From the NCBI GenBank assembly GCA_026708565.1, contig JAPOUR010000002.1, positions 1-49,130 on the forward strand: a stretch of DNA of 49,130 nt. Reading direction: 5' to 3'. The translations under genes and the position numbers were made by a program. The stretch's first letter is position 1, and the number at the start of each line of letters is the position of its first letter. This stretch comes from Candidatus Dadabacteria bacterium (GTDB lineage Bacteria; Desulfobacterota_D; UBA1144; Nemesobacterales; Mycalebacteriaceae). Of this stretch, positions 1 to 49,130 are shown piece by piece. Under the pieces are notes generated by a model, which searched no databases, was not told where the DNA came from, and was given only the letters and a program-made list of their open reading frames with translations.

Positions 1-7
1 CCGCCTC

Positions 8-838
8 TTACGGATACCACACAAGGCCGAGCGCAAACTCCAGCCCGCTGCCTGTCAGCCTGTTGAAAACATCGGATACGGCGGAATCTTCAAACTCGCT
101 TTTTTTCCGTTTTTCATAACCCGCATACCTCGCCTCAAGACGGACGCCGAGCCCCGACCGTATTTGCCTTTCCGCTCCCGCGCCCGCCATCCATGACCTT
201 AGGGGCTTGCCGTATTTGAACGAGCCGCTTGCGGCGGCGGACGGGTTGTCGCACTCCGCGGTTGCCTGCCCGGCGGCCTCTTCAACGCACCCCGAATAGT
301 CAATTCCGAAAACCGTTTTTGTCAGGCGCGCTCCGCCGAGCAGGTATATCACCGTGTTCTGAAAAGCGGCGGGAGAACCGCCGAGTTTAACTGTTACGCC
401 GTATGCGGCCTTGTTTCTGAAAGACCACCTGTCGGGCCACGCCTCGCCGAGGCGGTTGCGCCCCCCGCTCTCCACCGCCGGGTCTGAACCGCCGGGAAGA
501 CGCCCGCTTGCCCCGCCGAAGTTAAGCATGGCTTCAATGTCGCCGCTCACAAAAAACCCGCCGCCCAGAGGCAACCGGTAGCCCGCGAAAACGCCCGCGC
601 CGCCCGCGCCCCCGTTTTTGGAGTCGGAACTGGTGAAAGCCCTGTTCCGTAACTCGTTCGCTATGTCCGCGCAAATCCCGTCATCGCAGTGATTGACCAC
701 ATCCTTGGAATAGCGCGGCTTGACCGCCCCCGCCGAGGTCTGTACTCCGAGATAAAGCCCCCGTTCCTCCGCCGCGGCGGGAACAAAACCCAAACCTGCC
801 GCCAGCGCAAGCGCCAGCAAAACTGTTTTTGCGGTCAT
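8..838 (-). CDS. Outer-membrane beta-barrel protein, family not identified
   Basis: A 276-residue secreted protein. Residues 1-23 are a clear Sec signal peptide with a hydrophobic run (VLLALALAAGLGF) and an AAA-EE cleavage region. The rest is rich in Gly and in alternating polar/hydrophobic strands, and ends in FALGLVWYP, as in small OmpA/Opa-like porin-family barrels. A CDDGIC and a second Cys pair lie in probable loops. The start is the ATG at 838, which overlaps the leuA stop as ATGA. The reading frame is open further upstream, but that would put a charged tail before the signal peptide. The Shine-Dalgarno AAAGGAGGAG lies inside the last leuA codons, so it is translationally coupled to leuA. 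No substrate can be assigned. Confidence 0.75.
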   Translation of the reverse strand: MTAKTVLLALALAAGLGFVPAAAEERGLYLGVQTSAGAVKPRYSKDVVNHCDDGICADIANELRNRAFTSSDSKNGGAGGAGVFAGYRLPLGGGFFVSGDIEAMLNFGGASGRLPGGSDPAVESGGRNRLGEAWPDRWSFRNKAAYGVTVKLGGSPAAFQNTVIYLLGGARLTKTVFGIDYSGCVEEAAGQATAECDNPSAAASGSFKYGKPLRSWMAGAGAERQIRSGLGVRLEARYAGYEKRKKSEFEDSAVSDVFNRLTGSGLEFALGLVWYP

Positions 839-2388
839 CAAACTCCTCCTTTGATTCTTTCCTCTTTTCTGTCTCTGCGCCACCTCAGGCGGTTGAGCGC
901 GTTCACGAACGCCTTGGCGCTCGCCACCACAATATCGGTGTCGGAAGCCCGCCCGCGCGAGAAAACGCCCGCCTCCTCATCGGAGAGGCGGACGGTAACC
1001 TCCCCCTGAGCGTCCGTGCCGCCCGTGATGGAGGATATACGGTAGGTTTCAAGGCGCGGAGACTCTCCGGTCGCGGCCTTTATCGCCCGGTATGCGGCGT
1101 CAACGGGCCCGCCGCCCCGCTCGGAGGCGGATACCTCCGCGCCGCCCGCAAGAAGTTTCACCTCTGCCCCCGCCGCCTCGCGGGAGCCGCCCGTGAACTC
1201 AACGCTCACAAACTCATAATAGTCGGAAGAGCCCATAAATTCACTGCTTATGAGCGCCTCTATGTCTTCGTCAAAAACATACTTTTTCTTGTCGGCAAGT
1301 TCCTTGAACTTCACAAACGCCTCGCCGAACTGCCCGTCCGCAAGGTCGTATCCGAGGGTCTCAAGGCGGTCTCTGAAAGCGTGCCTTCCCGAATGCTTGC
1401 CCAGCACAATGGAGTTTGACGAAACGCCCACATCTTCGGGCTTCATTATCTCGTAAGTGATTCTGTCGCTCAGAACCCCCGCCTGATGAATGCCCGCCTC
1501 GTGGGCGAAAGCGTTTGCGCCCACAACCGCCTTGTTCGGCTGAACGGCAACGCCGGTAACTTGAGAAACCATTCTGCTCGCGGGGAATATCCGCTCGGTT
1601 ACAATCCCCGTTCTCCACGGGTTTCTGTCGCCGCGAACCCTTATCGCCATGACTATCTCCTCAAGGGAGGCGTTTCCCGCCCTCTCGCCGAGACCGTTCA
1701 CCGTGCATTCCACCTGACGGGCTCCGGCGGACACGGCGGCAAGCGAGTTTGAGACGGCAAGCCCCAAATCGTTGTGGCAGTGGACGCTGAGCGTAACCTT
1801 GTCCAGCCCGTCCACCCTTTCCAGTATGCGGGTTATCAGTTCGGAAAACTCTTCGGGAACCGTGTATCCGACAGTGTCGGGAATGTTGATGGTTGTCGCC
1901 CCGGCGCCGACCGCGAGCGAGACAACCTCGCACAGATAGCCGATGTCCGTGCGGGTGGCGTCCTCACATGAAAACTCAACGTTTGAGGTAAATTTTTTCG
2001 CGTAGGCGACCGATTCGGACGCGATTTGGGCGACCTCTTCGCGCGTCTTTCTGAGTTTGTGCCGCAGGTGTATGTCGGACGTGGCTATGAAGGTGTGTAT
2101 TCGCGGGGTTTCCGCATGCCGGACGGCTTCCCAGCCCCTGTCTATGTCGCCCTTTGCGGCGCGGCACAGGGCGGCTATCTCGCACCCCCGGACCTCCTTT
2201 GCGATATTGCGCACGGACACAAAGTCCTCCTCGGAGGAAATGGGAAATCCCGCCTCTATCACATCAACGCCCAGACGTTCCAGCTGGCGGGCGACCCGCA
2301 GTTTTTCGGGCGCGGTCATGCCGCAGCCCGGCGCCTGCTCGCCGTCTCTCAGAGTGGTGTCAAAAATTTTTACGTAGTCGGAAGACAT
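838..2388 (-). CDS. leuA: 2-isopropylmalate synthase
   Basis: Condenses acetyl-CoA with 2-oxoisovalerate, the first committed step of leucine synthesis, in the cytoplasm. Length is 516 residues, normal for LeuA. The catalytic TIM barrel opens with DTTLRDGEQ (residues 10-18, metal ligand D15). HCHNDLGLA follows with H203 and H205, and then GLGERAGN ending in N239, giving the complete divalent-metal site. The region after about residue 385 is the leucine-binding regulatory domain, so feedback inhibition is expected. The ATG at 2388 lies only 11 bases after the CCA end of tRNA-Gln and has no Shine-Dalgarno. The product start (MSSDYVKIFDTTLRDGEQ) matches the family, so the start is probably right. 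The neighbour downstream is an unrelated outer-membrane gene. Confidence 0.95.
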   Translation of the reverse strand: MSSDYVKIFDTTLRDGEQAPGCGMTAPEKLRVARQLERLGVDVIEAGFPISSEEDFVSVRNIAKEVRGCEIAALCRAAKGDIDRGWEAVRHAETPRIHTFIATSDIHLRHKLRKTREEVAQIASESVAYAKKFTSNVEFSCEDATRTDIGYLCEVVSLAVGAGATTINIPDTVGYTVPEEFSELITRILERVDGLDKVTLSVHCHNDLGLAVSNSLAAVSAGARQVECTVNGLGERAGNASLEEIVMAIRVRGDRNPWRTGIVTERIFPASRMVSQVTGVAVQPNKAVVGANAFAHEAGIHQAGVLSDRITYEIMKPEDVGVSSNSIVLGKHSGRHAFRDRLETLGYDLADGQFGEAFVKFKELADKKKYVFDEDIEALISSEFMGSSDYYEFVSVEFTGGSREAAGAEVKLLAGGAEVSASERGGGPVDAAYRAIKAATGESPRLETYRISSITGGTDAQGEVTVRLSDEEAGVFSRGRASDTDIVVASAKAFVNALNRLRWRRDRKEERIKGGV

Positions 2389-2399
2389 TGCCGTTGCTG

Positions 2400-2473
2400 T
2401 GGCTGGGGGACTGGGATTCGAACCCAGACTGACGGTTCCAGAGACCGCTGTACTGCCGTTATACTATCCCCCA
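2400..2473 (-). tRNA. tRNA-Gln (anticodon CTG)
   Basis: Cloverleaf read on the minus strand: acceptor TGGGGGA/TCCCCCA, T-arm with loop TTCGAATC, and anticodon stem GCGGT/ACCGT around loop CTCTGGA giving CTG. Discriminator G73 is typical for glutamine. CCA follows G73 in the DNA, unlike the other two tRNAs in this window. leuA begins 11 bases after the CCA. Confidence 0.95.
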
Positions 2474-2496
2474 TCTCTCAAGTTTTGCGGATGTTA

Positions 2497-2524
2497 ATAC
2501 TACATAAACCGCCCGCAATTTGAA
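2497..2524 (-). promoter_or_regulatory. Probable promoter of tRNA-Gln / leuA
   Basis: TTCAAA (2524-2519), 16-base spacer, TAGTAT (2502-2497). Transcription would start near 2489, about 15 bases before the mature tRNA. TAGTAT is used again as a -10 at 27642-27637 and 30385-30390. Confidence 0.5.
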
Positions 2525-2547
2525 CAGTTTTGCGTGAGGAAGTAAAT

Positions 2548-4464
2548 TTGTCCGTGTCGCCCCTTTCTATTATGACCAGATTTTCTTTGTTTATTGCGGC
2601 GTTTTTGCTGGCGGCGGTTTCGGCGGGAGCCGAGCCGTATGAGGGCGCGGAAAAACTTGCCCTCGCCCGCAGCGCCGCACAGAAAAGGACGGGGGCGCAA
2701 AAGGCACTTGCCCTTCTCAAGGGTCTTGAGGACAAAGTCCCGGAACTCAGCCACTATGTGTTTTTTGTGAGGGGGGAGGCGCTTTTTACGGCGGGGAAAA
2801 ACGGAGCGGCGGAGATGTTTCTTCAGGCGGCGGAAAGTGAAACACTTGAGACCGAAGCCCTTGAAAGAGCGGCGGCGGCGTTTGAAAAACGGGGCGGAAA
2901 GCGGCGGGCGGAGGAAATTTACCGGACGCTCGTAAAGTCCGGAAACGGGGGGGCGGGGGATTTTCACCTGAAAAAAGCCGCGCAACTTGCGGAAACAAAC
3001 GGCCGCAAAGAGGAAGCGGCGGAGATGCGGGAACGTTTGCGGAGAAAATATCCGCTCAGCCGTTTTTCAGACCCTGCGGCGGACACTGAGAGCAGGGCGG
3101 ACGCGCTGTTCAGGAAAAGGAAATGGAAGGCCGCCCTTGCCGTTTACAAAACCCTGCCGCCGGGGCCGCACAGAGACGCGAGAATGGCGGTCTGCATATA
3201 CAGGACGGGTAGAAAAAACTCCGCCGGACTGAAAAAAGCGCTGTCGTTGCTTGAAAACACGCGCTCCGCCGAGGGCCTTCACACCGTCGGCGTCATTCTT
3301 GAGGCGATGGCGGGCATGGCGGGAGACGAGGCGGGGAAAGCGGAAAAACTCCGCCGCGCGCGGGAGGCGTTCAGATCGGTTCACACAAAGTTTCCCGGTT
3401 CGCCGCAGGCGGGAAAATCGCTTGCAAGAGAGCAGAAAACGGCGCTCAAACTCGGCATGACGGGAGACGCTGAAAGCGTTTACTCCATCATAAGGGACTC
3501 CTATCCGTCCCTTCGCGCAGACTCGGCGTGGCGGGCGGGGTGGGCTTACTACAGGGCGGGGGACTATGAAAAAGCGGAGCGGATATTTTCTGAAAACAGC
3601 AGGGACGAAAACTCTTTTCTGGGCGGGCAGTTTGAATACTGGAGGGCGAGAATAGTTGAGAAAAGAGGAGACCCGGAGACGGCGCGGCGGATGTTTGAGA
3701 ATGTGGCGCGCGGACCTTTCAGTTATTACTCTTTCCTCGCTTCACGGAGGGCGGGAATAAAACCTCCCGCGCCCGCCGCAACGGAGATGGAGGGCGGGGA
3801 AGAGCATCCGGGCGTGAGGCGGGCGCGTCTGCTTCTCGGCGCGGGGCTTGATGTCTGGGCAAAAGCCGAGGCGCGGCTGGCGGCGCGGGAGCATCCGGAC
3901 GCCGCATGCGGGGTTCTCTCCGCCGCGGGCGATTTCCATTCCTGCATAGCGCTTGCCGGAACAAGCCCCCCGCCCGGACAGTTGCGCCTCGCCTTTCCCA
4001 GAGGCTTTGAGCGGGAGGTGAAAATGTATTCCGCCCGCAACGGGCTTGATGAAAATCTTGTTTATTCGCTCATACGCGAGGAGAGCAGGTTTACGGGCAA
4101 CGCTGTCTCCGTTGCGAACGCGTTCGGCCTCATGCAACTCATCATGCCGACCGCAAGGGAGGTTGCCGCAGAGGAGGGAGAGGAGATAAAGTCGCGCGAA
4201 GACCTGTTTGCGCCCGCGCGCAACATCAGGCTGGGAACGCGCTATCTGGGGCGGATGCTCAAAAGGTTCGGCGGCGATGTGCCCGCCGCGCTCGCGGCAT
4301 ACAACGCGGGGCTCTCAAGGGCGAGAAGGTGGAAACGGGGGGCGCTGAAAGACCTTGAGCCGGACGAGTTCACGGAATCCGTGCCGTTTGACGAGACCAG
4401 AAACTACATACGGCGCATATTCAGAAGTTACGGCGCATACACCGCCCTTTATCCCTCCGGCTGA
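2548..4464 (+). CDS. slt: Soluble lytic murein transglycosylase (Slt70-like)
   Basis: Cleaves the glycan strand of peptidoglycan in the periplasm, leaving anhydromuramic ends. It has a signal peptide (FSLFIAAFLLAAVSAGA). A long alpha-helical, TPR-like superhelix with many Ala/Glu/Lys repeats follows. The C-terminal SLT domain contains NLVYSLIREESRF (catalytic Glu in REES), AFGLMQLIMPTA and AALAAYNAG. Total length of about 640 residues matches Slt70. The start is uncertain. GAGGAAG at 2536-2542 best serves the TTG at 2548; ATG 2572 (MTRFSLF) gives the shortest signal peptide but has no Shine-Dalgarno. The 3-prime end overlaps the convergent hisH by 16 bases. Confidence 0.88.
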   Translation: MSVSPLSIMTRFSLFIAAFLLAAVSAGAEPYEGAEKLALARSAAQKRTGAQKALALLKGLEDKVPELSHYVFFVRGEALFTAGKNGAAEMFLQAAESETLETEALERAAAAFEKRGGKRRAEEIYRTLVKSGNGGAGDFHLKKAAQLAETNGRKEEAAEMRERLRRKYPLSRFSDPAADTESRADALFRKRKWKAALAVYKTLPPGPHRDARMAVCIYRTGRKNSAGLKKALSLLENTRSAEGLHTVGVILEAMAGMAGDEAGKAEKLRRAREAFRSVHTKFPGSPQAGKSLAREQKTALKLGMTGDAESVYSIIRDSYPSLRADSAWRAGWAYYRAGDYEKAERIFSENSRDENSFLGGQFEYWRARIVEKRGDPETARRMFENVARGPFSYYSFLASRRAGIKPPAPAATEMEGGEEHPGVRRARLLLGAGLDVWAKAEARLAAREHPDAACGVLSAAGDFHSCIALAGTSPPPGQLRLAFPRGFEREVKMYSARNGLDENLVYSLIREESRFTGNAVSVANAFGLMQLIMPTAREVAAEEGEEIKSREDLFAPARNIRLGTRYLGRMLKRFGGDVPAALAAYNAGLSRARRWKRGALKDLEPDEFTESVPFDETRNYIRRIFRSYGAYTALYPSG

Positions 4465-5093
4465 AAAAGGGCGAAGTTTTTCATTACGCGCAGCCCCGCG
4501 TCCGAACTTTTCTCCGGGTGAAACTGGCAGGCGAAAACATTGCCGCCGCTCACCGCGGCGGTGAACTCCGTTCCGTGGCGGGCCGTTGCCGCGACCGGCC
4601 CCCGGTCGGCGGATGCGTGGAACGAGTGGGCGAAGTAAAACCAGCTTCCGTTTTCAATTCCGCTGAAAAGCGGCGAGCCGCCCCGGAGGGCAAGGCGATT
4701 CCAGCCCATGTGCGGAACTTTGAGCCCGCCTGAGGGCTTAAACCTCACCACGCCGCCGCTGAAAACGCCGAGACCCGTCTCGCCGGGGCTTTCCTCGCTC
4801 CGGTCAAAAAGAACCTGAAGGCCGACGCATATTCCCAGATACGGGCGGCCTGATGCTATGAACTCCCTGAGGGCGGTGTCCGCGCCCGTTTTTCTGAGCG
4901 AGCGGACGCAGTCGCCGAAAGCGCCGACGCCGGGCAGAACCAGCCTTTCGGCGGCGGCTATGCCCGAGGGGCGCGAGGTTGTTTCCGTTTCAAAGCCAAG
5001 AAGCCCGAATGCGGCTGAAACGCTTTTCAGGTTTCCGCCGCCGTAGTCAAAAATCGTCAGGGGTGGGCGGGCGCGGCTCATGGGAAGGCTCAC
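4449..5093 (-). CDS. hisH: Imidazole glycerol phosphate synthase, glutamine amidotransferase subunit
   Basis: Hydrolyses glutamine and channels ammonia to HisF in histidine synthesis. At 214 residues it has normal HisH length. The class-I amidotransferase triad is intact: nucleophile C89 in YLGICVGLQ, and H192 and E194 in QFHPEKS. The N-terminal FDYGGGNLKSV and LPGVGAFGDC are family hallmarks. The start is a GTG at 5093 overlapping the hisB stop (GTGA); an in-frame ATG lies at 5081. It is translationally coupled to hisB. The partner hisF and the other his genes are not in this window, so the pathway is split over several loci. Confidence 0.94.
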   Translation of the reverse strand: MSLPMSRARPPLTIFDYGGGNLKSVSAAFGLLGFETETTSRPSGIAAAERLVLPGVGAFGDCVRSLRKTGADTALREFIASGRPYLGICVGLQVLFDRSEESPGETGLGVFSGGVVRFKPSGGLKVPHMGWNRLALRGGSPLFSGIENGSWFYFAHSFHASADRGPVAATARHGTEFTAAVSGGNVFACQFHPEKSSDAGLRVMKNFALFQPEG

Positions 5094-5686
5094 AGAGCGC
5101 CTTTTGTTGAGGGCACGTCCGCGTAGCGGCCGTCAACCGAGGTCGCAAGGTCAAGGGCGCGTCCGCAGGATTTGAACATCGCCTCTATGTTGTGGTGCAA
5201 GTTCTCACCGCTCTCAAGGCGTATGTGCATGTTGCACCCCATGTTGTTGGAAAGCGATTTGAAAAACTCGCGGGCGAGTTCGGTGTCAAAATCGCCGACT
5301 TTGGACTTGGGCATGTCGGCGGAGAAAACAAGGCAGGGCCTCCCGCTTATGTCAACCGCGCAGAAAACAAGCGTTTCCTCAAACGGCACGTAGGAGTGCG
5401 CGAAGCGGACTATCCGTTTTTTGTCGCCGAGGGCGTCTTTGAAGGCGCTTCCGAGCGCGATGCCCACATCCTCAACGGTGTGGTGAAAGTCCACCTCGGT
5501 ATCGCCCATTGCCTTTATTTTCAGGTCAAAGCAGCCGTGCCGGGCGAACTGGCAGAGCATGTGGTCAAAAAACGGTATTCCCGTCTGAATATCAAAAACG
5601 CCTGAGCCGTCAACGGTCAGGTCAACATTGACCTTCACCTCGGTCGTCTTTCTCTGAAACTTCGCTTTTCTTTTTGCGGCGGGCAC
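5090..5686 (-). CDS. hisB: Imidazoleglycerol-phosphate dehydratase
   Basis: Sixth step of histidine synthesis, a Mn-dependent dehydration in the cytoplasm. This is the monofunctional form (198 residues), with no histidinol-phosphatase domain. The metal-binding repeats are present: FFDHMLCQFARHG, HHTVEDVGIALG (from residue 68) and HHNIEAMFKSCG near the C-terminus. The N-terminus is short and Lys/Arg-rich. The start is GTG 5686, preceded by a strong AGGAGGAG whose 10-base core is complementary to the small RNA predicted at 25132-25208. hisH follows with a 4-base overlap. Confidence 0.95.
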   Translation of the reverse strand: MPAAKRKAKFQRKTTEVKVNVDLTVDGSGVFDIQTGIPFFDHMLCQFARHGCFDLKIKAMGDTEVDFHHTVEDVGIALGSAFKDALGDKKRIVRFAHSYVPFEETLVFCAVDISGRPCLVFSADMPKSKVGDFDTELAREFFKSLSNNMGCNMHIRLESGENLHHNIEAMFKSCGRALDLATSVDGRYADVPSTKGAL

Positions 5687-5734
5687 TTTTTTAAGAACTC
5701 CTCCTGAGGAAACCGGACTTTATTTTAACACATT

Positions 5735-6430
5735 TCAGCCCAGCAACCCGTTCTCAACAAAACTGTAGTGGTCGTGTGAGCACACTATCAGGTGGTCAAC
5801 CAGCCGGATCTCAAGCGACTTGCATATCCGCGCAAGTTCGGCGGTTATCTTTTTGTCGCTGTCGGACGGGCCCGGATGGCCGCTCGGATGGTTGTGAAAA
5901 ACTATGATGCCGGAGCACTTTTTCACATCAATCGCCTTTTTCACAACATTCCTGATGTCCAGATTAACGCTGCCGACCGAGCCGCCGGAGAGAACCTCGT
6001 GGGCGAGAAACTGGTTTTTTGTGTTGACAAACACCACCGCCAGATACTCCCTCGTCTCCCTGCCTATGCGCGCCTTGCAGAACCGTATTACGGCCTCCGG
6101 CGAGGTCAGGTAGTCCGCAGGGTCAATCCGGCTCTCCATATACCGCCAGTTGACCTCTTTTATCAAATGGATGAAAGCGGCGGTGTGCTCGGAGACTCCC
6201 CCGGTTTTTTTCAAATCTTCGGGCGGCGCGTCCATGACGGAGGAAAGACTGCCGAATTTCCCCAGAAGTTGCTTTGCCACGGGTTTTACGTCCCTTCGCG
6301 GCACGGAGTAGGTCAGCAGCAGCTCCAGCGCCTCGTAGTCGGAAAACGGCGTTATGCCTTCCTTGAGAAACTTTTTCCTTATGCGCTCCCTGTGCCCCGC
6401 ATAGTGCGGGGATGCGTTGTCTGCGGACAT
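5735..6430 (-). CDS. radC: RadC-family JAB/MPN-domain protein
   Basis: A 231-residue RadC protein. The N-terminal helical part contains a helix-hairpin-helix-like GKFGSLSSVMDAPPEDLKKTGGV. The C-terminal JAMM metalloprotease-like fold carries HNHPSGHPGPSDSD, giving the H-x-H...D zinc ligands. RadC is widely conserved, but its role is unsettled: early claims of DNA repair were withdrawn, and the proteins may be metal-dependent hydrolases. The start at ATG 6430 (MSADNASP) is chosen over an open upstream extension because the promoter -10 lies inside that extension. It is divergent from cofC. Confidence 0.9.
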   Translation of the reverse strand: MSADNASPHYAGHRERIRKKFLKEGITPFSDYEALELLLTYSVPRRDVKPVAKQLLGKFGSLSSVMDAPPEDLKKTGGVSEHTAAFIHLIKEVNWRYMESRIDPADYLTSPEAVIRFCKARIGRETREYLAVVFVNTKNQFLAHEVLSGGSVGSVNLDIRNVVKKAIDVKKCSGIIVFHNHPSGHPGPSDSDKKITAELARICKSLEIRLVDHLIVCSHDHYSFVENGLLG

Positions 6431-6437
6431 GGCGGGT

Positions 6438-6443
6438 ATTGTA
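6438..6443 (-). promoter_or_regulatory. radC -10 element, leaderless arrangement
   Basis: Minus strand reads TGTTACAAT, an extended -10 of the TGn type. Only 7 bases separate TACAAT from the radC ATG, so transcription should start at or within a base or two of the start codon. No convincing -35 is seen. Confidence 0.5.
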
Positions 6444-6495
6444 ACAAACCGCGCCGGATATGGAAAAAAAACCATTTTTCAGTAGCATTTGTTCA

Positions 6496-7155
6496 ATGAG
6501 AGCGGTTCTTGTTCCGGTAAAGCGGTTCTCGTGCGCCAACGAGAGGCTTCGTGGGGTTCTGTCGCCCCCGCAACGCGAGCAACTGGCGCGCGTCATGTTA
6601 GGCGATGTGCTGGCAAATGTGTCGGGAGCGCGCCGGGCGGACGCCGTTTTTCTGGTAACCGCCGAAGCCGAGGCGATGAGCATGGGCAGACGCATGGGAA
6701 TGGAGATAATTGCGGAGCGGACGCAGAGCGGGGAAAGCTCATCGGTGGATTTCGCAATGAAAAAATGCGCGGAGATGGGAGCGCGGGCGGTGCTTGTGAT
6801 TCCGGGAGACATTCCGCTTGCAAGCGCGCGGGAGTTTGACGCCGTTATGGAAAAAGATGACGGACAAAGCAGGGTGGTGATCGTTCCCTCGCGGGACGGA
6901 ACGGGAACCAACGGGCTTATGATGAGCCCGTGCGGCGTCATACGGCCGAGTTTTGGAGAGGGAAGTTTTTCAAGGCACAAAGCGATGGCCTCAGACGCGG
7001 GGATAAGTTTTTCCTCCCTCACGCTTCCGGGCATGGGTCTGGACATAGACGGGCCGCAGGATATTGAGACGTTCATGGGCGGCGGCGGCGAAAGCGCGAC
7101 CCGCGCCTACCTGACCGGCCTCGGCATGACGGCGAGGAAGGGAAAAACCGCTTAA
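6496..7155 (+). CDS. cofC: 2-phospho-L-lactate guanylyltransferase-like protein (CofC family)
   Basis: CofC activates a phospho-C3 acid with GTP for the lactyl side chain of coenzyme F420, or the phosphoenolpyruvate equivalent in bacterial lineages. The 219-residue product starts MRAVLVPVKRF and carries the nucleotidyltransferase features expected: a VPVKRFSCANERL phosphate-binding loop, VLVIPGDIPLAS, GTGTNGLMMSP and a C-terminal GLDIDGPQDIETF metal-binding stretch. speB follows after 5 bases, so the two are probably cotranscribed. No cofD, cofE or fbiC-type gene is in the window. A weak TAGCAT lies 7 bases before the ATG. Confidence 0.82.
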   Translation: MRAVLVPVKRFSCANERLRGVLSPPQREQLARVMLGDVLANVSGARRADAVFLVTAEAEAMSMGRRMGMEIIAERTQSGESSSVDFAMKKCAEMGARAVLVIPGDIPLASAREFDAVMEKDDGQSRVVIVPSRDGTGTNGLMMSPCGVIRPSFGEGSFSRHKAMASDAGISFSSLTLPGMGLDIDGPQDIETFMGGGGESATRAYLTGLGMTARKGKTA

Positions 7156-7160
7156 CCGCC

Positions 7161-8048
7161 GTGTCGTTTTCAAACCTTAACTTTCTGGGGCTTGACGAAG
7201 CAGGGTCGGGCTTTGAAGAGGCCGCCGTTGCGGTTATTCCCGTTCCCTACGAGAGAACGGTGTCATTCCGCGCGGGGTGCTCCCGCGGCCCGCTCGCCAT
7301 TATACAGGCCTCGCGCTCCCTTGAGCTTTACGATGAGGAGTTTGAACTCCGCCCGTCGGACTGCGGAATACACACCGCCCCCGAACTTGAGTGCGACATA
7401 AGCCCGGAGTCCATGACGCGCACCGTCAGGGAAACATGCCTGAGGGCGGCGCGGGCGGGCAAATTTGTTGTAACGCTGGGCGGCGAGCACTCGGTTACCC
7501 TCGGGGCGTTTTCCGCCCAGAGGGAGATTCACCCCGATGTGTCCGTCCTGTCCGTTGACGCCCACTGCGACCTCAGGGACTCGTATCAGGGCTCAAAGTT
7601 CAGCCATGCGTGCGTTATGAGGCGCGTCCTTGAGACGGGAGCCCGCGTGACGGTCGCGGGGGCGAGGAGCATGTCTTCCGGGGAGGCGGAATTTGCCCGC
7701 GGCAGGGAAGGGCTGACCGTTATTCCTGCGCGGGAGACGGCGGGCGGCGGCGGGGAAGCGGTCGCGCGCGTGGTTGAGAGTCTGGGAGAGAGGGTTTACT
7801 TAAGCATAGATGCGGACGGGCTTGACCCGGCGCTGATGCCGGCGGTGGGAACGCCGGAGCCGGGCGGGTTCGGGTGGGAGGAGATAACGGCCCTTCTTTC
7901 GGCGGTGTTTGCCCGGCGCGAGGTGGTGGGCATGGATTTTGTTGAACTTTGCCCCATAGACGGCATGTGCGCGCCCGAAGTAACCGCGGCGCGGCTCATT
8001 CAGAAGGCGATAGGATACAAGTTCGGCGGGCGGGCCGCCGGGATTTGA
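7161..8048 (+). CDS. speB: Agmatinase / ureohydrolase family enzyme
   Basis: A binuclear-manganese ureohydrolase, probably agmatinase (agmatine to putrescine plus urea). The ligands are H110 in GGEHSVTLG, the D133-x-H135-x-D137 cluster in SVDAHCDLRD, and the two Asp of SIDADGLDP near residue 214. The sequence ends ...PEVTAARLIQKAIGYKFG, as in the agmatinase branch. Arginase or guanidinobutyrase activity cannot be excluded from sequence. The start is GTG 7161, five bases after the cofC stop with no Shine-Dalgarno, suggesting coupling. Its TGA stop lies inside the -35 hexamer of the following tRNA-Met promoter. Confidence 0.88.
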   Translation: MSFSNLNFLGLDEAGSGFEEAAVAVIPVPYERTVSFRAGCSRGPLAIIQASRSLELYDEEFELRPSDCGIHTAPELECDISPESMTRTVRETCLRAARAGKFVVTLGGEHSVTLGAFSAQREIHPDVSVLSVDAHCDLRDSYQGSKFSHACVMRRVLETGARVTVAGARSMSSGEAEFARGREGLTVIPARETAGGGGEAVARVVESLGERVYLSIDADGLDPALMPAVGTPEPGGFGWEEITALLSAVFARREVVGMDFVELCPIDGMCAPEVTAARLIQKAIGYKFGGRAAGI

Positions 8049-8074
8049 TAAGGGACGGGCTGATGTGTTACAAT
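8045..8074 (+). promoter_or_regulatory. Promoter of tRNA-Met
   Basis: TTGATA (8045-8050), 18-base spacer, TACAAT (8069-8074) with the extended motif TGTTACAAT. The -35 contains the speB TGA stop. The tRNA begins 20 bases after the -10. The 16 bases from 8044 recur with one mismatch before mutS. Confidence 0.75.
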
Positions 8075-8094
8075 CCGCCTTCCCGCACAGAGGA

Positions 8095-8166
8095 GGCGGC
8101 GTAGCTCAGAGGTAGAGCGGGGCTCTCATAAGGCCTGTGTCGGAGGTTCGATTCCTCCCGTCGCCA
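8095..8166 (+). tRNA. tRNA-Met, elongator type (anticodon CAT)
   Basis: Acceptor GGCGGCG/CGTCGCC, D-arm GCTC/GAGC, anticodon loop CTCATAA, variable region GTGTC, T-arm GGAGG/CCTCC, discriminator A. The G1-C72 pair argues against an initiator tRNA. A tRNA-Ile with modified CAT is possible but less like this sequence. CCA is not encoded. Confidence 0.9.
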
Positions 8167-8203
8167 GAAACCCCCGCCCGGCATTGCCTGCTTCCCTCTC
8201 CCG

Positions 8204-8602
8204 TCATTTCTTTTTGAAATCCAGAGACGCGGAGTTTATGCAGTATCTCATTCCGGTGGTCTCGCGCGGGCCGTCGGGAAACACATGGCCGAGATGGGCG
8301 TCGCACTTTGAGCACATGACCTCCACCCTCCTCATTCCCAGCGAGTCATCCGCTTCGGTCTTTACGTTTGACTCCTCCACGGGCCCGTCAAAACTGGGCC
8401 AGCCGGTCCCGGAGTCAAACTTCGCCCCGGAACTGAAAAGCTCCTGCCCGCAACAGACGCACATATACTTCCCCTTCTCCTTGTGGTCGTTGTATTTGCC
8501 GGTAAAGGGCCTTTCAGTTCCCTTTTTGCGCGTTACGGAAAACTGCTCTTCGTTGAGAGACCGTTTCCACTGCTCATCGGTCTTTTTTACCCTGTCCGTC
8601 AC
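8204..8602 (-). CDS. msrB: Peptide methionine-(R)-S-oxide reductase
   Basis: Repairs oxidised methionine, reducing the R-sulfoxide in a thioredoxin-linked cycle. The 132-residue product has the zinc-binding pairs CVCC and CSKC, the family motifs FDSGTGWPSF and HLGHVFPDGP, and the catalytic Cys of RYCINSASLDF. No signal peptide is seen, so it is cytoplasmic. The GTG at 8602 is chosen because the family's N-terminal motif (KKTDEQWKRSL) starts a few residues later. The longer open frame also runs through the end of tyrA. A TATAAT lies 9 bases before this GTG, so msrB has its own promoter within the tyrA tail and is probably leaderless. Confidence 0.93.
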   Translation of the reverse strand: MTDRVKKTDEQWKRSLNEEQFSVTRKKGTERPFTGKYNDHKEKGKYMCVCCGQELFSSGAKFDSGTGWPSFDGPVEESNVKTEADDSLGMRRVEVMCSKCDAHLGHVFPDGPRETTGMRYCINSASLDFKKK

Positions 8603-8611
8603 AGCGGGACC

Positions 8612-8617
8612 ATTATA
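8612..8617 (-). promoter_or_regulatory. msrB -10 element built over the tyrA stop codon
   Basis: The minus strand TTATAATGG contains the last tyrA codon TTA, its TAA stop and a perfect TATAAT. The GTG start follows after 9 bases. No recognisable -35 is present. Confidence 0.6.
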
Positions 8618-9476
8618 ACCGCCGGGGGGGCGCGGGGCGGTCTTTTCTGAAAAGCGCCTTTGCGGCGCGCCCGCGCTCAAGGATTTCGGCAAGAGCGCCC
8701 TTGTCGCCCGCGCGAACGGCTTCGGTCACCTCGGCCACCGAGGCGGAGAACCGCTCCAGGGCGGCGAGCACATGGGCGGAGTTTTCAACAAGTATGCCCG
8801 CCCACATCTCCGGGTCGCTCATGGCTATTCTGGTGGTGTCGTCAAGCCCGCCGCCGGAAAGCGCAAACGCCTCCCCGTTTGACCGGCCCGCCTCGGCGGC
8901 CGCTGCGGCAAGCGCGTATGCGCACACATGCGGAAGATGGCTGAGAAAGGCGAATATGCGGTCATGCTCACCGGCGGTCATACGCACTATTCGGGCTCCC
9001 GTTTTTTTCCACATGTCCTCAACGGCGGCAAGGGCGTCTCCTTCCCCGCCCGTTATTATCACGGGCTTTCCCTGAAAAATGCCGCGCCCGCCGCTTTGCG
9101 CCCCGTGCCTCTCGTCTCCGGCTATCGGGTGGGCGGGAACAAAAGAGACACCTGAGGGCAGGGCGTCTCCCACACTCCGCATTACGGACTCCTTGACGCT
9201 TCCCATGTCCGTAACAACGGCTCCGGGACGCGGGGATGAAAAGAGTTCGCGCGTCACATCCCCCATGAACTCAACCGGAACGGCGAGGACGTATATGCCG
9301 GTGTCCGCCGGTATGCCGGCCGGTGAGGAAAATCCCTCATCAACGAGGTTTTCAGAAACGCAGTAGTCAACCGCGCGGGGGTCGGCGTCCGCTCCGGCGA
9401 TTTGTGCGCCCGCCGCCTTCAGGTCGGCGCAGAGCGAGGCGCCCATTTTGCCAAGCCCTATGACCGCGACTTTCAT
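8613..9476 (-). CDS. tyrA: Prephenate dehydrogenase
   Basis: NAD(P)-dependent oxidative decarboxylation of prephenate (or arogenate) in tyrosine synthesis. The 287-residue monofunctional enzyme opens with the Rossmann signature AVIGLGKMGASL. It contains DMGSVKESVM, the catalytic-region FVPAHPIAGDERHG, and FLSHLPHVCAYALA. No chorismate mutase or ACT domain is fused. Its ATG overlaps the hisC stop by 4 bases, placing it last in the pheA-hisC-tyrA operon. Prephenate versus arogenate specificity cannot be called. Confidence 0.93.
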   Translation of the reverse strand: MKVAVIGLGKMGASLCADLKAAGAQIAGADADPRAVDYCVSENLVDEGFSSPAGIPADTGIYVLAVPVEFMGDVTRELFSSPRPGAVVTDMGSVKESVMRSVGDALPSGVSFVPAHPIAGDERHGAQSGGRGIFQGKPVIITGGEGDALAAVEDMWKKTGARIVRMTAGEHDRIFAFLSHLPHVCAYALAAAAAEAGRSNGEAFALSGGGLDDTTRIAMSDPEMWAGILVENSAHVLAALERFSASVAEVTEAVRAGDKGALAEILERGRAAKALFRKDRPAPPRRL

Positions 9477-10564
9477 GCCGTCTCCCCGGCGACTTCGCGC
9501 AGCGCGGCAACAAAAGCGGCGTTGCTTTCCCGCGTACCTACGGTAACCCTGATGTGCCGGTCAAGGCCGTATGCGGAGACCGGGCGCGTTATGATGCCCC
9601 GCCCCGTAAGCAGTTCGTGGGCGCGCGCGCCGTCTCCCACATCGGCGAGAATAAAGTTCGCCCTTGAATCGGTGTGTGGGACGCCCATCAGGTCAAGCTG
9701 GGCGGACAGGTATTTCAGCCCCTCAAGGTTGCCCTTGCGGGAGGCCTCGCAGTGGCGGGTGTCGGTGAGGGCGGCAAGGGCGGCGGTTTGCGCGAGAGAG
9801 TTGACATTGAACGGCTCCTTTGCGCGGTTGATGAGCGCCGCCGTCTCTTTTGAGGCGACCGCATAGCCTATTCTGGTTCCGGCAAGCCCATATATCTTTG
9901 AGAAAGTTCTCACGGTTACGATTCCTTCTCTTTCCGCCTGATAACAAAGCGTGTCGGGATAATCCGGATCATCCACATACTCAAAATACGCCTCGTCAAC
10001 CACCACAACGACTCTCTCCGGAACCTGTGAGAGAAAACGCTCAAACTCCCGTTTTGAGAATATCGTGCCTGTGGGGTTGTTGGGATTTGCCAGAAAAACA
10101 ACCTTCGTTCCGGAGGTTATGCGCGCCGCGAAGTCGTCAAGGTCGTGCATGAGGAGCGGCATCGGCGAAACAACGCCCTTCGCCCCGGAAAGCGCGGTTA
10201 CTATCGGGTAAACCACAAATCCGTGAGCCCCGTACAGCGCCTCGTCTCCCGGGCCGAGAAACACTTTTGCCACAAGTTCAAGTATCTCGTTTGAGCCGTT
10301 GCCGACCGCTATGTTTTCCGGTTCAGTCCCCAGTTTTGCCGAAAGGGCCTCCTTCAGAGCCCGGCAGTCGCCGTCCGGGTAAAGGTGGGCGCGGGGGGCA
10401 AAATCCCTTATTGCGCTCACCGCCGCCGGAGAGGCCCCGAACGGGTTTTCGTTTGACGCCATCTTCACGGCGTCCCGTATTCCCAGCTCCCGCTCTATCT
10501 GTTCGGGAGTCTTTCCGGGAACATAAACGGGGAGTTTTTCTATTATTCCCCTCGGACGGATCAT
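9473..10564 (-). CDS. hisC: Histidinol-phosphate / aromatic aminotransferase (class I PLP)
   Basis: A 363-residue fold-type I aminotransferase. Markers are MASNENPFGASP at the N-terminus, LANPNNPTG, VVDEAYFEY, and the Schiff-base lysine in TFSKIYGLAGTRIGYA. By sequence type it is HisC. It sits exactly between pheA and tyrA with 4-base overlaps on both sides, and enzymes in that position often transaminate prephenate, phenylpyruvate or hydroxyphenylpyruvate. It may serve both histidine and aromatic synthesis. The start is ATG 10564 in ATGA with the pheA stop; the open frame upstream overlaps pheA and is not used. Confidence 0.9.
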   Translation of the reverse strand: MIRPRGIIEKLPVYVPGKTPEQIERELGIRDAVKMASNENPFGASPAAVSAIRDFAPRAHLYPDGDCRALKEALSAKLGTEPENIAVGNGSNEILELVAKVFLGPGDEALYGAHGFVVYPIVTALSGAKGVVSPMPLLMHDLDDFAARITSGTKVVFLANPNNPTGTIFSKREFERFLSQVPERVVVVVDEAYFEYVDDPDYPDTLCYQAEREGIVTVRTFSKIYGLAGTRIGYAVASKETAALINRAKEPFNVNSLAQTAALAALTDTRHCEASRKGNLEGLKYLSAQLDLMGVPHTDSRANFILADVGDGARAHELLTGRGIITRPVSAYGLDRHIRVTVGTRESNAAFVAALREVAGETA

Positions 10565-11712
10565 CCGGACTCTCCGGAGGCATAGCAACCGAGCACTTTG
10601 AAGAAAGAGCTTTTTGCCTCTATTTTGGAGAGCAGCCTGTCGGTTTCCTCCCGCCCGGGGCCGCACTCAAAATCCACAAAGAAGTTGTATTCCCAGGGTT
10701 TTTTACCCGAAGGTCTGGACTCTATCCTTGTGAGGTTCACGCCTGCGGAGGCAAGCGGCGAGAAAAGCGTTTTGTGAAGCGCGCCCGGGCGGTCTTTTAT
10801 GGAAAACGCAATGGACACCTTGTTTCCGGCGGCGGTGTCGGGCGCGGAGCCGTCGGCTTTTTCCACCGCGACAAAGCGCGTGGCGTTGAGCGGGTTGTCC
10901 TCTATGTTTTCCGCCGCGACCCGGAGGCCGTATATGGAGGCGCAGTAGGCGCTTGACACCGCGCCCACCGAGCCGTCTTTTGCCGCAAGCGCGGCGGCGG
11001 CGGCGGTGCTGGTAAGTTCAACGGGCTTTGCGCCGGGAAGGTTTGAGGACAGCCATCTCCGGCACTGCCCGAGCGCCTGAGGGTGCGAGGCGACTTTTTC
11101 TATGCCGTCAAGCCCGCCGGTTTTTGAAAGCATGAAGTGGTTTATAGGCTCATAAGTCTCCCCCGTTATAAGGAATCTGCCTTCCGCAATCGTCTCAAGC
11201 ACGCTTGCCACGGAGCCCTCCGTGGAGTTTTCAATGGGCACAACCCCCCTTGAGACCGAACCGGTGAGAACACTTTCAAACACATCCTCTATGCTTGAGC
11301 GGGGAACAAACTCGCTTCCGGAGCCGAACATGCCGGAGGCCGCCTGATGCGAAAAACTCCCTCCGGGGCCCAGATAAGACACCTTGCCCTCGGACTGCAA
11401 AGCCCTGCACGAGCGGATGATCTCTCTGAAAATGGACGCCACATTCCCTTCGGAAAGGGGCCCCTTGTTGAGCCCGCAGACCTTGCGCTCCACCTGTTTT
11501 TCTCTCAGCGGGTCGTAGATGTTTTTGGACAGCATTTTTTTTGCGTCCGCTATCTTTGAAGCCACGCGCGCCCTTCTGTTTATGTATTTGAGTATGGAAG
11601 AGTCTATTGAGTCTATCTCGGCGCGGAGAGCGGAAAGGGTCTTGCCGCCTCTGTTTGCGGAAGTCCTGGTTGTTGCGGTTTTTTTCGGCATTTTTGCCAT
11701 TCTCCCGTTCAC
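10561..11712 (-). CDS. pheA: Bifunctional chorismate mutase / prephenate dehydratase (P-protein)
   Basis: Converts chorismate to prephenate and then to phenylpyruvate. Domains in order over 383 residues: a Lys-rich lead, an AroQ-type chorismate mutase helix set (about 25-110), prephenate dehydratase with YLGPGGSFSHQAA and VPIENSTEGSV plus NATRF, and a C-terminal ACT domain with GALHKTLFSPLASAGVNLTR and the ESRP motif that binds phenylalanine. Feedback inhibition by phenylalanine is therefore expected. The start is GTG 11712 overlapping the gst stop (GTGA); ATGs at 11700 and 11691 are possible alternatives. First aromatic gene of the operon with hisC and tyrA. Confidence 0.95.
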   Translation of the reverse strand: MNGRMAKMPKKTATTRTSANRGGKTLSALRAEIDSIDSSILKYINRRARVASKIADAKKMLSKNIYDPLREKQVERKVCGLNKGPLSEGNVASIFREIIRSCRALQSEGKVSYLGPGGSFSHQAASGMFGSGSEFVPRSSIEDVFESVLTGSVSRGVVPIENSTEGSVASVLETIAEGRFLITGETYEPINHFMLSKTGGLDGIEKVASHPQALGQCRRWLSSNLPGAKPVELTSTAAAAALAAKDGSVGAVSSAYCASIYGLRVAAENIEDNPLNATRFVAVEKADGSAPDTAAGNKVSIAFSIKDRPGALHKTLFSPLASAGVNLTRIESRPSGKKPWEYNFFVDFECGPGREETDRLLSKIEAKSSFFKVLGCYASGESG

Positions 11713-12341
11713 TGCCGACTCACGGCGGCCCGCTCATCGCAAAGCCGTTCCGCCCGCCGGTAGGCGTCACGCCGGACAAGCCGGTCGGTGTATTCCCTGA
11801 ACGCTTGCCGGGGCTCCACCGTGCCGAACCGCAGACCCCATATCAGTTGGCTGCCCACATACACGTCCGCCGCGGAAAACCCGCTGCGGCAGACAAACTC
11901 CCCGCCCTTAAGATGCCCCTCAATGGCGTCCAGTGTCGCCCGGTAACTGCCAAACCCCAGCATGGATGACTTTTCCGGGCTGACATCCCACTTCATGGAG
12001 CGCGCCGTCAGAGCCGTTTCCAGAGGCCCGGCGGCAAAAAACAGCCAGCGGTGAAAGTCCGCCAGCGCAGGGTCGTCAACCGCGGGGACAAGACCTTTTG
12101 ACGGATATGTCATGGCAAGATAGGCGCAGATGGCAGCCGTTTCGGTTACCACGGCATCCCGGCTCTTGTGCCGGATTGCCGGCACTTTGCCCATGGGGTT
12201 GACTGAAAGATACTCCGGGCTTTTCATAGGCCCTCCGTAGTCCATCCAGCGGGTTTCGTAGGGCTCTCCCAGTTCCTCCAGCATCCAATGGGCCACCTGT
12301 CCGCGCGATTGGGGATTACTGTAGAAAACTATGTCAGCCAT
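11709..12341 (-). CDS. Glutathione S-transferase family protein
   Basis: A 210-residue cytosolic GST fold. The N-terminal thioredoxin-like half begins MADIVFYSNPQSRGQ and contains NPMGKVPAI with the cis-Pro and TETAAI with the Glu/Thr that bind the gamma-glutamyl moiety. The C-terminal half is helical, with the conserved FSAADVYVGSQL N-capping region. The substrate is unknown, and whether the cell makes glutathione is not shown here. ATG 12341 has a good GGAGG 7 bases upstream. The stop overlaps the pheA start, so it is the first gene of the aromatic operon, which is an odd functional pairing. Confidence 0.9.
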   Translation of the reverse strand: MADIVFYSNPQSRGQVAHWMLEELGEPYETRWMDYGGPMKSPEYLSVNPMGKVPAIRHKSRDAVVTETAAICAYLAMTYPSKGLVPAVDDPALADFHRWLFFAAGPLETALTARSMKWDVSPEKSSMLGFGSYRATLDAIEGHLKGGEFVCRSGFSAADVYVGSQLIWGLRFGTVEPRQAFREYTDRLVRRDAYRRAERLCDERAAVSRQ

Positions 12342-12356
12342 GGCGGTCCTCCGGTA

Positions 12357-12386
12357 AAAATAAGCGGTTCGGTTTTGTAAAGTCAA
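12357..12386 (-). promoter_or_regulatory. Probable promoter of the gst-pheA-hisC-tyrA operon
   Basis: TTGACT (12386-12381), 18-base spacer, TATTTT (12362-12357). The -35 contains the comF TGA stop. The leader to the gst ATG would be about 10 bases and would hold the GGAGG. Confidence 0.45.
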
Positions 12387-13147
12387 ATCGGCGTTCTGAA
12401 AACAGTCAGGGCTCCGACCCTCCCCGCCCCGGCGCGCAGGAGGGTTTTTGAGCACTCTTCAATGGTCGCGCCGGTTGTGAATATGTCGTCAAAAACAAGC
12501 ACGTCCCTTCCCTCCAGCTCACTGCGGCGGGAGGCCGCGACCCTGAACGCGCCGCGCACATTTCTCTTTCTGTCCCTCTTTCCGGGGAAAGACGCCTGCG
12601 GTGTCGTGTCCACAATCCTCTCCATTAAGAAGGGAGTGTGACTCCTTCCCGTTGCGGCGGCGACAGCCGAAGAGACAACGGCGGCCTGATTAAACTCCCT
12701 CTCGCGCAACCTTCTGGGATGCAGGGGAACGGGAATCATCAAGTCAAACCCGCGCAATTCCTCCGGAAACCTTTCAATAACGAGCGAGGAAAACAAACCG
12801 GCGAGCGACAAGTCGCCCGCATACTTGAAACGCTTGGCGGCGGTGGCGGCGGGCCCGGAAAAAACAACCACGGAGCGCGCCACGGAAAAATCCCTCCCGG
12901 AGAGGCACGCGCCGCAAACCACCCCCGCGCCGCCACCGGTCAGAAGGTTGCCGCACAGGTCGCACACCCCGCCGCCGGGAAGGTAGACAAAACCCTCCTC
13001 GCACCCCGCGCAAAGCCCGCTGCCGGAAGTCCCTCCGCATACGGGGCAGGACGGCGGAAAAAACAGAGAAACGGAAGCGCCGCAAGCGCGGCGCAGAAAG
13101 GCCGCCGCCGTTTTCAGAACCTTGGTTTTGACGGGCTCAGGAGACAA
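12383..13147 (-). CDS. comF: ComF family phosphoribosyltransferase-like protein
   Basis: A 254-residue ComF/GntX protein associated with DNA uptake and recombination of transforming DNA. Four CxxC-type motifs (CPVC, CAGC, CDLC, CGAC) form N-terminal zinc fingers. The C-terminal phosphoribosyltransferase-like domain ends with the PRPP-loop signature VLVFDDIFTTGATIEEC. The start is uncertain: TTG 13147 overlaps the end of dnaN and is the only candidate upstream of the first zinc finger. The gene is last in the dnaA-dnaN-comF set. comM lies just across the divergent promoter, so two competence-associated genes flank the replication genes. Confidence 0.9.
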   Translation of the reverse strand: MSPEPVKTKVLKTAAAFLRRACGASVSLFFPPSCPVCGGTSGSGLCAGCEEGFVYLPGGGVCDLCGNLLTGGGAGVVCGACLSGRDFSVARSVVVFSGPAATAAKRFKYAGDLSLAGLFSSLVIERFPEELRGFDLMIPVPLHPRRLREREFNQAAVVSSAVAAATGRSHTPFLMERIVDTTPQASFPGKRDRKRNVRGAFRVAASRRSELEGRDVLVFDDIFTTGATIEECSKTLLRAGAGRVGALTVFRTPI

Positions 13148-14270
13148 CCGGCATCAGGACACAGATAAAATCTTCCGACCCGGAGAGTTTCATCACCGAG
13201 GGGCCCTTGCCCCCTCCGGGATAAAACTCAACCTCATCCCCGTCAAGGAAGTTGAGGGAATCCGTAAGAAAAGCCGGATTGAAAGAAACATCCATGCGCG
13301 CTTCCTCCTTCAGTTCGCCTCCGGCGTAGGAAACGGTCTCGGTGGCCTCGCCGCTTGTTGTCTTGCCGCTTGAAACGGACACGGCGCTTTCTCCGAAACT
13401 CAAGTCAATTTTTTTGGGGTCGTCCGCGAATATGCCCACCCGCCTGACAGTTCCCTGCATGCCCGTCCGTCCGACAAGCACGAAATCCGCCGCCGCCAAG
13501 TCTGGAATAACGCGCGTGTATTCCGGAAACGGCATGTCAACCGGAGTTGATATTATGGTTGTGCCCCCGACAGTGAAAAACACCTTGCCGTTGCCGGAGG
13601 AAAAAGTGGCCTCCCGCTCCTCGTCCCTGTCGGAAAGGCGCAACACCTTTGCCATCTCAACCACGGCCTTTCTGGTTACCAGAAAACTTTCAAGATCACC
13701 GGAAAAATCAACCTTTCTCTGAAAATAGGCAAGCCGGTGGCTGTCAGTGGCGACAAACCTCAAACAGTCTCCCGCGCGCTCAAAAAGAACCCCGTTGATG
13801 TTGCGCCGGACCGCCTCATCCTCGGCGAAATTGAGGAGAGACTGCAAGGAAACGGAGATGGCGGACGGGGCAACGGAGAATGTTGCCGTCGCCGGGGCGG
13901 CGGGTATCTTGGGAAAGTCCTTGGCGGGGGAGCAGGGAAATTTGAAATTTGCCGACGGGGTGGTTATCTCCACCCAGTTGTTTTTGTGGATGTTTATTGA
14001 GACTTCTTCAACATCCATCTGCCTCACGATATCAAGAAACTTCTGCCCGGAGACCAGAAACTCAAAGTCCGCCGAAGGGCTTTCCTCCGGCGCGAAACGG
14101 CTGACAATGGTTGATTCCAGATCCGTGGCCGCGAGAAAGCACTCTTTCCTCTTTGCGGAACAGCGCACAAGCACATGTCTTAAAGTCTCGTTCGGAGAAT
14201 GGCTTTCAGTGAGCCCTATCACCACCGACATCTTTTCAATCAGGGCCTGTCTTTTGAAGGTTACTTCCAT
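13137..14270 (-). CDS. dnaN: DNA polymerase III beta subunit (sliding clamp)
   Basis: Ring-shaped processivity clamp that tethers polymerase III and other repair factors to DNA. Length is 377 residues, normal for DnaN. It is recognised from MEVTFKRQALIEKMSVV, the three-domain repeat pattern, ATDSHRLAY and the C-terminal ICVLMPVVS, which lies where the family has (V/L)MP(M/I)R. ATG 14270 is preceded by AAAGGTGG with good spacing; an upstream in-frame start would add three residues. The leader contains a perfect 7-base hairpin (14294-14312) and a TATAAT at 14331-14326. It is downstream of dnaA with the candidate origin in between. Confidence 0.96.
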   Translation of the reverse strand: MEVTFKRQALIEKMSVVIGLTESHSPNETLRHVLVRCSAKRKECFLAATDLESTIVSRFAPEESPSADFEFLVSGQKFLDIVRQMDVEEVSINIHKNNWVEITTPSANFKFPCSPAKDFPKIPAAPATATFSVAPSAISVSLQSLLNFAEDEAVRRNINGVLFERAGDCLRFVATDSHRLAYFQRKVDFSGDLESFLVTRKAVVEMAKVLRLSDRDEEREATFSSGNGKVFFTVGGTTIISTPVDMPFPEYTRVIPDLAAADFVLVGRTGMQGTVRRVGIFADDPKKIDLSFGESAVSVSSGKTTSGEATETVSYAGGELKEEARMDVSFNPAFLTDSLNFLDGDEVEFYPGGGKGPSVMKLSGSEDFICVLMPVVS

Positions 14271-14320
14271 TTTTTCCACCTTTGAAAATCTTCATCAGAG
14301 GGTTTCTCTGATACTAACGG

Positions 14321-14375
14321 TTTTTATTATACATAAATAAAACAGTAGTAGTAGGAAGTGTGGATTTGTTGATAA
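14321..14375 (-). other. DnaA boxes, DnaA-trio and AT-rich unwinding stretch
   Basis: On the minus strand: TTATCAACA (14375-14367, one mismatch to consensus) abuts AAATCCACA (14367-14359), then a 4-base spacer, then CTA CTA CTA CTG (14354-14343), then 22 bases that are all A/T except one (14342-14321). This order (boxes, trio, AT-rich) matches the basal unwinding system described for B. subtilis oriC. The TATAAT of dnaN lies within the AT-rich part. Confidence 0.7.
14326..14331 (-). promoter_or_regulatory. dnaN -10 element inside the AT-rich origin stretch
   Basis: Perfect TATAAT on the minus strand preceded by TG. The leader to dnaN would be about 50 bases and includes the hairpin ATCAGAG-N5-CTCTGAT (14294-14312) and AAAGGTGG. 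Confidence 0.5.
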
Positions 14376-14518
14376 GTGCCGCTATTCCTTCGGCTCATTG
14401 ATTTTTCCCTGTTGATTGTATGTTGACGCTGTTTGTTGAATCCGTTCCTCAACCGTGGAATGGTTGCCTCCGCCCGCCCTTTCTCCACAAACTCAACAAC
14501 GCTTTAAGACAATTTCAA

Positions 14519-14548
14519 CAGGAATTCCACACTACTGTGGAATTCCTG
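14519..14548 (-). repeat. Perfect inverted repeat directly after the dnaA stop
   Basis: Arms CAGGAATTCCACA and TGTGGAATTCCTG, 13 bases each, are perfectly complementary with a 4-base loop. The repeat starts at the base after the dnaA TGA. No clean U-run follows (TTGAAATTG), so it is a poor intrinsic terminator. The TCCACA ends also resemble DnaA-box cores. It may stabilise the dnaA mRNA end, reduce read-through, or bind DnaA. Confidence 0.7.
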
Positions 14549-15925
14549 TCACACATTCAGCCTGTCTTCAATCTCTTTTATTGCCGCCACTGTGGCCTGT
14601 TCTTTGTCCGCGAGGTTTTTCTCTATTTTTTCAGTTGAGTACAAGACGGTGGAGTGGTCACGCCCGTTGAACTGCCTGCCTATGTCAACGAGTGTTATTT
14701 CCAGATGCTTCTTCATGAGGAACATCGCTATTTGCCTCGGAAAGGCCACCACTTTGGATTTGTCCATTGAAACCAGATCCTTTTTCTTCACTCCAAAGAA
14801 GTCCACCACCGTAGCCTTTATCAACTCCGCTGTTATCTTGGGCTCCTTGGACTCCGTCCCCGTTCTTATTGCCGAGCCGTTGGAGTTGAAAAGGATGGCC
14901 GCCATTCTTATGTCTATGGGTTTTCCCTCCACCTGCGCCTGAATCACAAGTTTCAAGAGCGCGCCCTCAAGCTCCCTCACGTTGTTCTTCACCTTTTCGG
15001 AAACCATCTTTATCACGCCTTCCGGTATCTCAATGCTCATTTCCTCCGCCTTCTTTTTCACAATGGCGGCCCTTGTCTCAATATCCGGCGGCCTGATGTC
15101 GGCGCTTACTCCCCAGAGAAACCTGCTTTTAAGCCTTTCCTCAAAGTTGTCCATATCGTTGGGGAGTTTGTCGCTCGTGAGAACTATCTGCTTGCCGTCC
15201 TCATAGAGTGTGTTAAAGGTGTGGAAGAACTCGTTGATGGTGCTGTTTTTACCCTCAAGAAACTGTATGTCGTCTATCATCAGGAGGTCGCATTTTTTCC
15301 TGAGTTTCTGCCTGAGAAGGGAGGTGTTTTTTCCCTTGAGGTGGTCCACCACTATGTTTGTGAACTCTTCGGACGAAAGGCTGCAAATGTTCAGACCGGG
15401 GTTTCTCCTCGCAAACTCATTTCCTATGGCGTTCATCAGGTGGGTTTTTCCCAGACCTGAAGCTCCGGTTATGAAAAGCGGGTTGTGCTTGCCTGGATTC
15501 ACCGCGGCCCCCATGGCGGCCGCGAATGCGAACTCGTTGCTTTCACCCACTATGTAATTGTCAAAGGCGTATTTTGAGTTCAGGTAACCCATATACACCT
15601 CCCGTCTTTCGTTTTCCGATTTCGGGGGCAGAACGAGCTTCTTTCCGGCAGACCCGTTGTCGCAGTTTACTATCTCCACCCGCTCCACGCCGTGGAACTT
15701 GCTGAAGTATTCGGTTATCTCGCTGAGTGTGTTTCCGAGGTTGCTCTTGAGATAGTTGACATCCATCTCGCTTCCCGGGGTTATCTCCACAAATCCCCCG
15801 TCCCTGTCAAGAGCGGATACGCGCGACCGGGACAAAAGTTCCAGCATGTCTCCCGGAATATTGCTTCCCTGCCTCACATGGGCGAGAAGCATACTCCAAA
15901 CCTGATCCAGGTTCTCTCTTTGCAT
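14549..15925 (-). CDS. dnaA: Chromosomal replication initiator protein
   Basis: AAA+ ATPase that binds DnaA boxes, melts the origin and loads the helicase. The 458-residue product has domain I from MQRENLDQVWSMLLAHVRQG, a short linker, and the AAA+ domain with Walker A GASGLGKTHL, Walker B LLMIDDIQFLEGK and sensor FEERLKSRFLWG. Domain IV has VDIGRQFNGRDHSTVLYSTEKI, the standard box-reading helix-turn-helix. That standard motif implies boxes close to TTATCCACA. ATG 15925 follows GGCAGGAATA; an upstream in-frame start is not needed. Divergent from comM. Confidence 0.97.
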   Translation of the reverse strand: MQRENLDQVWSMLLAHVRQGSNIPGDMLELLSRSRVSALDRDGGFVEITPGSEMDVNYLKSNLGNTLSEITEYFSKFHGVERVEIVNCDNGSAGKKLVLPPKSENERREVYMGYLNSKYAFDNYIVGESNEFAFAAAMGAAVNPGKHNPLFITGASGLGKTHLMNAIGNEFARRNPGLNICSLSSEEFTNIVVDHLKGKNTSLLRQKLRKKCDLLMIDDIQFLEGKNSTINEFFHTFNTLYEDGKQIVLTSDKLPNDMDNFEERLKSRFLWGVSADIRPPDIETRAAIVKKKAEEMSIEIPEGVIKMVSEKVKNNVRELEGALLKLVIQAQVEGKPIDIRMAAILFNSNGSAIRTGTESKEPKITAELIKATVVDFFGVKKKDLVSMDKSKVVAFPRQIAMFLMKKHLEITLVDIGRQFNGRDHSTVLYSTEKIEKNLADKEQATVAAIKEIEDRLNV

Positions 15926-16009
15926 TATTCCTGCCGGGAAAGGGAAACCCGCCACGCGAGCGGAAAACTCAAAATCGGGGGAAACCCCTCACCCAACCTC
16001 ACCGCCCGC

Positions 16010-16065
16010 ATTCTAAACGGCGAAGTCCGAAGTTGTCAAACGGGGAGCGAAAATTGGTATACAAT
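16010..16065. promoter_or_regulatory. Overlapping divergent promoters of dnaA and comM
   Basis: Minus strand: TTGACA (16039-16034), 18-base spacer, TAGAAT (16015-16010), a strong dnaA promoter with a leader of about 78 bases. Plus strand: TACAAT (16060-16065) lies 8 bases before the comM ATG, predicting a leaderless comM mRNA. TTGTCAA at 16033-16039 serves the dnaA -35, so the two promoters share DNA and may compete. Confidence 0.65.
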
Positions 16066-16073
16066 ACCGCCTC

Positions 16074-17597
16074 ATGACCTCCAATGTGCTCAGTTGCGCC
16101 GTGTTTGGCGTTGACGGATATGTAGTTGAAGTTGAAGTGGACATGAGCTCCGGCCTCCCCAGTTTCACAACTGTGGGGCTTCCTGAAGGGGCGGTCAGGG
16201 AGAGCAAGGAAAGGGTCAGGTCAGCCATAAAAAACAGCGGTTTCAGCATTCCGCCAAAAAAGATAACGGTCAACCTCGCCCCCGCCAATATCAGGAAGGA
16301 GGGCTCGTCCTTTGACCTGCCGATTTCGGTCGGCATGCTTGCCGCCTCCGGTCGTTTGAACATTGCCGGGCGGTCCGGAAGATTGCTCGTAGTGGGCGAA
16401 CTTTCCCTTGACGGCAGGGTGAAGAAGGTCGGCGGCGTTCTGCCCATGGCCGTCTGCGCCAAAGAGAAAGGGATGAGCGGGATAGTTGTTCCAAAAGGCA
16501 ACGCGCCGGAGGCGGCGCTTGTTTCCGGCCTGAACGTGATAGCCGTTGAGACCCTCTCCCAGCTGGTAAGCCATCTTGAAGGCAAAAACGAGATAAAGCC
16601 TCACAGTCACAGCCCCTCCAGCCTGCGCCCGCGCCACAGTGTTGACTTCTCCGAGGTCAAGGGGCAGCACCGTGTAAAACGCGCCATTGAGATAGCTGCC
16701 AGCGGCGGCCACAACATCCTCATGGTCGGCCCTCCGGGTTCGGGAAAGACCCTTCTGGCAAGAAGGATTCCCACCATTTTGCCGGACATGCACTTTGACG
16801 AGGCGATGGAGACATCAAAAATCTATTCCGTTTCAGGCCTTCTGAAAGAGGGGATGCCTTTTGTCACCGAGCGTCCGTTCAGAGCCCCCCACCACACGGT
16901 GAGTGATGCGGGGCTCATAGGCGGCGGCTCAATACCGCGCCCGGGCGATATCAGCCTCGCCCACAACGGGGTTTTGTTTCTTGACGAGATAGCCGAGTTC
17001 AAAAAGACGGTCATAGAGGCGCTCCGCCAGCCCCTTGAGGACGGGGAGATAGTCATATCAAGGGCCGCCGGCTCGCTCGCCTATCCGGCAAAGTTCATGC
17101 TTGTGGGCGCCATGAACCCCTGCCAGTGCGGCCATCTGGGAGACCGCGCCAAGCCGTGCGTCTGCCGTCCCGACCAGGTAAGGAAATACCGTGCGAGGGT
17201 GTCGGGCCCGGTTATGGACAGATTTGACATGAATGTTGAAGTTCCGTCTCTGGGCTCCGGCGAGCTTTCAAACGACGGCCCGGCGGAGAGTTCGGCTTCC
17301 ATAAAAGCGAGGGTTGACGCGGCGAGAAAGATACAGAACGCAAGATTTGAGGGCGCGGGCATCTTCTCAAACTCGCAGATGCCCCCCGAGGCGCTCAGAA
17401 AGTTTGCGCCCCTTGGCGACCCGTCAAAGAAGATGCTTGAGAGCGCCGTGGACAGGATGGGGCTTTCAGCCAGAGCGTACGACAGGATAATCAAGGTTTC
17501 CCGCACCATCGCCGACCTTGCCGGAAGCGACTCCATAGCACCCGAACATGTGGCGGAAGCCATACAGTACAGGCGGCTTGACGCCGACTTTGTGTGA
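16074..17597 (+). CDS. comM: ComM / YifB family Mg-chelatase-like AAA+ ATPase
   Basis: In naturally transformable bacteria ComM is a hexameric helicase that promotes branch migration during integration of transforming DNA. The 507-residue protein has an N-terminal Lon-like ChlI domain (SSGLPSFTTVGLPEGAVRESKERV). The AAA+ core has Walker A MVGPPGSGKTLLARR, FRAPHHTVSDAGLIGGG and Walker B VLFLDEIAEF. A four-Cys set (CQCGH...CVC) and a C-terminal helical lid complete it. It ends YRRLDADFV. No Shine-Dalgarno is present. Confidence 0.93.
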   Translation: MTSNVLSCAVFGVDGYVVEVEVDMSSGLPSFTTVGLPEGAVRESKERVRSAIKNSGFSIPPKKITVNLAPANIRKEGSSFDLPISVGMLAASGRLNIAGRSGRLLVVGELSLDGRVKKVGGVLPMAVCAKEKGMSGIVVPKGNAPEAALVSGLNVIAVETLSQLVSHLEGKNEIKPHSHSPSSLRPRHSVDFSEVKGQHRVKRAIEIAASGGHNILMVGPPGSGKTLLARRIPTILPDMHFDEAMETSKIYSVSGLLKEGMPFVTERPFRAPHHTVSDAGLIGGGSIPRPGDISLAHNGVLFLDEIAEFKKTVIEALRQPLEDGEIVISRAAGSLAYPAKFMLVGAMNPCQCGHLGDRAKPCVCRPDQVRKYRARVSGPVMDRFDMNVEVPSLGSGELSNDGPAESSASIKARVDAARKIQNARFEGAGIFSNSQMPPEALRKFAPLGDPSKKMLESAVDRMGLSARAYDRIIKVSRTIADLAGSDSIAPEHVAEAIQYRRLDADFV

Positions 17598-17598
17598 A

Positions 17599-17614
17599 TC
17601 CCCCCGGCGGGGGA
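17599..17614 (+). terminator. Weak hairpin after comM
   Basis: TCCCCC and GGGGGA pair around a 4-base loop two bases after the comM stop. No U-run follows, and the thiL -35 starts at once, so termination here is doubtful. Confidence 0.3.
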
Positions 17615-17615
17615 A

Positions 17616-17644
17616 TTGACAACCGCCCCCGTACCTGAAACAAT
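17616..17644 (+). promoter_or_regulatory. Promoter of thiL and the two CorC-type genes
   Basis: Consensus TTGACA (17616-17621), 17-base spacer, AACAAT (17639-17644) with TG one base upstream (extended -10). The leader would be about 16 bases, without a Shine-Dalgarno. Confidence 0.6.
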
Positions 17645-17666
17645 TTTGCGCCAGCAGACGTAAGCA

Positions 17667-18677
17667 ATGAGCGCAGACACAGACCCTTCAGACCATACCC
17701 GTCCCGCGGACGAGGATTTCGTTATCAGCAACGCCGTGAGCGTGTTCGGAGACGCCGCTCCCGGCGTTATTGTGGGCCCCGGAGACGATGCGGCCGTGTT
17801 TGATGCGGGCGCGCCGGAATTTATTGTGGAGAGTTGCGACTGCGCCGTTGAGGAAGTGCATTTCAGGCGGCGGTGGCTTTCCCATCCGGCATTTGGAGCC
17901 CGCGCGGTCGGCTTGAGAGCGGTTCTGTGCGCCGCAAGCGACATCGCGGCCATGGGAGCGGAGCCGAAAACCGTTCTGTTGAGCCTCGGTCTTCCGCCCG
18001 GCACAACAGGCAAAACCGTCTGCGACATTCTGGACGGCGCGCGGGAGGCCGCCGCCCTGATCGGCGCGGCGGTTGTCGGGGGCAACACGTCGGGCGCGCC
18101 CGTTATCTTTGCGGACGTAAAGGTTACCGGCTTCACAAAGGGGCGCGTGTTTGTGAGAAACCGGGGGGCGGAGCCCGGAGATGACATCTTCGTAACCGGT
18201 CTTGTGGCGGAAGCCGCGGCGGAAATGCGCGCTCTTGACACAACGGAAAACGCGCCCGCAAATGGCCCGGGCAGATTCTCTTTTCCCGAGCCCAGAGTGG
18301 CCGCGGGGCTTGCCCTTTGCGGGGAGCGGGCGGCGACCGCAATGACCGACACAAGCGACGGCCTGCTTGCCGATATGGAAAAAATCGCGTCCCTTTCCGG
18401 CGCCGGGGCGTCCCTTTTTCTTGAGCGGGTCCCGGTATGCGGGCGGTTTTCCGGCTCCGCCGAAGAGGCGGTGACCGCAGGCGGCGACTATGAGCTTGTG
18501 TTCACGGCGCGCCCCCGGATGCGCGGCGTAATAGAGGGAATAGCCCGCCGGGCGGACGTCCGCATGACCCGCATAGGCGAAGTTACGCCTCCGGGCGCGG
18601 GCCGCATACGGAAAGGAGGCGGCGAGGTCGCCCGCGAGAGGTTCGCCTCGGGCGGCCACAGGCACGGACTGTCATGA
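17667..18677 (+). CDS. thiL: Thiamine-monophosphate kinase
   Basis: Phosphorylates thiamine monophosphate to the active cofactor thiamine pyrophosphate in the cytoplasm. The 336-residue protein carries [13 protein letters not shown] for ATP/Mg binding. It also has the region [17 protein letters not shown] and the late [10 protein letters not shown], all family hallmarks of the PurM-like fold. The first 15 residues are acidic and Pro-rich, beyond the usual family start. The stop overlaps the next ATG (ATGA), so it is coupled to the CorC-type gene. No other thiamine gene is nearby. Confidence 0.93.
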
Positions 18678-20014
18678 ACGACATGATTGCGGGGACGGCA
18701 ACCGCGCTGTTGTTGCTCGGCGCGTCGGCATTTTTCTGTTTTGCCGAGGGCGCGCTGTTTTCGCTCGGCAGGCATCAGAGGGAGAACATAAGGAGCGAGG
18801 GCGGCAAAAAGGCCGGGATAATAGAGGGCCTTTTAAGAAAACCCGGCGAGCTCATAGTAACCGTGCTGTTTGCGGACGAGGCGGTCAACATAGCGTATTC
18901 CGCAACGGTTGCCACGCTGGTGGCGGGCCTGATGGGCTCTTTCTCTTCCGAGGCGGTAATGATTGTTTCAGTCGCCGTGGCGTCTCCCGTTCTGCTCATA
19001 TTCGGCGAAACCGTGCCCAAGACCCTCGCCGTCAGGTTTCCCGGTCCCGTCTCAAAGGCGGTGGCGGAGCCGCTAAGTCTGTTCCACTGGTTTATCACAC
19101 CGGTGCGCCGCCTCATAATGGAGTTCTCAAACCTGTTCATCCCGATGAAGGACGGCGACGGAGACCCGCCGGAAACCCCGGCTCAGGAGTTCAGCGAGGA
19201 AGACATTGAAACGCTTGTCCTGATGGGCAGGGAGGAGGGAGTGGTAAACGAGGTTGAGAGCCGCCTTGCAGACCGGCTTTTCCGCCTCCGGACCACATCG
19301 GCGCGCCAGATAATGACGCCCAACGTGCACTGCATGACGATGAGCGCCTCCCTGCCCGCCTCCCGCGCCCTGTCCGTGATTGAGACGGCGGGATACTCAA
19401 GAGTGCCCGTCCACTCTCAGGACAGAAACGACATCAGGGGCATCCTGTTTGCAAAAGACCTTCTGCTCAAGCCGCCGTCCGGAGACCAAACCGTTGAAGA
19501 CTACACGCAGGCGCCCTACTTCATTCCCGGAAGCAAAGACGCCTTTGACCTCCTGATGGAATTCCGCCGCCGCCGGATTCACATGGCGGTGGTGGTTGAC
19601 GAGTACGGGAGATTTGACGGCCTCGTAACCCTTGAGGACATCCTTGAGGAGATAGTGGGCGAGATAGAGGACGAGAGAAGCGTGTCCAGAAAACGGCTCA
19701 CTCCCCGGTGGGAGGGGGAGAAACTCATCATGCCGGGAAGCTACAGGGTTGACGATTTCAACGAAGCCATGCTGTTTCCGCTCCTGAAGTTTCTGGGCAT
19801 TGAGAAGTTTCCCCCCGCGCTCGCCTCCTCGGTCATTCCTTCGGACGAGGGAGCCGGGGAAACCGTGGCGGGCTTTGTCTTCGGCAAGTTCGGCCACCTG
19901 CCGACCGGGGGGCAGAGCGTGGAACACGGAAACCTTGTGTTCACGGCATCGGTGATATCGGGAAAGAGGATAAGTGAAGTAACAGTCCGGGCAAGGCGGG
20001 AGGGCGGGCAGTGA
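18674..20014 (+). CDS. HlyC/CorC family (CNNM-type) membrane protein
   Basis: A 446-residue protein of the family linked to Mg/Co efflux and called hemolysin-like in older annotations. It has an N-terminal CNNM/DUF21 domain with about four membrane segments up to residue 150, including [17 protein letters not shown] pair starts near [12 protein letters not shown] and includes [32 protein letters not shown]. The C-terminal CorC_HlyC domain follows. The gene overlaps thiL and the next, paralogous gene by 4 bases each. The exact transported ion is not shown. Confidence 0.88.
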
Positions 20015-21237
20015 GCATCATGGCGGTGGCGGCGATTGTGGTTCTGTGCCTTGCGCTTCAGGCGTTTTTTGCCGGTTCCGAGATAGCGCTGATATCGTGC
20101 GACAAGATAAGAATGAAGACGTTTGCGGGCAGGGGCTCGCGCTCGGCGAAACTGGTTCTGCGCTCGTATGCCGAGATAGACAGATTCCTCGGCACAACGC
20201 TCGCCGGCATCAACATAGCCCTGATAACCAGCACCATACTGCTGACCTTTTATCTGGAGGAGCACGTCGGAGACGGCGCAGAGCTTTATTCCGTGCTCAT
20301 ACTGTCGCCCCTCATTGTGGTTTTCGGTCAGGTGGTTCCGAAATCCGTCTTCAGGAGAAACAGCGACTCGCTCATACTCTGGGCCATATACCCGCTGTGG
20401 GTCGCGACAAAAATATTCCTTCCCCTCACGTGGTTTGTTAACTTCTTCACCCGTCTGGCTCTGCGTTACGCCGGGCACAGGTCTGCGGTCACGCGGGGGG
20501 AGATAATGGACGCCATAACGGCGCACGAGCGCGACGGCGGCGGGGAAAAACGCCGTATGCTCCGCAGGGTGTTTTCGTTCTCCGAGGTCACGGTGGGCGA
20601 CATCATGGTGCCTCTTTCATCGGTCAGGGCGCTTGATGAGAACGCCACCGTTTCCGAGGCGACCGAACTTGTCAGAAGTTCGGGATACACGAGAATTCCT
20701 CTTTACCGGGGCCGGATTGACAAAATAACGGGCGTGCTGCATTCGTTCTTCCTTCTGCGCGGCAGGGATGCGCGGACGGGGACAAACGTGGCGGAATTCT
20801 CTTCGCCCGCGCTTTTTGTGACTGAAAGAAAACCCGCAAGCGAGCTTCTTGAAGACATGAAGGCCGGGCGCGACTCAATGGCGGTGGTGGTTGACGAGTA
20901 CGGCGGCGCGGTGGGCATAGTCACCATTGAGGACATAGTTGAGGAGATAGTGGGCGAGATAGAGGACGAGCATGACAAGGACGAAAATCTCTGGGTAAAG
21001 ACCGGCGCGGACGAGTATCTTGTATTTCCCCATATCAGCGTTGAGCGTATAAACCGGGACCTCGGCATACGAATACCCGAAGACGGGGGATACGAAACGC
21101 TGGGCGGCTTTCTGCTTTCGCGCTTCAAGTGCATCCCCTCGCTCGGGCAGACCCTTGAGGCGGGCGGCGCGATTTTCACCGTGGAGTCCGCCACTTCACG
21201 CGCCATCAAGCGGGTTAAAGTTACGCATGCGGGTTGA
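20011..21237 (+). CDS. HlyC/CorC family membrane protein, tandem paralogue
   Basis: A 408-residue paralogue of the preceding protein with the same order: a DUF21 membrane part ([13 protein letters not shown]), then CBS domains beginning at [14 protein letters not shown] and including [20 protein letters not shown], then a CorC_HlyC domain. The two share the near-identical acidic stretch [12 protein letters not shown]. Two adjacent diverged copies suggest a heteromeric complex. The GTG start at 20011 overlaps the previous stop and has GGAGGG upstream. Its TGA stop forms part of the next -35. Confidence 0.88.
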
Positions 21238-21262
21238 TATTGGAGTTTTTCCATATAATAAT
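21234..21262 (+). promoter_or_regulatory. Promoter of tRNA-Ala
   Basis: TTGATA (21234-21239, containing the preceding TGA stop), 17-base spacer, AATAAT (21257-21262). The overlapping TATAAT at 21254-21259 would give a 14-base spacer. The tRNA starts at 21283. Confidence 0.55.
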
Positions 21263-21282
21263 TTGTGCCTGTTTCTGTTTAA

Positions 21283-21356
21283 GGGGATGTAGCTCAGTCT
21301 GGGAGAGCGCTGCCTTCGCATGGCAGAGGTCGGGGGTTCGATTCCCCTCATCTCCA
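21283..21356 (+). tRNA. tRNA-Ala (anticodon CGC)
   Basis: Acceptor GGGGATG/CATCTCC, D-arm GCTC/GAGC, anticodon stem CTGCC/GGCAG with loop TTCGCAT, T-loop TTCGATT, discriminator A. CCA is not encoded. Confidence 0.95.
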
Positions 21357-21431
21357 GAATCTCGCGCCGCTGTCTGGAGTTTTTTGCGCAAAACGTATAG
21401 AATAGCCTCTCGGCTGTCGCCGGAGATACCG

Positions 21432-22052
21432 ATGCGATTTTTTCTGTCCGCACTTTTCTGCTTTTTTTTGAACGCCTTGCCCGCGGCGGCTCATCACCCG
21501 TTTGAGGGCGCGGTTTTGACCCGCTGGTATCAGGGGCTTCTTTCGGGCTTTGCCCACCCCGTCATAGGGCTTGACCATCTCGCCTTTCTTACGGCGGTGG
21601 CGGTTTTGTGCGCCGCCCGTTTCAAAAGCGCAAAGGCCCTCGCGGCGTTTGTTCCGGCGACTGTGGCGGGCGTGTTTGCCCACCTGCTTTTTTCCGGTCA
21701 TGCGGAGGCCTTCTTTTTTGAAACTGCGGTTGCCCTGTCAGTGGCGGTTGCGGGATTTTTCGTCCTGACCGGAGCCGGGGGCTCTTTTGCCGCCCTGTGC
21801 TTTGTGTCCGTTGCGGGGCTCTTTCACGGCTTCGCCTACGGGTCGGGCATAGTGGGGGCGGAGGCCTCGCCGCTTGTTTTCTACATAACGGGTCTGGCGG
21901 CGGTTCAGACGGCGGTCGTGCTTGCGATGTCCGCCGCCTTCTCGCGGGCGTGCGCCGTGTTTCCGGGCGGTCGCGCGGGATTTTCAAGAGCCGCCGGTGT
22001 CCTCCTTTGCGCCGTGGGCGGCGCGCTCGGTCTCATGTCCGTCCCGTTTTGA
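21432..22052 (+). CDS. HupE/UreJ family membrane protein
   Basis: A 206-residue polytopic inner-membrane protein. It has a signal-like first segment ending PAAAHHPF, then about six membrane spans. The family signature GFAHPVIGLDHLAF, with His and Asp likely to bind metal, lies near residue 40, and a second His motif GLFHGFAYG lies near residue 135. HupE/UreJ proteins are linked to nickel or cobalt uptake, but no hydrogenase or urease gene is in this window. ATG 21432 has GGAGA upstream; the longer open frame runs back through tRNA-Ala and cannot be coding. A TATAGAAT (21396-21403) may be its -10. Confidence 0.85.
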   Translation: MRFFLSALFCFFLNALPAAAHHPFEGAVLTRWYQGLLSGFAHPVIGLDHLAFLTAVAVLCAARFKSAKALAAFVPATVAGVFAHLLFSGHAEAFFFETAVALSVAVAGFFVLTGAGGSFAALCFVSVAGLFHGFAYGSGIVGAEASPLVFYITGLAAVQTAVVLAMSAAFSRACAVFPGGRAGFSRAAGVLLCAVGGALGLMSVPF

Positions 22053-22076
22053 TAAGAGACGGGTCTCCAATATAAT
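22049..22076 (+). promoter_or_regulatory. Promoter of mutS with an internal dyad
   Basis: TTGATA (22049-22054, containing the HupE TGA stop), 16-base spacer, perfect TATAAT (22071-22076), then 9 bases to the ATG: a leaderless arrangement. The spacer holds the perfect palindrome GAGAC-GG-GTCTC (22056-22067), a possible operator. Confidence 0.7.
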
Positions 22077-22085
22077 CTCTCCGTA

Positions 22086-24674
22086 ATGGCCGACTCAAGC
22101 ACACCCATGCTTGAACAGTACAGGAGCATTAAAAGCCGCCACCCGGACTCCATACTGTTTTTCCGTCTGGGAGATTTCTACGAGATGTTCTTTGAGGACG
22201 CCAAAACCGCCTCCGCCATACTGGGCATCACCCTTACTTCGCGCAACAAAAATTCGGACGCGCCGATTCCCCTGTGCGGAGTTCCGTGCCACAGCGCGGA
22301 CGGCTACCTGTCAAAACTGCTCTCAAGCGGACGCAAGGTCGCCATATGCGAGCAGGTTGAGGAAGCCGGGCGCGGCAAACTGGTGGAAAGGCGGGTTGTA
22401 AAAGTCCTCACGCCGGGAACCGTTCTGGGCTCCGAATCGCTTGACTCAAAAACCAACAACTACATAGCCTCCCTCGCGAAAGGCGCGGGCGGCTTTCACC
22501 TGGCGCACTGCGACATATCCACCGGCGAGTTCAAGGTCTGCTCTTTTGAAAACGAGGCGGACGCGGCCGCCGGTCTCGCAAAAATTGAGCCCTCGGAAAT
22601 ACTGCTTCAGTCCGCAGACACCGCCGCCCTTGCGGACGCCACCGCCCCCCGTCCGCTTGTAACCGTCCGGGACGACCTGTTTAACACTTCAGACCCCTCC
22701 GGGGCGCTGATGAGCCACTTCCGCATTTCATCCGCCGGAGCGTGCGGTTTTGCCGAAAACTCCGGCGCCGCGCTGGTGTGCTCCGCTCTTGTTGACTACA
22801 TGCGTGAGACCCAGATGGAGTACATGCCCGCCATAAAACTTCCGGTGTTTTACGGCCCGGAGGGACATGTTCAGATAGACGACTGCACCAGAAGAAACCT
22901 TGAACTCCTAAAACCCCTGAATCAGGATGACGGCCCCACCCTTGTGAAGGCCATTGACTTCACCCTGACGCCGATGGGGGGGCGGCTTTTGAGAAACTGG
23001 ATTGACTACCCGCTCACCGGCGCGGGAGAGATAAACGGCCGTCTGGACGCGGTGGACAACCTTGTCTCGGACACCCGGCTTGCCGAGGCGGTTTCCGGAT
23101 GCCTCAAGGGAACGGGGGATATGGAGCGGCTTGCGGGGCGCATATCCACTCCGTCCGCGCGCCCGAGAGACCTGTCCGCCCTGAAAGACTCCCTGCTTCG
23201 CGTTGCCGGTCTCAAGGAGGCGCTCGCCCCGGCTGAGGCCGCCTTCCTCCGCGCCGCGCGCGCCGGGCTGGACACCCTTCCCGGCCTCGCCCGCGAGATA
23301 GGCGAAACAATCTCGGACGAGCCGCCCGCCACGGTGGCGGAGGGAAACGTAATCAGGGACGGCAAAGACCCGGACATTGACGGCTTGAGAAAACTTCTCG
23401 GCGAGGGCAGAAACTGGATATCGGGGTTTGAGAAGAGGCAGAGGGAGGAAACGGGCATTCAGTCGCTCAAAGTGGGATACAACAGGGTTTTCGGCTACTA
23501 CATAGAGGTCAGAAAGAACGCGCTGGACATGGTTCCGCCGTCCTATGTGAGAAAACAGACACTCGCCGCCGCCGAGAGATTTACAACTCCCGAACTCTCG
23601 GAGTGGGAGCAAAAGATAAAGACCGCCGAGGATGACATACTGAGGGCAGAAAGGGAGGTGTTTGAGCGTCTGCGGCGGCTGGTTGCCGCCCGCGCGGATG
23701 AAATCAGGGCGTGCGCAAAAGAGGTTGCCGTCATTGATGTTGTCTCCTCGTTTGCGACCTGCGCCGCCCGCAACGGATACTCAAAGCCGCAAGTTACCGG
23801 AGGCGGTGAGATAGAACTCACCGGCAGCCGCCACCCGGTTGTGGAACAAGTGCGCGGACGCGCCGATTTTGTTTCCAACGATGTGATGATGGACTGTGAA
23901 GACAACAGTTTCCTCCTGATAACCGGACCCAATATGGCGGGAAAATCCACTCTTATACGGCAGACCGCCCTCATTGTTCTGATGGCGCAGATGGGAAGTT
24001 TCGTCCCGTGCTCAAGCGCGAAGATAGGAACGGTTGACAAGATCTTCACCCGCGTGGGCGCGTCGGACAATCTCGCGCGCGGGCTTTCAACCTTTATGTC
24101 CGAAATGGTTGAGACCGCCTACATAATACGAAACTGCACCGCGCGCAGCCTTGTGATTCTTGACGAGATAGGGCGCGGCACGGGAACTTTTGACGGCATG
24201 AGCATTGCCTGGGCGGTCGCCGAATACTTGCGCGATGCGGGCTCAAGAACCATGTTTGCCACCCACTACCATGAACTTGCCGGTCTCTCAGGCGTCCGGA
24301 ACTACAATGTGGCGGTCAGCCGGAAGGGAAACGACATAGTGTTTCTCAAAAAACTTGTTCCCGGCGCGTCCAGCCACAGTTACGGAATTCAGGTCGCCGC
24401 CCTCGCGGGCGTTCCCGCTCCCGTGCTGGAGTCGGCGCGCGCCATGCTGTTGTCGCTTGAAGACATGCGCTCAAAGATGAGCGAGGTTCTGGGCTCCCGT
24501 CAGACGTCCCTGTTTGCGGACGGCGCGGACAATGCGGATGATGCGGCGCCGTGCGGGGACGGGCGGCTTCGGTTTCTCAAAGAGGATGTGTCAAAGATAG
24601 ACACCATGAACCTGACGCCTTCCGAAGCCATAAAGGTAATTGAAAATCTCAAGGGCAAACTGGTGGACGATTGA
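22086..24674 (+). CDS. mutS: DNA mismatch repair protein MutS
   Basis: Recognises mismatches and small loops and recruits MutL. The 862-residue protein is full length for MutS1. The mismatch-reading motif GDFYEMFFEDA contains F31-x-E33. Connector, lever and clamp regions follow. The ATPase domain carries Walker A TGPNMAGKSTLIRQ near residue 614, LARGLSTFMSEMVETA, Walker B VILDEIGRGTGTFDGMSIAWA and THYHEL. It ends with a short helix-turn-helix tail. No mutL is in the window. yraN overlaps its stop. Confidence 0.97.
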   Translation: MADSSTPMLEQYRSIKSRHPDSILFFRLGDFYEMFFEDAKTASAILGITLTSRNKNSDAPIPLCGVPCHSADGYLSKLLSSGRKVAICEQVEEAGRGKLVERRVVKVLTPGTVLGSESLDSKTNNYIASLAKGAGGFHLAHCDISTGEFKVCSFENEADAAAGLAKIEPSEILLQSADTAALADATAPRPLVTVRDDLFNTSDPSGALMSHFRISSAGACGFAENSGAALVCSALVDYMRETQMEYMPAIKLPVFYGPEGHVQIDDCTRRNLELLKPLNQDDGPTLVKAIDFTLTPMGGRLLRNWIDYPLTGAGEINGRLDAVDNLVSDTRLAEAVSGCLKGTGDMERLAGRISTPSARPRDLSALKDSLLRVAGLKEALAPAEAAFLRAARAGLDTLPGLAREIGETISDEPPATVAEGNVIRDGKDPDIDGLRKLLGEGRNWISGFEKRQREETGIQSLKVGYNRVFGYYIEVRKNALDMVPPSYVRKQTLAAAERFTTPELSEWEQKIKTAEDDILRAEREVFERLRRLVAARADEIRACAKEVAVIDVVSSFATCAARNGYSKPQVTGGGEIELTGSRHPVVEQVRGRADFVSNDVMMDCEDNSFLLITGPNMAGKSTLIRQTALIVLMAQMGSFVPCSSAKIGTVDKIFTRVGASDNLARGLSTFMSEMVETAYIIRNCTARSLVILDEIGRGTGTFDGMSIAWAVAEYLRDAGSRTMFATHYHELAGLSGVRNYNVAVSRKGNDIVFLKKLVPGASSHSYGIQVAALAGVPAPVLESARAMLLSLEDMRSKMSEVLGSRQTSLFADGADNADDAAPCGDGRLRFLKEDVSKIDTMNLTPSEAIKVIENLKGKLVDD

Positions 24675-25075
24675 CCGCGCGGCTGCTCGGAAAACTTCTT
24701 CCCGGTCTCAAGGGGGCGCGGCGCGGGACAAGCGCGAATGCGGGCGAGGAAATAGCCGTGAAGTTTTTGAAGAAAAAGGGGTTTGCAGTCCTTGAGAGAA
24801 ACTACAGAGGCAGATACGGCGAGATAGACATCATCTGCTCGGACGGAGGGGTCATCTGTTTTGTTGAGGTGAAATCGCGCTCAACCTTCGGCCACGGACT
24901 GCCGCAGGAGTTTGTTGACAGGCGCAAAAGGAGGAAGATCAACCTCACCGCCCTCCAGTATATAAAGGAAAGGCGGACGGGCTCTCGGCCAATGCGTTTT
25001 GATGTGGTCGCGGTTGACCTCACGGACAAAACCGCAACTCTGATAGAGGGCGCTTTTGAGGCGGAACTCGGCTGA
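24671..25075 (+). CDS. YraN/UPF0102 family endonuclease-like protein
   Basis: A 134-residue protein with the conserved core EEIAVKFLKKKGFAVLERNYR, GEIDIIC and CFVEVKSRS, the D...E-x-K pattern of restriction-endonuclease-like (Holliday-junction-resolvase-type) folds. Its function is unknown in most bacteria. The start is probably the TTG at 24671, which overlaps the mutS stop as TTGA; no ATG or GTG precedes the conserved core. It is coupled to mutS, in keeping with a DNA-metabolism role, but that is inference. Confidence 0.85.
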   Translation: MTARLLGKLLPGLKGARRGTSANAGEEIAVKFLKKKGFAVLERNYRGRYGEIDIICSDGGVICFVEVKSRSTFGHGLPQEFVDRRKRRKINLTALQYIKERRTGSRPMRFDVVAVDLTDKTATLIEGAFEAELG

Positions 25076-25097
25076 CAAAAATTTTTTCAAACAGGTC

Positions 25098-25126
25098 TTG
25101 ACCCTTAAGTAGAATCCCTTTACTAT
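25098..25126 (+). promoter_or_regulatory. Promoter of the predicted small RNA
   Basis: TTGACC (25098-25103), 17-base spacer, TACTAT (25121-25126). It lies after the yraN stop and fires towards a strong terminator about 75 bases on, with no reading frame between. Confidence 0.55.
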
Positions 25127-25131
25127 TGGAC

Positions 25132-25208
25132 AGCAAGTTAGGAAACCCACTTAACTCCTCCTCCTGCTTCACAAGAGAGGCTCCCGAACAACGGGGGCCT
25201 CTCTTTTT
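25132..25208 (+). ncRNA. Predicted small regulatory RNA with an anti-Shine-Dalgarno stretch
   Basis: A transcript of about 77 bases is bounded by the promoter at 25098-25126 and an intrinsic terminator. It contains no ATG and no plausible reading frame. Its 5-prime half can form a small stem (AGTTA / TAACT) and then exposes AACTCCTCCTCCTGCTTC (25153-25170), the complement of a ribosome-binding site. The ten bases AACTCCTCCT match exactly the complement of the Shine-Dalgarno regions of the barrel gene at 8-838 (plus-strand 841-850) and of hisB (plus-strand 5696-5705). It could instead be a terminated 3-prime end of the mutS-yraN mRNA. Confidence 0.5.
25174..25208 (+). terminator. Strong intrinsic terminator
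   Basis: A 13-pair stem (from AGAGAGGC to GCCTCTCT, one G-T pair) with loop AACAA, followed by TTTTATTT. It ends the mutS-yraN unit and the predicted small RNA. There is no U-run on the minus strand, so it does not serve the convergent VKOR gene. Confidence 0.9.
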
Positions 25209-25210
25209 AT

Positions 25211-26005
25211 TTATTCGCCTCCGTAGCCGGAGAGGTTGGAAAGTTTTTTAAGCGACATTGCCCCGCGGACGAGCGAGTCGTTTATCTCCCATGTGGGATA
25301 CGCCTTGATGTCTTTTTCCGCGCACAGTTTCGGGTCGGCGTTTTTTCCCGCCGGGTGGCATTCAACATAGTTCAGAAGCTTTGCGTGGTCGCCGAAAAAC
25401 GCTTTCTGCGTGGCGCACGCCGGGCATCTGAACGAGCCGTACATAACCGCGCCGGTCTGCTTCAGATGGAGCGCGAGGCCTTTTGCAAAACTGTCGTTTG
25501 CGGGCGCGGCGGCTTGCGGCGCTTCCACCGTGGTTCCGGAGATAAAGTGGTATGAGTATCCCGCGCCCGCCGAGAAAACGGCGATTAGAACCGCCGCCGC
25601 CATGCGCGATGCCCCCGCCCCCCGGACTGACAGAATCCACACCGCCGCAACCATCAGGGCGGACGCCACGCAGAACGGGCAGACCTGTTTTATCACAAAG
25701 AACTCCGCCCACGAAAGGTATGCGGAAAACCCCGCCCCCGCGCTCGCAAGCGCTATCACTGCCGTCCGGTTTTCTCTGATGTTATAGAAGGCGATGGCGG
25801 CGTAGCCAAGCATGCCGAAAAGAGATGCGGGCATGCCGAAGACCTTGGAAAATCCGCTGTTCAGAACCTCATTGCACTGCCAGTTGCCCGAACAGTATGT
25901 CGCCGTTCCGTCCGTTGTGTAGTATATTGCCGTCAGGTAGAGGCACAGCAGAAAGCCCGTTGCGCACAGAGCAGTGGTAACCGCGCCCGAAGTTTTGTCC
26001 GTCAT
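25211..26005 (-). CDS. VKOR-thioredoxin fusion, disulfide-forming membrane protein
   Basis: A vitamin K epoxide reductase homologue fused to a DsbA-like domain; it oxidises periplasmic thiols and passes electrons to quinone, replacing DsbB/DsbA. Residues 1-155 form the four- or five-helix membrane part, with loop cysteines C38 and C44 and the active CPFC (C109, C112). After a linker, the thioredoxin domain carries CPAC (C194, C197), AYPTWEI with the cis-Pro, and a further Cys pair (C216, C228). ATG 26005 is chosen because TAGAAT lies 8 bases upstream; the open extension would run through that -10. Confidence 0.92.
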   Translation of the reverse strand: MTDKTSGAVTTALCATGFLLCLYLTAIYYTTDGTATYCSGNWQCNEVLNSGFSKVFGMPASLFGMLGYAAIAFYNIRENRTAVIALASAGAGFSAYLSWAEFFVIKQVCPFCVASALMVAAVWILSVRGAGASRMAAAVLIAVFSAGAGYSYHFISGTTVEAPQAAAPANDSFAKGLALHLKQTGAVMYGSFRCPACATQKAFFGDHAKLLNYVECHPAGKNADPKLCAEKDIKAYPTWEINDSLVRGAMSLKKLSNLSGYGGE

Positions 26006-26013
26006 GATGACCC

Positions 26014-26019
26014 ATTCTA
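26014..26019 (-). promoter_or_regulatory. -10 element of the VKOR gene, leaderless arrangement
   Basis: TAGAAT on the minus strand ends 8 bases before the ATG at 26005. The -35 region is not consensus. Confidence 0.5.
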
Positions 26020-26056
26020 ACAGCAATTTTACGGAATTATTAGCGGAGCCCCCGCA

Positions 26057-26632
26057 GTGACCTCTCGCGGAGTTGCCGAGTTTGTGTCAAAGGCTTTTTC
26101 CCCGCCGCTTGTCGTGTGCTACGGGGCTGCGGCGCTCCTTCCCCGCACGGGCGGGGAGATATTCTGGGCGCCTCTGATAATCGCCGTCTTTGTGGGGCCC
26201 CCGGTCGCCTATGTGCTTTACCTTTTGCGCAAGGGGGCCGTGTCCGGATTTCATCTCTCAAAGCAGACGGAGCGTTTCCGTCCGCTCAAGTTTATGGTCA
26301 TAAACACCGCGGCGGGGATGCTTGTTTTCAGCCATCTCGGCAGTCCGGCGCTTGTGCTTGATGTGGTTCTCGCCTGTCTGATTGCGCTTCTTGCCGTGTA
26401 TGCGGTCACCCTCGGCTACAAGGTGAGCGCGCACAGCGCCGCGATATCGTCTCTCGCCGTAATCCTGCTTTTTCTCTACGGGGCCGCCGGCGCGGTTGGC
26501 GCGGTTTTAATTCCGGTTGTTTCGTGGGCGCGGGTGCGCCTCGCCGCCCACACCGCCGCTCAAACGGTCGCCGGGTTTGCGATTGGCGGCGCGGTTACCT
26601 TTGCCGTTCTGGCTTTCAAAGGGCGGTTCTGA
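26057..26632 (+). CDS. PAP2-like integral membrane protein
   Basis: A 191-residue protein with about five membrane spans. Its motifs resemble the lipid phosphatase (PAP2) signature: KQTERFRP for K-x6-RP (one residue short), KVSAHSA for PSGH, and ARVRLAAHTAAQ for SR-x5-H-x3-D. The final Asp is replaced by Gln, and the Ser of SR by Ala, so activity is uncertain; the His residues of both catalytic motifs remain. It might act on undecaprenyl or lipid phosphates. GTG 26057 has CGGAG upstream. The end overlaps the convergent glycosyltransferase by 17 bases. Confidence 0.6.
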   Translation: MTSRGVAEFVSKAFSPPLVVCYGAAALLPRTGGEIFWAPLIIAVFVGPPVAYVLYLLRKGAVSGFHLSKQTERFRPLKFMVINTAAGMLVFSHLGSPALVLDVVLACLIALLAVYAVTLGYKVSAHSAAISSLAVILLFLYGAAGAVGAVLIPVVSWARVRLAAHTAAQTVAGFAIGGAVTFAVLAFKGRF

Positions 26633-27629
26633 GAGTGCCGCCGCCGTCCGCCGCCTCAAATATCCTGTCCGCTATATCTCCGCCGTTGTCCGGGTATTCA
26701 ATGCCGCGCGGCATCGGGGAGTTCACGAACCTTTCAATCTCCCCCTCAAAACCGTCTCCCACCTTTGCCGCCCTGACGCCCATCTGCTTGAGCGCGGCGG
26801 CGTTGCACTTCTGCTCGTACTGCCCCTTCATCGGAATGACGAGAAGTTTTTTGCCCAGAAACAGCGCCTCGGACGGGGTCTCAAACCCGCTGTTGCAAAG
26901 CACCCCCTCGCTTGAGCAGAGCGATTTTTCAAACCCGCCGGAATTCACCGGAAACACCGAAACATTCCCGCGCCTGCCGTCCAGAGCCGACCGGTGTTTG
27001 GAGAAAAGATGCCACTCAACATCAACCTTGCGCAGGAAGGGCTCTATCTTTTCCGGCGCAAAAGAGGGCAGATAAACCGTATAGTGACCGGCGTTTGTTC
27101 TCTCCCTCTCGCGCACCTCGCGCCTTACCACCGGGGTCTCTATGAAAGAATCGTATTTCTGGAAATGAAGCCCCAAGGGGATGGAGACCGGCGCATACCA
27201 GCAGAGAATCGCCTCGCCCATGCGGTCAACTTTGGCGGGGCGGGGCGTTTTGTCGGACGCAAAAGAGGTCTGGTGGGAAAGAGACACGCACTTTTTCCCT
27301 TTCAGAAAGCACGCCCATGAGGTTACGGGCTCAAAGTCGCTCACCACGATATCGTAGTCTTCAACGGGAAGTTTCTTGACGTTTGAGAAAAAATTGTGCG
27401 GCCTCATCCGCCGGACCGATGACAGCAGGTCTATGCCCCCCTTTTTGCCGAAAACAAATCCCAGCCCCCTTGGCCGGAACTTCACCTCCGCGCCGATGTC
27501 TATCTCGCTGTGCGACTCGCTCAGAAGTATGTCCACTTCCGCCCCCCGCTCCTTCAAAAACCGCAGCACTTCGCGCGACCGCGTTATGTGCCCGTTGCCC
27601 GTTCCCTGAATTCCGTAAAGAATTTTCAT
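26616..27629 (-). CDS. Glycosyltransferase, GT-B fold (MJ1255/MurG-like)
   Basis: A 337-residue protein beginning MKILYGIQGTGNGHITRS, the N-terminal glycine/His motif of the family containing MJ1255-type UDP-sugar transferases. The C-terminal half has CNSGFETPSEALFLGKKLLVIPMKGQYEQKCNA, the nucleotide-sugar binding region of GT-B enzymes such as MurG (I quote it in parts: CNSGFETPSEAL, then KKLLVIPMKGQYEQ). Acceptor and product are unknown. ATG 27629 is chosen over 27638 because the latter lies inside the -10 hexamer. Divergent from dapL. Confidence 0.8.
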   Translation of the reverse strand: MKILYGIQGTGNGHITRSREVLRFLKERGAEVDILLSESHSEIDIGAEVKFRPRGLGFVFGKKGGIDLLSSVRRMRPHNFFSNVKKLPVEDYDIVVSDFEPVTSWACFLKGKKCVSLSHQTSFASDKTPRPAKVDRMGEAILCWYAPVSIPLGLHFQKYDSFIETPVVRREVRERERTNAGHYTVYLPSFAPEKIEPFLRKVDVEWHLFSKHRSALDGRRGNVSVFPVNSGGFEKSLCSSEGVLCNSGFETPSEALFLGKKLLVIPMKGQYEQKCNAAALKQMGVRAAKVGDGFEGEIERFVNSPMPRGIEYPDNGGDIADRIFEAADGGGTLRTAL

Positions 27630-27636
27630 CCCTTTC

Positions 27637-27698
27637 ATACTATTTCCGGCGGCGCGGAAATCAACAGGTTTGCCCGCCGCCCCTTTTATCTGTAGAAT
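27637..27698. promoter_or_regulatory. Divergent promoters of the GT-B gene and dapL
   Basis: Minus: TTGATT (27664-27659), 16-base spacer, TAGTAT (27642-27637), 7 bases before ATG 27629, predicting a leaderless mRNA. Plus: TTGCCC (27670-27675), 17-base spacer, TAGAAT (27693-27698), leader of about 11 bases to dapL. Confidence 0.6.
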
Positions 27699-27715
27699 GC
27701 CGCCGTCACGGGACT

Positions 27716-28882
27716 ATGGATATAAATTGGTCTGACAGAATATCGCAACTGCCTCCTTATCTTTTCGCCGAGATAGACAAAAAGAAAGCGGCGCAGATTG
27801 AAAAAGGCGTTGATGTGATAGACCTCGGCGTGGGAGACCCGGACATTCCGACCCCGCCGCACATAGTCCGCGCGGCGGCGGACGCCCTTGCCGACCCTTC
27901 AAACCACCGCTACCCGTCCTACGCCGGAATGGCGGAATTCAGAGGCGCGGCGGCGGCGTGGTTTGAAAAGCGTTTCGGCGTCTCCCTTGACCCGGAGTCC
28001 GAGGTTCTCGCCCTGATAGGCTCAAAAGAGGGGGTGGCGCACGCGCCCATGGCGTTTATAAACCCCGGAGACCTCGCGCTTGTCCCCGACCCCGGATATC
28101 CGGTTTATCCGGTCTCCGTGGCGTTTGCGGGCGGGGTGTGCCACAAAATGCCGCTGTTGAAAGAGAACGGCTTTCTGCCGGACTTGGCCGCCATACCGCC
28201 CGAAGTGGCGGCGCGGGCAAAGATGATGTTTCTCAACTACCCGAACAACCCTACCGCGGCGGTTGCCGGGGGTGATTTTTTTGAAAGGGTCGTTGAGTTC
28301 GCCCTCAGGCACAACATAGTGGTCTGCCACGACGCCGCCTACACGGAGATGGCGTTTGACGGCTTTGTTCCGCCGAGTTTCCTTGAGACTCCGGGGGCGC
28401 GGGAGGTGGGTTTGGAGTTCCATTCCCTGTCAAAGACCTTCAGCATGACCGGCTGGCGCATAGCGTTTGCCGCCGGAGCGGCGGGAGCGGTGGGCGCTCT
28501 CGGCAAGGTGAAAACCAACATAGATTCCGGGGCGTTTCAGGCGGTGCAGATCGCCGGTATAACGGCGCTTTCCGCGCCCGACCCGGGCTTTTCCGACCGT
28601 CTTGAAACCTATCGTGAGAGAAGGGATATATTTTGCGAGGGTCTTGTGAAGGCGGGTTTGGCGCACACAAAACCGCTCTCAACCTTTTATGTGTGGTTTG
28701 AGACCCCGGACGGAGTCGGTTCGGCGGAATTTGCGTCCGCGCTGCTTGAGCGGTGCGGGGTCGTGGTAACGCCCGGAAACGGATTCGGTGAGTTCGGCGA
28801 GGGCTATGTGCGCGCGTCCATAACCTTTGACACCGAAAGGGTGAGACAGGCCGCGGAAAGAATAGCGTCCCTGTCGTTCTGA
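27716..28882 (+). CDS. dapL: LL-diaminopimelate aminotransferase
   Basis: Converts tetrahydrodipicolinate directly to LL-diaminopimelate for lysine and peptidoglycan, bypassing the acylated pathway. The 388-residue class-I aminotransferase starts DRISQLPPYLFAEIDKKK and has DLGVGDPDIPTPPHI, HRYPSYAGM, LNYPNNPTAAVAG and the PLP lysine in SLSKTFSMTGWRIA, all typical of DapL. ATG 27716 follows the divergent promoter, without a Shine-Dalgarno. A membrane glycosyltransferase follows after 11 bases, which may place both in cell-envelope synthesis. Confidence 0.88.
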   Translation: MDINWSDRISQLPPYLFAEIDKKKAAQIEKGVDVIDLGVGDPDIPTPPHIVRAAADALADPSNHRYPSYAGMAEFRGAAAAWFEKRFGVSLDPESEVLALIGSKEGVAHAPMAFINPGDLALVPDPGYPVYPVSVAFAGGVCHKMPLLKENGFLPDLAAIPPEVAARAKMMFLNYPNNPTAAVAGGDFFERVVEFALRHNIVVCHDAAYTEMAFDGFVPPSFLETPGAREVGLEFHSLSKTFSMTGWRIAFAAGAAGAVGALGKVKTNIDSGAFQAVQIAGITALSAPDPGFSDRLETYRERRDIFCEGLVKAGLAHTKPLSTFYVWFETPDGVGSAEFASALLERCGVVVTPGNGFGEFGEGYVRASITFDTERVRQAAERIASLSF

Positions 28883-28893
28883 CACAGTACGCC

Positions 28894-30366
28894 GTGGCGC
28901 TTGTTTTTGAGATACTCTACCTCGCCTCTCTGCTGGCTCTCTCCGCTCTGGGAATTTACCGGTACCGGCTCTGCTGGCTTTATCTGAAAACGCGCTCCGT
29001 CCGCCCTTCCGCCCCGTCTCCGCTTCCCTCCGCCCTTCCGTCCGTAACCGTTCAACTTCCGGTTTACAACGAGGTTTACGTGATAGAGCGGCTAATAGAC
29101 GCGGTTTGCGCAATGGACTACCCGCGCGACCGGCTTGAGATACTGGTGCTTGACGACTCAACGGACGAGACGGCAGGGGCGGCGCGCGCGGCGATAGAGC
29201 GCAAGAAGTCCGAGGGGTTTTCCATAAGCCACGTCCGCCGCGACTCAAGGCGCGGATACAAGGCGGGCGCGCTCAAAGACGCCTCCCCGCTTGCGCGGGG
29301 CGAGTTCACAGCCCTGTTTGACGCGGACTTTGTTCCCCCGCGCGACTTTCTTATGCGCGCTCTTGCGTGCTTCTCCGACCCCTCGGTCGGAATGGCGCAG
29401 GCGCGCTGGGGGCACATAAACCGCCGCCAGTCGCTCCTTACGCGCCTTCAGAGCGTCTTCCTTGACGGGCATTTCCTCATAGAACAGGCGGGACGCTCGG
29501 CGGCGGGGGTGTTTCTGAACTTCAACGGAACGGCCACGGTGATAAGAAAAACGTGCATGGAAGCCGCCGGAGGCTGGCATGATGACACGGTCGCGGAAGA
29601 CCTTGACCTCAGTTGCCGCGCCCAGATTGCGGGATGGAAGATACGGTATCTGCCGGATCTGGTGTGCCCCGCCGAGCTCCCGTCCGACATTGAGGGGCTC
29701 AAATCCCAGCAGCGCCGCTGGGCTATGGGGGGGATACAGAACGCAAGAAAGTTTCTCCGCCCCATACTTGCGGGAAAAGACCTGTCTGCGGGCTTCAAGG
29801 CGGAGGCGGCGTTCCACATGCTCGGCAACCTTTCCAGCCCGCTTTTTCTCGCCGTGATTCTGTCGGCGGCGGCGGTAAACATTCTGGGCGGCTCGGTTCC
29901 GGCGGCGTTTTACTGGTTTATAGGCAATATCGGGTTTGCCGCCAGCGGCGGCATCTTCGCCTTTTATCTGCTCGCCGCCCTTGACCCGCGAAGCGAAGAA
30001 AATGTGCCGGGGATGCTTCTTCTCGTGCCGCTGACGATGGTGTTGTGGGCAGGGATGTCTCTCAGCAACACGGCGGGGGTGATTCGCGCGGTGTTTTCCC
30101 GCTCCGGCGGAGAGTTTGTCCGCACGCCCAAGACCGCCACCGCATCCGCCTCGGTCTCCCACCCGCCCACGCTTTACGCGCCGCGCTTCGGCTCGTCGCT
30201 GTTTTTTGAACTCGCGCTTGGCGCGGCGCTTGGTCTTTTCGCATTGCGCGCCCCTGAGGGAGAGCCTTTTTTAAGGATGCTTCTGTTTATTTTTTCGGCG
30301 GCGTTTTTCTTTGTTCCCTTTCTTTCGGTAAAGCGGCGTTTTGAGAGATTGACAAACCGGTCTTGA
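28894..30366 (+). CDS. Membrane glycosyltransferase family 2, cellulose-synthase-like
   Basis: A 490-residue processive-type GT2. It has one N-terminal membrane span, then a cytoplasmic catalytic domain with QLPVYNE, LVLDDSTDET, LFDADFVPP (DxD), the acid-base region EDLDLSCR and QQRRWAMGG, the D,D,D,QxxRW pattern of cellulose/hyaluronan synthase-like enzymes. At least four C-terminal spans follow from about residue 305. The related glucosylceramide/glucomannan-type transferases make glycolipids or exopolysaccharide; the product here is unknown. The start GTG 28894 lacks a Shine-Dalgarno and is probably coupled to dapL. Its TGA forms part of the next -35. Confidence 0.85.
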   Translation: MALVFEILYLASLLALSALGIYRYRLCWLYLKTRSVRPSAPSPLPSALPSVTVQLPVYNEVYVIERLIDAVCAMDYPRDRLEILVLDDSTDETAGAARAAIERKKSEGFSISHVRRDSRRGYKAGALKDASPLARGEFTALFDADFVPPRDFLMRALACFSDPSVGMAQARWGHINRRQSLLTRLQSVFLDGHFLIEQAGRSAAGVFLNFNGTATVIRKTCMEAAGGWHDDTVAEDLDLSCRAQIAGWKIRYLPDLVCPAELPSDIEGLKSQQRRWAMGGIQNARKFLRPILAGKDLSAGFKAEAAFHMLGNLSSPLFLAVILSAAAVNILGGSVPAAFYWFIGNIGFAASGGIFAFYLLAALDPRSEENVPGMLLLVPLTMVLWAGMSLSNTAGVIRAVFSRSGGEFVRTPKTATASASVSHPPTLYAPRFGSSLFFELALGAALGLFALRAPEGEPFLRMLLFIFSAAFFFVPFLSVKRRFERLTNRS

Positions 30367-30390
30367 CAAAGCCACCGCCGAATTTAGTAT
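30363..30390 (+). promoter_or_regulatory. Promoter of the aminotransferase at 30445
   Basis: Consensus TTGACA (30363-30368, containing the preceding TGA stop), 16-base spacer, TAGTAT (30385-30390). The leader of about 48 bases contains ACCGGC/GCCGGT (30402-30420) as a small hairpin and GGAGG at 30431-30435. Confidence 0.6.
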
Positions 30391-30444
30391 TAGTCCCTGA
30401 CACCGGCGGGGTGAGCCGGTAACAAAACACGGAGGTTGTTTAAC

Positions 30445-31617
30445 ATGGCGGAGAGTTATCGTTTCAGTTCAAGGACAAAGCATTTTGTTCAGCCCCGGCA
30501 GTGGGCGAGCATGAGGGTCGCAAAGGAACTTGAGAAAAAGACCGGCAAGAAGGTCATTCACTTTGAGAAGGGCGACTATCAGGGGCCGGACTTTGAGACC
30601 CCTCAACATATAGTGGAGGCAACCACCAGAGCGGTGGAAGAGGGTTACGTCCGCTACGATCCGGGTCCGGGGCTTCCCGAACTCAGGGAGGCGATAGCCG
30701 AAAAGACGACAAAACAGGGGCGCAAAACCGACCCCGAAGAGGTCATCGTAACCGCAGGCGCAAAGCACGCGCTCACCGCGTCTCTCAACATATTTCTTGA
30801 GGACGGGGACGAGGTGATCTTTCCCAACCCCGGCTACCCGCCGGACGAGGTCTGGGCAAAGTATCTCGGAGCCACGATAAAGCACACCCCCCTCACCGAC
30901 CCGGACTGGCAGTTTGATGTTGAAAGGCTTGAGTCTCTCGTTACTCCGAAAACGAAACTCATTATCATAAACACCCCCCAGCGTCCCAACGGCCACCTTG
31001 TTGAGAATCCCGAAGAGATAGCCAGTATGTGCGAGAGGCATCCCGGCCTTGTCGTCATATCGGACGAGATTTTCTCTCAGGTAACTTTCGGGAAGCCGCA
31101 CAAGACCATAAGCGCAATCTCCGGAATGGAGGACAGGACAATCGTCATAGACACGTTCTCAAAAACGTGGGCGATGACGGGATGGAGAATCGGCTGGGCG
31201 GTTGCGCCGAAACCGGTAATAGAAAAGATGTCCATATTCCTTCAGGACTCAATCACAAATGTCGCCGCCCTTGTGCAGCGCGCGGCGTATGCGGCAATCA
31301 CCGGCCCGCAGGACTGGGTTGAGAACAAGCACAAACTTCTGCAAAGCAAGAGAGACAGAATGGTTGCCGCTCTGAACGAAGTTCCGGGCGTCAAGTGCGA
31401 CACGCCGGACGGCGCTTTCTACGCCTTTGCGGACATAACCGGCACGGGTCTCACCTCCCAGCAATACACGGACCTTCTTGTTGAGAAGGCGGGTGTAGCC
31501 GTGGTTGCCGGAACTGCTTTCGGCGACAGGGGAGAGGGCTTTATCCGCGTAACCTACGCATGCTCCGATGAGGACATAGACGAGGGAACACGCAGGATGA
31601 AGGAACTCAAAATCTGA
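30445..31617 (+). CDS. Class I/II PLP aminotransferase (aspartate aminotransferase-like)
   Basis: A 390-residue fold-type I aminotransferase. FEKGDYQGPDFETP, RYDPGPGLPELREAI, VTAGAKHALTA and NPGYPP resemble aspartate/aromatic aminotransferases. The PLP lysine lies in DTFSKTWAMTGWRIGW. The usual NPTG, whose Asn contacts the PLP phenol oxygen, is replaced: the loop reads NTPQRPNG, so Arg stands at that Asn and the Thr is Asn. The enzyme may have unusual specificity or a shifted contact. ATG 30445 has GGAGG with good spacing. The substrate is not assigned. Confidence 0.82.
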   Translation: MAESYRFSSRTKHFVQPRQWASMRVAKELEKKTGKKVIHFEKGDYQGPDFETPQHIVEATTRAVEEGYVRYDPGPGLPELREAIAEKTTKQGRKTDPEEVIVTAGAKHALTASLNIFLEDGDEVIFPNPGYPPDEVWAKYLGATIKHTPLTDPDWQFDVERLESLVTPKTKLIIINTPQRPNGHLVENPEEIASMCERHPGLVVISDEIFSQVTFGKPHKTISAISGMEDRTIVIDTFSKTWAMTGWRIGWAVAPKPVIEKMSIFLQDSITNVAALVQRAAYAAITGPQDWVENKHKLLQSKRDRMVAALNEVPGVKCDTPDGAFYAFADITGTGLTSQQYTDLLVEKAGVAVVAGTAFGDRGEGFIRVTYACSDEDIDEGTRRMKELKI

Positions 31618-31620
31618 ATT

Positions 31621-31659
31621 GAAGCAAAAGGCGGGCGGCGGAAGCCGCCCACCTGCTTC
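31621..31659 (+). terminator. Long hairpin after the aminotransferase
   Basis: GAAGCA...TGCTTC outer arms (31621-31626, 31654-31659) enclose GGGCGGC-GGAA-GCCGCCC (31633-31650). It starts three bases after the stop codon. There is no U-run, so it may act with Rho or protect the mRNA end. The rest of the gap to pstS holds the Pho box and pstS leader. Confidence 0.4.
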
Positions 31660-31710
31660 CCTGCTCCGACACGGAAGGAATGACGGGGAAACCCCCATCT
31701 TCCCCTTCCC

Positions 31711-31761
31711 CCAATTTTAACCCTTCGTTAACCAAACCTTCAAAATTGGCGAGTTGACTAT
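31711..31761 (+). promoter_or_regulatory. Pho box and promoter of pstSCAB-phoU
   Basis: Three units at exact 11-base spacing: TTTAACCC (31716), GTTAACCA (31727), CTTCAAAA (31738). A -10-like GACTAT (31756-31761) follows the last unit by 10 bases, the geometry of PhoB-activated promoters where the box replaces the -35. The arms CCAATTTT (31711) and AAAATTGG (31742) form an inverted repeat across the box. The pstS leader ends with AAGGAGG (31794-31800). Confidence 0.7.
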
Positions 31762-31812
31762 CGGTCGCGGGGCGATGCCCTGCGGACTTCTTTAAGGAGG
31801 AAAGCAAAGAAG

Positions 31813-32802
31813 ATGTTTGGACGAAAACTCCGTCTGTTTTTGATAGGGCTTGCCGCGCTTGCCGTTGCCGCGCCCGTTTCCGCAGTTGAGGTTGACGGAA
31901 AACTTCCCAACTACAGAAAGACGAAAAAGAAGGTTTCGGGAACGATAAACAGTATCGGCTCGGATACGATGAACAACCTGATGGCTCTGTGGTGCGAGGG
32001 CTTCAAAAAGCGCTATCCGAGAGTCAAATGCCAGATAGAGGGCAAGGGCTCAAGCACCGCCCCGCCGGCGCTTATCAAGGGAACTTCCCAGTTCGGCCCT
32101 ATGTCGCGCAAAATGAAGGCAAAAGAGATTGACGCGTTTGAAAAGCAGTTCGGATACAAACCGGTTGCCATTCCGACTGCGGTTGACATGCTCGCCGTGT
32201 TCGTGAACGAGCAGAACCCGGTGAAGTGCCTGTCAATCCGGCAGGTTGACGCCGCCTTCTCAAAAACCAGAAGGTGCGGCGCGGATTCTCAGGTCTCCAC
32301 ATGGGGAGACCTCGGAGTAACAGGCGCGTGGGCTTCCGGTGCAATAACCCTTTACGGCAGAAACTCCGCCTCCGGAACATACGGCTACTTCAAAAAGAGA
32401 GCGCTCTGCAAGGGCGACTTCTCGGACTCCGTAAAAGAGCAGCCGGGCTCGGCTTCCGTTGTTCAGGGCATAACCAAAGACAAGTTCGCCATGGGCTACA
32501 GCGGAATCGGCTACAAAACCTCCGGCGTGCGCGCCATCGCCCTCTCCAAAAGAAACGGAAAGTGCATGGAGCCTGAGCCGCACAACACCAAATACCCGCT
32601 TGCAAGACACCTTTACCTTTATGTGAACAAAGAGCCGCGCTCGCGGCTTGACACGCTTCGCAAGGAGTTCCTCAAGTTTGTGCTCAGCAAGCAGGGGCAG
32701 AAAGTGGCCATCAAGGACGGATACATACCGCTTGACAACAAAACCGTGAGGAAAATCAGGAAGGAATACCTTGACGACCGGAAGTGGAGGTGGAGGAAGT
32801 AA
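31813..32802 (+). CDS. pstS: Phosphate-binding periplasmic protein
   Basis: Captures phosphate for the PstCAB importer. The 329-residue product has a signal peptide ending VSAVEVDG. It then carries phosphate-loop features of the PBP-like family: INSIGSDTMNNL, EGKGSSTAPPAL, GPMSRKM and YGRNSASGTYGYF. Six cysteines (WCEG, VKCQ, VKCL, RRCG, LCKG, KCME) suggest three disulfides in the mature protein. AAGGAGG lies 12 bases before the ATG. First gene of pstSCAB-phoU and preceded by a Pho box, so expected to rise when phosphate is scarce. Confidence 0.93.
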   Translation: MFGRKLRLFLIGLAALAVAAPVSAVEVDGKLPNYRKTKKKVSGTINSIGSDTMNNLMALWCEGFKKRYPRVKCQIEGKGSSTAPPALIKGTSQFGPMSRKMKAKEIDAFEKQFGYKPVAIPTAVDMLAVFVNEQNPVKCLSIRQVDAAFSKTRRCGADSQVSTWGDLGVTGAWASGAITLYGRNSASGTYGYFKKRALCKGDFSDSVKEQPGSASVVQGITKDKFAMGYSGIGYKTSGVRAIALSKRNGKCMEPEPHNTKYPLARHLYLYVNKEPRSRLDTLRKEFLKFVLSKQGQKVAIKDGYIPLDNKTVRKIRKEYLDDRKWRWRK

Positions 32803-32836
32803 CCCCTCCGCTCCGTTGCCGGGCGGACTTTAAGCA

Positions 32837-35038
32837 ATGAGAAGGATTTACGACCGCCTCGCCGCCCTTTTTATAACCCTCGGAGGGGTTGCGATAATCG
32901 CAAGTGTTCTGGCGGTTTTCGTTTTTATACTGCTTGAGGTTCTGCCCCTTTTTTCCTCGCCGTCCTACGGCGCGGCACGGCAGACATTGCCCGCCCCCTC
33001 GGTTGAAGGGGCGATCGGCATGGGGGTTGACGAGCACAGGCAGACCGCCTACGCCGTTTTCCCGTCCGGGGATATAAGACTGTTTTCCGCCGACACGGGC
33101 GGGGTTGTCGCGACAGTTCCCACGGGCGCGCCCGCCCGCTCTTTCGCCGTTCACACCACCGCAGAGTTTTTCGTTGTAGGCGGCGAAGACGGAGAGGCGC
33201 GCGTCCACTCAATCACCCACCGCGACACCTACGCCGGAGAGGGCGCGTCCCGCGAGGTGGAAACCGACATCAGCCTTGCCGCCTCTCTCGCCGTGTCATC
33301 CGCCCCTCTGGAGCGCGTCTCTCTTGCCGTGTCGGATTCGGGAGACTATCTGGTCGCCGCGACCTCCGGCGGCTCGCTTTTTCTTGCCTTCGCGAAAGGA
33401 GAAGAGTTTGAGGAAAACCCGTTTGCCGAAGAGGCCGCCCCGCAAGTTGTCGCCACCGAAGCGGCGGTCGCAGACCTGACAGGAGATTTGGGCGGGGCGC
33501 GGGTTACCGCCCTTGTTCTTGCCGAGGAGGGGGCATTCCTTTACGCCGGCACGGCGGACGGGCGGCTGTTTCAGTGGGACTGCTCCGACCCGGCGGAGCC
33601 GGTTTTTCTCGGCTCGCGCCCCGCAACGGCAAGCCGCTCCGTGCCCGTAACGGCAATGGCCGCCCTGCTTGGCGAACGCTCCATCGCGGTCGGCGATTCG
33701 GACGGCGGGCTGTCGGTGTGGTTTCGGGCGGCGGGAAGCACGGAGCCGCTTAAGACGCGCTCTTTTGAAAACCTTCCGGCCTCCGTGACTCTGCTTGCAA
33801 ACTCGCTGAGAAACAGGGTTCTGCTCGCCGCCGATTCTCTCGGAAACATCGGGGTTTTCCACTCCACCACGGAGAGAAGGCGGCTGCTCATACCGGGCGG
33901 GTCTCCCGCAAACGCCATAGCGCTTGCGCCCAAGGGAGACGCCGTTGTGGCGGCGGTGGCGGACGGCTCTCTTGTGAGTTGGCCCATGGAAAACAGTTAT
34001 TCGGAGATAAGCATAAAGGCGGTGTTTGCCCGCATGTGGTATGAGGGATACGACGGGCCGATACACATGTGGCAGTCAACCGGCGGCACGGACGAATTTG
34101 AGCCCAAACTCGGCCTCGCCCCGATAATTTTCGGCACTTTCAAGGGAGCCGTGTATTCGCTTCTGTTTGCCGTGCCGATAGCGGTTTTCGCCGCCCTGTG
34201 CGTCTCGCAGTTTCTCCACCCCTCTTTCGGCAAATACATCAAGCCGGTCATTGAAATAATGGCGGGGCTGCCGAGCGTGGTCATCGGATTTTTCGCGGGT
34301 CTGTGGCTCTCGCCCGTGCTGGAGAAGGTGTTTCCCGCGCTCATCATAATGCCTTTTGTGGTTGCGGCTTTCGCAATGCTGTCGCTTTATCTGTGGAAGG
34401 CTCTGGGCTCGTCCGTCCGCCACCTGCTTCGCCCCGGCGCCGAATACGCGCTTCTGTTTCCCGCCCTTGTCGCCGCCGTGGCGCTCTCGCTGTGGCTGAA
34501 CGCGCCCGCCGAGCGGCTGCTTTTTTCCGGCGACTTCAAGGCGTGGCTTGCGGCAATCGGCCTTGACTTTGACCAGAGAAACGCCCTTGTCGTGGGCTTT
34601 GCAATGGGCTTTGCCGTCATACCGATAGTTTTCACAATCGCCGAAGACGCCATGTCCGGCGTGCCGGGGTCCCTTGTGGCGGCGTCTCTCGCGCTGGGCG
34701 CAAACCGCTGGCAGACGGCGGTGCGGGTGGTTCTGCCCGCCGCGAGTTCGGGCGTTATGGCGGCGGTGGTCATCGGGTTCGGCAGGGCGGTCGGCGAGAC
34801 GATGATAGTGCTTATGGCGACCGGAAACACGCCGCTTATGGACTGGAACATATTCACCGGTTTCAGAACCCTGTCGGCAAACATAGCGGTTGAACTTCCC
34901 GAAGCCCCTCAGGGCGGCGGGCTTTACCGGCTCATATTTTTCACAAGTCTTCTGCTGTTTGTGTTCACTTTCGCTCTGAACACAGCGGCAGAGGTGATAA
35001 GGGGGCGGCTGGGCAAAAAGTTCGGTCCCCCGGCGTAG
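32837..35038 (+). CDS. pstC: Phosphate ABC transporter permease PstC with a periplasmic beta-propeller-like insert
   Basis: Inner-membrane permease of the phosphate importer. At 733 residues it is far longer than the classical form of about 310. The order is: membrane span 1 (residues 12-38), an extracytoplasmic region of about 350 residues built of WD40/beta-propeller-like repeats (ending in patterns such as DGRLFQWD, DGGLSVWF and DGSLVSWP), then the permease domain from about residue 425. The latter includes EIMAGLPSVVIGF and the EAA-type loop ALGANRWQTAVRVVLPAA. Long PstC forms with an N-terminal domain are known in gammaproteobacteria. The gap from pstS is 34 bases without a clear Shine-Dalgarno. 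Confidence 0.92.
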   Translation: MRRIYDRLAALFITLGGVAIIASVLAVFVFILLEVLPLFSSPSYGAARQTLPAPSVEGAIGMGVDEHRQTAYAVFPSGDIRLFSADTGGVVATVPTGAPARSFAVHTTAEFFVVGGEDGEARVHSITHRDTYAGEGASREVETDISLAASLAVSSAPLERVSLAVSDSGDYLVAATSGGSLFLAFAKGEEFEENPFAEEAAPQVVATEAAVADLTGDLGGARVTALVLAEEGAFLYAGTADGRLFQWDCSDPAEPVFLGSRPATASRSVPVTAMAALLGERSIAVGDSDGGLSVWFRAAGSTEPLKTRSFENLPASVTLLANSLRNRVLLAADSLGNIGVFHSTTERRRLLIPGGSPANAIALAPKGDAVVAAVADGSLVSWPMENSYSEISIKAVFARMWYEGYDGPIHMWQSTGGTDEFEPKLGLAPIIFGTFKGAVYSLLFAVPIAVFAALCVSQFLHPSFGKYIKPVIEIMAGLPSVVIGFFAGLWLSPVLEKVFPALIIMPFVVAAFAMLSLYLWKALGSSVRHLLRPGAEYALLFPALVAAVALSLWLNAPAERLLFSGDFKAWLAAIGLDFDQRNALVVGFAMGFAVIPIVFTIAEDAMSGVPGSLVAASLALGANRWQTAVRVVLPAASSGVMAAVVIGFGRAVGETMIVLMATGNTPLMDWNIFTGFRTLSANIAVELPEAPQGGGLYRLIFFTSLLLFVFTFALNTAAEVIRGRLGKKFGPPA

Positions 35039-35045
35039 GGGTTTT

Positions 35046-36635
35046 ATGATGAGGAAGGTTTCTTTCAGGGAGGTTCTGGGAAGCGGGGAGGCGTATTCGT
35101 GGATGTCCGCCGCCGCCCTTGCCGCCGCAATACTGATGATTGCGGGGCTGCTGCTGCTCATCACCGCAAAGGGGCTGGGGTTTTTCTACCCGTCCTCCCT
35201 TGCGCGGATAACGCTTGAGGACGGCGAGGTTGTTCTGGGGCATTTTGCCGGAAGCGAAAAAACCGACACCGGCACACAGACAAGGCTCAAGGTCGGCAAC
35301 AGGGACGTATACGGCCTTGCGTTCCGCCGCATTGATGACGCCGCCGTCCGCTCGGTTGAGTATCCCCGCGATGCGGTTGTGATAAACCGCTGGGAGTGGG
35401 GCGACATGATAGGGACAGTAAAGGAGATACGGTCGGGGGGGGAGGCCCTTGCCTACGGCGGCGACACGGCGGCGCTCGCCCCGTATGTGAAAAAGGCGCG
35501 GGAGTTGCGGGAGCGGGCGGACAGGATAGCAACCAAAGAGGTGGAGGGCATTGACCGCCGCATAAGAAAGGCGCTGGAGCGGGCGGAGAAGACCGGCGAC
35601 CCGGACGGCAGATTCGCCGCGCGGGCGGAGGAGCTTGAAAACCTTTATGCGGAAAAAGAGGCGGAACTTGAGGAGATTTACTCACGGATTGATGAAGACT
35701 CAATAGTGGTGGCGGTTGCCGGGGGCGGCGAGAGGGAGGTTTCCTTCGGCAACATAGAGAGGGTGTTTGCCCCCAACGCAATGGGGGCGCTGTCCAGGGC
35801 GGCCCTTTACCTTGAGAGGTTCCGGGTGTTTGTCTCCACCGGGCCGCGCGAGGCGAACACCGAGGGCGGAATCCTTCCCGCGATACTGGGCACGGTGATC
35901 ATGGTTATCATCATGAGCGTAATGGTTATGCCGCTCGGCGTTCTGGCGGCCCTTTACCTGAGCGAGTATTCAAGGAAGGGCGCGTTTGTGAGAATAGTGA
36001 GGATTTGCGTGAACAATCTTGCCGGGGTTCCGTCCATTGTTTTCGGGGTTTTCGGGCTGGGCTTTTTCATATACGGAATCGGGGGGCTGATAGATTCGGT
36101 TTTCTTTGCCGAGGCCCTTCCCGCGCCCACTTTCGGAACGGGGGGCGTTTTGTGGGCGTCTCTCACGCTCGCCCTGCTGACAGTTCCGGTGGTCATTGTG
36201 TCAACCGAGGAGGGGCTGTCTCAAGTGCCCCGCAACATGCGCGAGGGCTCGCTTGCGCTTGGGGCGACAAAATTTGAAACCATCTGGAAGGTGGTGCTTC
36301 CGGGCGCGCTTCCGGGCATCATGACGGGTCTTATCCTTGCGGTCGCCCGCGCAGCGGGCGAGGTTGCGCCGCTTATGCTTACCGGGGTGGTAAAACTCGC
36401 GCCCGACGCCCTTGTTGACGGCAATTTCCCGTTCATCCACGCCGAGAGAAAGTTTATGCATCTGGGCTTTCACATATACGATGTGGGCTTTCAGTCGCCC
36501 AATGTGGAGGCCGCAAAGGACATTGTTTACGCAACGGCGTTTCTGCTTATCGCCATAGTCGCCGCGCTCAACCTTGCGGCAATTTTCATAAGAAGCCGCA
36601 TAAGGGAGAAAAAGTTCGGCTCCGCGGCCGTCTGA
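35046..36635 (+). CDS. pstA: Phosphate ABC transporter permease PstA, long form with coiled coil
   Basis: Second permease subunit. It is 529 residues against about 290 in the classical protein. One N-terminal span (about 18-42) is followed by a roughly 220-residue soluble region. That region has a beta-rich part and a charged coiled coil ([15 protein letters not shown] ... [18 protein letters not shown]). The permease domain follows from about 275, with [17 protein letters not shown] and the EAA loop [23 protein letters not shown] (given as [14 protein letters not shown] and VVLPGALPG). Adjacent ATGs at 35046 and 35049 are both possible; TAGGGG precedes them. The size matches the long PstC, as in other long PstC/PstA pairs. 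Confidence 0.92.
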
Positions 36636-36649
36636 CACCGGAGGAAACC

Positions 36650-37444
36650 ATGGAAGAGCAGTTTGAATCGCTTGACAACACAAACTTTGAGAACGTCATC
36701 GCCGAGTCGCGGGACCTGTGCCTTAAATACGGCGACACCCCCGCCCTCAAAAACATCACGATGCGCGTTCCGGCAAACAAGTCAACCGCGCTCATCGGGC
36801 CTTCGGGCTGCGGAAAGTCCACATTCCTGAGGTGCTTCAACCGCCTCAACGACCTTCTGGACAATGTTACGATAGAGGGGAAGATCTCCGTTTCCGGTCG
36901 CGACCTTTACGACAAAGACCTTGACGTGAGCGACCTTCGCAGAAGGGTGGGAATGGTGTTTCAGAAATCAAACCCGTTTCCCTCCTCCATACACGACAAC
37001 ATCGCATACGGGCCCCGGATAGCCGGTGTCAGAAACAAGGGCGACCTTGACGGCATTGTGGAGTCAAGCCTGAAGCAGGCGGGTTTGTGGAAGGAGGTGA
37101 GAGACCGCCTCGGCGACAGCGCGCTTGCTCTTTCGGGGGGGCAGCAGCAGCGCCTCTGCATAGCGCGCGCCATAGCGGTGCGCCCCGACCTCCTGCTTAT
37201 GGACGAGCCGTGCAGCGCCCTTGACCCCATCGCCACCGCCAGCATAGAGGAACTCATCAGGGAGCTCAAGCGCGACTACACAGTGGTCATCGTAACCCAC
37301 AACATGCAGCAGGCGGCGCGGGTTTCGGACTACACAATGTTTATGTATCTTGGAAAAATGGTTGAATACGATGAGACGGAGAAGATATTTCTCAATCCGT
37401 CCGTCAAACAGACCGAAGACTATGTGTCCGGCAAGTTCGGATAA
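36650..37444 (+). CDS. pstB: Phosphate ABC transporter ATP-binding protein
   Basis: The ATPase that powers phosphate import. The 264-residue protein carries Walker [15 protein letters not shown], the Q-loop [14 protein letters not shown] that is characteristic of PstB, the signature [17 protein letters not shown], Walker [14 protein letters not shown] and the H-loop [21 protein letters not shown] lies 7 bases before ATG 36650. It lies between pstA and phoU. Confidence 0.97.
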
Positions 37445-37456
37445 AAGGAGGGAAGA

Positions 37457-38116
37457 ATGGCGACAAGCAAAATAGAACAGGAAATACAGGAACTCAGAAA
37501 AGACCTGCTGGACATGGCGGGCGCGGCGGACTCCATGTTTGAGCGGAGCATAGGCCTGATTAAAGACCCCACCGACGTCAAAGACCGCATAGACCAGATA
37601 AAGACAATGGACAACGAGGTTGACTCAAAAGAGGTGGTCATTGACTCAAAATGCGTCCGCCTGCTCTCCCTTTACGCCCCCGAAGCGTTGCAGCTCCGCA
37701 CCACTGTGGCGGTGATGAAGATAAACAACGATGTTGAGAGGGTGGGAGACCATGCGGTCAATGTGGCGCGCCTTGTGGGGAAAAGCGCGGACTACCCGCC
37801 GGTGGGCCTCCTCAAAGACGCCGCCGTGATGGCGGAGCGCGCCCTTGAGATGTTCAGGATGAGCATTGAGGCTTTTATGAAAGATGACAAAGACCTTGCC
37901 CTCAAAGTGCCGGAGAAAGACAAAGAGGTTGACCGCATGGAGTCCGTAATACTTGCCGGGGCGCTTGAGCACTCAAGGAAGTTTCCCCAGTCGCTTGCCG
38001 CGGCGACATGCATGATAGTGATAGCAAGAAACATTGAACGCGCCGCAGACCTTGCGACCAACATCTCCGAAGACACCTACTACCTGCTTACCGGCGAGGT
38101 TATCAAGCACACCTGA
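37457..38116 (+). CDS. phoU: Phosphate transport regulator PhoU
   Basis: Links the phosphate transporter to PhoR and represses the regulon when phosphate is plentiful. The 219-residue protein consists of two PhoU three-helix repeats with the metal-binding-type motifs (VERVGDHAVNVARLV in the first, NIERAADLATNISEDTYYL in the second). AAAGGAGGG precedes the ATG. It ends the pst operon and overlaps the convergent phoR by 14 bases, so pst and phoBR transcripts can form an antisense tail-to-tail overlap. Confidence 0.95.
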   Translation: MATSKIEQEIQELRKDLLDMAGAADSMFERSIGLIKDPTDVKDRIDQIKTMDNEVDSKEVVIDSKCVRLLSLYAPEALQLRTTVAVMKINNDVERVGDHAVNVARLVGKSADYPPVGLLKDAAVMAERALEMFRMSIEAFMKDDKDLALKVPEKDKEVDRMESVILAGALEHSRKFPQSLAAATCMIVIARNIERAADLATNISEDTYYLLTGEVIKHT

Positions 38117-39335
38117 AAGAGATTGTGAACACGCTTCCGCGCCCCGGTTCACTCTCAACCGTTACATCTCCGCCGTGAACGGCGGCGGTCTGCCGGGCGA
38201 TGCTCAGGCCCAGCCCGCTTCCCTCTTTGCCCGCCGCCGCGCTTCCCCGGTGGAAGCGGTCAAAGATCCGCTCCCTTTCGTCCGCCGGTATTCCCGCGCC
38301 CCGGTCGCTCACTTTCACCTTCGCGCCGCCGCCGTCCGCCGCCGCGCCCACCTTCACCTCCCCGCCTTCGGGGGAGTATTTGATTGCGTTGTCAATCAGG
38401 TTCACAAGGGCGCTCTCAACCATCATCCGGTCGCCTTCCACCGCAAGCCCCGCCCCCGCCGACACTTCAAGGCGGATGTTCTTTTTTTCCGCCGCCGCGC
38501 TCACCGCTTCCGCCGCCGCGCTCACCGCTTCGGCAAGGTCAAATTTTTCCTTCAACTCCGCCCCGCGCCCGTCCGTCTGCGTAAGCCGGATAACGCGGTC
38601 GCACAAATCGGCGAGGCGGCGGACGTTTCTCTCAAGCAGGCGCGTCATCTTTTTTGTCTGCGCGTCCGCGCCTTCCGTCATGTCGGCTATCGCTTCCGCC
38701 GCTCCCACTATTGATGTGAGAGGCGTTCTTATCTCATGCGACATGTTGGTTACAAGAGCCCGGTTTTTTTCGGCGAGGGTTTTGAGTTTTGCCGTGTCGG
38801 CAAGAACAAGAACCACCTCGCCGCCGGGAAGTTTCGCCGCCGCCGCCTCGTAAAAGTTTTCAGACGGGTAAATGTCGGCTATTTCGCGCCTGATGACCCG
38901 CCGCCCGCCGCCGAGGGATTCCTCTATCAGGCCGCGAATCTGCGAACTGAAAATTGCCTCCCAGTAGTTGCGACCCGTAATGTCCGCCGTGGCGGAAAGC
39001 ATCTCCCGCGCCCTTTTGTTTGCCGCAAGCACCGCGCCCTGAGGCGACACGCACACCACGCCTTCGCCGAGTTCTTCAAGAACGGCGGAAAAAAGCGCCC
39101 CGCGCTCACCCGCCCGCCGGGCGCGGTCCCGCGCCTCTCTTTCCGCCGCGCCGAGGGCGGCCGATTTCTTCATCGCGTCTTTCTCCGCCCGCCTGCGGGA
39201 GAAAACCGCCGCCGCAACCGCCGCCCCGGCGCATAAAAGCGCAACCGCCGCCGCGCCCGCGCCGCCCTCCGAGTTCAGATATGCCAGCGCCCCCGCCAGC
39301 GCGCAAAGCGCCCCCGCCCTCCGTGAAATCCTCAC
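38103..39335 (-). CDS. phoR: Phosphate-responsive sensor histidine kinase
   Basis: The 410-residue kinase has two short N-terminal membrane segments (about 8-20 and 27-45), a PAS domain (about 82-190) and a HisKA box NMSHEIRTPLTSIVGAAEA with the phosphorylated His. The ATPase domain has NLIDNAIKYSPEGG, SDRGAGIP and GSGLGLSIA. There is no sizeable periplasmic loop, as in PhoR that senses through PstB/PhoU rather than directly. The GTG start overlaps the phoB stop (GTGA). A perfect 21-base tandem repeat duplicates AVSAAAE between the HisKA and ATPase domains. Cognate to phoB by position. Confidence 0.9.
   Translation of the reverse strand: MRISRRAGALCALAGALAYLNSEGGAGAAAVALLCAGAAVAAAVFSRRRAEKDAMKKSAALGAAEREARDRARRAGERGALFSAVLEELGEGVVCVSPQGAVLAANKRAREMLSATADITGRNYWEAIFSSQIRGLIEESLGGGRRVIRREIADIYPSENFYEAAAAKLPGGEVVLVLADTAKLKTLAEKNRALVTNMSHEIRTPLTSIVGAAEAIADMTEGADAQTKKMTRLLERNVRRLADLCDRVIRLTQTDGRGAELKEKFDLAEAVSAAAEAVSAAAEKKNIRLEVSAGAGLAVEGDRMMVESALVNLIDNAIKYSPEGGEVKVGAAADGGGAKVKVSDRGAGIPADERERIFDRFHRGSAAAGKEGSGLGLSIARQTAAVHGGDVTVESEPGRGSVFTISFRCA
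38488..38529. repeat. Perfect 21-base tandem duplication in phoR
   Basis: Two identical 21-base units (38488-38508 and 38509-38529) keep the frame and duplicate seven residues, AVSAAAE AVSAAAE. A GC-rich repeat of this kind can change copy number by slippage. Confidence 0.95.
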
Positions 39336-40030
39336 CCTTTCTCCAGTTTGTAGCCCACGGCGCGGACGGTCTTTATGACAACGCCGCTTCCCGCGAGTTT
39401 CGCCCTTATATTTTTCACATGCACATCAACCGTGCGGTCGTATGCAAGCCGGTCGTCAAGCGAGCTTTTCTGTTTGAGTATCTGGTCTCTGCTCATCACC
39501 CTGCCCTCGTTGCGGGCGAGAAACTCCAATATGCGGAACTGGGTCGCGGTGAGGCGTATGGGTTTTCCTTTGACTTTCGCCTCAAAACTGCCGGTGTCTA
39601 TGGCGAGAGAGCCGATTTGAATAACGTCATCGTCCGCCCCGCCGCCGTCCGGTTTTTTGCCGCGCCTCATCACGGTTTTCACCCGCGCCGCAAGTTCGCG
39701 CGTGCTGAACGGCTTGGTTATGTAGTCGTCCGCGCCGATTTCAAGCCCCAGCACAATATCAAACTCGGTCGCGCGCGCCGTTATCATAATCACCGGTATT
39801 GACGATGTGCGGGAAGACGCTTTGAGCCGCTTGCATATCTCAATGCCGTCCAGTTCCGGCAGCATAAGGTCAAGCAGAATGAGGTCGGGCCTGAATGAGT
39901 TTATGGACAGCATAAACTCTCTGCCGTCCCGGAATGTTTTTGTTTTGAACCCCTCTTTTTTGAGTGAGGAGGAGACGATTTCAAGGATGTCCTTTTCGTC
40001 GTCAACTATTGCCACTGTTTTGTCAGCCAT
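39332..40030 (-). CDS. phoB: Phosphate regulon response regulator, OmpR/PhoB family
   Basis: DNA-binding activator of the phosphate regulon. The 232-residue protein has a receiver domain with acidic D10/D11, phosphoacceptor D54 in ILLDLMLPELDG, the ITARA Thr and TKPFS Lys. The winged-helix output domain follows with LTATQFRILEFLARNEGRV and RTVDVHVKNIRAKL. ATG 40030 (MADKTVAIVDDE) is the family start; the open extension upstream would run through the promoter. TATAAT (40051-40046) lies 15 bases before it. Coupled to phoR and divergent from the porin with its Pho box. Confidence 0.92.
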   Translation of the reverse strand: MADKTVAIVDDEKDILEIVSSSLKKEGFKTKTFRDGREFMLSINSFRPDLILLDLMLPELDGIEICKRLKASSRTSSIPVIMITARATEFDIVLGLEIGADDYITKPFSTRELAARVKTVMRRGKKPDGGGADDDVIQIGSLAIDTGSFEAKVKGKPIRLTATQFRILEFLARNEGRVMSRDQILKQKSSLDDRLAYDRTVDVHVKNIRAKLAGSGVVIKTVRAVGYKLEKG

Positions 40031-40045
40031 TTGCGACCCCGCGCT

Positions 40046-40051
40046 ATTATA
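40046..40051 (-). promoter_or_regulatory. phoB -10 element
   Basis: Perfect TATAAT preceded by TG on the minus strand; leader of about 9 bases. There is no consensus -35, so activation by a regulator is possible. Confidence 0.5.
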
Positions 40052-40088
40052 CATATAAGAGCGGGGCGGGATTTGCCGCGCCCTTTCC

Positions 40089-40143
40089 GTTAACTGTTTT
40101 TTAACTTTTAATTCCCCGAACCTTAACCGCGCCGTTTCATAAT
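40089..40143 (+). promoter_or_regulatory. Pho box and promoter of the phosphate porin
   Basis: Four units at exact 11-base spacing: GTTAACTG (40089), TTTAACTT (40100), ATTCCCCG (40111, degenerate), CTTAACCG (40122). CATAAT (40138-40143) follows the last unit by 8 bases. The porin leader carries GGGAGGAA (40174-40181). Confidence 0.7.
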
Positions 40144-40187
40144 CAACCCGTAAGCGGGAGACCCGCGAATTGACGGGAGGAACACGG

Positions 40188-41309
40188 ATGAAAGTGTTGC
40201 AGAAAATCACGGCGGCGTTTGTTGTCATTGCGCTTGGGGTTGCGGCTTTTGCGCCGCAGTCTCATGCGGAGGTTGACTATAAGAAGGCGCTGGTTTACAC
40301 ATCGCCGGACGGGAGGTTTCAAATCAAACAGAACTTCCGCATTCAGTTCAGGGCTGACTTCACGGACAGTAATGAGGCGGATTCTGATTTGGAAACCGAT
40401 TTCATGATTCGCCGTCTGAAGATGAAGTTCGGCGGGCATGCCTACGAGAAGTGGCTGAAATACGGTTTTCAACTCGCGGGCAATGCGGGTCGTGATGACA
40501 GGCCGAGGGAAGATGACATTAAGATAGAGGACGCTTTCATTGTTATTGCGAAAAGCAAAGCGGCGGACTTTAAGGCGGGGAGATACAAAATCCCGTATGA
40601 GAGGGAGATCCTCAACTCATCATCCGCGCTTCAGTTTGTTGACCGCTCCATTGCAAAGGAAGCCGTCATAGGCGGCGACCGCGCGGACGGCTTCTCGGTT
40701 GGAGGAATTCTCGGCAATCTTATCGCCTACAGGATGGGTCTTTTCCAGTTTGACGGAGACCCTTTCAGCGGCGGAGACAACATACTGCTTGCGGGCAGAC
40801 TTCAGGCGAATGTCTGTTGCGGTGAGTTGAAATACTCAAGCGGCAGTTTCACGGCGGGCGGCGATTACAAGGTAACGCCGAACTTTGCCAAAGTTCCGAC
40901 CTTTTCAATCGGGCTTGGCGGTTTCTCCCACACCGGCGAAGATTCAAGAAACGGTTTCACCGCAGACCTTGTTGCCAAGGTTGAGAGGGCAAACTTTGAA
41001 GCCTCCGTTAACTACGGCTCATTAGAAGATGGTTCTGAAGACTACAACAGACTTTCCTACAGGCTTCAGGCGGGCGCGATGCTGACATCCGATCTTGAAG
41101 CCGCAATCAGGTGGGCGGGCATAAGCAACGACACGGGCGGCGGCAACGATGAGCGCGAAATCACCTTCGGGCTCAACTACTACCTTGCCGCCGGGCACAG
41201 GGCGAAGGTTCAGGTTGATTACTCAAACATCAACGAGAAGGACGGAATATCTGCGGGCAAAGACAAGAAAGAGAACAGAGTAAGGGCTCAGATACAGGTT
41301 TCCCTGTAA
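40188..41309 (+). CDS. Phosphate-selective porin (OprO/OprP-like)
   Basis: A 373-residue outer-membrane barrel. The signal peptide ends PQSHAEVDY. The N-terminus shows the Porin_O_P pattern: a short lead, then FQIKQNFRIQFRADF, DFMIRRLKMKFGGHAYEKW, KIEDAFIVI and GRYKIPYEREIL. The C-terminal strand ends VRAQIQVSL. Family members are trimeric anion channels induced by phosphate starvation. The Pho box in front and phoB next door support that role here. Selectivity for phosphate over other anions is inferred. ATG 40188 has a strong Shine-Dalgarno. Confidence 0.88.
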   Translation: MKVLQKITAAFVVIALGVAAFAPQSHAEVDYKKALVYTSPDGRFQIKQNFRIQFRADFTDSNEADSDLETDFMIRRLKMKFGGHAYEKWLKYGFQLAGNAGRDDRPREDDIKIEDAFIVIAKSKAADFKAGRYKIPYEREILNSSSALQFVDRSIAKEAVIGGDRADGFSVGGILGNLIAYRMGLFQFDGDPFSGGDNILLAGRLQANVCCGELKYSSGSFTAGGDYKVTPNFAKVPTFSIGLGGFSHTGEDSRNGFTADLVAKVERANFEASVNYGSLEDGSEDYNRLSYRLQAGAMLTSDLEAAIRWAGISNDTGGGNDEREITFGLNYYLAAGHRAKVQVDYSNINEKDGISAGKDKKENRVRAQIQVSL

Positions 41310-41352
41310 TTGTCCCCGCGCCGGACACCTTAACCTCCGCCGAAAAAATTTC

Positions 41353-41469
41353 TTGAAATCTCCCTTGTTTTCATATACCATAGCCGCAACTTGAGGTTGG
41401 TTGCCGGTTCGCTTCCTTTCCCCGCAAGTTAGATAATTGTTGACAAACCTGTCTGCACTTGCCTATAAT
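41353..41469 (+). promoter_or_regulatory. Two promoters in the leader of the outer-membrane gene at 41521
   Basis: Upstream: TTGAAA (41353-41358), 17-base spacer, TACCAT (41376-41381). Downstream: TTGACA (41440-41445), 18-base spacer, TATAAT (41464-41469), a near-consensus pair starting about 45 bases before the ATG. AACTTG and CAAGTT between them can pair. The 211-base gap holds nothing else that I recognise, apart from a single CTTAACCT near 41330 that resembles one Pho unit. Confidence 0.7.
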
Positions 41470-41520
41470 GCGTGTGAAATTGCGGACTCGCAGTCCGCCA
41501 GTTTTAAGGAGGTAGGAGAC

Positions 41521-43302
41521 ATGAGAAAAGCTAACTGGCTTGTGATGTTTCTTATTGCTGTTGCAGTAGCCGTTCCGGCGTCTGCTGTGGAGCTTAGTCT
41601 GGGAGGATTTCCCAGTTATATGTCCACTGAAGCGCGTTACCTTGAGAACGCGACCTACAGGTCCGCGTCCGATCAGGATGACGCAATCTTCTTTGTGGAC
41701 ACCACCCTTAGGGTTACCCCGCAACTCGCTCTGAGTGAAGCGGTAACCATTAGGGCGCAGGTTGATATAATGAACAACAACATTTGGGGCGGCTACACAG
41801 ATGAACTTCTGGGTGGCGCTTCCACGCTTGTCAATTCATCTATTTCACCCAGCGATCAGTTTAGAGGAACCATTCTTCATGGAAACGCGACTTCAGACTG
41901 CCTTAACTTTGGCAATTTCTGCGCTGTTGAAGAAGACGCAGGTTTCTTCAATGTCCGCATGGTGCACGCCGATGTTGTTCTTCCGAACAACCTCGGATTT
42001 ATCCGTGTCGGTCGCCAGCCGTTTGACTGGGGTCTTGGAATTCTCGCCAACGGCGGATGGGACCCGGCCAGCGATGGCGGCTTCCTCGTTGACAGGTTTC
42101 TTTGGTTGAAAACCTTCCCGACCGGCGGAGATGCCACTGTTACGGCTATCTTCGTGTCGGACAGGATCACTCAGGGGACAGGTCTCCAAACCGGAAACGG
42201 TGACGGATGGGACGGTGGCGCGCTTGCTGTCGTGTTTAATCACGCGAACATGGCGGGCGTTAATGTAACCGTTGGCGGTTACATCTTCCCCTACATCCAT
42301 CAGGACGCTTTCATCGGTGGGTTCGGTAATCTTGACAGATACACCCTTTACTCCGGTCTTGTTGACTTGAAGTCTGACAGCTGGAAGTTCACGGGTGAAG
42401 TTCAGGGTGGATTCGGTGAAATCACCAACATTAGTGGTACAACCGACTCCAGCATCAAGAACGCCATTATCTGGGCGGTTCGCGCCGAATACCTCGCGCC
42501 GACACTTGAATACCTCAATGTTGTCGGAGCGGAGTTCGGATGGGCTGACGGAGACACAAATAATGATGCTTCTTGGACTACTGGGGAAGACATTGAGGGC
42601 GGTGTTATCGTCTTCAACCCGGCTTACAACCTTGACAACCTTCTGTTCAAGCACGTAATGCCTTCCATCTATCAGGACGCCCACAGCAACATACTTGCCA
42701 AGGCGGACGCCAGCGTTCAGAACGCCTACTACGCGCGTCTCTACGCTGACATACCTGTTACTGAGAGAGTTTCTTTCAGGCCACAGGTTGTTGTCGGATG
42801 GAACAATGAGACCGAAGGTCTTATGAGGGACGGCAGATGCGGTACCTTCCGTTGGGATGGTTGTCAGGTCGGTATCACGCCGAATACTACCAACCAAAAC
42901 AATGTTGTAGGTGCCACTCTTGGTGATCCCAATTCTGGTGGGACCGGTAACAGAACAGTTACCGCAACTCAGCCGAAGCAGGAAGCCAGCGCCTATCTCG
43001 GAACCGAGATTGAGGGTAATGTGAAAGTTAACATCTACCCGGGCGTGGACTTCAACATCACGGGTAGCGTCATTGTTGCCGGCGAGGGTCTGACCGACCT
43101 TCTTGAGGCGCAAGCCTTTGCAGTGAACAATGTCGTAGTCGATACTGACACAGACGCAGCTGGAGTTCAGCACAGGTCATTTGCTACTGCCGATGATATT
43201 AACGCAGCAGTTGGTGGCCAGAGCGCCGAAGACATCATCTGGGGAGTTCAGACCAGTCTGAACATCTACATAGATGAGTTCTTCAAGTCAGACGACATCT
43301 AA
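41521..43302 (+). CDS. Large outer-membrane beta-barrel protein, paralogue A
   Basis: A 593-residue secreted protein. The signal peptide ends VPASAVELS. The mature part has the strand-rich, Gly/Asn/Asp-loop composition of 16- to 18-strand porins. It shares long stretches with the next gene, for example LLGGASTLVNSSISPSD and GFIRVGRQPFDWGLGI. A Cys pair (DCLNFGNFC) precedes the latter, and a second pair (CGTFRWDGC) lies in a late loop. AAGGAGG and two promoters suggest high expression, as does its richer use of T-ending codons than its neighbours. Related barrels may be alginate/DUF1302-like exporters or porins; I do not recognise the family with confidence. Confidence 0.75.
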   Translation: MRKANWLVMFLIAVAVAVPASAVELSLGGFPSYMSTEARYLENATYRSASDQDDAIFFVDTTLRVTPQLALSEAVTIRAQVDIMNNNIWGGYTDELLGGASTLVNSSISPSDQFRGTILHGNATSDCLNFGNFCAVEEDAGFFNVRMVHADVVLPNNLGFIRVGRQPFDWGLGILANGGWDPASDGGFLVDRFLWLKTFPTGGDATVTAIFVSDRITQGTGLQTGNGDGWDGGALAVVFNHANMAGVNVTVGGYIFPYIHQDAFIGGFGNLDRYTLYSGLVDLKSDSWKFTGEVQGGFGEITNISGTTDSSIKNAIIWAVRAEYLAPTLEYLNVVGAEFGWADGDTNNDASWTTGEDIEGGVIVFNPAYNLDNLLFKHVMPSIYQDAHSNILAKADASVQNAYYARLYADIPVTERVSFRPQVVVGWNNETEGLMRDGRCGTFRWDGCQVGITPNTTNQNNVVGATLGDPNSGGTGNRTVTATQPKQEASAYLGTEIEGNVKVNIYPGVDFNITGSVIVAGEGLTDLLEAQAFAVNNVVVDTDTDAAGVQHRSFATADDINAAVGGQSAEDIIWGVQTSLNIYIDEFFKSDDI

Positions 43303-43355
43303 TCGTTGACAACTTGACACTTCCATCCCGCTAACAGGCGGAGGGAGTAAAAATC

Positions 43356-43390
43356 AGGCGGCGACCTTACAAAGGTCGCCGCCTTTTTTT
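43356..43390 (+). terminator. Strong intrinsic terminator
   Basis: GGCGGCGACCT and AGGTCGCCGCC pair perfectly around TACAA, followed by seven T. It ends the paralogue A transcript. Confidence 0.95.
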
Positions 43391-43409
43391 ATGCTTTCGC
43401 CCGTAACTG

Positions 43410-43438
43410 TTGAAAAATTCCATAGTATTTTGTATAAT
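43410..43438 (+). promoter_or_regulatory. Promoter of outer-membrane paralogue B
   Basis: TTGAAA (43410-43415), 17-base spacer, TATAAT (43433-43438). The leader is about 70 bases and ends with GAGG 7 bases before ATG 43516. Confidence 0.8.
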
Positions 43439-43515
43439 ACGCCCGCAAAGTTCGGCGGAACTTCCCGCTGTTTTTGTATTCTGTCAGGAGAGTTGTTCAG
43501 GTGAGAGGTAAAAAG

Positions 43516-45681
43516 ATGTTAAAGAGTTTTATGCGCCGAGCGCTGTTGGCGGTTGTTGGCTTGGCCGTCAGCGCCCCGCTGGCAAGCGCAGTGGAGATAG
43601 ACTTGGATGAGTATCCGAGTTTCTTCAGAACCCGCGCGCGCTACTTCAACAAGACAACCTACAAATACGGCAACCCCGCCGACAACAGGGACAGAATCTT
43701 TTTCGTTGACAGCACTTTGAGAGTCTCCCCCCGCCTCCAGCTCGGGGAGAATGTGAAGATTGTTGTTCAAGCGGATATTGCGGACAATGTGATATGGGGC
43801 GGCATTACAGACCAACTCCTCGGCGGCGGCTCCACGCTTGTCAACTCTTCAATATCACCCACGGACAGTTACAGGGGAGCGCTGCTCACTCCCACATGGG
43901 ACAAATATGCGTATCTTGACCGGCGCGTCCGTGATGACGCCGTCCGCCCCGGCTATCCGCGGCTTGGCGAGTCATGCCCGGACAGCCTCCCTTCAAGTTT
44001 CGGCGTTGCATGCCGTCCGACAAGTTCCGGCTCCGCCGTTGCAGATGACGGCGAGGCGCGTTTCAATGAAAACGCCGCCGTTGACCCGGACGCCGGATGG
44101 TTCAACCTCCGCACGGCGTACGCCCACATTGACCTTCCCAAATACAGGGGCTTCCTCAGAGTCGGACGCCAGACATTTGACTGGGGGCTTGGAATCGTTC
44201 AGAACGGCGGCAATGACCCTTCATCGGACTTTGGAACGCTTATAGACCGCGTACTTGTGGGGAAAACGGCGGAACTCAATTCCGGCTCCACAATAACCGG
44301 CCTTCTTTTCGCGGACATTTACGCCGGAGGAACGGGAAGCAGTCTCGCTCCCCCGAGGAGACCGGCGGCGCATCAGGGGCTTGGCGGCGCGATAGTGTAT
44401 GACGCCCCCGAAGCATTCTGGGGCGCGAACACCACCCTCGGAATGTATGTGTATCCGTGGATGAGGCATGAAAACTTTGTTACGGACAAATACTTCAACG
44501 CCGGAACCGGAGACCTTGACCGGCTTACCGTTTACTCGTTTATGGCGGACTTCCGCCGGGGCGACTTCCGCCTTGTCGGAGAGTTTCACGGGGCTTTCGG
44601 AAAGATTACGGACGTGAACGGATTCAAGGACTGCGCGGAAACCATCTGTCAGGAATTGGTTATCTTCAACAGAGACGACAATGTTGAGATAAAGCACCAC
44701 ATGGCGTGGGCGGCGCGGCTGGAGTTTATGCCTGAAAAAGCCCTCCGGAAAATCGGCGCGGAATACGGATGGGTTGACGGAGACCGGTCGGGGGAATACT
44801 GGAACGGACAGAACGACAACGAAATAGAGGGCGGCCTTCTGGCTTTCAGCCCCGCATACAACATAGACAACCTGCTGTTCAAGCACATACTGCCCACCAT
44901 ATACCAGAGCGCGAGCAACGGGTTTTTCTCTCACACCGAGGCGGGCATACAGAACTCCCGCTACCTTCGCGCATACGTTGATTTCCGCCTCTCGGACTGG
45001 CTCACAATGAAGAATCAGTGGATTGCCGCATGGAACAACGAAACCGAGGGTGTGTTTGTTGAAGGCGAAAACCTTGCCAGTTTCATCGCCAATGAGGTTG
45101 AGACCACATTCAGGTTTAAACTCGCCGAAGGCGTTTTCCTTGATTTCATAGGAAGCATTGTGCTTCCCGGAACGGGTCTTGAGCAGATGTATGAGGCGCA
45201 GGCATGGAACGAAATCGTCCGCCGGAGCAATGATGACATATTCTTCACGGATGCCAGCGGCGAGTGGCTCGGCGGAATTCCCCTGCAGCCGGGGGCGCAC
45301 GAGGACAATGACAGAGACCTGATTGCCTACTTTGTTGACGGGGACGGCAACGAAATTCATCCGGGTTCCGGCAATCTCAGGGTTGTGGTGCCGGGTGTCC
45401 GGCTGTATGGCAGTCCAGACCGCTGCCTCGGCAGAAATGCCCTCCCCAGAGATATTGCCACCGGCCAGCCCCGGTGTGTTCCAAACTTCAAGTTCCCGCC
45501 TCTGGGCCCCGACGGCAGGGTTGACCTTACTACCGCGCCGGAAGAGGACACGGGGGCGGATGTCCACAGACGCGCCTACAATGCGTTGAGGCAGGAGTTT
45601 TCAGAGCAGTATCAGAGCGACAGGAGCAGGATATGGTCTCTCCAGACCGTCCTGACCGTCAACCTCGGCGGCGGCGAATAA
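43516..45681 (+). CDS. Large outer-membrane beta-barrel protein, paralogue B
   Basis: A 721-residue secreted protein with signal peptide ending LASAVEIDL. It is homologous to paralogue A throughout: LLGGGSTLVNSSISPTD, GFLRVGRQTFDWGLGI, EIEGGLLAFSPAYNIDNLLFK (quoted as EIEGGLLAFSPAYNIDN). It is longer because of extended loops, one with CPDSLPSSFGVAC at the same place as the A Cys pair, plus CAETIC and a late loop with CLGRN...RC. ATG 43516 is preceded by GAGG; the longer open frame is not needed. The two are expressed separately, each with its own promoter and with a terminator between. Substrate unknown. Confidence 0.75.
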   Translation: MLKSFMRRALLAVVGLAVSAPLASAVEIDLDEYPSFFRTRARYFNKTTYKYGNPADNRDRIFFVDSTLRVSPRLQLGENVKIVVQADIADNVIWGGITDQLLGGGSTLVNSSISPTDSYRGALLTPTWDKYAYLDRRVRDDAVRPGYPRLGESCPDSLPSSFGVACRPTSSGSAVADDGEARFNENAAVDPDAGWFNLRTAYAHIDLPKYRGFLRVGRQTFDWGLGIVQNGGNDPSSDFGTLIDRVLVGKTAELNSGSTITGLLFADIYAGGTGSSLAPPRRPAAHQGLGGAIVYDAPEAFWGANTTLGMYVYPWMRHENFVTDKYFNAGTGDLDRLTVYSFMADFRRGDFRLVGEFHGAFGKITDVNGFKDCAETICQELVIFNRDDNVEIKHHMAWAARLEFMPEKALRKIGAEYGWVDGDRSGEYWNGQNDNEIEGGLLAFSPAYNIDNLLFKHILPTIYQSASNGFFSHTEAGIQNSRYLRAYVDFRLSDWLTMKNQWIAAWNNETEGVFVEGENLASFIANEVETTFRFKLAEGVFLDFIGSIVLPGTGLEQMYEAQAWNEIVRRSNDDIFFTDASGEWLGGIPLQPGAHEDNDRDLIAYFVDGDGNEIHPGSGNLRVVVPGVRLYGSPDRCLGRNALPRDIATGQPRCVPNFKFPPLGPDGRVDLTTAPEEDTGADVHRRAYNALRQEFSEQYQSDRSRIWSLQTVLTVNLGGGE

Positions 45682-45701
45682 AGCCGCATAGGGTTAAAAC
45701 C

Positions 45702-45710
45702 TGTTACAAT
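45702..45710 (+). promoter_or_regulatory. Extended -10 of the TolC-family gene
   Basis: TGTTACAAT, the same extended -10 as before tRNA-Met (8066-8074) and radC (6446-6438). The leader is about 12 bases and includes GGGGTGA. Confidence 0.5.
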
Positions 45711-45728
45711 AGGCATACGGGGTGAGTG

Positions 45729-47285
45729 ATGAGTTTTTCATCGGTTGCGGCGTTTTGTTTGGCGTCCGTTCTGGTTTTTTCTTTTCCGGTTTCCTCCGCG
45801 TCTGCGGCGCGGTTGCTTTCCATTGACGAGGCGCGCTCCCTTGCGTTGCGGCATAACAAAGACCTTCTCATAGCGGCGCGTTCCGCCGAGGCGTCTCTTG
45901 GCCGTCTTAAGGCGGAGAAAGGCGGTTTTGACCCAGTTTTTGATGTCCGCGCCTCTTATGACAAAACCTCCGAGCCGTCCGAATCCGCCCTTGTTTCAGA
46001 CAGCCTGAAAACCCGCCGCTCCGCCGTCAGCGCGGGCATTGCGGGAGACCTTCCGACCGGCGCGTATTACGACCTGTTCCGGCTTTCCGTCTCAAAAGAC
46101 AAAAGCGATTCCCCTCTCCGGTCTCTCAGCCCTTCGTATTCCTCAAGCGTTGACTTCAGGGTGGGGCAGAACCTGCTCAGGGGTTTCGGCGGCGGCGCGG
46201 CAAAAACGGCGGTCGCCTCCGCCGCGCTCAGAAGCGACATCTCAAACCTTTCCCTCCGGGCGCGCGCGGCGGACACCCTTTTTGAGGTTGAGCGCGCCTA
46301 CTGGAATCTTGTCGCCGCGCGGCTTAACGCCGAACTTACAAAACAGTATCTGGAACTTGGCTCGGACCTGCTTGAAAGAAACCGCGTGAAGGTCAGGGAG
46401 GGCGTTTTGCCCCGGCTTGAGGAGATGAAGGCCGAGTCCGCCGTGGCGGCGAGAAGGGTGGAGTTGATAGAGGCGGAAAACTTTGTCAAAAGGGCGGAAG
46501 ACCACTTGAAAAACCTTATCGGGCTGCCTCTTGACACCGCCGTTCTGCCAGCCGATTTGCCGTTTGATGAAGGCTTTGACCTGCAAATTCACTCAGACCA
46601 CACGGACATATCCGCGCTCATAGAGGCCGCCTTTGAGAACAGGGCGGAACTCAAGCAGGCGCACAAACAGGTGAAGATAGCCGAACGTGAAAAGAGTTTT
46701 CGCAAAAATCAGCGTCTGCCGGGCCTTGCCCTTGAGGGGGTTGTTTCCCTGCGCGGTCTCGCGGGAGGGGAAAACCCCGACCGTCTGATGTTTGAAGGGG
46801 CGGGACCCTCCGGCGTTTCAGACTCTCTGACCGGAGGCCTTTCGGACTCCCTTGACCGCGTCCGGGAGGGCGATTTTGTGAGTTGGGGGGCGAGTGTAAA
46901 GATGTCCGTCCCCATAGGAAACCGGCGCGCTTCCGGACTGTACGCCGCCGCCTCCGCCGAACTTGACGGCGCGGTTTTGCAATACGGCAAGGTTCGGGAG
47001 GCCGTCGCCCTTGAGGTCAGGGAAGCGGCGGATGCGCTGTGGAGCGCGGCAAAGCGCGTTGAAGCCGCCGACACCGCCCTTGCGGTCGCCCGCGAGGTGC
47101 TTGAGGCGGAGAAGGAAAAATACGCCGTCGGTCTCTCCACAACCAGAGAAGTGCTTGAAGCCCAAACCGGCCTGGTTCTGGCGCGTTCGGAAAACGTCCG
47201 CGCCGCCGCCGACTACAAAACCGCCCTCGCCGCCCTGCGCCGCGCCACCGGAACCATCATAGAGGAAACCGGCGTAGAGTTTTAG
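45729..47285 (+). CDS. TolC-family outer-membrane efflux channel
   Basis: A 518-residue protein with signal peptide ending SSASAARLL. It has two halves, each with the long heptad-patterned helices of TolC channels: LSIDEARSLALRHNKDLLIAARSAEAS (as LSIDEARSLALRHN) at the start, FEVERAYWNLVAARLNAEL, NRAELKQAHKQVKIAERE, and VGLSTTREVLEAQTGLVLAR near the end. It forms the outer-membrane duct of a tripartite efflux or type I secretion system. No membrane-fusion or inner-membrane pump gene is in the window. ATG 45729 has GGGGTGA upstream; the GTG just before it is also in frame. Confidence 0.9.
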   Translation: MSFSSVAAFCLASVLVFSFPVSSASAARLLSIDEARSLALRHNKDLLIAARSAEASLGRLKAEKGGFDPVFDVRASYDKTSEPSESALVSDSLKTRRSAVSAGIAGDLPTGAYYDLFRLSVSKDKSDSPLRSLSPSYSSSVDFRVGQNLLRGFGGGAAKTAVASAALRSDISNLSLRARAADTLFEVERAYWNLVAARLNAELTKQYLELGSDLLERNRVKVREGVLPRLEEMKAESAVAARRVELIEAENFVKRAEDHLKNLIGLPLDTAVLPADLPFDEGFDLQIHSDHTDISALIEAAFENRAELKQAHKQVKIAEREKSFRKNQRLPGLALEGVVSLRGLAGGENPDRLMFEGAGPSGVSDSLTGGLSDSLDRVREGDFVSWGASVKMSVPIGNRRASGLYAAASAELDGAVLQYGKVREAVALEVREAADALWSAAKRVEAADTALAVAREVLEAEKEKYAVGLSTTREVLEAQTGLVLARSENVRAAADYKTALAALRRATGTIIEETGVEF

Positions 47286-47312
47286 GGGCGGCGCGTATAT
47301 TGCCGCTCCGCT

Positions 47313-48896
47313 CTAATGCTTGAAATGCCGGACGCCGGTCAACAGCACGGCCATTCCGTGCTCGTCCGCCGCGGCGGTTGTTTCGTTGTCCCTAACGGAG
47401 CCGCCGGGGTGAACGGCGGCTTTTATTCCTGCCTTTGCCGCCTCGTCAATGCCGTCTCTGAACGGAAAGAAGGCGTCAGACGCCATAACACACCCCTCCG
47501 TGGGGGTTTGCGCTTTCATCGCGGCAAGCCGCACTGAATCCACCCTGCTCATCTGCCCCGCGCCTATGCCGACCGTTGCGCCGTCCTTTGCGAACACAAT
47601 GGCGTTTGACTTCACATGCTTGCACACCTTCCACGCAAAAAGCAGGTCGGCTTTCTGCTCCGCCGTGGGCGGGTTCTTTGTGGGGCTCTCCGCGCCGTCA
47701 AAGTCCGCCTCCGCGCCCGTGTCCCTGTCCTGGAGAAGAGCGCCGCCCGTAACCTTTTTGATGTCCGCGCCGCCGTGAGCGGCGGAGGCAAGCGGCGGGG
47801 TCTGCAAAACTCTTATGTTGGGTTTTGCCGCAAACGCTTTCAGGCAGTCCTCCGTGAACCCCGGAGCGATGACAACCTCAACAAACATATCCGCAAGCGC
47901 GGCGGCAAATTTTTCGTCCGCCTCGCAGTTGAGGGCGATTATTCCCCCGAATGCGCTTACCGGGTCGCACTGCCGCGCCTTTTCAAACGCCTCCGCCGCG
48001 CTTGCGCCCAATGCCGCGCCGCACGGGTTGTTGTGCTTCACTATTACGCAGGCGACGCCCTTTTCCGGGTCAAACTCCTTTGCCAGTTCAAACGCTGAAT
48101 CGGTGTCGTATATGTTGTTGAGCGAAAGTTCCTTGCCCTGAATCTGCCGCGCCGTCCCCACACACGGCTCGCCTGTGTTTTTCACATTCGCGTCAACATA
48201 AAACGCCCCTTTCTGGTGCGGGTTTTCTCCGTATCTGAGATCCATGCGTTTTGAGAGGTCAATAATAAGGCGGTCAGGGAAAACACTGTTTTCGCCGCCG
48301 CCGTCCCGTCCGGACAGGAAGTTTGATATCGCCCTGTCGTAACCCGAAGTGAGCGCAAACGCCTTGAGCGCGAGGCGGTTGCGCGTTTCATCCGAAACGC
48401 CGCCCGCCGCAATTTCGTCCGCCACCGCCCCGTAGTCCGCCGGGTCGGTAACGACTGTTACAAACTTGTGATTCTTTGCCGCCGCCCTCACCATCGCGGG
48501 GCCGCCGATGTCTATGTTCTCCACCGCTTCGGCAAAAGAAACGCCGGGCTTTGCGACCGTTTTTTCAAACGGGTAAAGGTTCACAACCACCATGTCCACC
48601 GGCTCTATGCCGCCGTCTTCCATCTGCTTTGCATGGCCGGGGTCATCACGGACGGCGAGAATACCGCCGTGTATTTTCGGATGAAGGGTTTTGACCCTGC
48701 CGCCGAGGATTTCTTTTGCGCCCGTAACTTCCTCAACGCGCACAACGGAAACTCCCGCCTCCTCAAGGGCGGCGGCTGTCCCGCCGGTGGAGATGATTGT
48801 TACTCCGAGTTCCGTCAGCCGTTTTGCGAACTCCGCAACGCCGCTTTTGTCTGAAACGCTTATGAGGGCTTTCTTGATTGGTGGCAACTCATTCAC
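47313..48896 (-). CDS. purH: Bifunctional AICAR transformylase / IMP cyclohydrolase
   Basis: The last two steps of de novo purine synthesis. The 527-residue protein has an N-terminal MGS-like cyclohydrolase domain with ALISVSDKSGVAEFAKRL, STGGTAAALEEAGV, GGRVKTLHPKIHGGIL and NLYPFEKTV. The C-terminal transformylase domain has RYGENPHQKGAFY, VIVKHNNPCGAA, SNAIVFAKDGATVGIGAGQMSRVDS (as SNAIVFAKDGATVG) and HPGGSVRD. GTG 48896 gives MNELPPIKKA; a TTG at 48887 has the better Shine-Dalgarno (AGGTGA). TATAAG at about 48922 may be its -10. It converges on the TolC-family gene across a 27-base gap. Confidence 0.95.
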   Translation of the reverse strand: MNELPPIKKALISVSDKSGVAEFAKRLTELGVTIISTGGTAAALEEAGVSVVRVEEVTGAKEILGGRVKTLHPKIHGGILAVRDDPGHAKQMEDGGIEPVDMVVVNLYPFEKTVAKPGVSFAEAVENIDIGGPAMVRAAAKNHKFVTVVTDPADYGAVADEIAAGGVSDETRNRLALKAFALTSGYDRAISNFLSGRDGGGENSVFPDRLIIDLSKRMDLRYGENPHQKGAFYVDANVKNTGEPCVGTARQIQGKELSLNNIYDTDSAFELAKEFDPEKGVACVIVKHNNPCGAALGASAAEAFEKARQCDPVSAFGGIIALNCEADEKFAAALADMFVEVVIAPGFTEDCLKAFAAKPNIRVLQTPPLASAAHGGADIKKVTGGALLQDRDTGAEADFDGAESPTKNPPTAEQKADLLFAWKVCKHVKSNAIVFAKDGATVGIGAGQMSRVDSVRLAAMKAQTPTEGCVMASDAFFPFRDGIDEAAKAGIKAAVHPGGSVRDNETTAAADEHGMAVLLTGVRHFKH

Positions 48897-48951
48897 CTGA
48901 CTATGTGGAAGGCATATCTTATACGATTTTTGCCGCCGTAAAAAAACCCCA

Positions 48952-48988
48952 TAAAAAAAGGGAGGCCGCCCTTGTGAGGCGGCCTCCC
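48952..48988 (-). terminator. Strong intrinsic terminator of the gene at the window end
   Basis: An 11-pair perfect stem (GGGAGGCCGCC / GGCGGCCTCCC) with a 7-base loop, followed on the minus strand by seven T. On the plus strand AATTTTT follows, so it may also work weakly in that direction. Confidence 0.93.
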
Positions 48989-49015
48989 AATTTTTAGCAC
49001 AATGCTAAGGCTTTA

Positions 49016-49130
49016 TTAGCCCTGGCTGTACTGCGGGAGCAGGAAGCGGTGACGCATCGTGTATTCAAACGGTTTCGCATAGGCGATTGCCCTGCTGTCC
49101 GTTGCTCCGAGGTCGTCCGCAGACCTTTCC
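49016..49130 (-). CDS. 3-prime end of an unrecognised gene (partial)
   Basis: The last 37 codons of a minus-strand gene run from the window edge to tandem stops TAATAA (first TAA at 49018-49016). The visible tail reads AKPFEYTMRHRFLLPQYSQG at its end, with RSADDLGATDS before it. Support is the open frame, the double stop and the strong terminator 27 bases further on. I do not recognise the family from this fragment. The strong terminator suggests good expression. Confidence 0.7.
   Translation of the reverse strand, partial: ERSADDLGATDSRAIAYAKPFEYTMRHRFLLPQYSQG

Follow-up and report, generated by a model that had tools for sequence, protein, structure and literature searches.

The window, by which we mean the whole stretch of 49,130 bases analysed here, carries dnaA and dnaN on its minus strand, both scoring above their curated cut-offs, as the neighbours on either side of a 277-bp gap (14272-14548; Table 1). 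The gap is bounded by the dnaA stop codon (14549-14551) and by the dnaN ATG at 14271. The dnaA reading frame can be extended to a GTG at 15955; the ATG at 15925, which is preceded by AGGAAT, is more likely to be the start. The coding strands of the window's own contig diverge at 15,254. On the minus strand, going from dnaA to dnaN, the gap contains in order a hairpin, a DnaA box facing the opposite way, three TCAACA cores, two tandem boxes, CTTC, CTACTACTACTG and an AT-rich stretch. The hairpin (-24.5 kcal/mol, z -5.5) has no other copy in the genome at up to 2 mismatches and is absent from the congener G001. The repeat may be a hairpin, a terminator (without a clear T-run) or a pair of weak DnaA boxes facing each other.

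Table 1. Features of the dnaA-dnaN region, listed in minus-strand order; distances are given from the counterpart of B. subtilis box 6
Feature	Position	Strand	Remarks
dnaA, replication initiator	14549..15925	minus	TIGR00362, 416.7 bits (cut-off 343.9)
Inverted repeat, perfect 13-bp, TTCCACA in each arm	14519..14548	minus	directly after the dnaA stop
Opposite-facing DnaA box TTCTCCACA, 1 mismatch	14481..14489	plus	114 bp from box 6
Weak distal box GATTCAACA	14434..14442	minus	67 bp upstream of box 6
Weak distal box GCGTCAACA	14421..14429	minus	54 bp upstream of box 6
Weak distal box CAATCAACA	14410..14418	minus	43 bp upstream of box 6
BUS upstream DnaA box TTATCAACA	14367..14375	minus	counterpart of B. 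subtilis box 6
BUS downstream DnaA box AAATCCACA	14359..14367	minus	counterpart of box 7
4-bp spacer CTTC, boxes to trios	14355..14358	minus	4 bp is usual in the order
DnaA-trios CTACTACTACTG	14343..14354	minus	complement is repeated 3'-GAT-5'
AT-rich unwinding element TTTTATTTATGTATAATAAAAA	14321..14342	minus	22 bases with a single G/C
dnaN, sliding clamp	13137..14271	minus	TIGR00663, 159.9 bits (cut-off 137.65)

A basal unwinding system (BUS) is defined by at least three NAN trios no more than 16 bp from a DnaA box (PMC8287927). We found four trios, the last of which is CTG, 4 bp from AAATCCACA, with the AT-rich stretch straight after them. The tandem boxes (TTATCAACA/AATCCACA) lie 8 bp apart and have base 14367 in common. 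BUS boxes are usually tandem with the upstream one nearer TTATCCACA; the boxes are tandem here as well, but the single mismatch of the upstream box to TTATNCACA, an A for C at position 6, falls on a conserved position, and the downstream box has 2 mismatches to the consensus. Among all 22-bp stretches of the 49,130 bases, the one at 14321-14342 has the lowest nearest-neighbour stability, and the AT-rich stretch is the least stable of the window at 30 and 50 bp too. Within it, TTTATGTATAATAAAAA is identical in both congeners, which exceeds what an AT-rich melting stretch requires, and possibly doubles as the -10 element of a dnaN promoter.

When the 1.57-Mb draft genome was searched for a box core followed by 2-14 bp and CTACTACT, one convincing site was found; the only other match, on contig C5, has a long spacer and was judged to be due to chance. 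With a spacer of exactly 4 bp there was 1 match in the genome and 0 in the reversed control, and CTACTACTA occurs a single time in the 133.7-kb contig. Because the box and trio arrangement is unique in the genome at this spacing, we conclude that it is not a chance arrangement. The layout given in a preliminary description of the locus (boxes, a 4-base spacer, trios and 22 nearly pure A/T bases on the minus strand) is borne out by our reading and by the single genome match, and the TCAACA cores that it placed 11 and 13 bases apart are real (14410-14415, 14421-14426 and 14434-14439).

The three parts looked for in a BUS-type DnaA (arginine finger, single-strand-binding positions and box-binding helix-turn-helix) were found by aligning the protein end to end with the B. 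subtilis DnaA seen in 8btg, a structure of the BUS. The arginine finger R264 is kept within RLKSRF, the single-strand-binding (ISM) positions I190 and I193 are occupied by V and L, and the motif in domain IV is GRDHSTV, where B. subtilis has GRDHTTV. Judging from its sequence, this DnaA is expected to read canonical boxes, and the TCAACA sites are therefore probably weaker.

The same gap in relatives had been proposed as a check, and there we found the boxes, trios and AT-rich stretch kept. Trios and an AT-rich stretch lie downstream of dnaA in every relative with a readable gap, in both orders of the phylum, and the trios are at the dnaA-dnaN gap in seven families of the order and in a second order. 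Families f2 to f7 and the second order (f8) have trios and AT-rich DNA after dnaA, and the BUS is therefore phylum-wide here. In G001 it reads TTATCCACAAATCCACA-CCCC-CTACTACTACGACTACTA-TATTTTTATGTATAATAAAAA, with TTATCCACA as the upstream box and a downstream box identical to that of the window, while the boxes of the many-species genus f6g6 are a tandem ATTTCAC/TTTTCACA. Leftward TGTGGA boxes occur in relatives in the same part of the gap as the opposite-facing box of the window. Many relatives have 5-8 trios; with fewer trios and the C6 to A change of its upstream box, the BUS of the window reads as a mildly worn, slightly degenerate copy.

The skew analysis covered the window's contig and G001, a single-contig congener (1,162,547 bp, linear or circular). 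In G001, where dnaA lies at 200.2-201.6 kb, three skews (GC, AT and keto) and the switch of coding strand all turn no more than about 12 kb from the gene: the detrended GC skew has its minimum at 188.9 kb (maximum at 680 kb), the AT skew its maximum at 191.9 kb and the keto walk its minimum at 191.8 kb, and the strand switch is at 200.9 kb. The range of the GC walk is greater than in all 5,000 shuffles of 5-kb blocks; the third-position skew reaches its minimum 32 kb away, and the purine walk indicates a different place. For the window's contig, GC skew as a whole is lowest at 86.9 kb and the third-position skew has a peak, not a bottom, at 14.0 kb; the local skew therefore gives no support for an origin. 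Cumulative GC skew, which the preliminary description had also named as a check, speaks for an origin at dnaA in G001 but lends no support on the window's own contig, which has no clean minimum at the gap.

We found that the positions of the weak distal boxes, which in the window are box-like in the TCAACA core only (9-mers with 3-4 mismatches), follow a fixed spacing. In most of the order, weak boxes facing the same way lie upstream of the first BUS box by 43, 54-55, 66-67 or 78 bp between centres. The cores of most families are at 43 and 55 and those of genus f3g9 at 54 and 66; one f3g9 genome, with a spacer 12 bp longer, has its cores at 66 and 78. The distances are 43, 54 and 67 in the window and 55, 66 and 78 in G001. 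The best period over 31 positions is 11.7 bp (vector strength 0.985), equalled by 0 of 5,000 random block shifts, in a test that shared ancestry makes generous and that used a list of core variants made after the sequences had been viewed. Between families, identity is 0.42 in the spacer and 0.70-0.86 in the cores, with the spacer length fixed. The earlier remark that the boxes share one helical phase is, given this period and the conservation of the cores, better supported than its author knew. Where f6g6 has a box resembling TTATRAACA, it is found 60-61 bp away from the downstream box.

Likewise, 8 of 8 Bacillota origins (L121-L126, L129 and L131), read from records filed as plasmids and with the BUS boxes named individually, have a forward-facing box 42-45 or 53-56 bp away: Listeria (45 and 56), Paenibacillus (44 and 55), Priestia (42 and 53), Acetoanaerobium (55), C. 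difficile (44), S. epidermidis (44), Latilactobacillus (43) and Aerococcus (44 and 55). When six Bacillota origins were shuffled, the chance of such a distal box was 0.7-2.1% each. Left out were the Paenibacillus cellulositrophicus and Monoglobus "plasmid" dnaA records, which have no dnaN after dnaA, and those of Subdoligranulum and Vescimonas, in which no BUS was assigned confidently. Several PLSDB "plasmid" records (L121, L123, L124 and others; for example NZ_CP154629, NZ_CP030101 and NZ_CP054613) contain a chromosomal dnaA together with a BUS origin and are apparently chromosomes, or pieces of chromosomes, filed in the wrong place. In E. coli, R1 and R5M are 55 bp apart, as measured on a query that thousands of E. 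coli chromosomes match exactly.

We consider it unlikely that the upstream TCAACA boxes are not DnaA sites and that their fixed spacing has been inherited without constraint. At fixed length the cores have an identity of 0.70-0.81 and the spacer one of 0.42, register shifts occur in steps of 11-12 bp, and the same positions are occupied in the eight Bacillota origins and, according to mutation analysis, functional in B. subtilis (44 bp, then one turn apart). The window does retain the 6-base core only, f2 and f6g13 have no core from the variant list at these distances, and no distal core was seen by eye in f8. We put at about even the chance that BUS-type origins carry a further conserved element, namely a same-direction distal box (often two, one turn apart) at a fixed distance of some 43-44 or 54-55 bp to the first BUS box regardless of the intervening sequence, with E. 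coli R1-R5M as the same element. Such a shared spacing is stated nowhere in the literature searched, which lacked most subscription journals. What is new here is that, in several bacterial groups, the distal boxes stand at a constant distance from the opening site; the rest of the origin is of a known kind.

We are highly confident that the dnaA-dnaN gap is the chromosomal replication origin (oriC), acting by the BUS mechanism proposed below together with its distal boxes, and it is almost certainly an ordinary, standard BUS on the Bacillus plan in this bacterium. Most of the checks named with the earlier claim of a chromosome origin, among those that were run, favoured it, and the claim is supported by the boxes, trios and AT-rich DNA kept in relatives and by the G001 skews (about 189-192 kb) and strand switch at dnaA. 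Against the origin reading stands the alteration of the window's upstream box at a conserved position, though B. subtilis depends on the upstream box most. The true origin might lie elsewhere, with the gap only regulating dnaA and dnaN, for example through DnaA autoregulation or a dnaN promoter. The poor local skew of the window's contig agrees with this, as does the TATAAT within the AT-rich stretch, common to the congener; a promoter, however, would not require the box, trio and AT order that is kept phylum-wide, and we set TATAAT as a mere promoter aside because the order of boxes and trios is conserved. G001 has in addition a denser box-like cluster, 11 sites within 300 bp at 287.9-288.1 kb, which was rejected as an alternative origin because the skews, like the strand switch, turn at dnaA and not at 288 kb; no trios lie beside it in the stretch read. 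An origin elsewhere is on this evidence very unlikely. A bipartite origin of the B. subtilis type, in which another cluster of boxes upstream of dnaA cooperates with the gap, is also very unlikely: Bacillota and H. pylori do have such origins (PMC7561715), but we found no second cluster in the 148-bp gap upstream of dnaA (15926-16073), which holds no TTATCCACA site at up to 2 mismatches on either strand.

Two box clusters away from dnaA were also observed. The one in G001 (287,868-288,285, locus L051), with 11 box-like sites per 300 bp at up to 1 mismatch, is about 88 kb from dnaA, is denser than the origin itself and could titrate DnaA. The other is a TCCACA core cluster of five forward sites and one reverse site (L033:4391-4474, contig C2 53521-53604), a possible DnaA-titrating or regulatory site.

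In B. subtilis, DnaA boxes and trios direct opening, and this mechanism is of wide occurrence (PMC6669920, PMC8287927). By analogy, at the origin proposed here DnaA would bind the two overlapping boxes at 14359-14375, from which a DnaA-ATP filament would extend onto the trios at 14343-14354 and grip the strand 3'-GATGATGATGAC-5'. The filament would stretch the gripped strand and melt the adjacent AT-rich DNA at 14321-14342, where the helicase would be loaded. The weak same-direction boxes (43, 54 and 67 bp from box 6, one turn apart) and the opposite box may store DnaA on the same face of the helix, from where it would be delivered to the trios, probably via looping.

Our results place a standard Bacillus-type origin, kept phylum-wide, in a little-studied phylum. 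The rule for the spacing, observed among natural origins of at least two phyla, agrees with B. subtilis origins that were engineered; with it, the proposed distal-box loop can be tested in other species, and origin finders gain a second criterion, based on spacing.

A BUS has been predicted in 85% of 2,070 species (PMC8287927). The window resembles B. subtilis incC in its dnaA-dnaN gap, two boxes facing trios, 3'-GAT-5' trios and AT-rich stretch, and in having a separate group of distal boxes, which in B. subtilis lies at about 44 and 55 bp (PMC6669920); in B. subtilis the distal box must be no nearer to box 6 than 44 bp, where native box 3 lies, and works on one helix face over three turns (PMC6669920). 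It differs from B. subtilis in its upstream box, TTATCAACA and not the consensus, in having four trios and, B. subtilis being bipartite, in the box cluster that was not found upstream of dnaA. The Bacillus-like order claimed in the preliminary description is matched by real Bacillota origins, such as that of Listeria (TTATCCACAAATCCACA-GCGC-CTATTACTATTACTAC), which shares the layout of TTATCNACAAATCCACA, 4 bp and trios as well as the distal forward boxes. The Bacillota boxes are stronger than those of the window, and in Latilactobacillus and Aerococcus the second box is 9 bp, not 8 bp, from the first. E. coli differs in that oriC is not beside dnaA and IHF bending is used, and the trios reported for it are only putative (PMC13220808). 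The left half of E. coli oriC (R1, R5M, tau2, I1 and I2) is nevertheless alike in having a box adjoining the unwinding element and weak same-facing boxes, the first of them 55 bp from R1, with the same-facing sites beyond R5M exactly 2 bp apart (PMC4451416).

Follow-up and report, generated by a model that had tools for sequence, protein, structure and literature searches.

AbcR1/2, sX13, LhrC, RoxS and other C-rich sRNAs belong to phyla other than that of the bacterium studied here, often exist as sibling copies, and direct C-rich single-stranded seeds against Shine-Dalgarno (SD) sequences. CcsR RNAs have a CCUCC motif. In the Rhizobiales, the alpha-r14 or 'cuckoo' RNAs (NfeR1, SmelA075; RF02344) are described as having repeated conserved CCUCC anti-SD motifs and variable stems, with each motif in the unpaired part of a hairpin and three of them in NfeR1 (PMC3927594, PMC10746234). 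The two CCUCCUCCC families have three or four such motifs (PMC3927594). NfeR1, which has been shown to block a ribosome-binding site, represses via CCUCCUCCC motifs, and anti-SD motifs block translation of ntrB (PMC10746234). CcsR1-4 of Rhodobacter sphaeroides form a set of sibling RNAs linked to the control of stress (PMC10253847).

The window analyzed here is a 49,130-nucleotide stretch of contig JAPOUR010000002.1 (assembly GCA_026708565.1) from a Candidatus Dadabacteria bacterium. Shortly behind a yraN-like gene it holds a conserved element with a predicted promoter, anti-SD tract and terminator, and the sequence supports well the view that this element encodes a stand-alone, non-coding RNA. 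The explanation that we consider probable is that of a small regulatory RNA gene of about 77 nt, a diverged member of an order-wide family, whose product masks SDs and represses in trans. Its repressive action we infer by analogy with the RNAs above. The features are as follows.

25098-25210 (+): whole element, with promoter, short leader, C/U tract with CCUCCUCC, and 14-pair terminator
25098-25126 (+): promoter TTGACC, 17-base spacer, TACTAT; sigma-70-like, with aligned counterparts in sister and family copies
25105-25122 (+): remnant of the family spacer palindrome (TTAAG...CTTTA), probable operator 1; degenerate in the window's genus
25132-25208 (+): putative small RNA of about 77 nt, its start placed from the promoter
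25136-25156 (+): leader inverted repeat AGTTAGG(7)CTTAACT, RNA hairpin and/or second operator; stem not kept through the family
25153-25166 (+): anti-SD tract AACTCCTCCTCCTG; family equivalent CATCCTCCATCCTCCTTT
25173-25210 (+): intrinsic terminator hairpin with T run; other sequence, same form in the sister
24671-25075 (+): yraN-like gene (UPF0102), upstream neighbor; PF02021, E 2.2e-27
25211-26026 (-): VKOR-family gene, convergent neighbor; PF07884, E 8e-21

The Element and Its Copy in a Sister Genome

The promoter named in the original prediction, TTGACC-17-TACTAT, was found at 25098-25126 with 9 of 12 matches; a stretch of 1.3 kb had 2 promoter-like sites, vs. 0.2 in shuffles. The predicted terminator and its T run were also present, but the stem, at 25173-25205, has 14 pairs and not 13. 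The RNA at 25132-25208 folds with a z of -4.57, and none of 200 shuffles was equally stable (0/200), mostly because of the terminator. In the predicted fold CCUCCUCC forms an 8-nt bulge, while the AACU of the 10-mer proposed earlier as the pairing sequence is paired, so that the anti-SD sequence, described originally as exposed, is so only for CCUCCUCC. At the gathering score, no Rfam 15 family matched the element, the only matches in the window being tRNAs elsewhere, and a relaxed-threshold Rfam scan of the element gave nothing near a cut-off.

Within the genus, the window genome (G000) was compared with one other genome (G001, the sister). A copy lies at the matching place behind yraN (locus L012, about 1892-1972), the two YraN proteins being 65% identical. 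It reads TTGAC...CTTTACTAT, AAGTTAGG(7)CTTAACT and CTTCCTCCTCCTCCTG, followed by a terminator of unrelated sequence and equal form; promoter, leader and tract are kept. A DNA similarity search in relatives found chance matches of about 20 bases only.

A Family across the Order

A covariance model of the window and sister copies from promoter to tract (R1), run on 60 genomes, returned copies with TTGACA-17-TATTTT or TATATT, a TTAA...CTTAA leader, CATCCTCCATCCTCCTTTAAG and a terminator. Their core, CAUCCUCCAUCCUCCUUU, is almost invariant, and there are often two to four copies per genome. Allowing up to two mismatches, 28 of the 57 phylum genomes have the core pattern, and 0 of 57 have its reversed control. 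A pattern scan of general genome contigs gave one match, judged to be chance and lying in what we take to be the coding sequence of Vibrio glnE; none was found in viral contigs.

Sixty-six places were collected, of which 62 (leaving out L151, L156, the first copy on L102, and L129) were aligned together with the window and sister copies (alignment A5). Model R2, built from A5, was run on 386 genomes. Its best matches had E ≤ 2.7e-8 in 43 of the 43 order genomes examined, among them 13 of 13 genomes of genus g6, a genus outside the model, where copies mostly read CATCCTTCATCCTCCTTTTTG and lie ahead of an SCO1-PCuAC pair. In 14 genomes of the class's other family and 329 outside the phylum, all of the matches listed were weak or partial. 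To guard against circularity, a further model, R3, was derived from 60 copies that exclude the window's genus as well as L128 and L131. Over 112 kb (the window and sister stretches) and up to E 10, R3 found only the window copy (E 2.9e-4) and the sister copy (E 6.5e-4, present in two overlapping loci).

Judged by these matches, the window element is a diverged copy of a previously unlisted small-RNA family. A literature search confined to one open collection yielded no paper that we recognized as treating this RNA family. The original prediction had proposed a covariance search in relatives, which recovered the family, and had staked itself on conservation of the C/U stretch there. The stretch is conserved by every approach used (the sister, R1 to R3, the core pattern), and the sister and family copies support the proposed small RNA gene with its own promoter, terminator and conserved anti-SD tract.

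Anatomy of Family Members

By sequence, the plan is that of a discrete transcription unit with its own promoter and terminator: a sigma-70-like promoter, a leader rich in A and U, a pyrimidine tract that is mostly unpaired and copies the 16S anti-SD (CCUCC), and an intrinsic terminator. Terminators passed a set threshold in 75 of 81 copies (window and sister included, L151 and L156 left out), and visual inspection of the six misses showed hairpins that do not reach it because of their loop, a mismatch or the T run. The unpaired share of the tract's first 15 nt exceeded 70% in 77 of the same 81 copies (median 0.92), the values for the two copies of the window's genus being 0.51 and 0.54. A conserved, accessible anti-SD is thus a feature of the family, with accessibility only about half in the window copy.

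AUCCU and AUCCUCCUU are invariant in 81 copies and the leading C is present in 77 of 81, a conservation that is partly by construction, since most of these copies were picked for their resemblance to the core (up to three mismatches), with 13 g6 copies obtained via R2 and with L151 and L156, which have no recognizable promoter, counted in. Changes within the core fall mainly on the final two bases of the first repeat. Outside the window's genus, family members have the tract AUCCUCCAUCCUCC, and CCUCC is doubled as AUCCUCCAUCCUCCUUU in most members; the window's genus departs from the family core in having no CAU and a more paired tract. The 16S 3′ end reads GGATCACCTCCTTAC in the window's genus. 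It reads GGATCACCTCCTTTTT in two genomes of family f3 (L209, L210), so that the core has CCUCCUUU in common with their anti-SD.

The promoter spacer of the family holds TTAAGTA-N3-TACTTTA, and a second, similar motif lies in the leader, the centers being 32 bases apart on A5. A leader RNA hairpin conserved through the family was considered and rejected, the best stem being inconsistent across copies; it was seen in the window, the sister, type A copies and genus g6. Because of that inconsistency, a DNA operator is favored as the role of the leader repeat in most copies, the choice being left undecided for the window's genus. In genus g6 (L277-L289), the leader repeat became TTGAT...ATCAA, with both arms changed and the spacer palindrome unchanged. 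This two-arm change speaks for an RNA stem, or another regulator, in that genus.

Genomic Addresses and Alternative Explanations

The C/U tract could act as a decoy that binds and titrates a protein or a purine-rich RNA. A tract that is near-invariant across the order would fit one conserved partner as well as many mRNAs, and several copies per genome also suit titration, but no partner was found, Hfq being the one looked for, and we regard this reading as unlikely.

Alternatively, the element might be a cis-acting leader or attenuator, with a conditional terminator and controlled read-through into the next gene. Addresses were taken from a simple ORF call, with domains checked for examples, and three recur with a same-strand gene soon after the terminator, as such a leader would have it. 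At 13 loci, with tandem copies in G033 and G035, this gene encodes a TrhO/rhodanese protein; at a second address, beside what we take from its protein to be ispE, it is a lipoprotein-like gene; and at 14 loci SCO1-PCuAC follows. A cis role is conceivable for the 47 of 68 copies whose nearest downstream ORF is on the same strand. However, that ORF is on the opposite strand, convergent, in the other 21 of 68, the window and sister among them, which rules out a cis leader as the role of the family in general. Moreover, the genes behind the element vary while the core is constant, and an unsystematic look revealed no alternative antiterminator. We consider this explanation distinctly improbable. 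The addresses also bear on the history of the window copy. One further family of the order also has a VKOR-family gene near the RNA; in family f7 the arrangement is RNA, SCO1, PCuAC, VKOR (convergent). Since the arrangement in the window and sister is RNA, VKOR (convergent), the window copy would descend from the f7 address.

It is highly improbable that the element represents only the tail of the yraN transcript, terminator included, and that the C/U tract does nothing: the element starts 23 bases behind yraN on the same strand, but the sister keeps both promoter and tract, and in relatives the element is found elsewhere and does not follow yraN. A minus-strand signal is barely credible, in which GGAGGAGGAG would be the SD of an 89-codon GTG frame at 24881-25150 (-); AGGAGGAGGAGTTAAGTG in the window has good SD spacing to the GTG, but this start codon is absent in the sister, there is no Pfam match, and frames from ATGGAGGATG are of unequal lengths and at most 14 aa in 49 of 61 family copies.

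The excellent SD of the GTG frame at 24881-25150 (-), opposite yraN, is probably a chance occurrence. Plus-strand coding was also considered and rejected. A TTG frame does cross the region, which had been predicted to be without a reading frame; the sister has an immediate stop at that place, and no recurring plus-strand start was found among the family copies.

Candidate Targets

If the element is a repressor acting in trans, turning on its promoter would produce an RNA with the anti-SD tract, the tract would pair with SD sites of mRNAs, and this pairing would exclude ribosomes and repress translation in trans, as is the case for the alphaproteobacterial anti-SD RNAs. Two targets had been proposed on the grounds of exact complementarity to a 10-mer, AACTCCTCCT. 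The complementarity is real: AACTCCTCCT is the complement of AGGAGGAGTT both at 841-850 (-), the SD of the outer-membrane barrel gene at 8-838, and at 5696-5705 (-), the SD of hisB. In a genome-wide scan for the 10-mer, of the kind suggested along with these targets, five complementary places appeared besides the RNA itself. Three are at starts, the third of them a TTG start of a parB-like gene, and the other two lie within coding sequence, the parB-like and RNase Y identities at such places being assumed by eye. A reversed control pattern had 20 matches genome-wide, so the 10-mer is not over-represented.

Neither target held up in the sister genome, where the RNA reads AACUUCC and lacks the 10-mer. 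No barrel homologue was found in 60 kb around the sister locus, sister hisB has no AGGAGG ahead of it, and the site that follows leuA is not the same. The analysis yielded no conserved target.

A Palindrome Shared with Type II Secretion Genes

Of the 57 phylum genomes, 25 contain TTAAGTANNNTACTTWA, and each of these 25 also carries the RNA. Apart from its place in the RNA promoters, the motif stands ahead of a gene for a PilN/GspL-like protein of 499 aa (PF05137, E 1.7e-4, just under cut-off), and R2 matches confined to the promoter precede gspC-like genes in many genomes of the order, one of which matched T2SSC (PF11356, E 1.4e-5, just under cut-off). Similar sites lie ahead of genes in two genomes outside the phylum (G343, G373) that, on our own reading of the proteins, are presumably gspC-like and GspL-like. 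The window's genus, in which the spacer palindrome has decayed as well, yielded no gspC homologue, and no palindrome was seen in gspC upstream regions of genus g6 (L309 and L316, whose extracts were not positioned on the gene start, were not used). A palindrome like TTAAGTA-N3-TACTTAA was observed in such promoters at L183 1501-1517, L262 about 3076-3133, and L296 about 1970-2026. Additionally, in G004 a similar promoter (L275, about 2840-3001, minus strand) lies ahead of a candidate gene for what we take to be an HtrA/DegP-like protease.

The starts of the gspC-like and PilN/GspL-like genes (L172-L196, L257-L293) lie directly behind the palindrome and have no SD. Pairing with the anti-SD at -5 kcal/mol was found for 0 of 31 such starts vs. 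37% of 95 other starts, a comparison whose p value overstates the evidence because the sequences are related and leftmost ATG starts were used. The palindrome common to the RNA and these SD-less genes makes a link between a secretion regulon and the control of translation start testable.

A bolder reading takes the core, CAU-CCUCCAU-CCUCCUUU, as anti-SD plus anti-start-codon, because it is the reverse complement of AAAGGAGG, seven bases and AUG, that is, of an SD at start-codon spacing. The RNA would then be a general switch against SD-led translation, sharing its operator with SD-less secretion genes that escape it, and one regulator would turn on secretion while lowering SD-dependent translation. 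SD-to-start spacing in these genomes is 5-8 in 22 of 41 cases, which fits an anti-start-codon reading and does not prove it. We put this forward as a speculation that is unlikely to be correct.

Comparison with Known Anti-SD RNAs

The family adds an sRNA family, unmatched in Rfam 15, that is present in every examined genome of one order, and suggests that anti-SD RNAs also arose, or were kept, beyond the groups studied so far. Here this occurs without Hfq having been found in the genome. An Hfq-dependent sRNA would be expected in a genome that has Hfq, for which the window genome (96% complete) gave no match in a search whose control was positive in 5 of 14, leaving the RNA with no known helper. 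Like AbcR1/2, sX13, LhrC and RoxS the new family has a C-rich tract, but it differs from them in having no Rfam match at cut-off. The CcsR RNAs, which resemble it in their sibling copies, are cut from a transcript common with a DUF1127 protein gene, whereas copies of the new family have their own promoter and terminator; in the window the neighbors are UPF0102 and VKOR genes, with none of the adjacent DUF1127 genes that mark CcsR and CIN1.

The alpha-r14 RNAs share the repeated CCUCC motif with the new family. However, their motifs lie in hairpin loops, which is not the arrangement here: in the new family the two motifs, spaced 7 nt apart, share a single linear tract, and in most copies the terminator is the only stable hairpin. 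With the RF02344 covariance model the window scored 14.7 bits, far below the cut-off of 58.8, which excludes membership. We infer that the mode of action would nevertheless be like that of NfeR1/alpha-r14.
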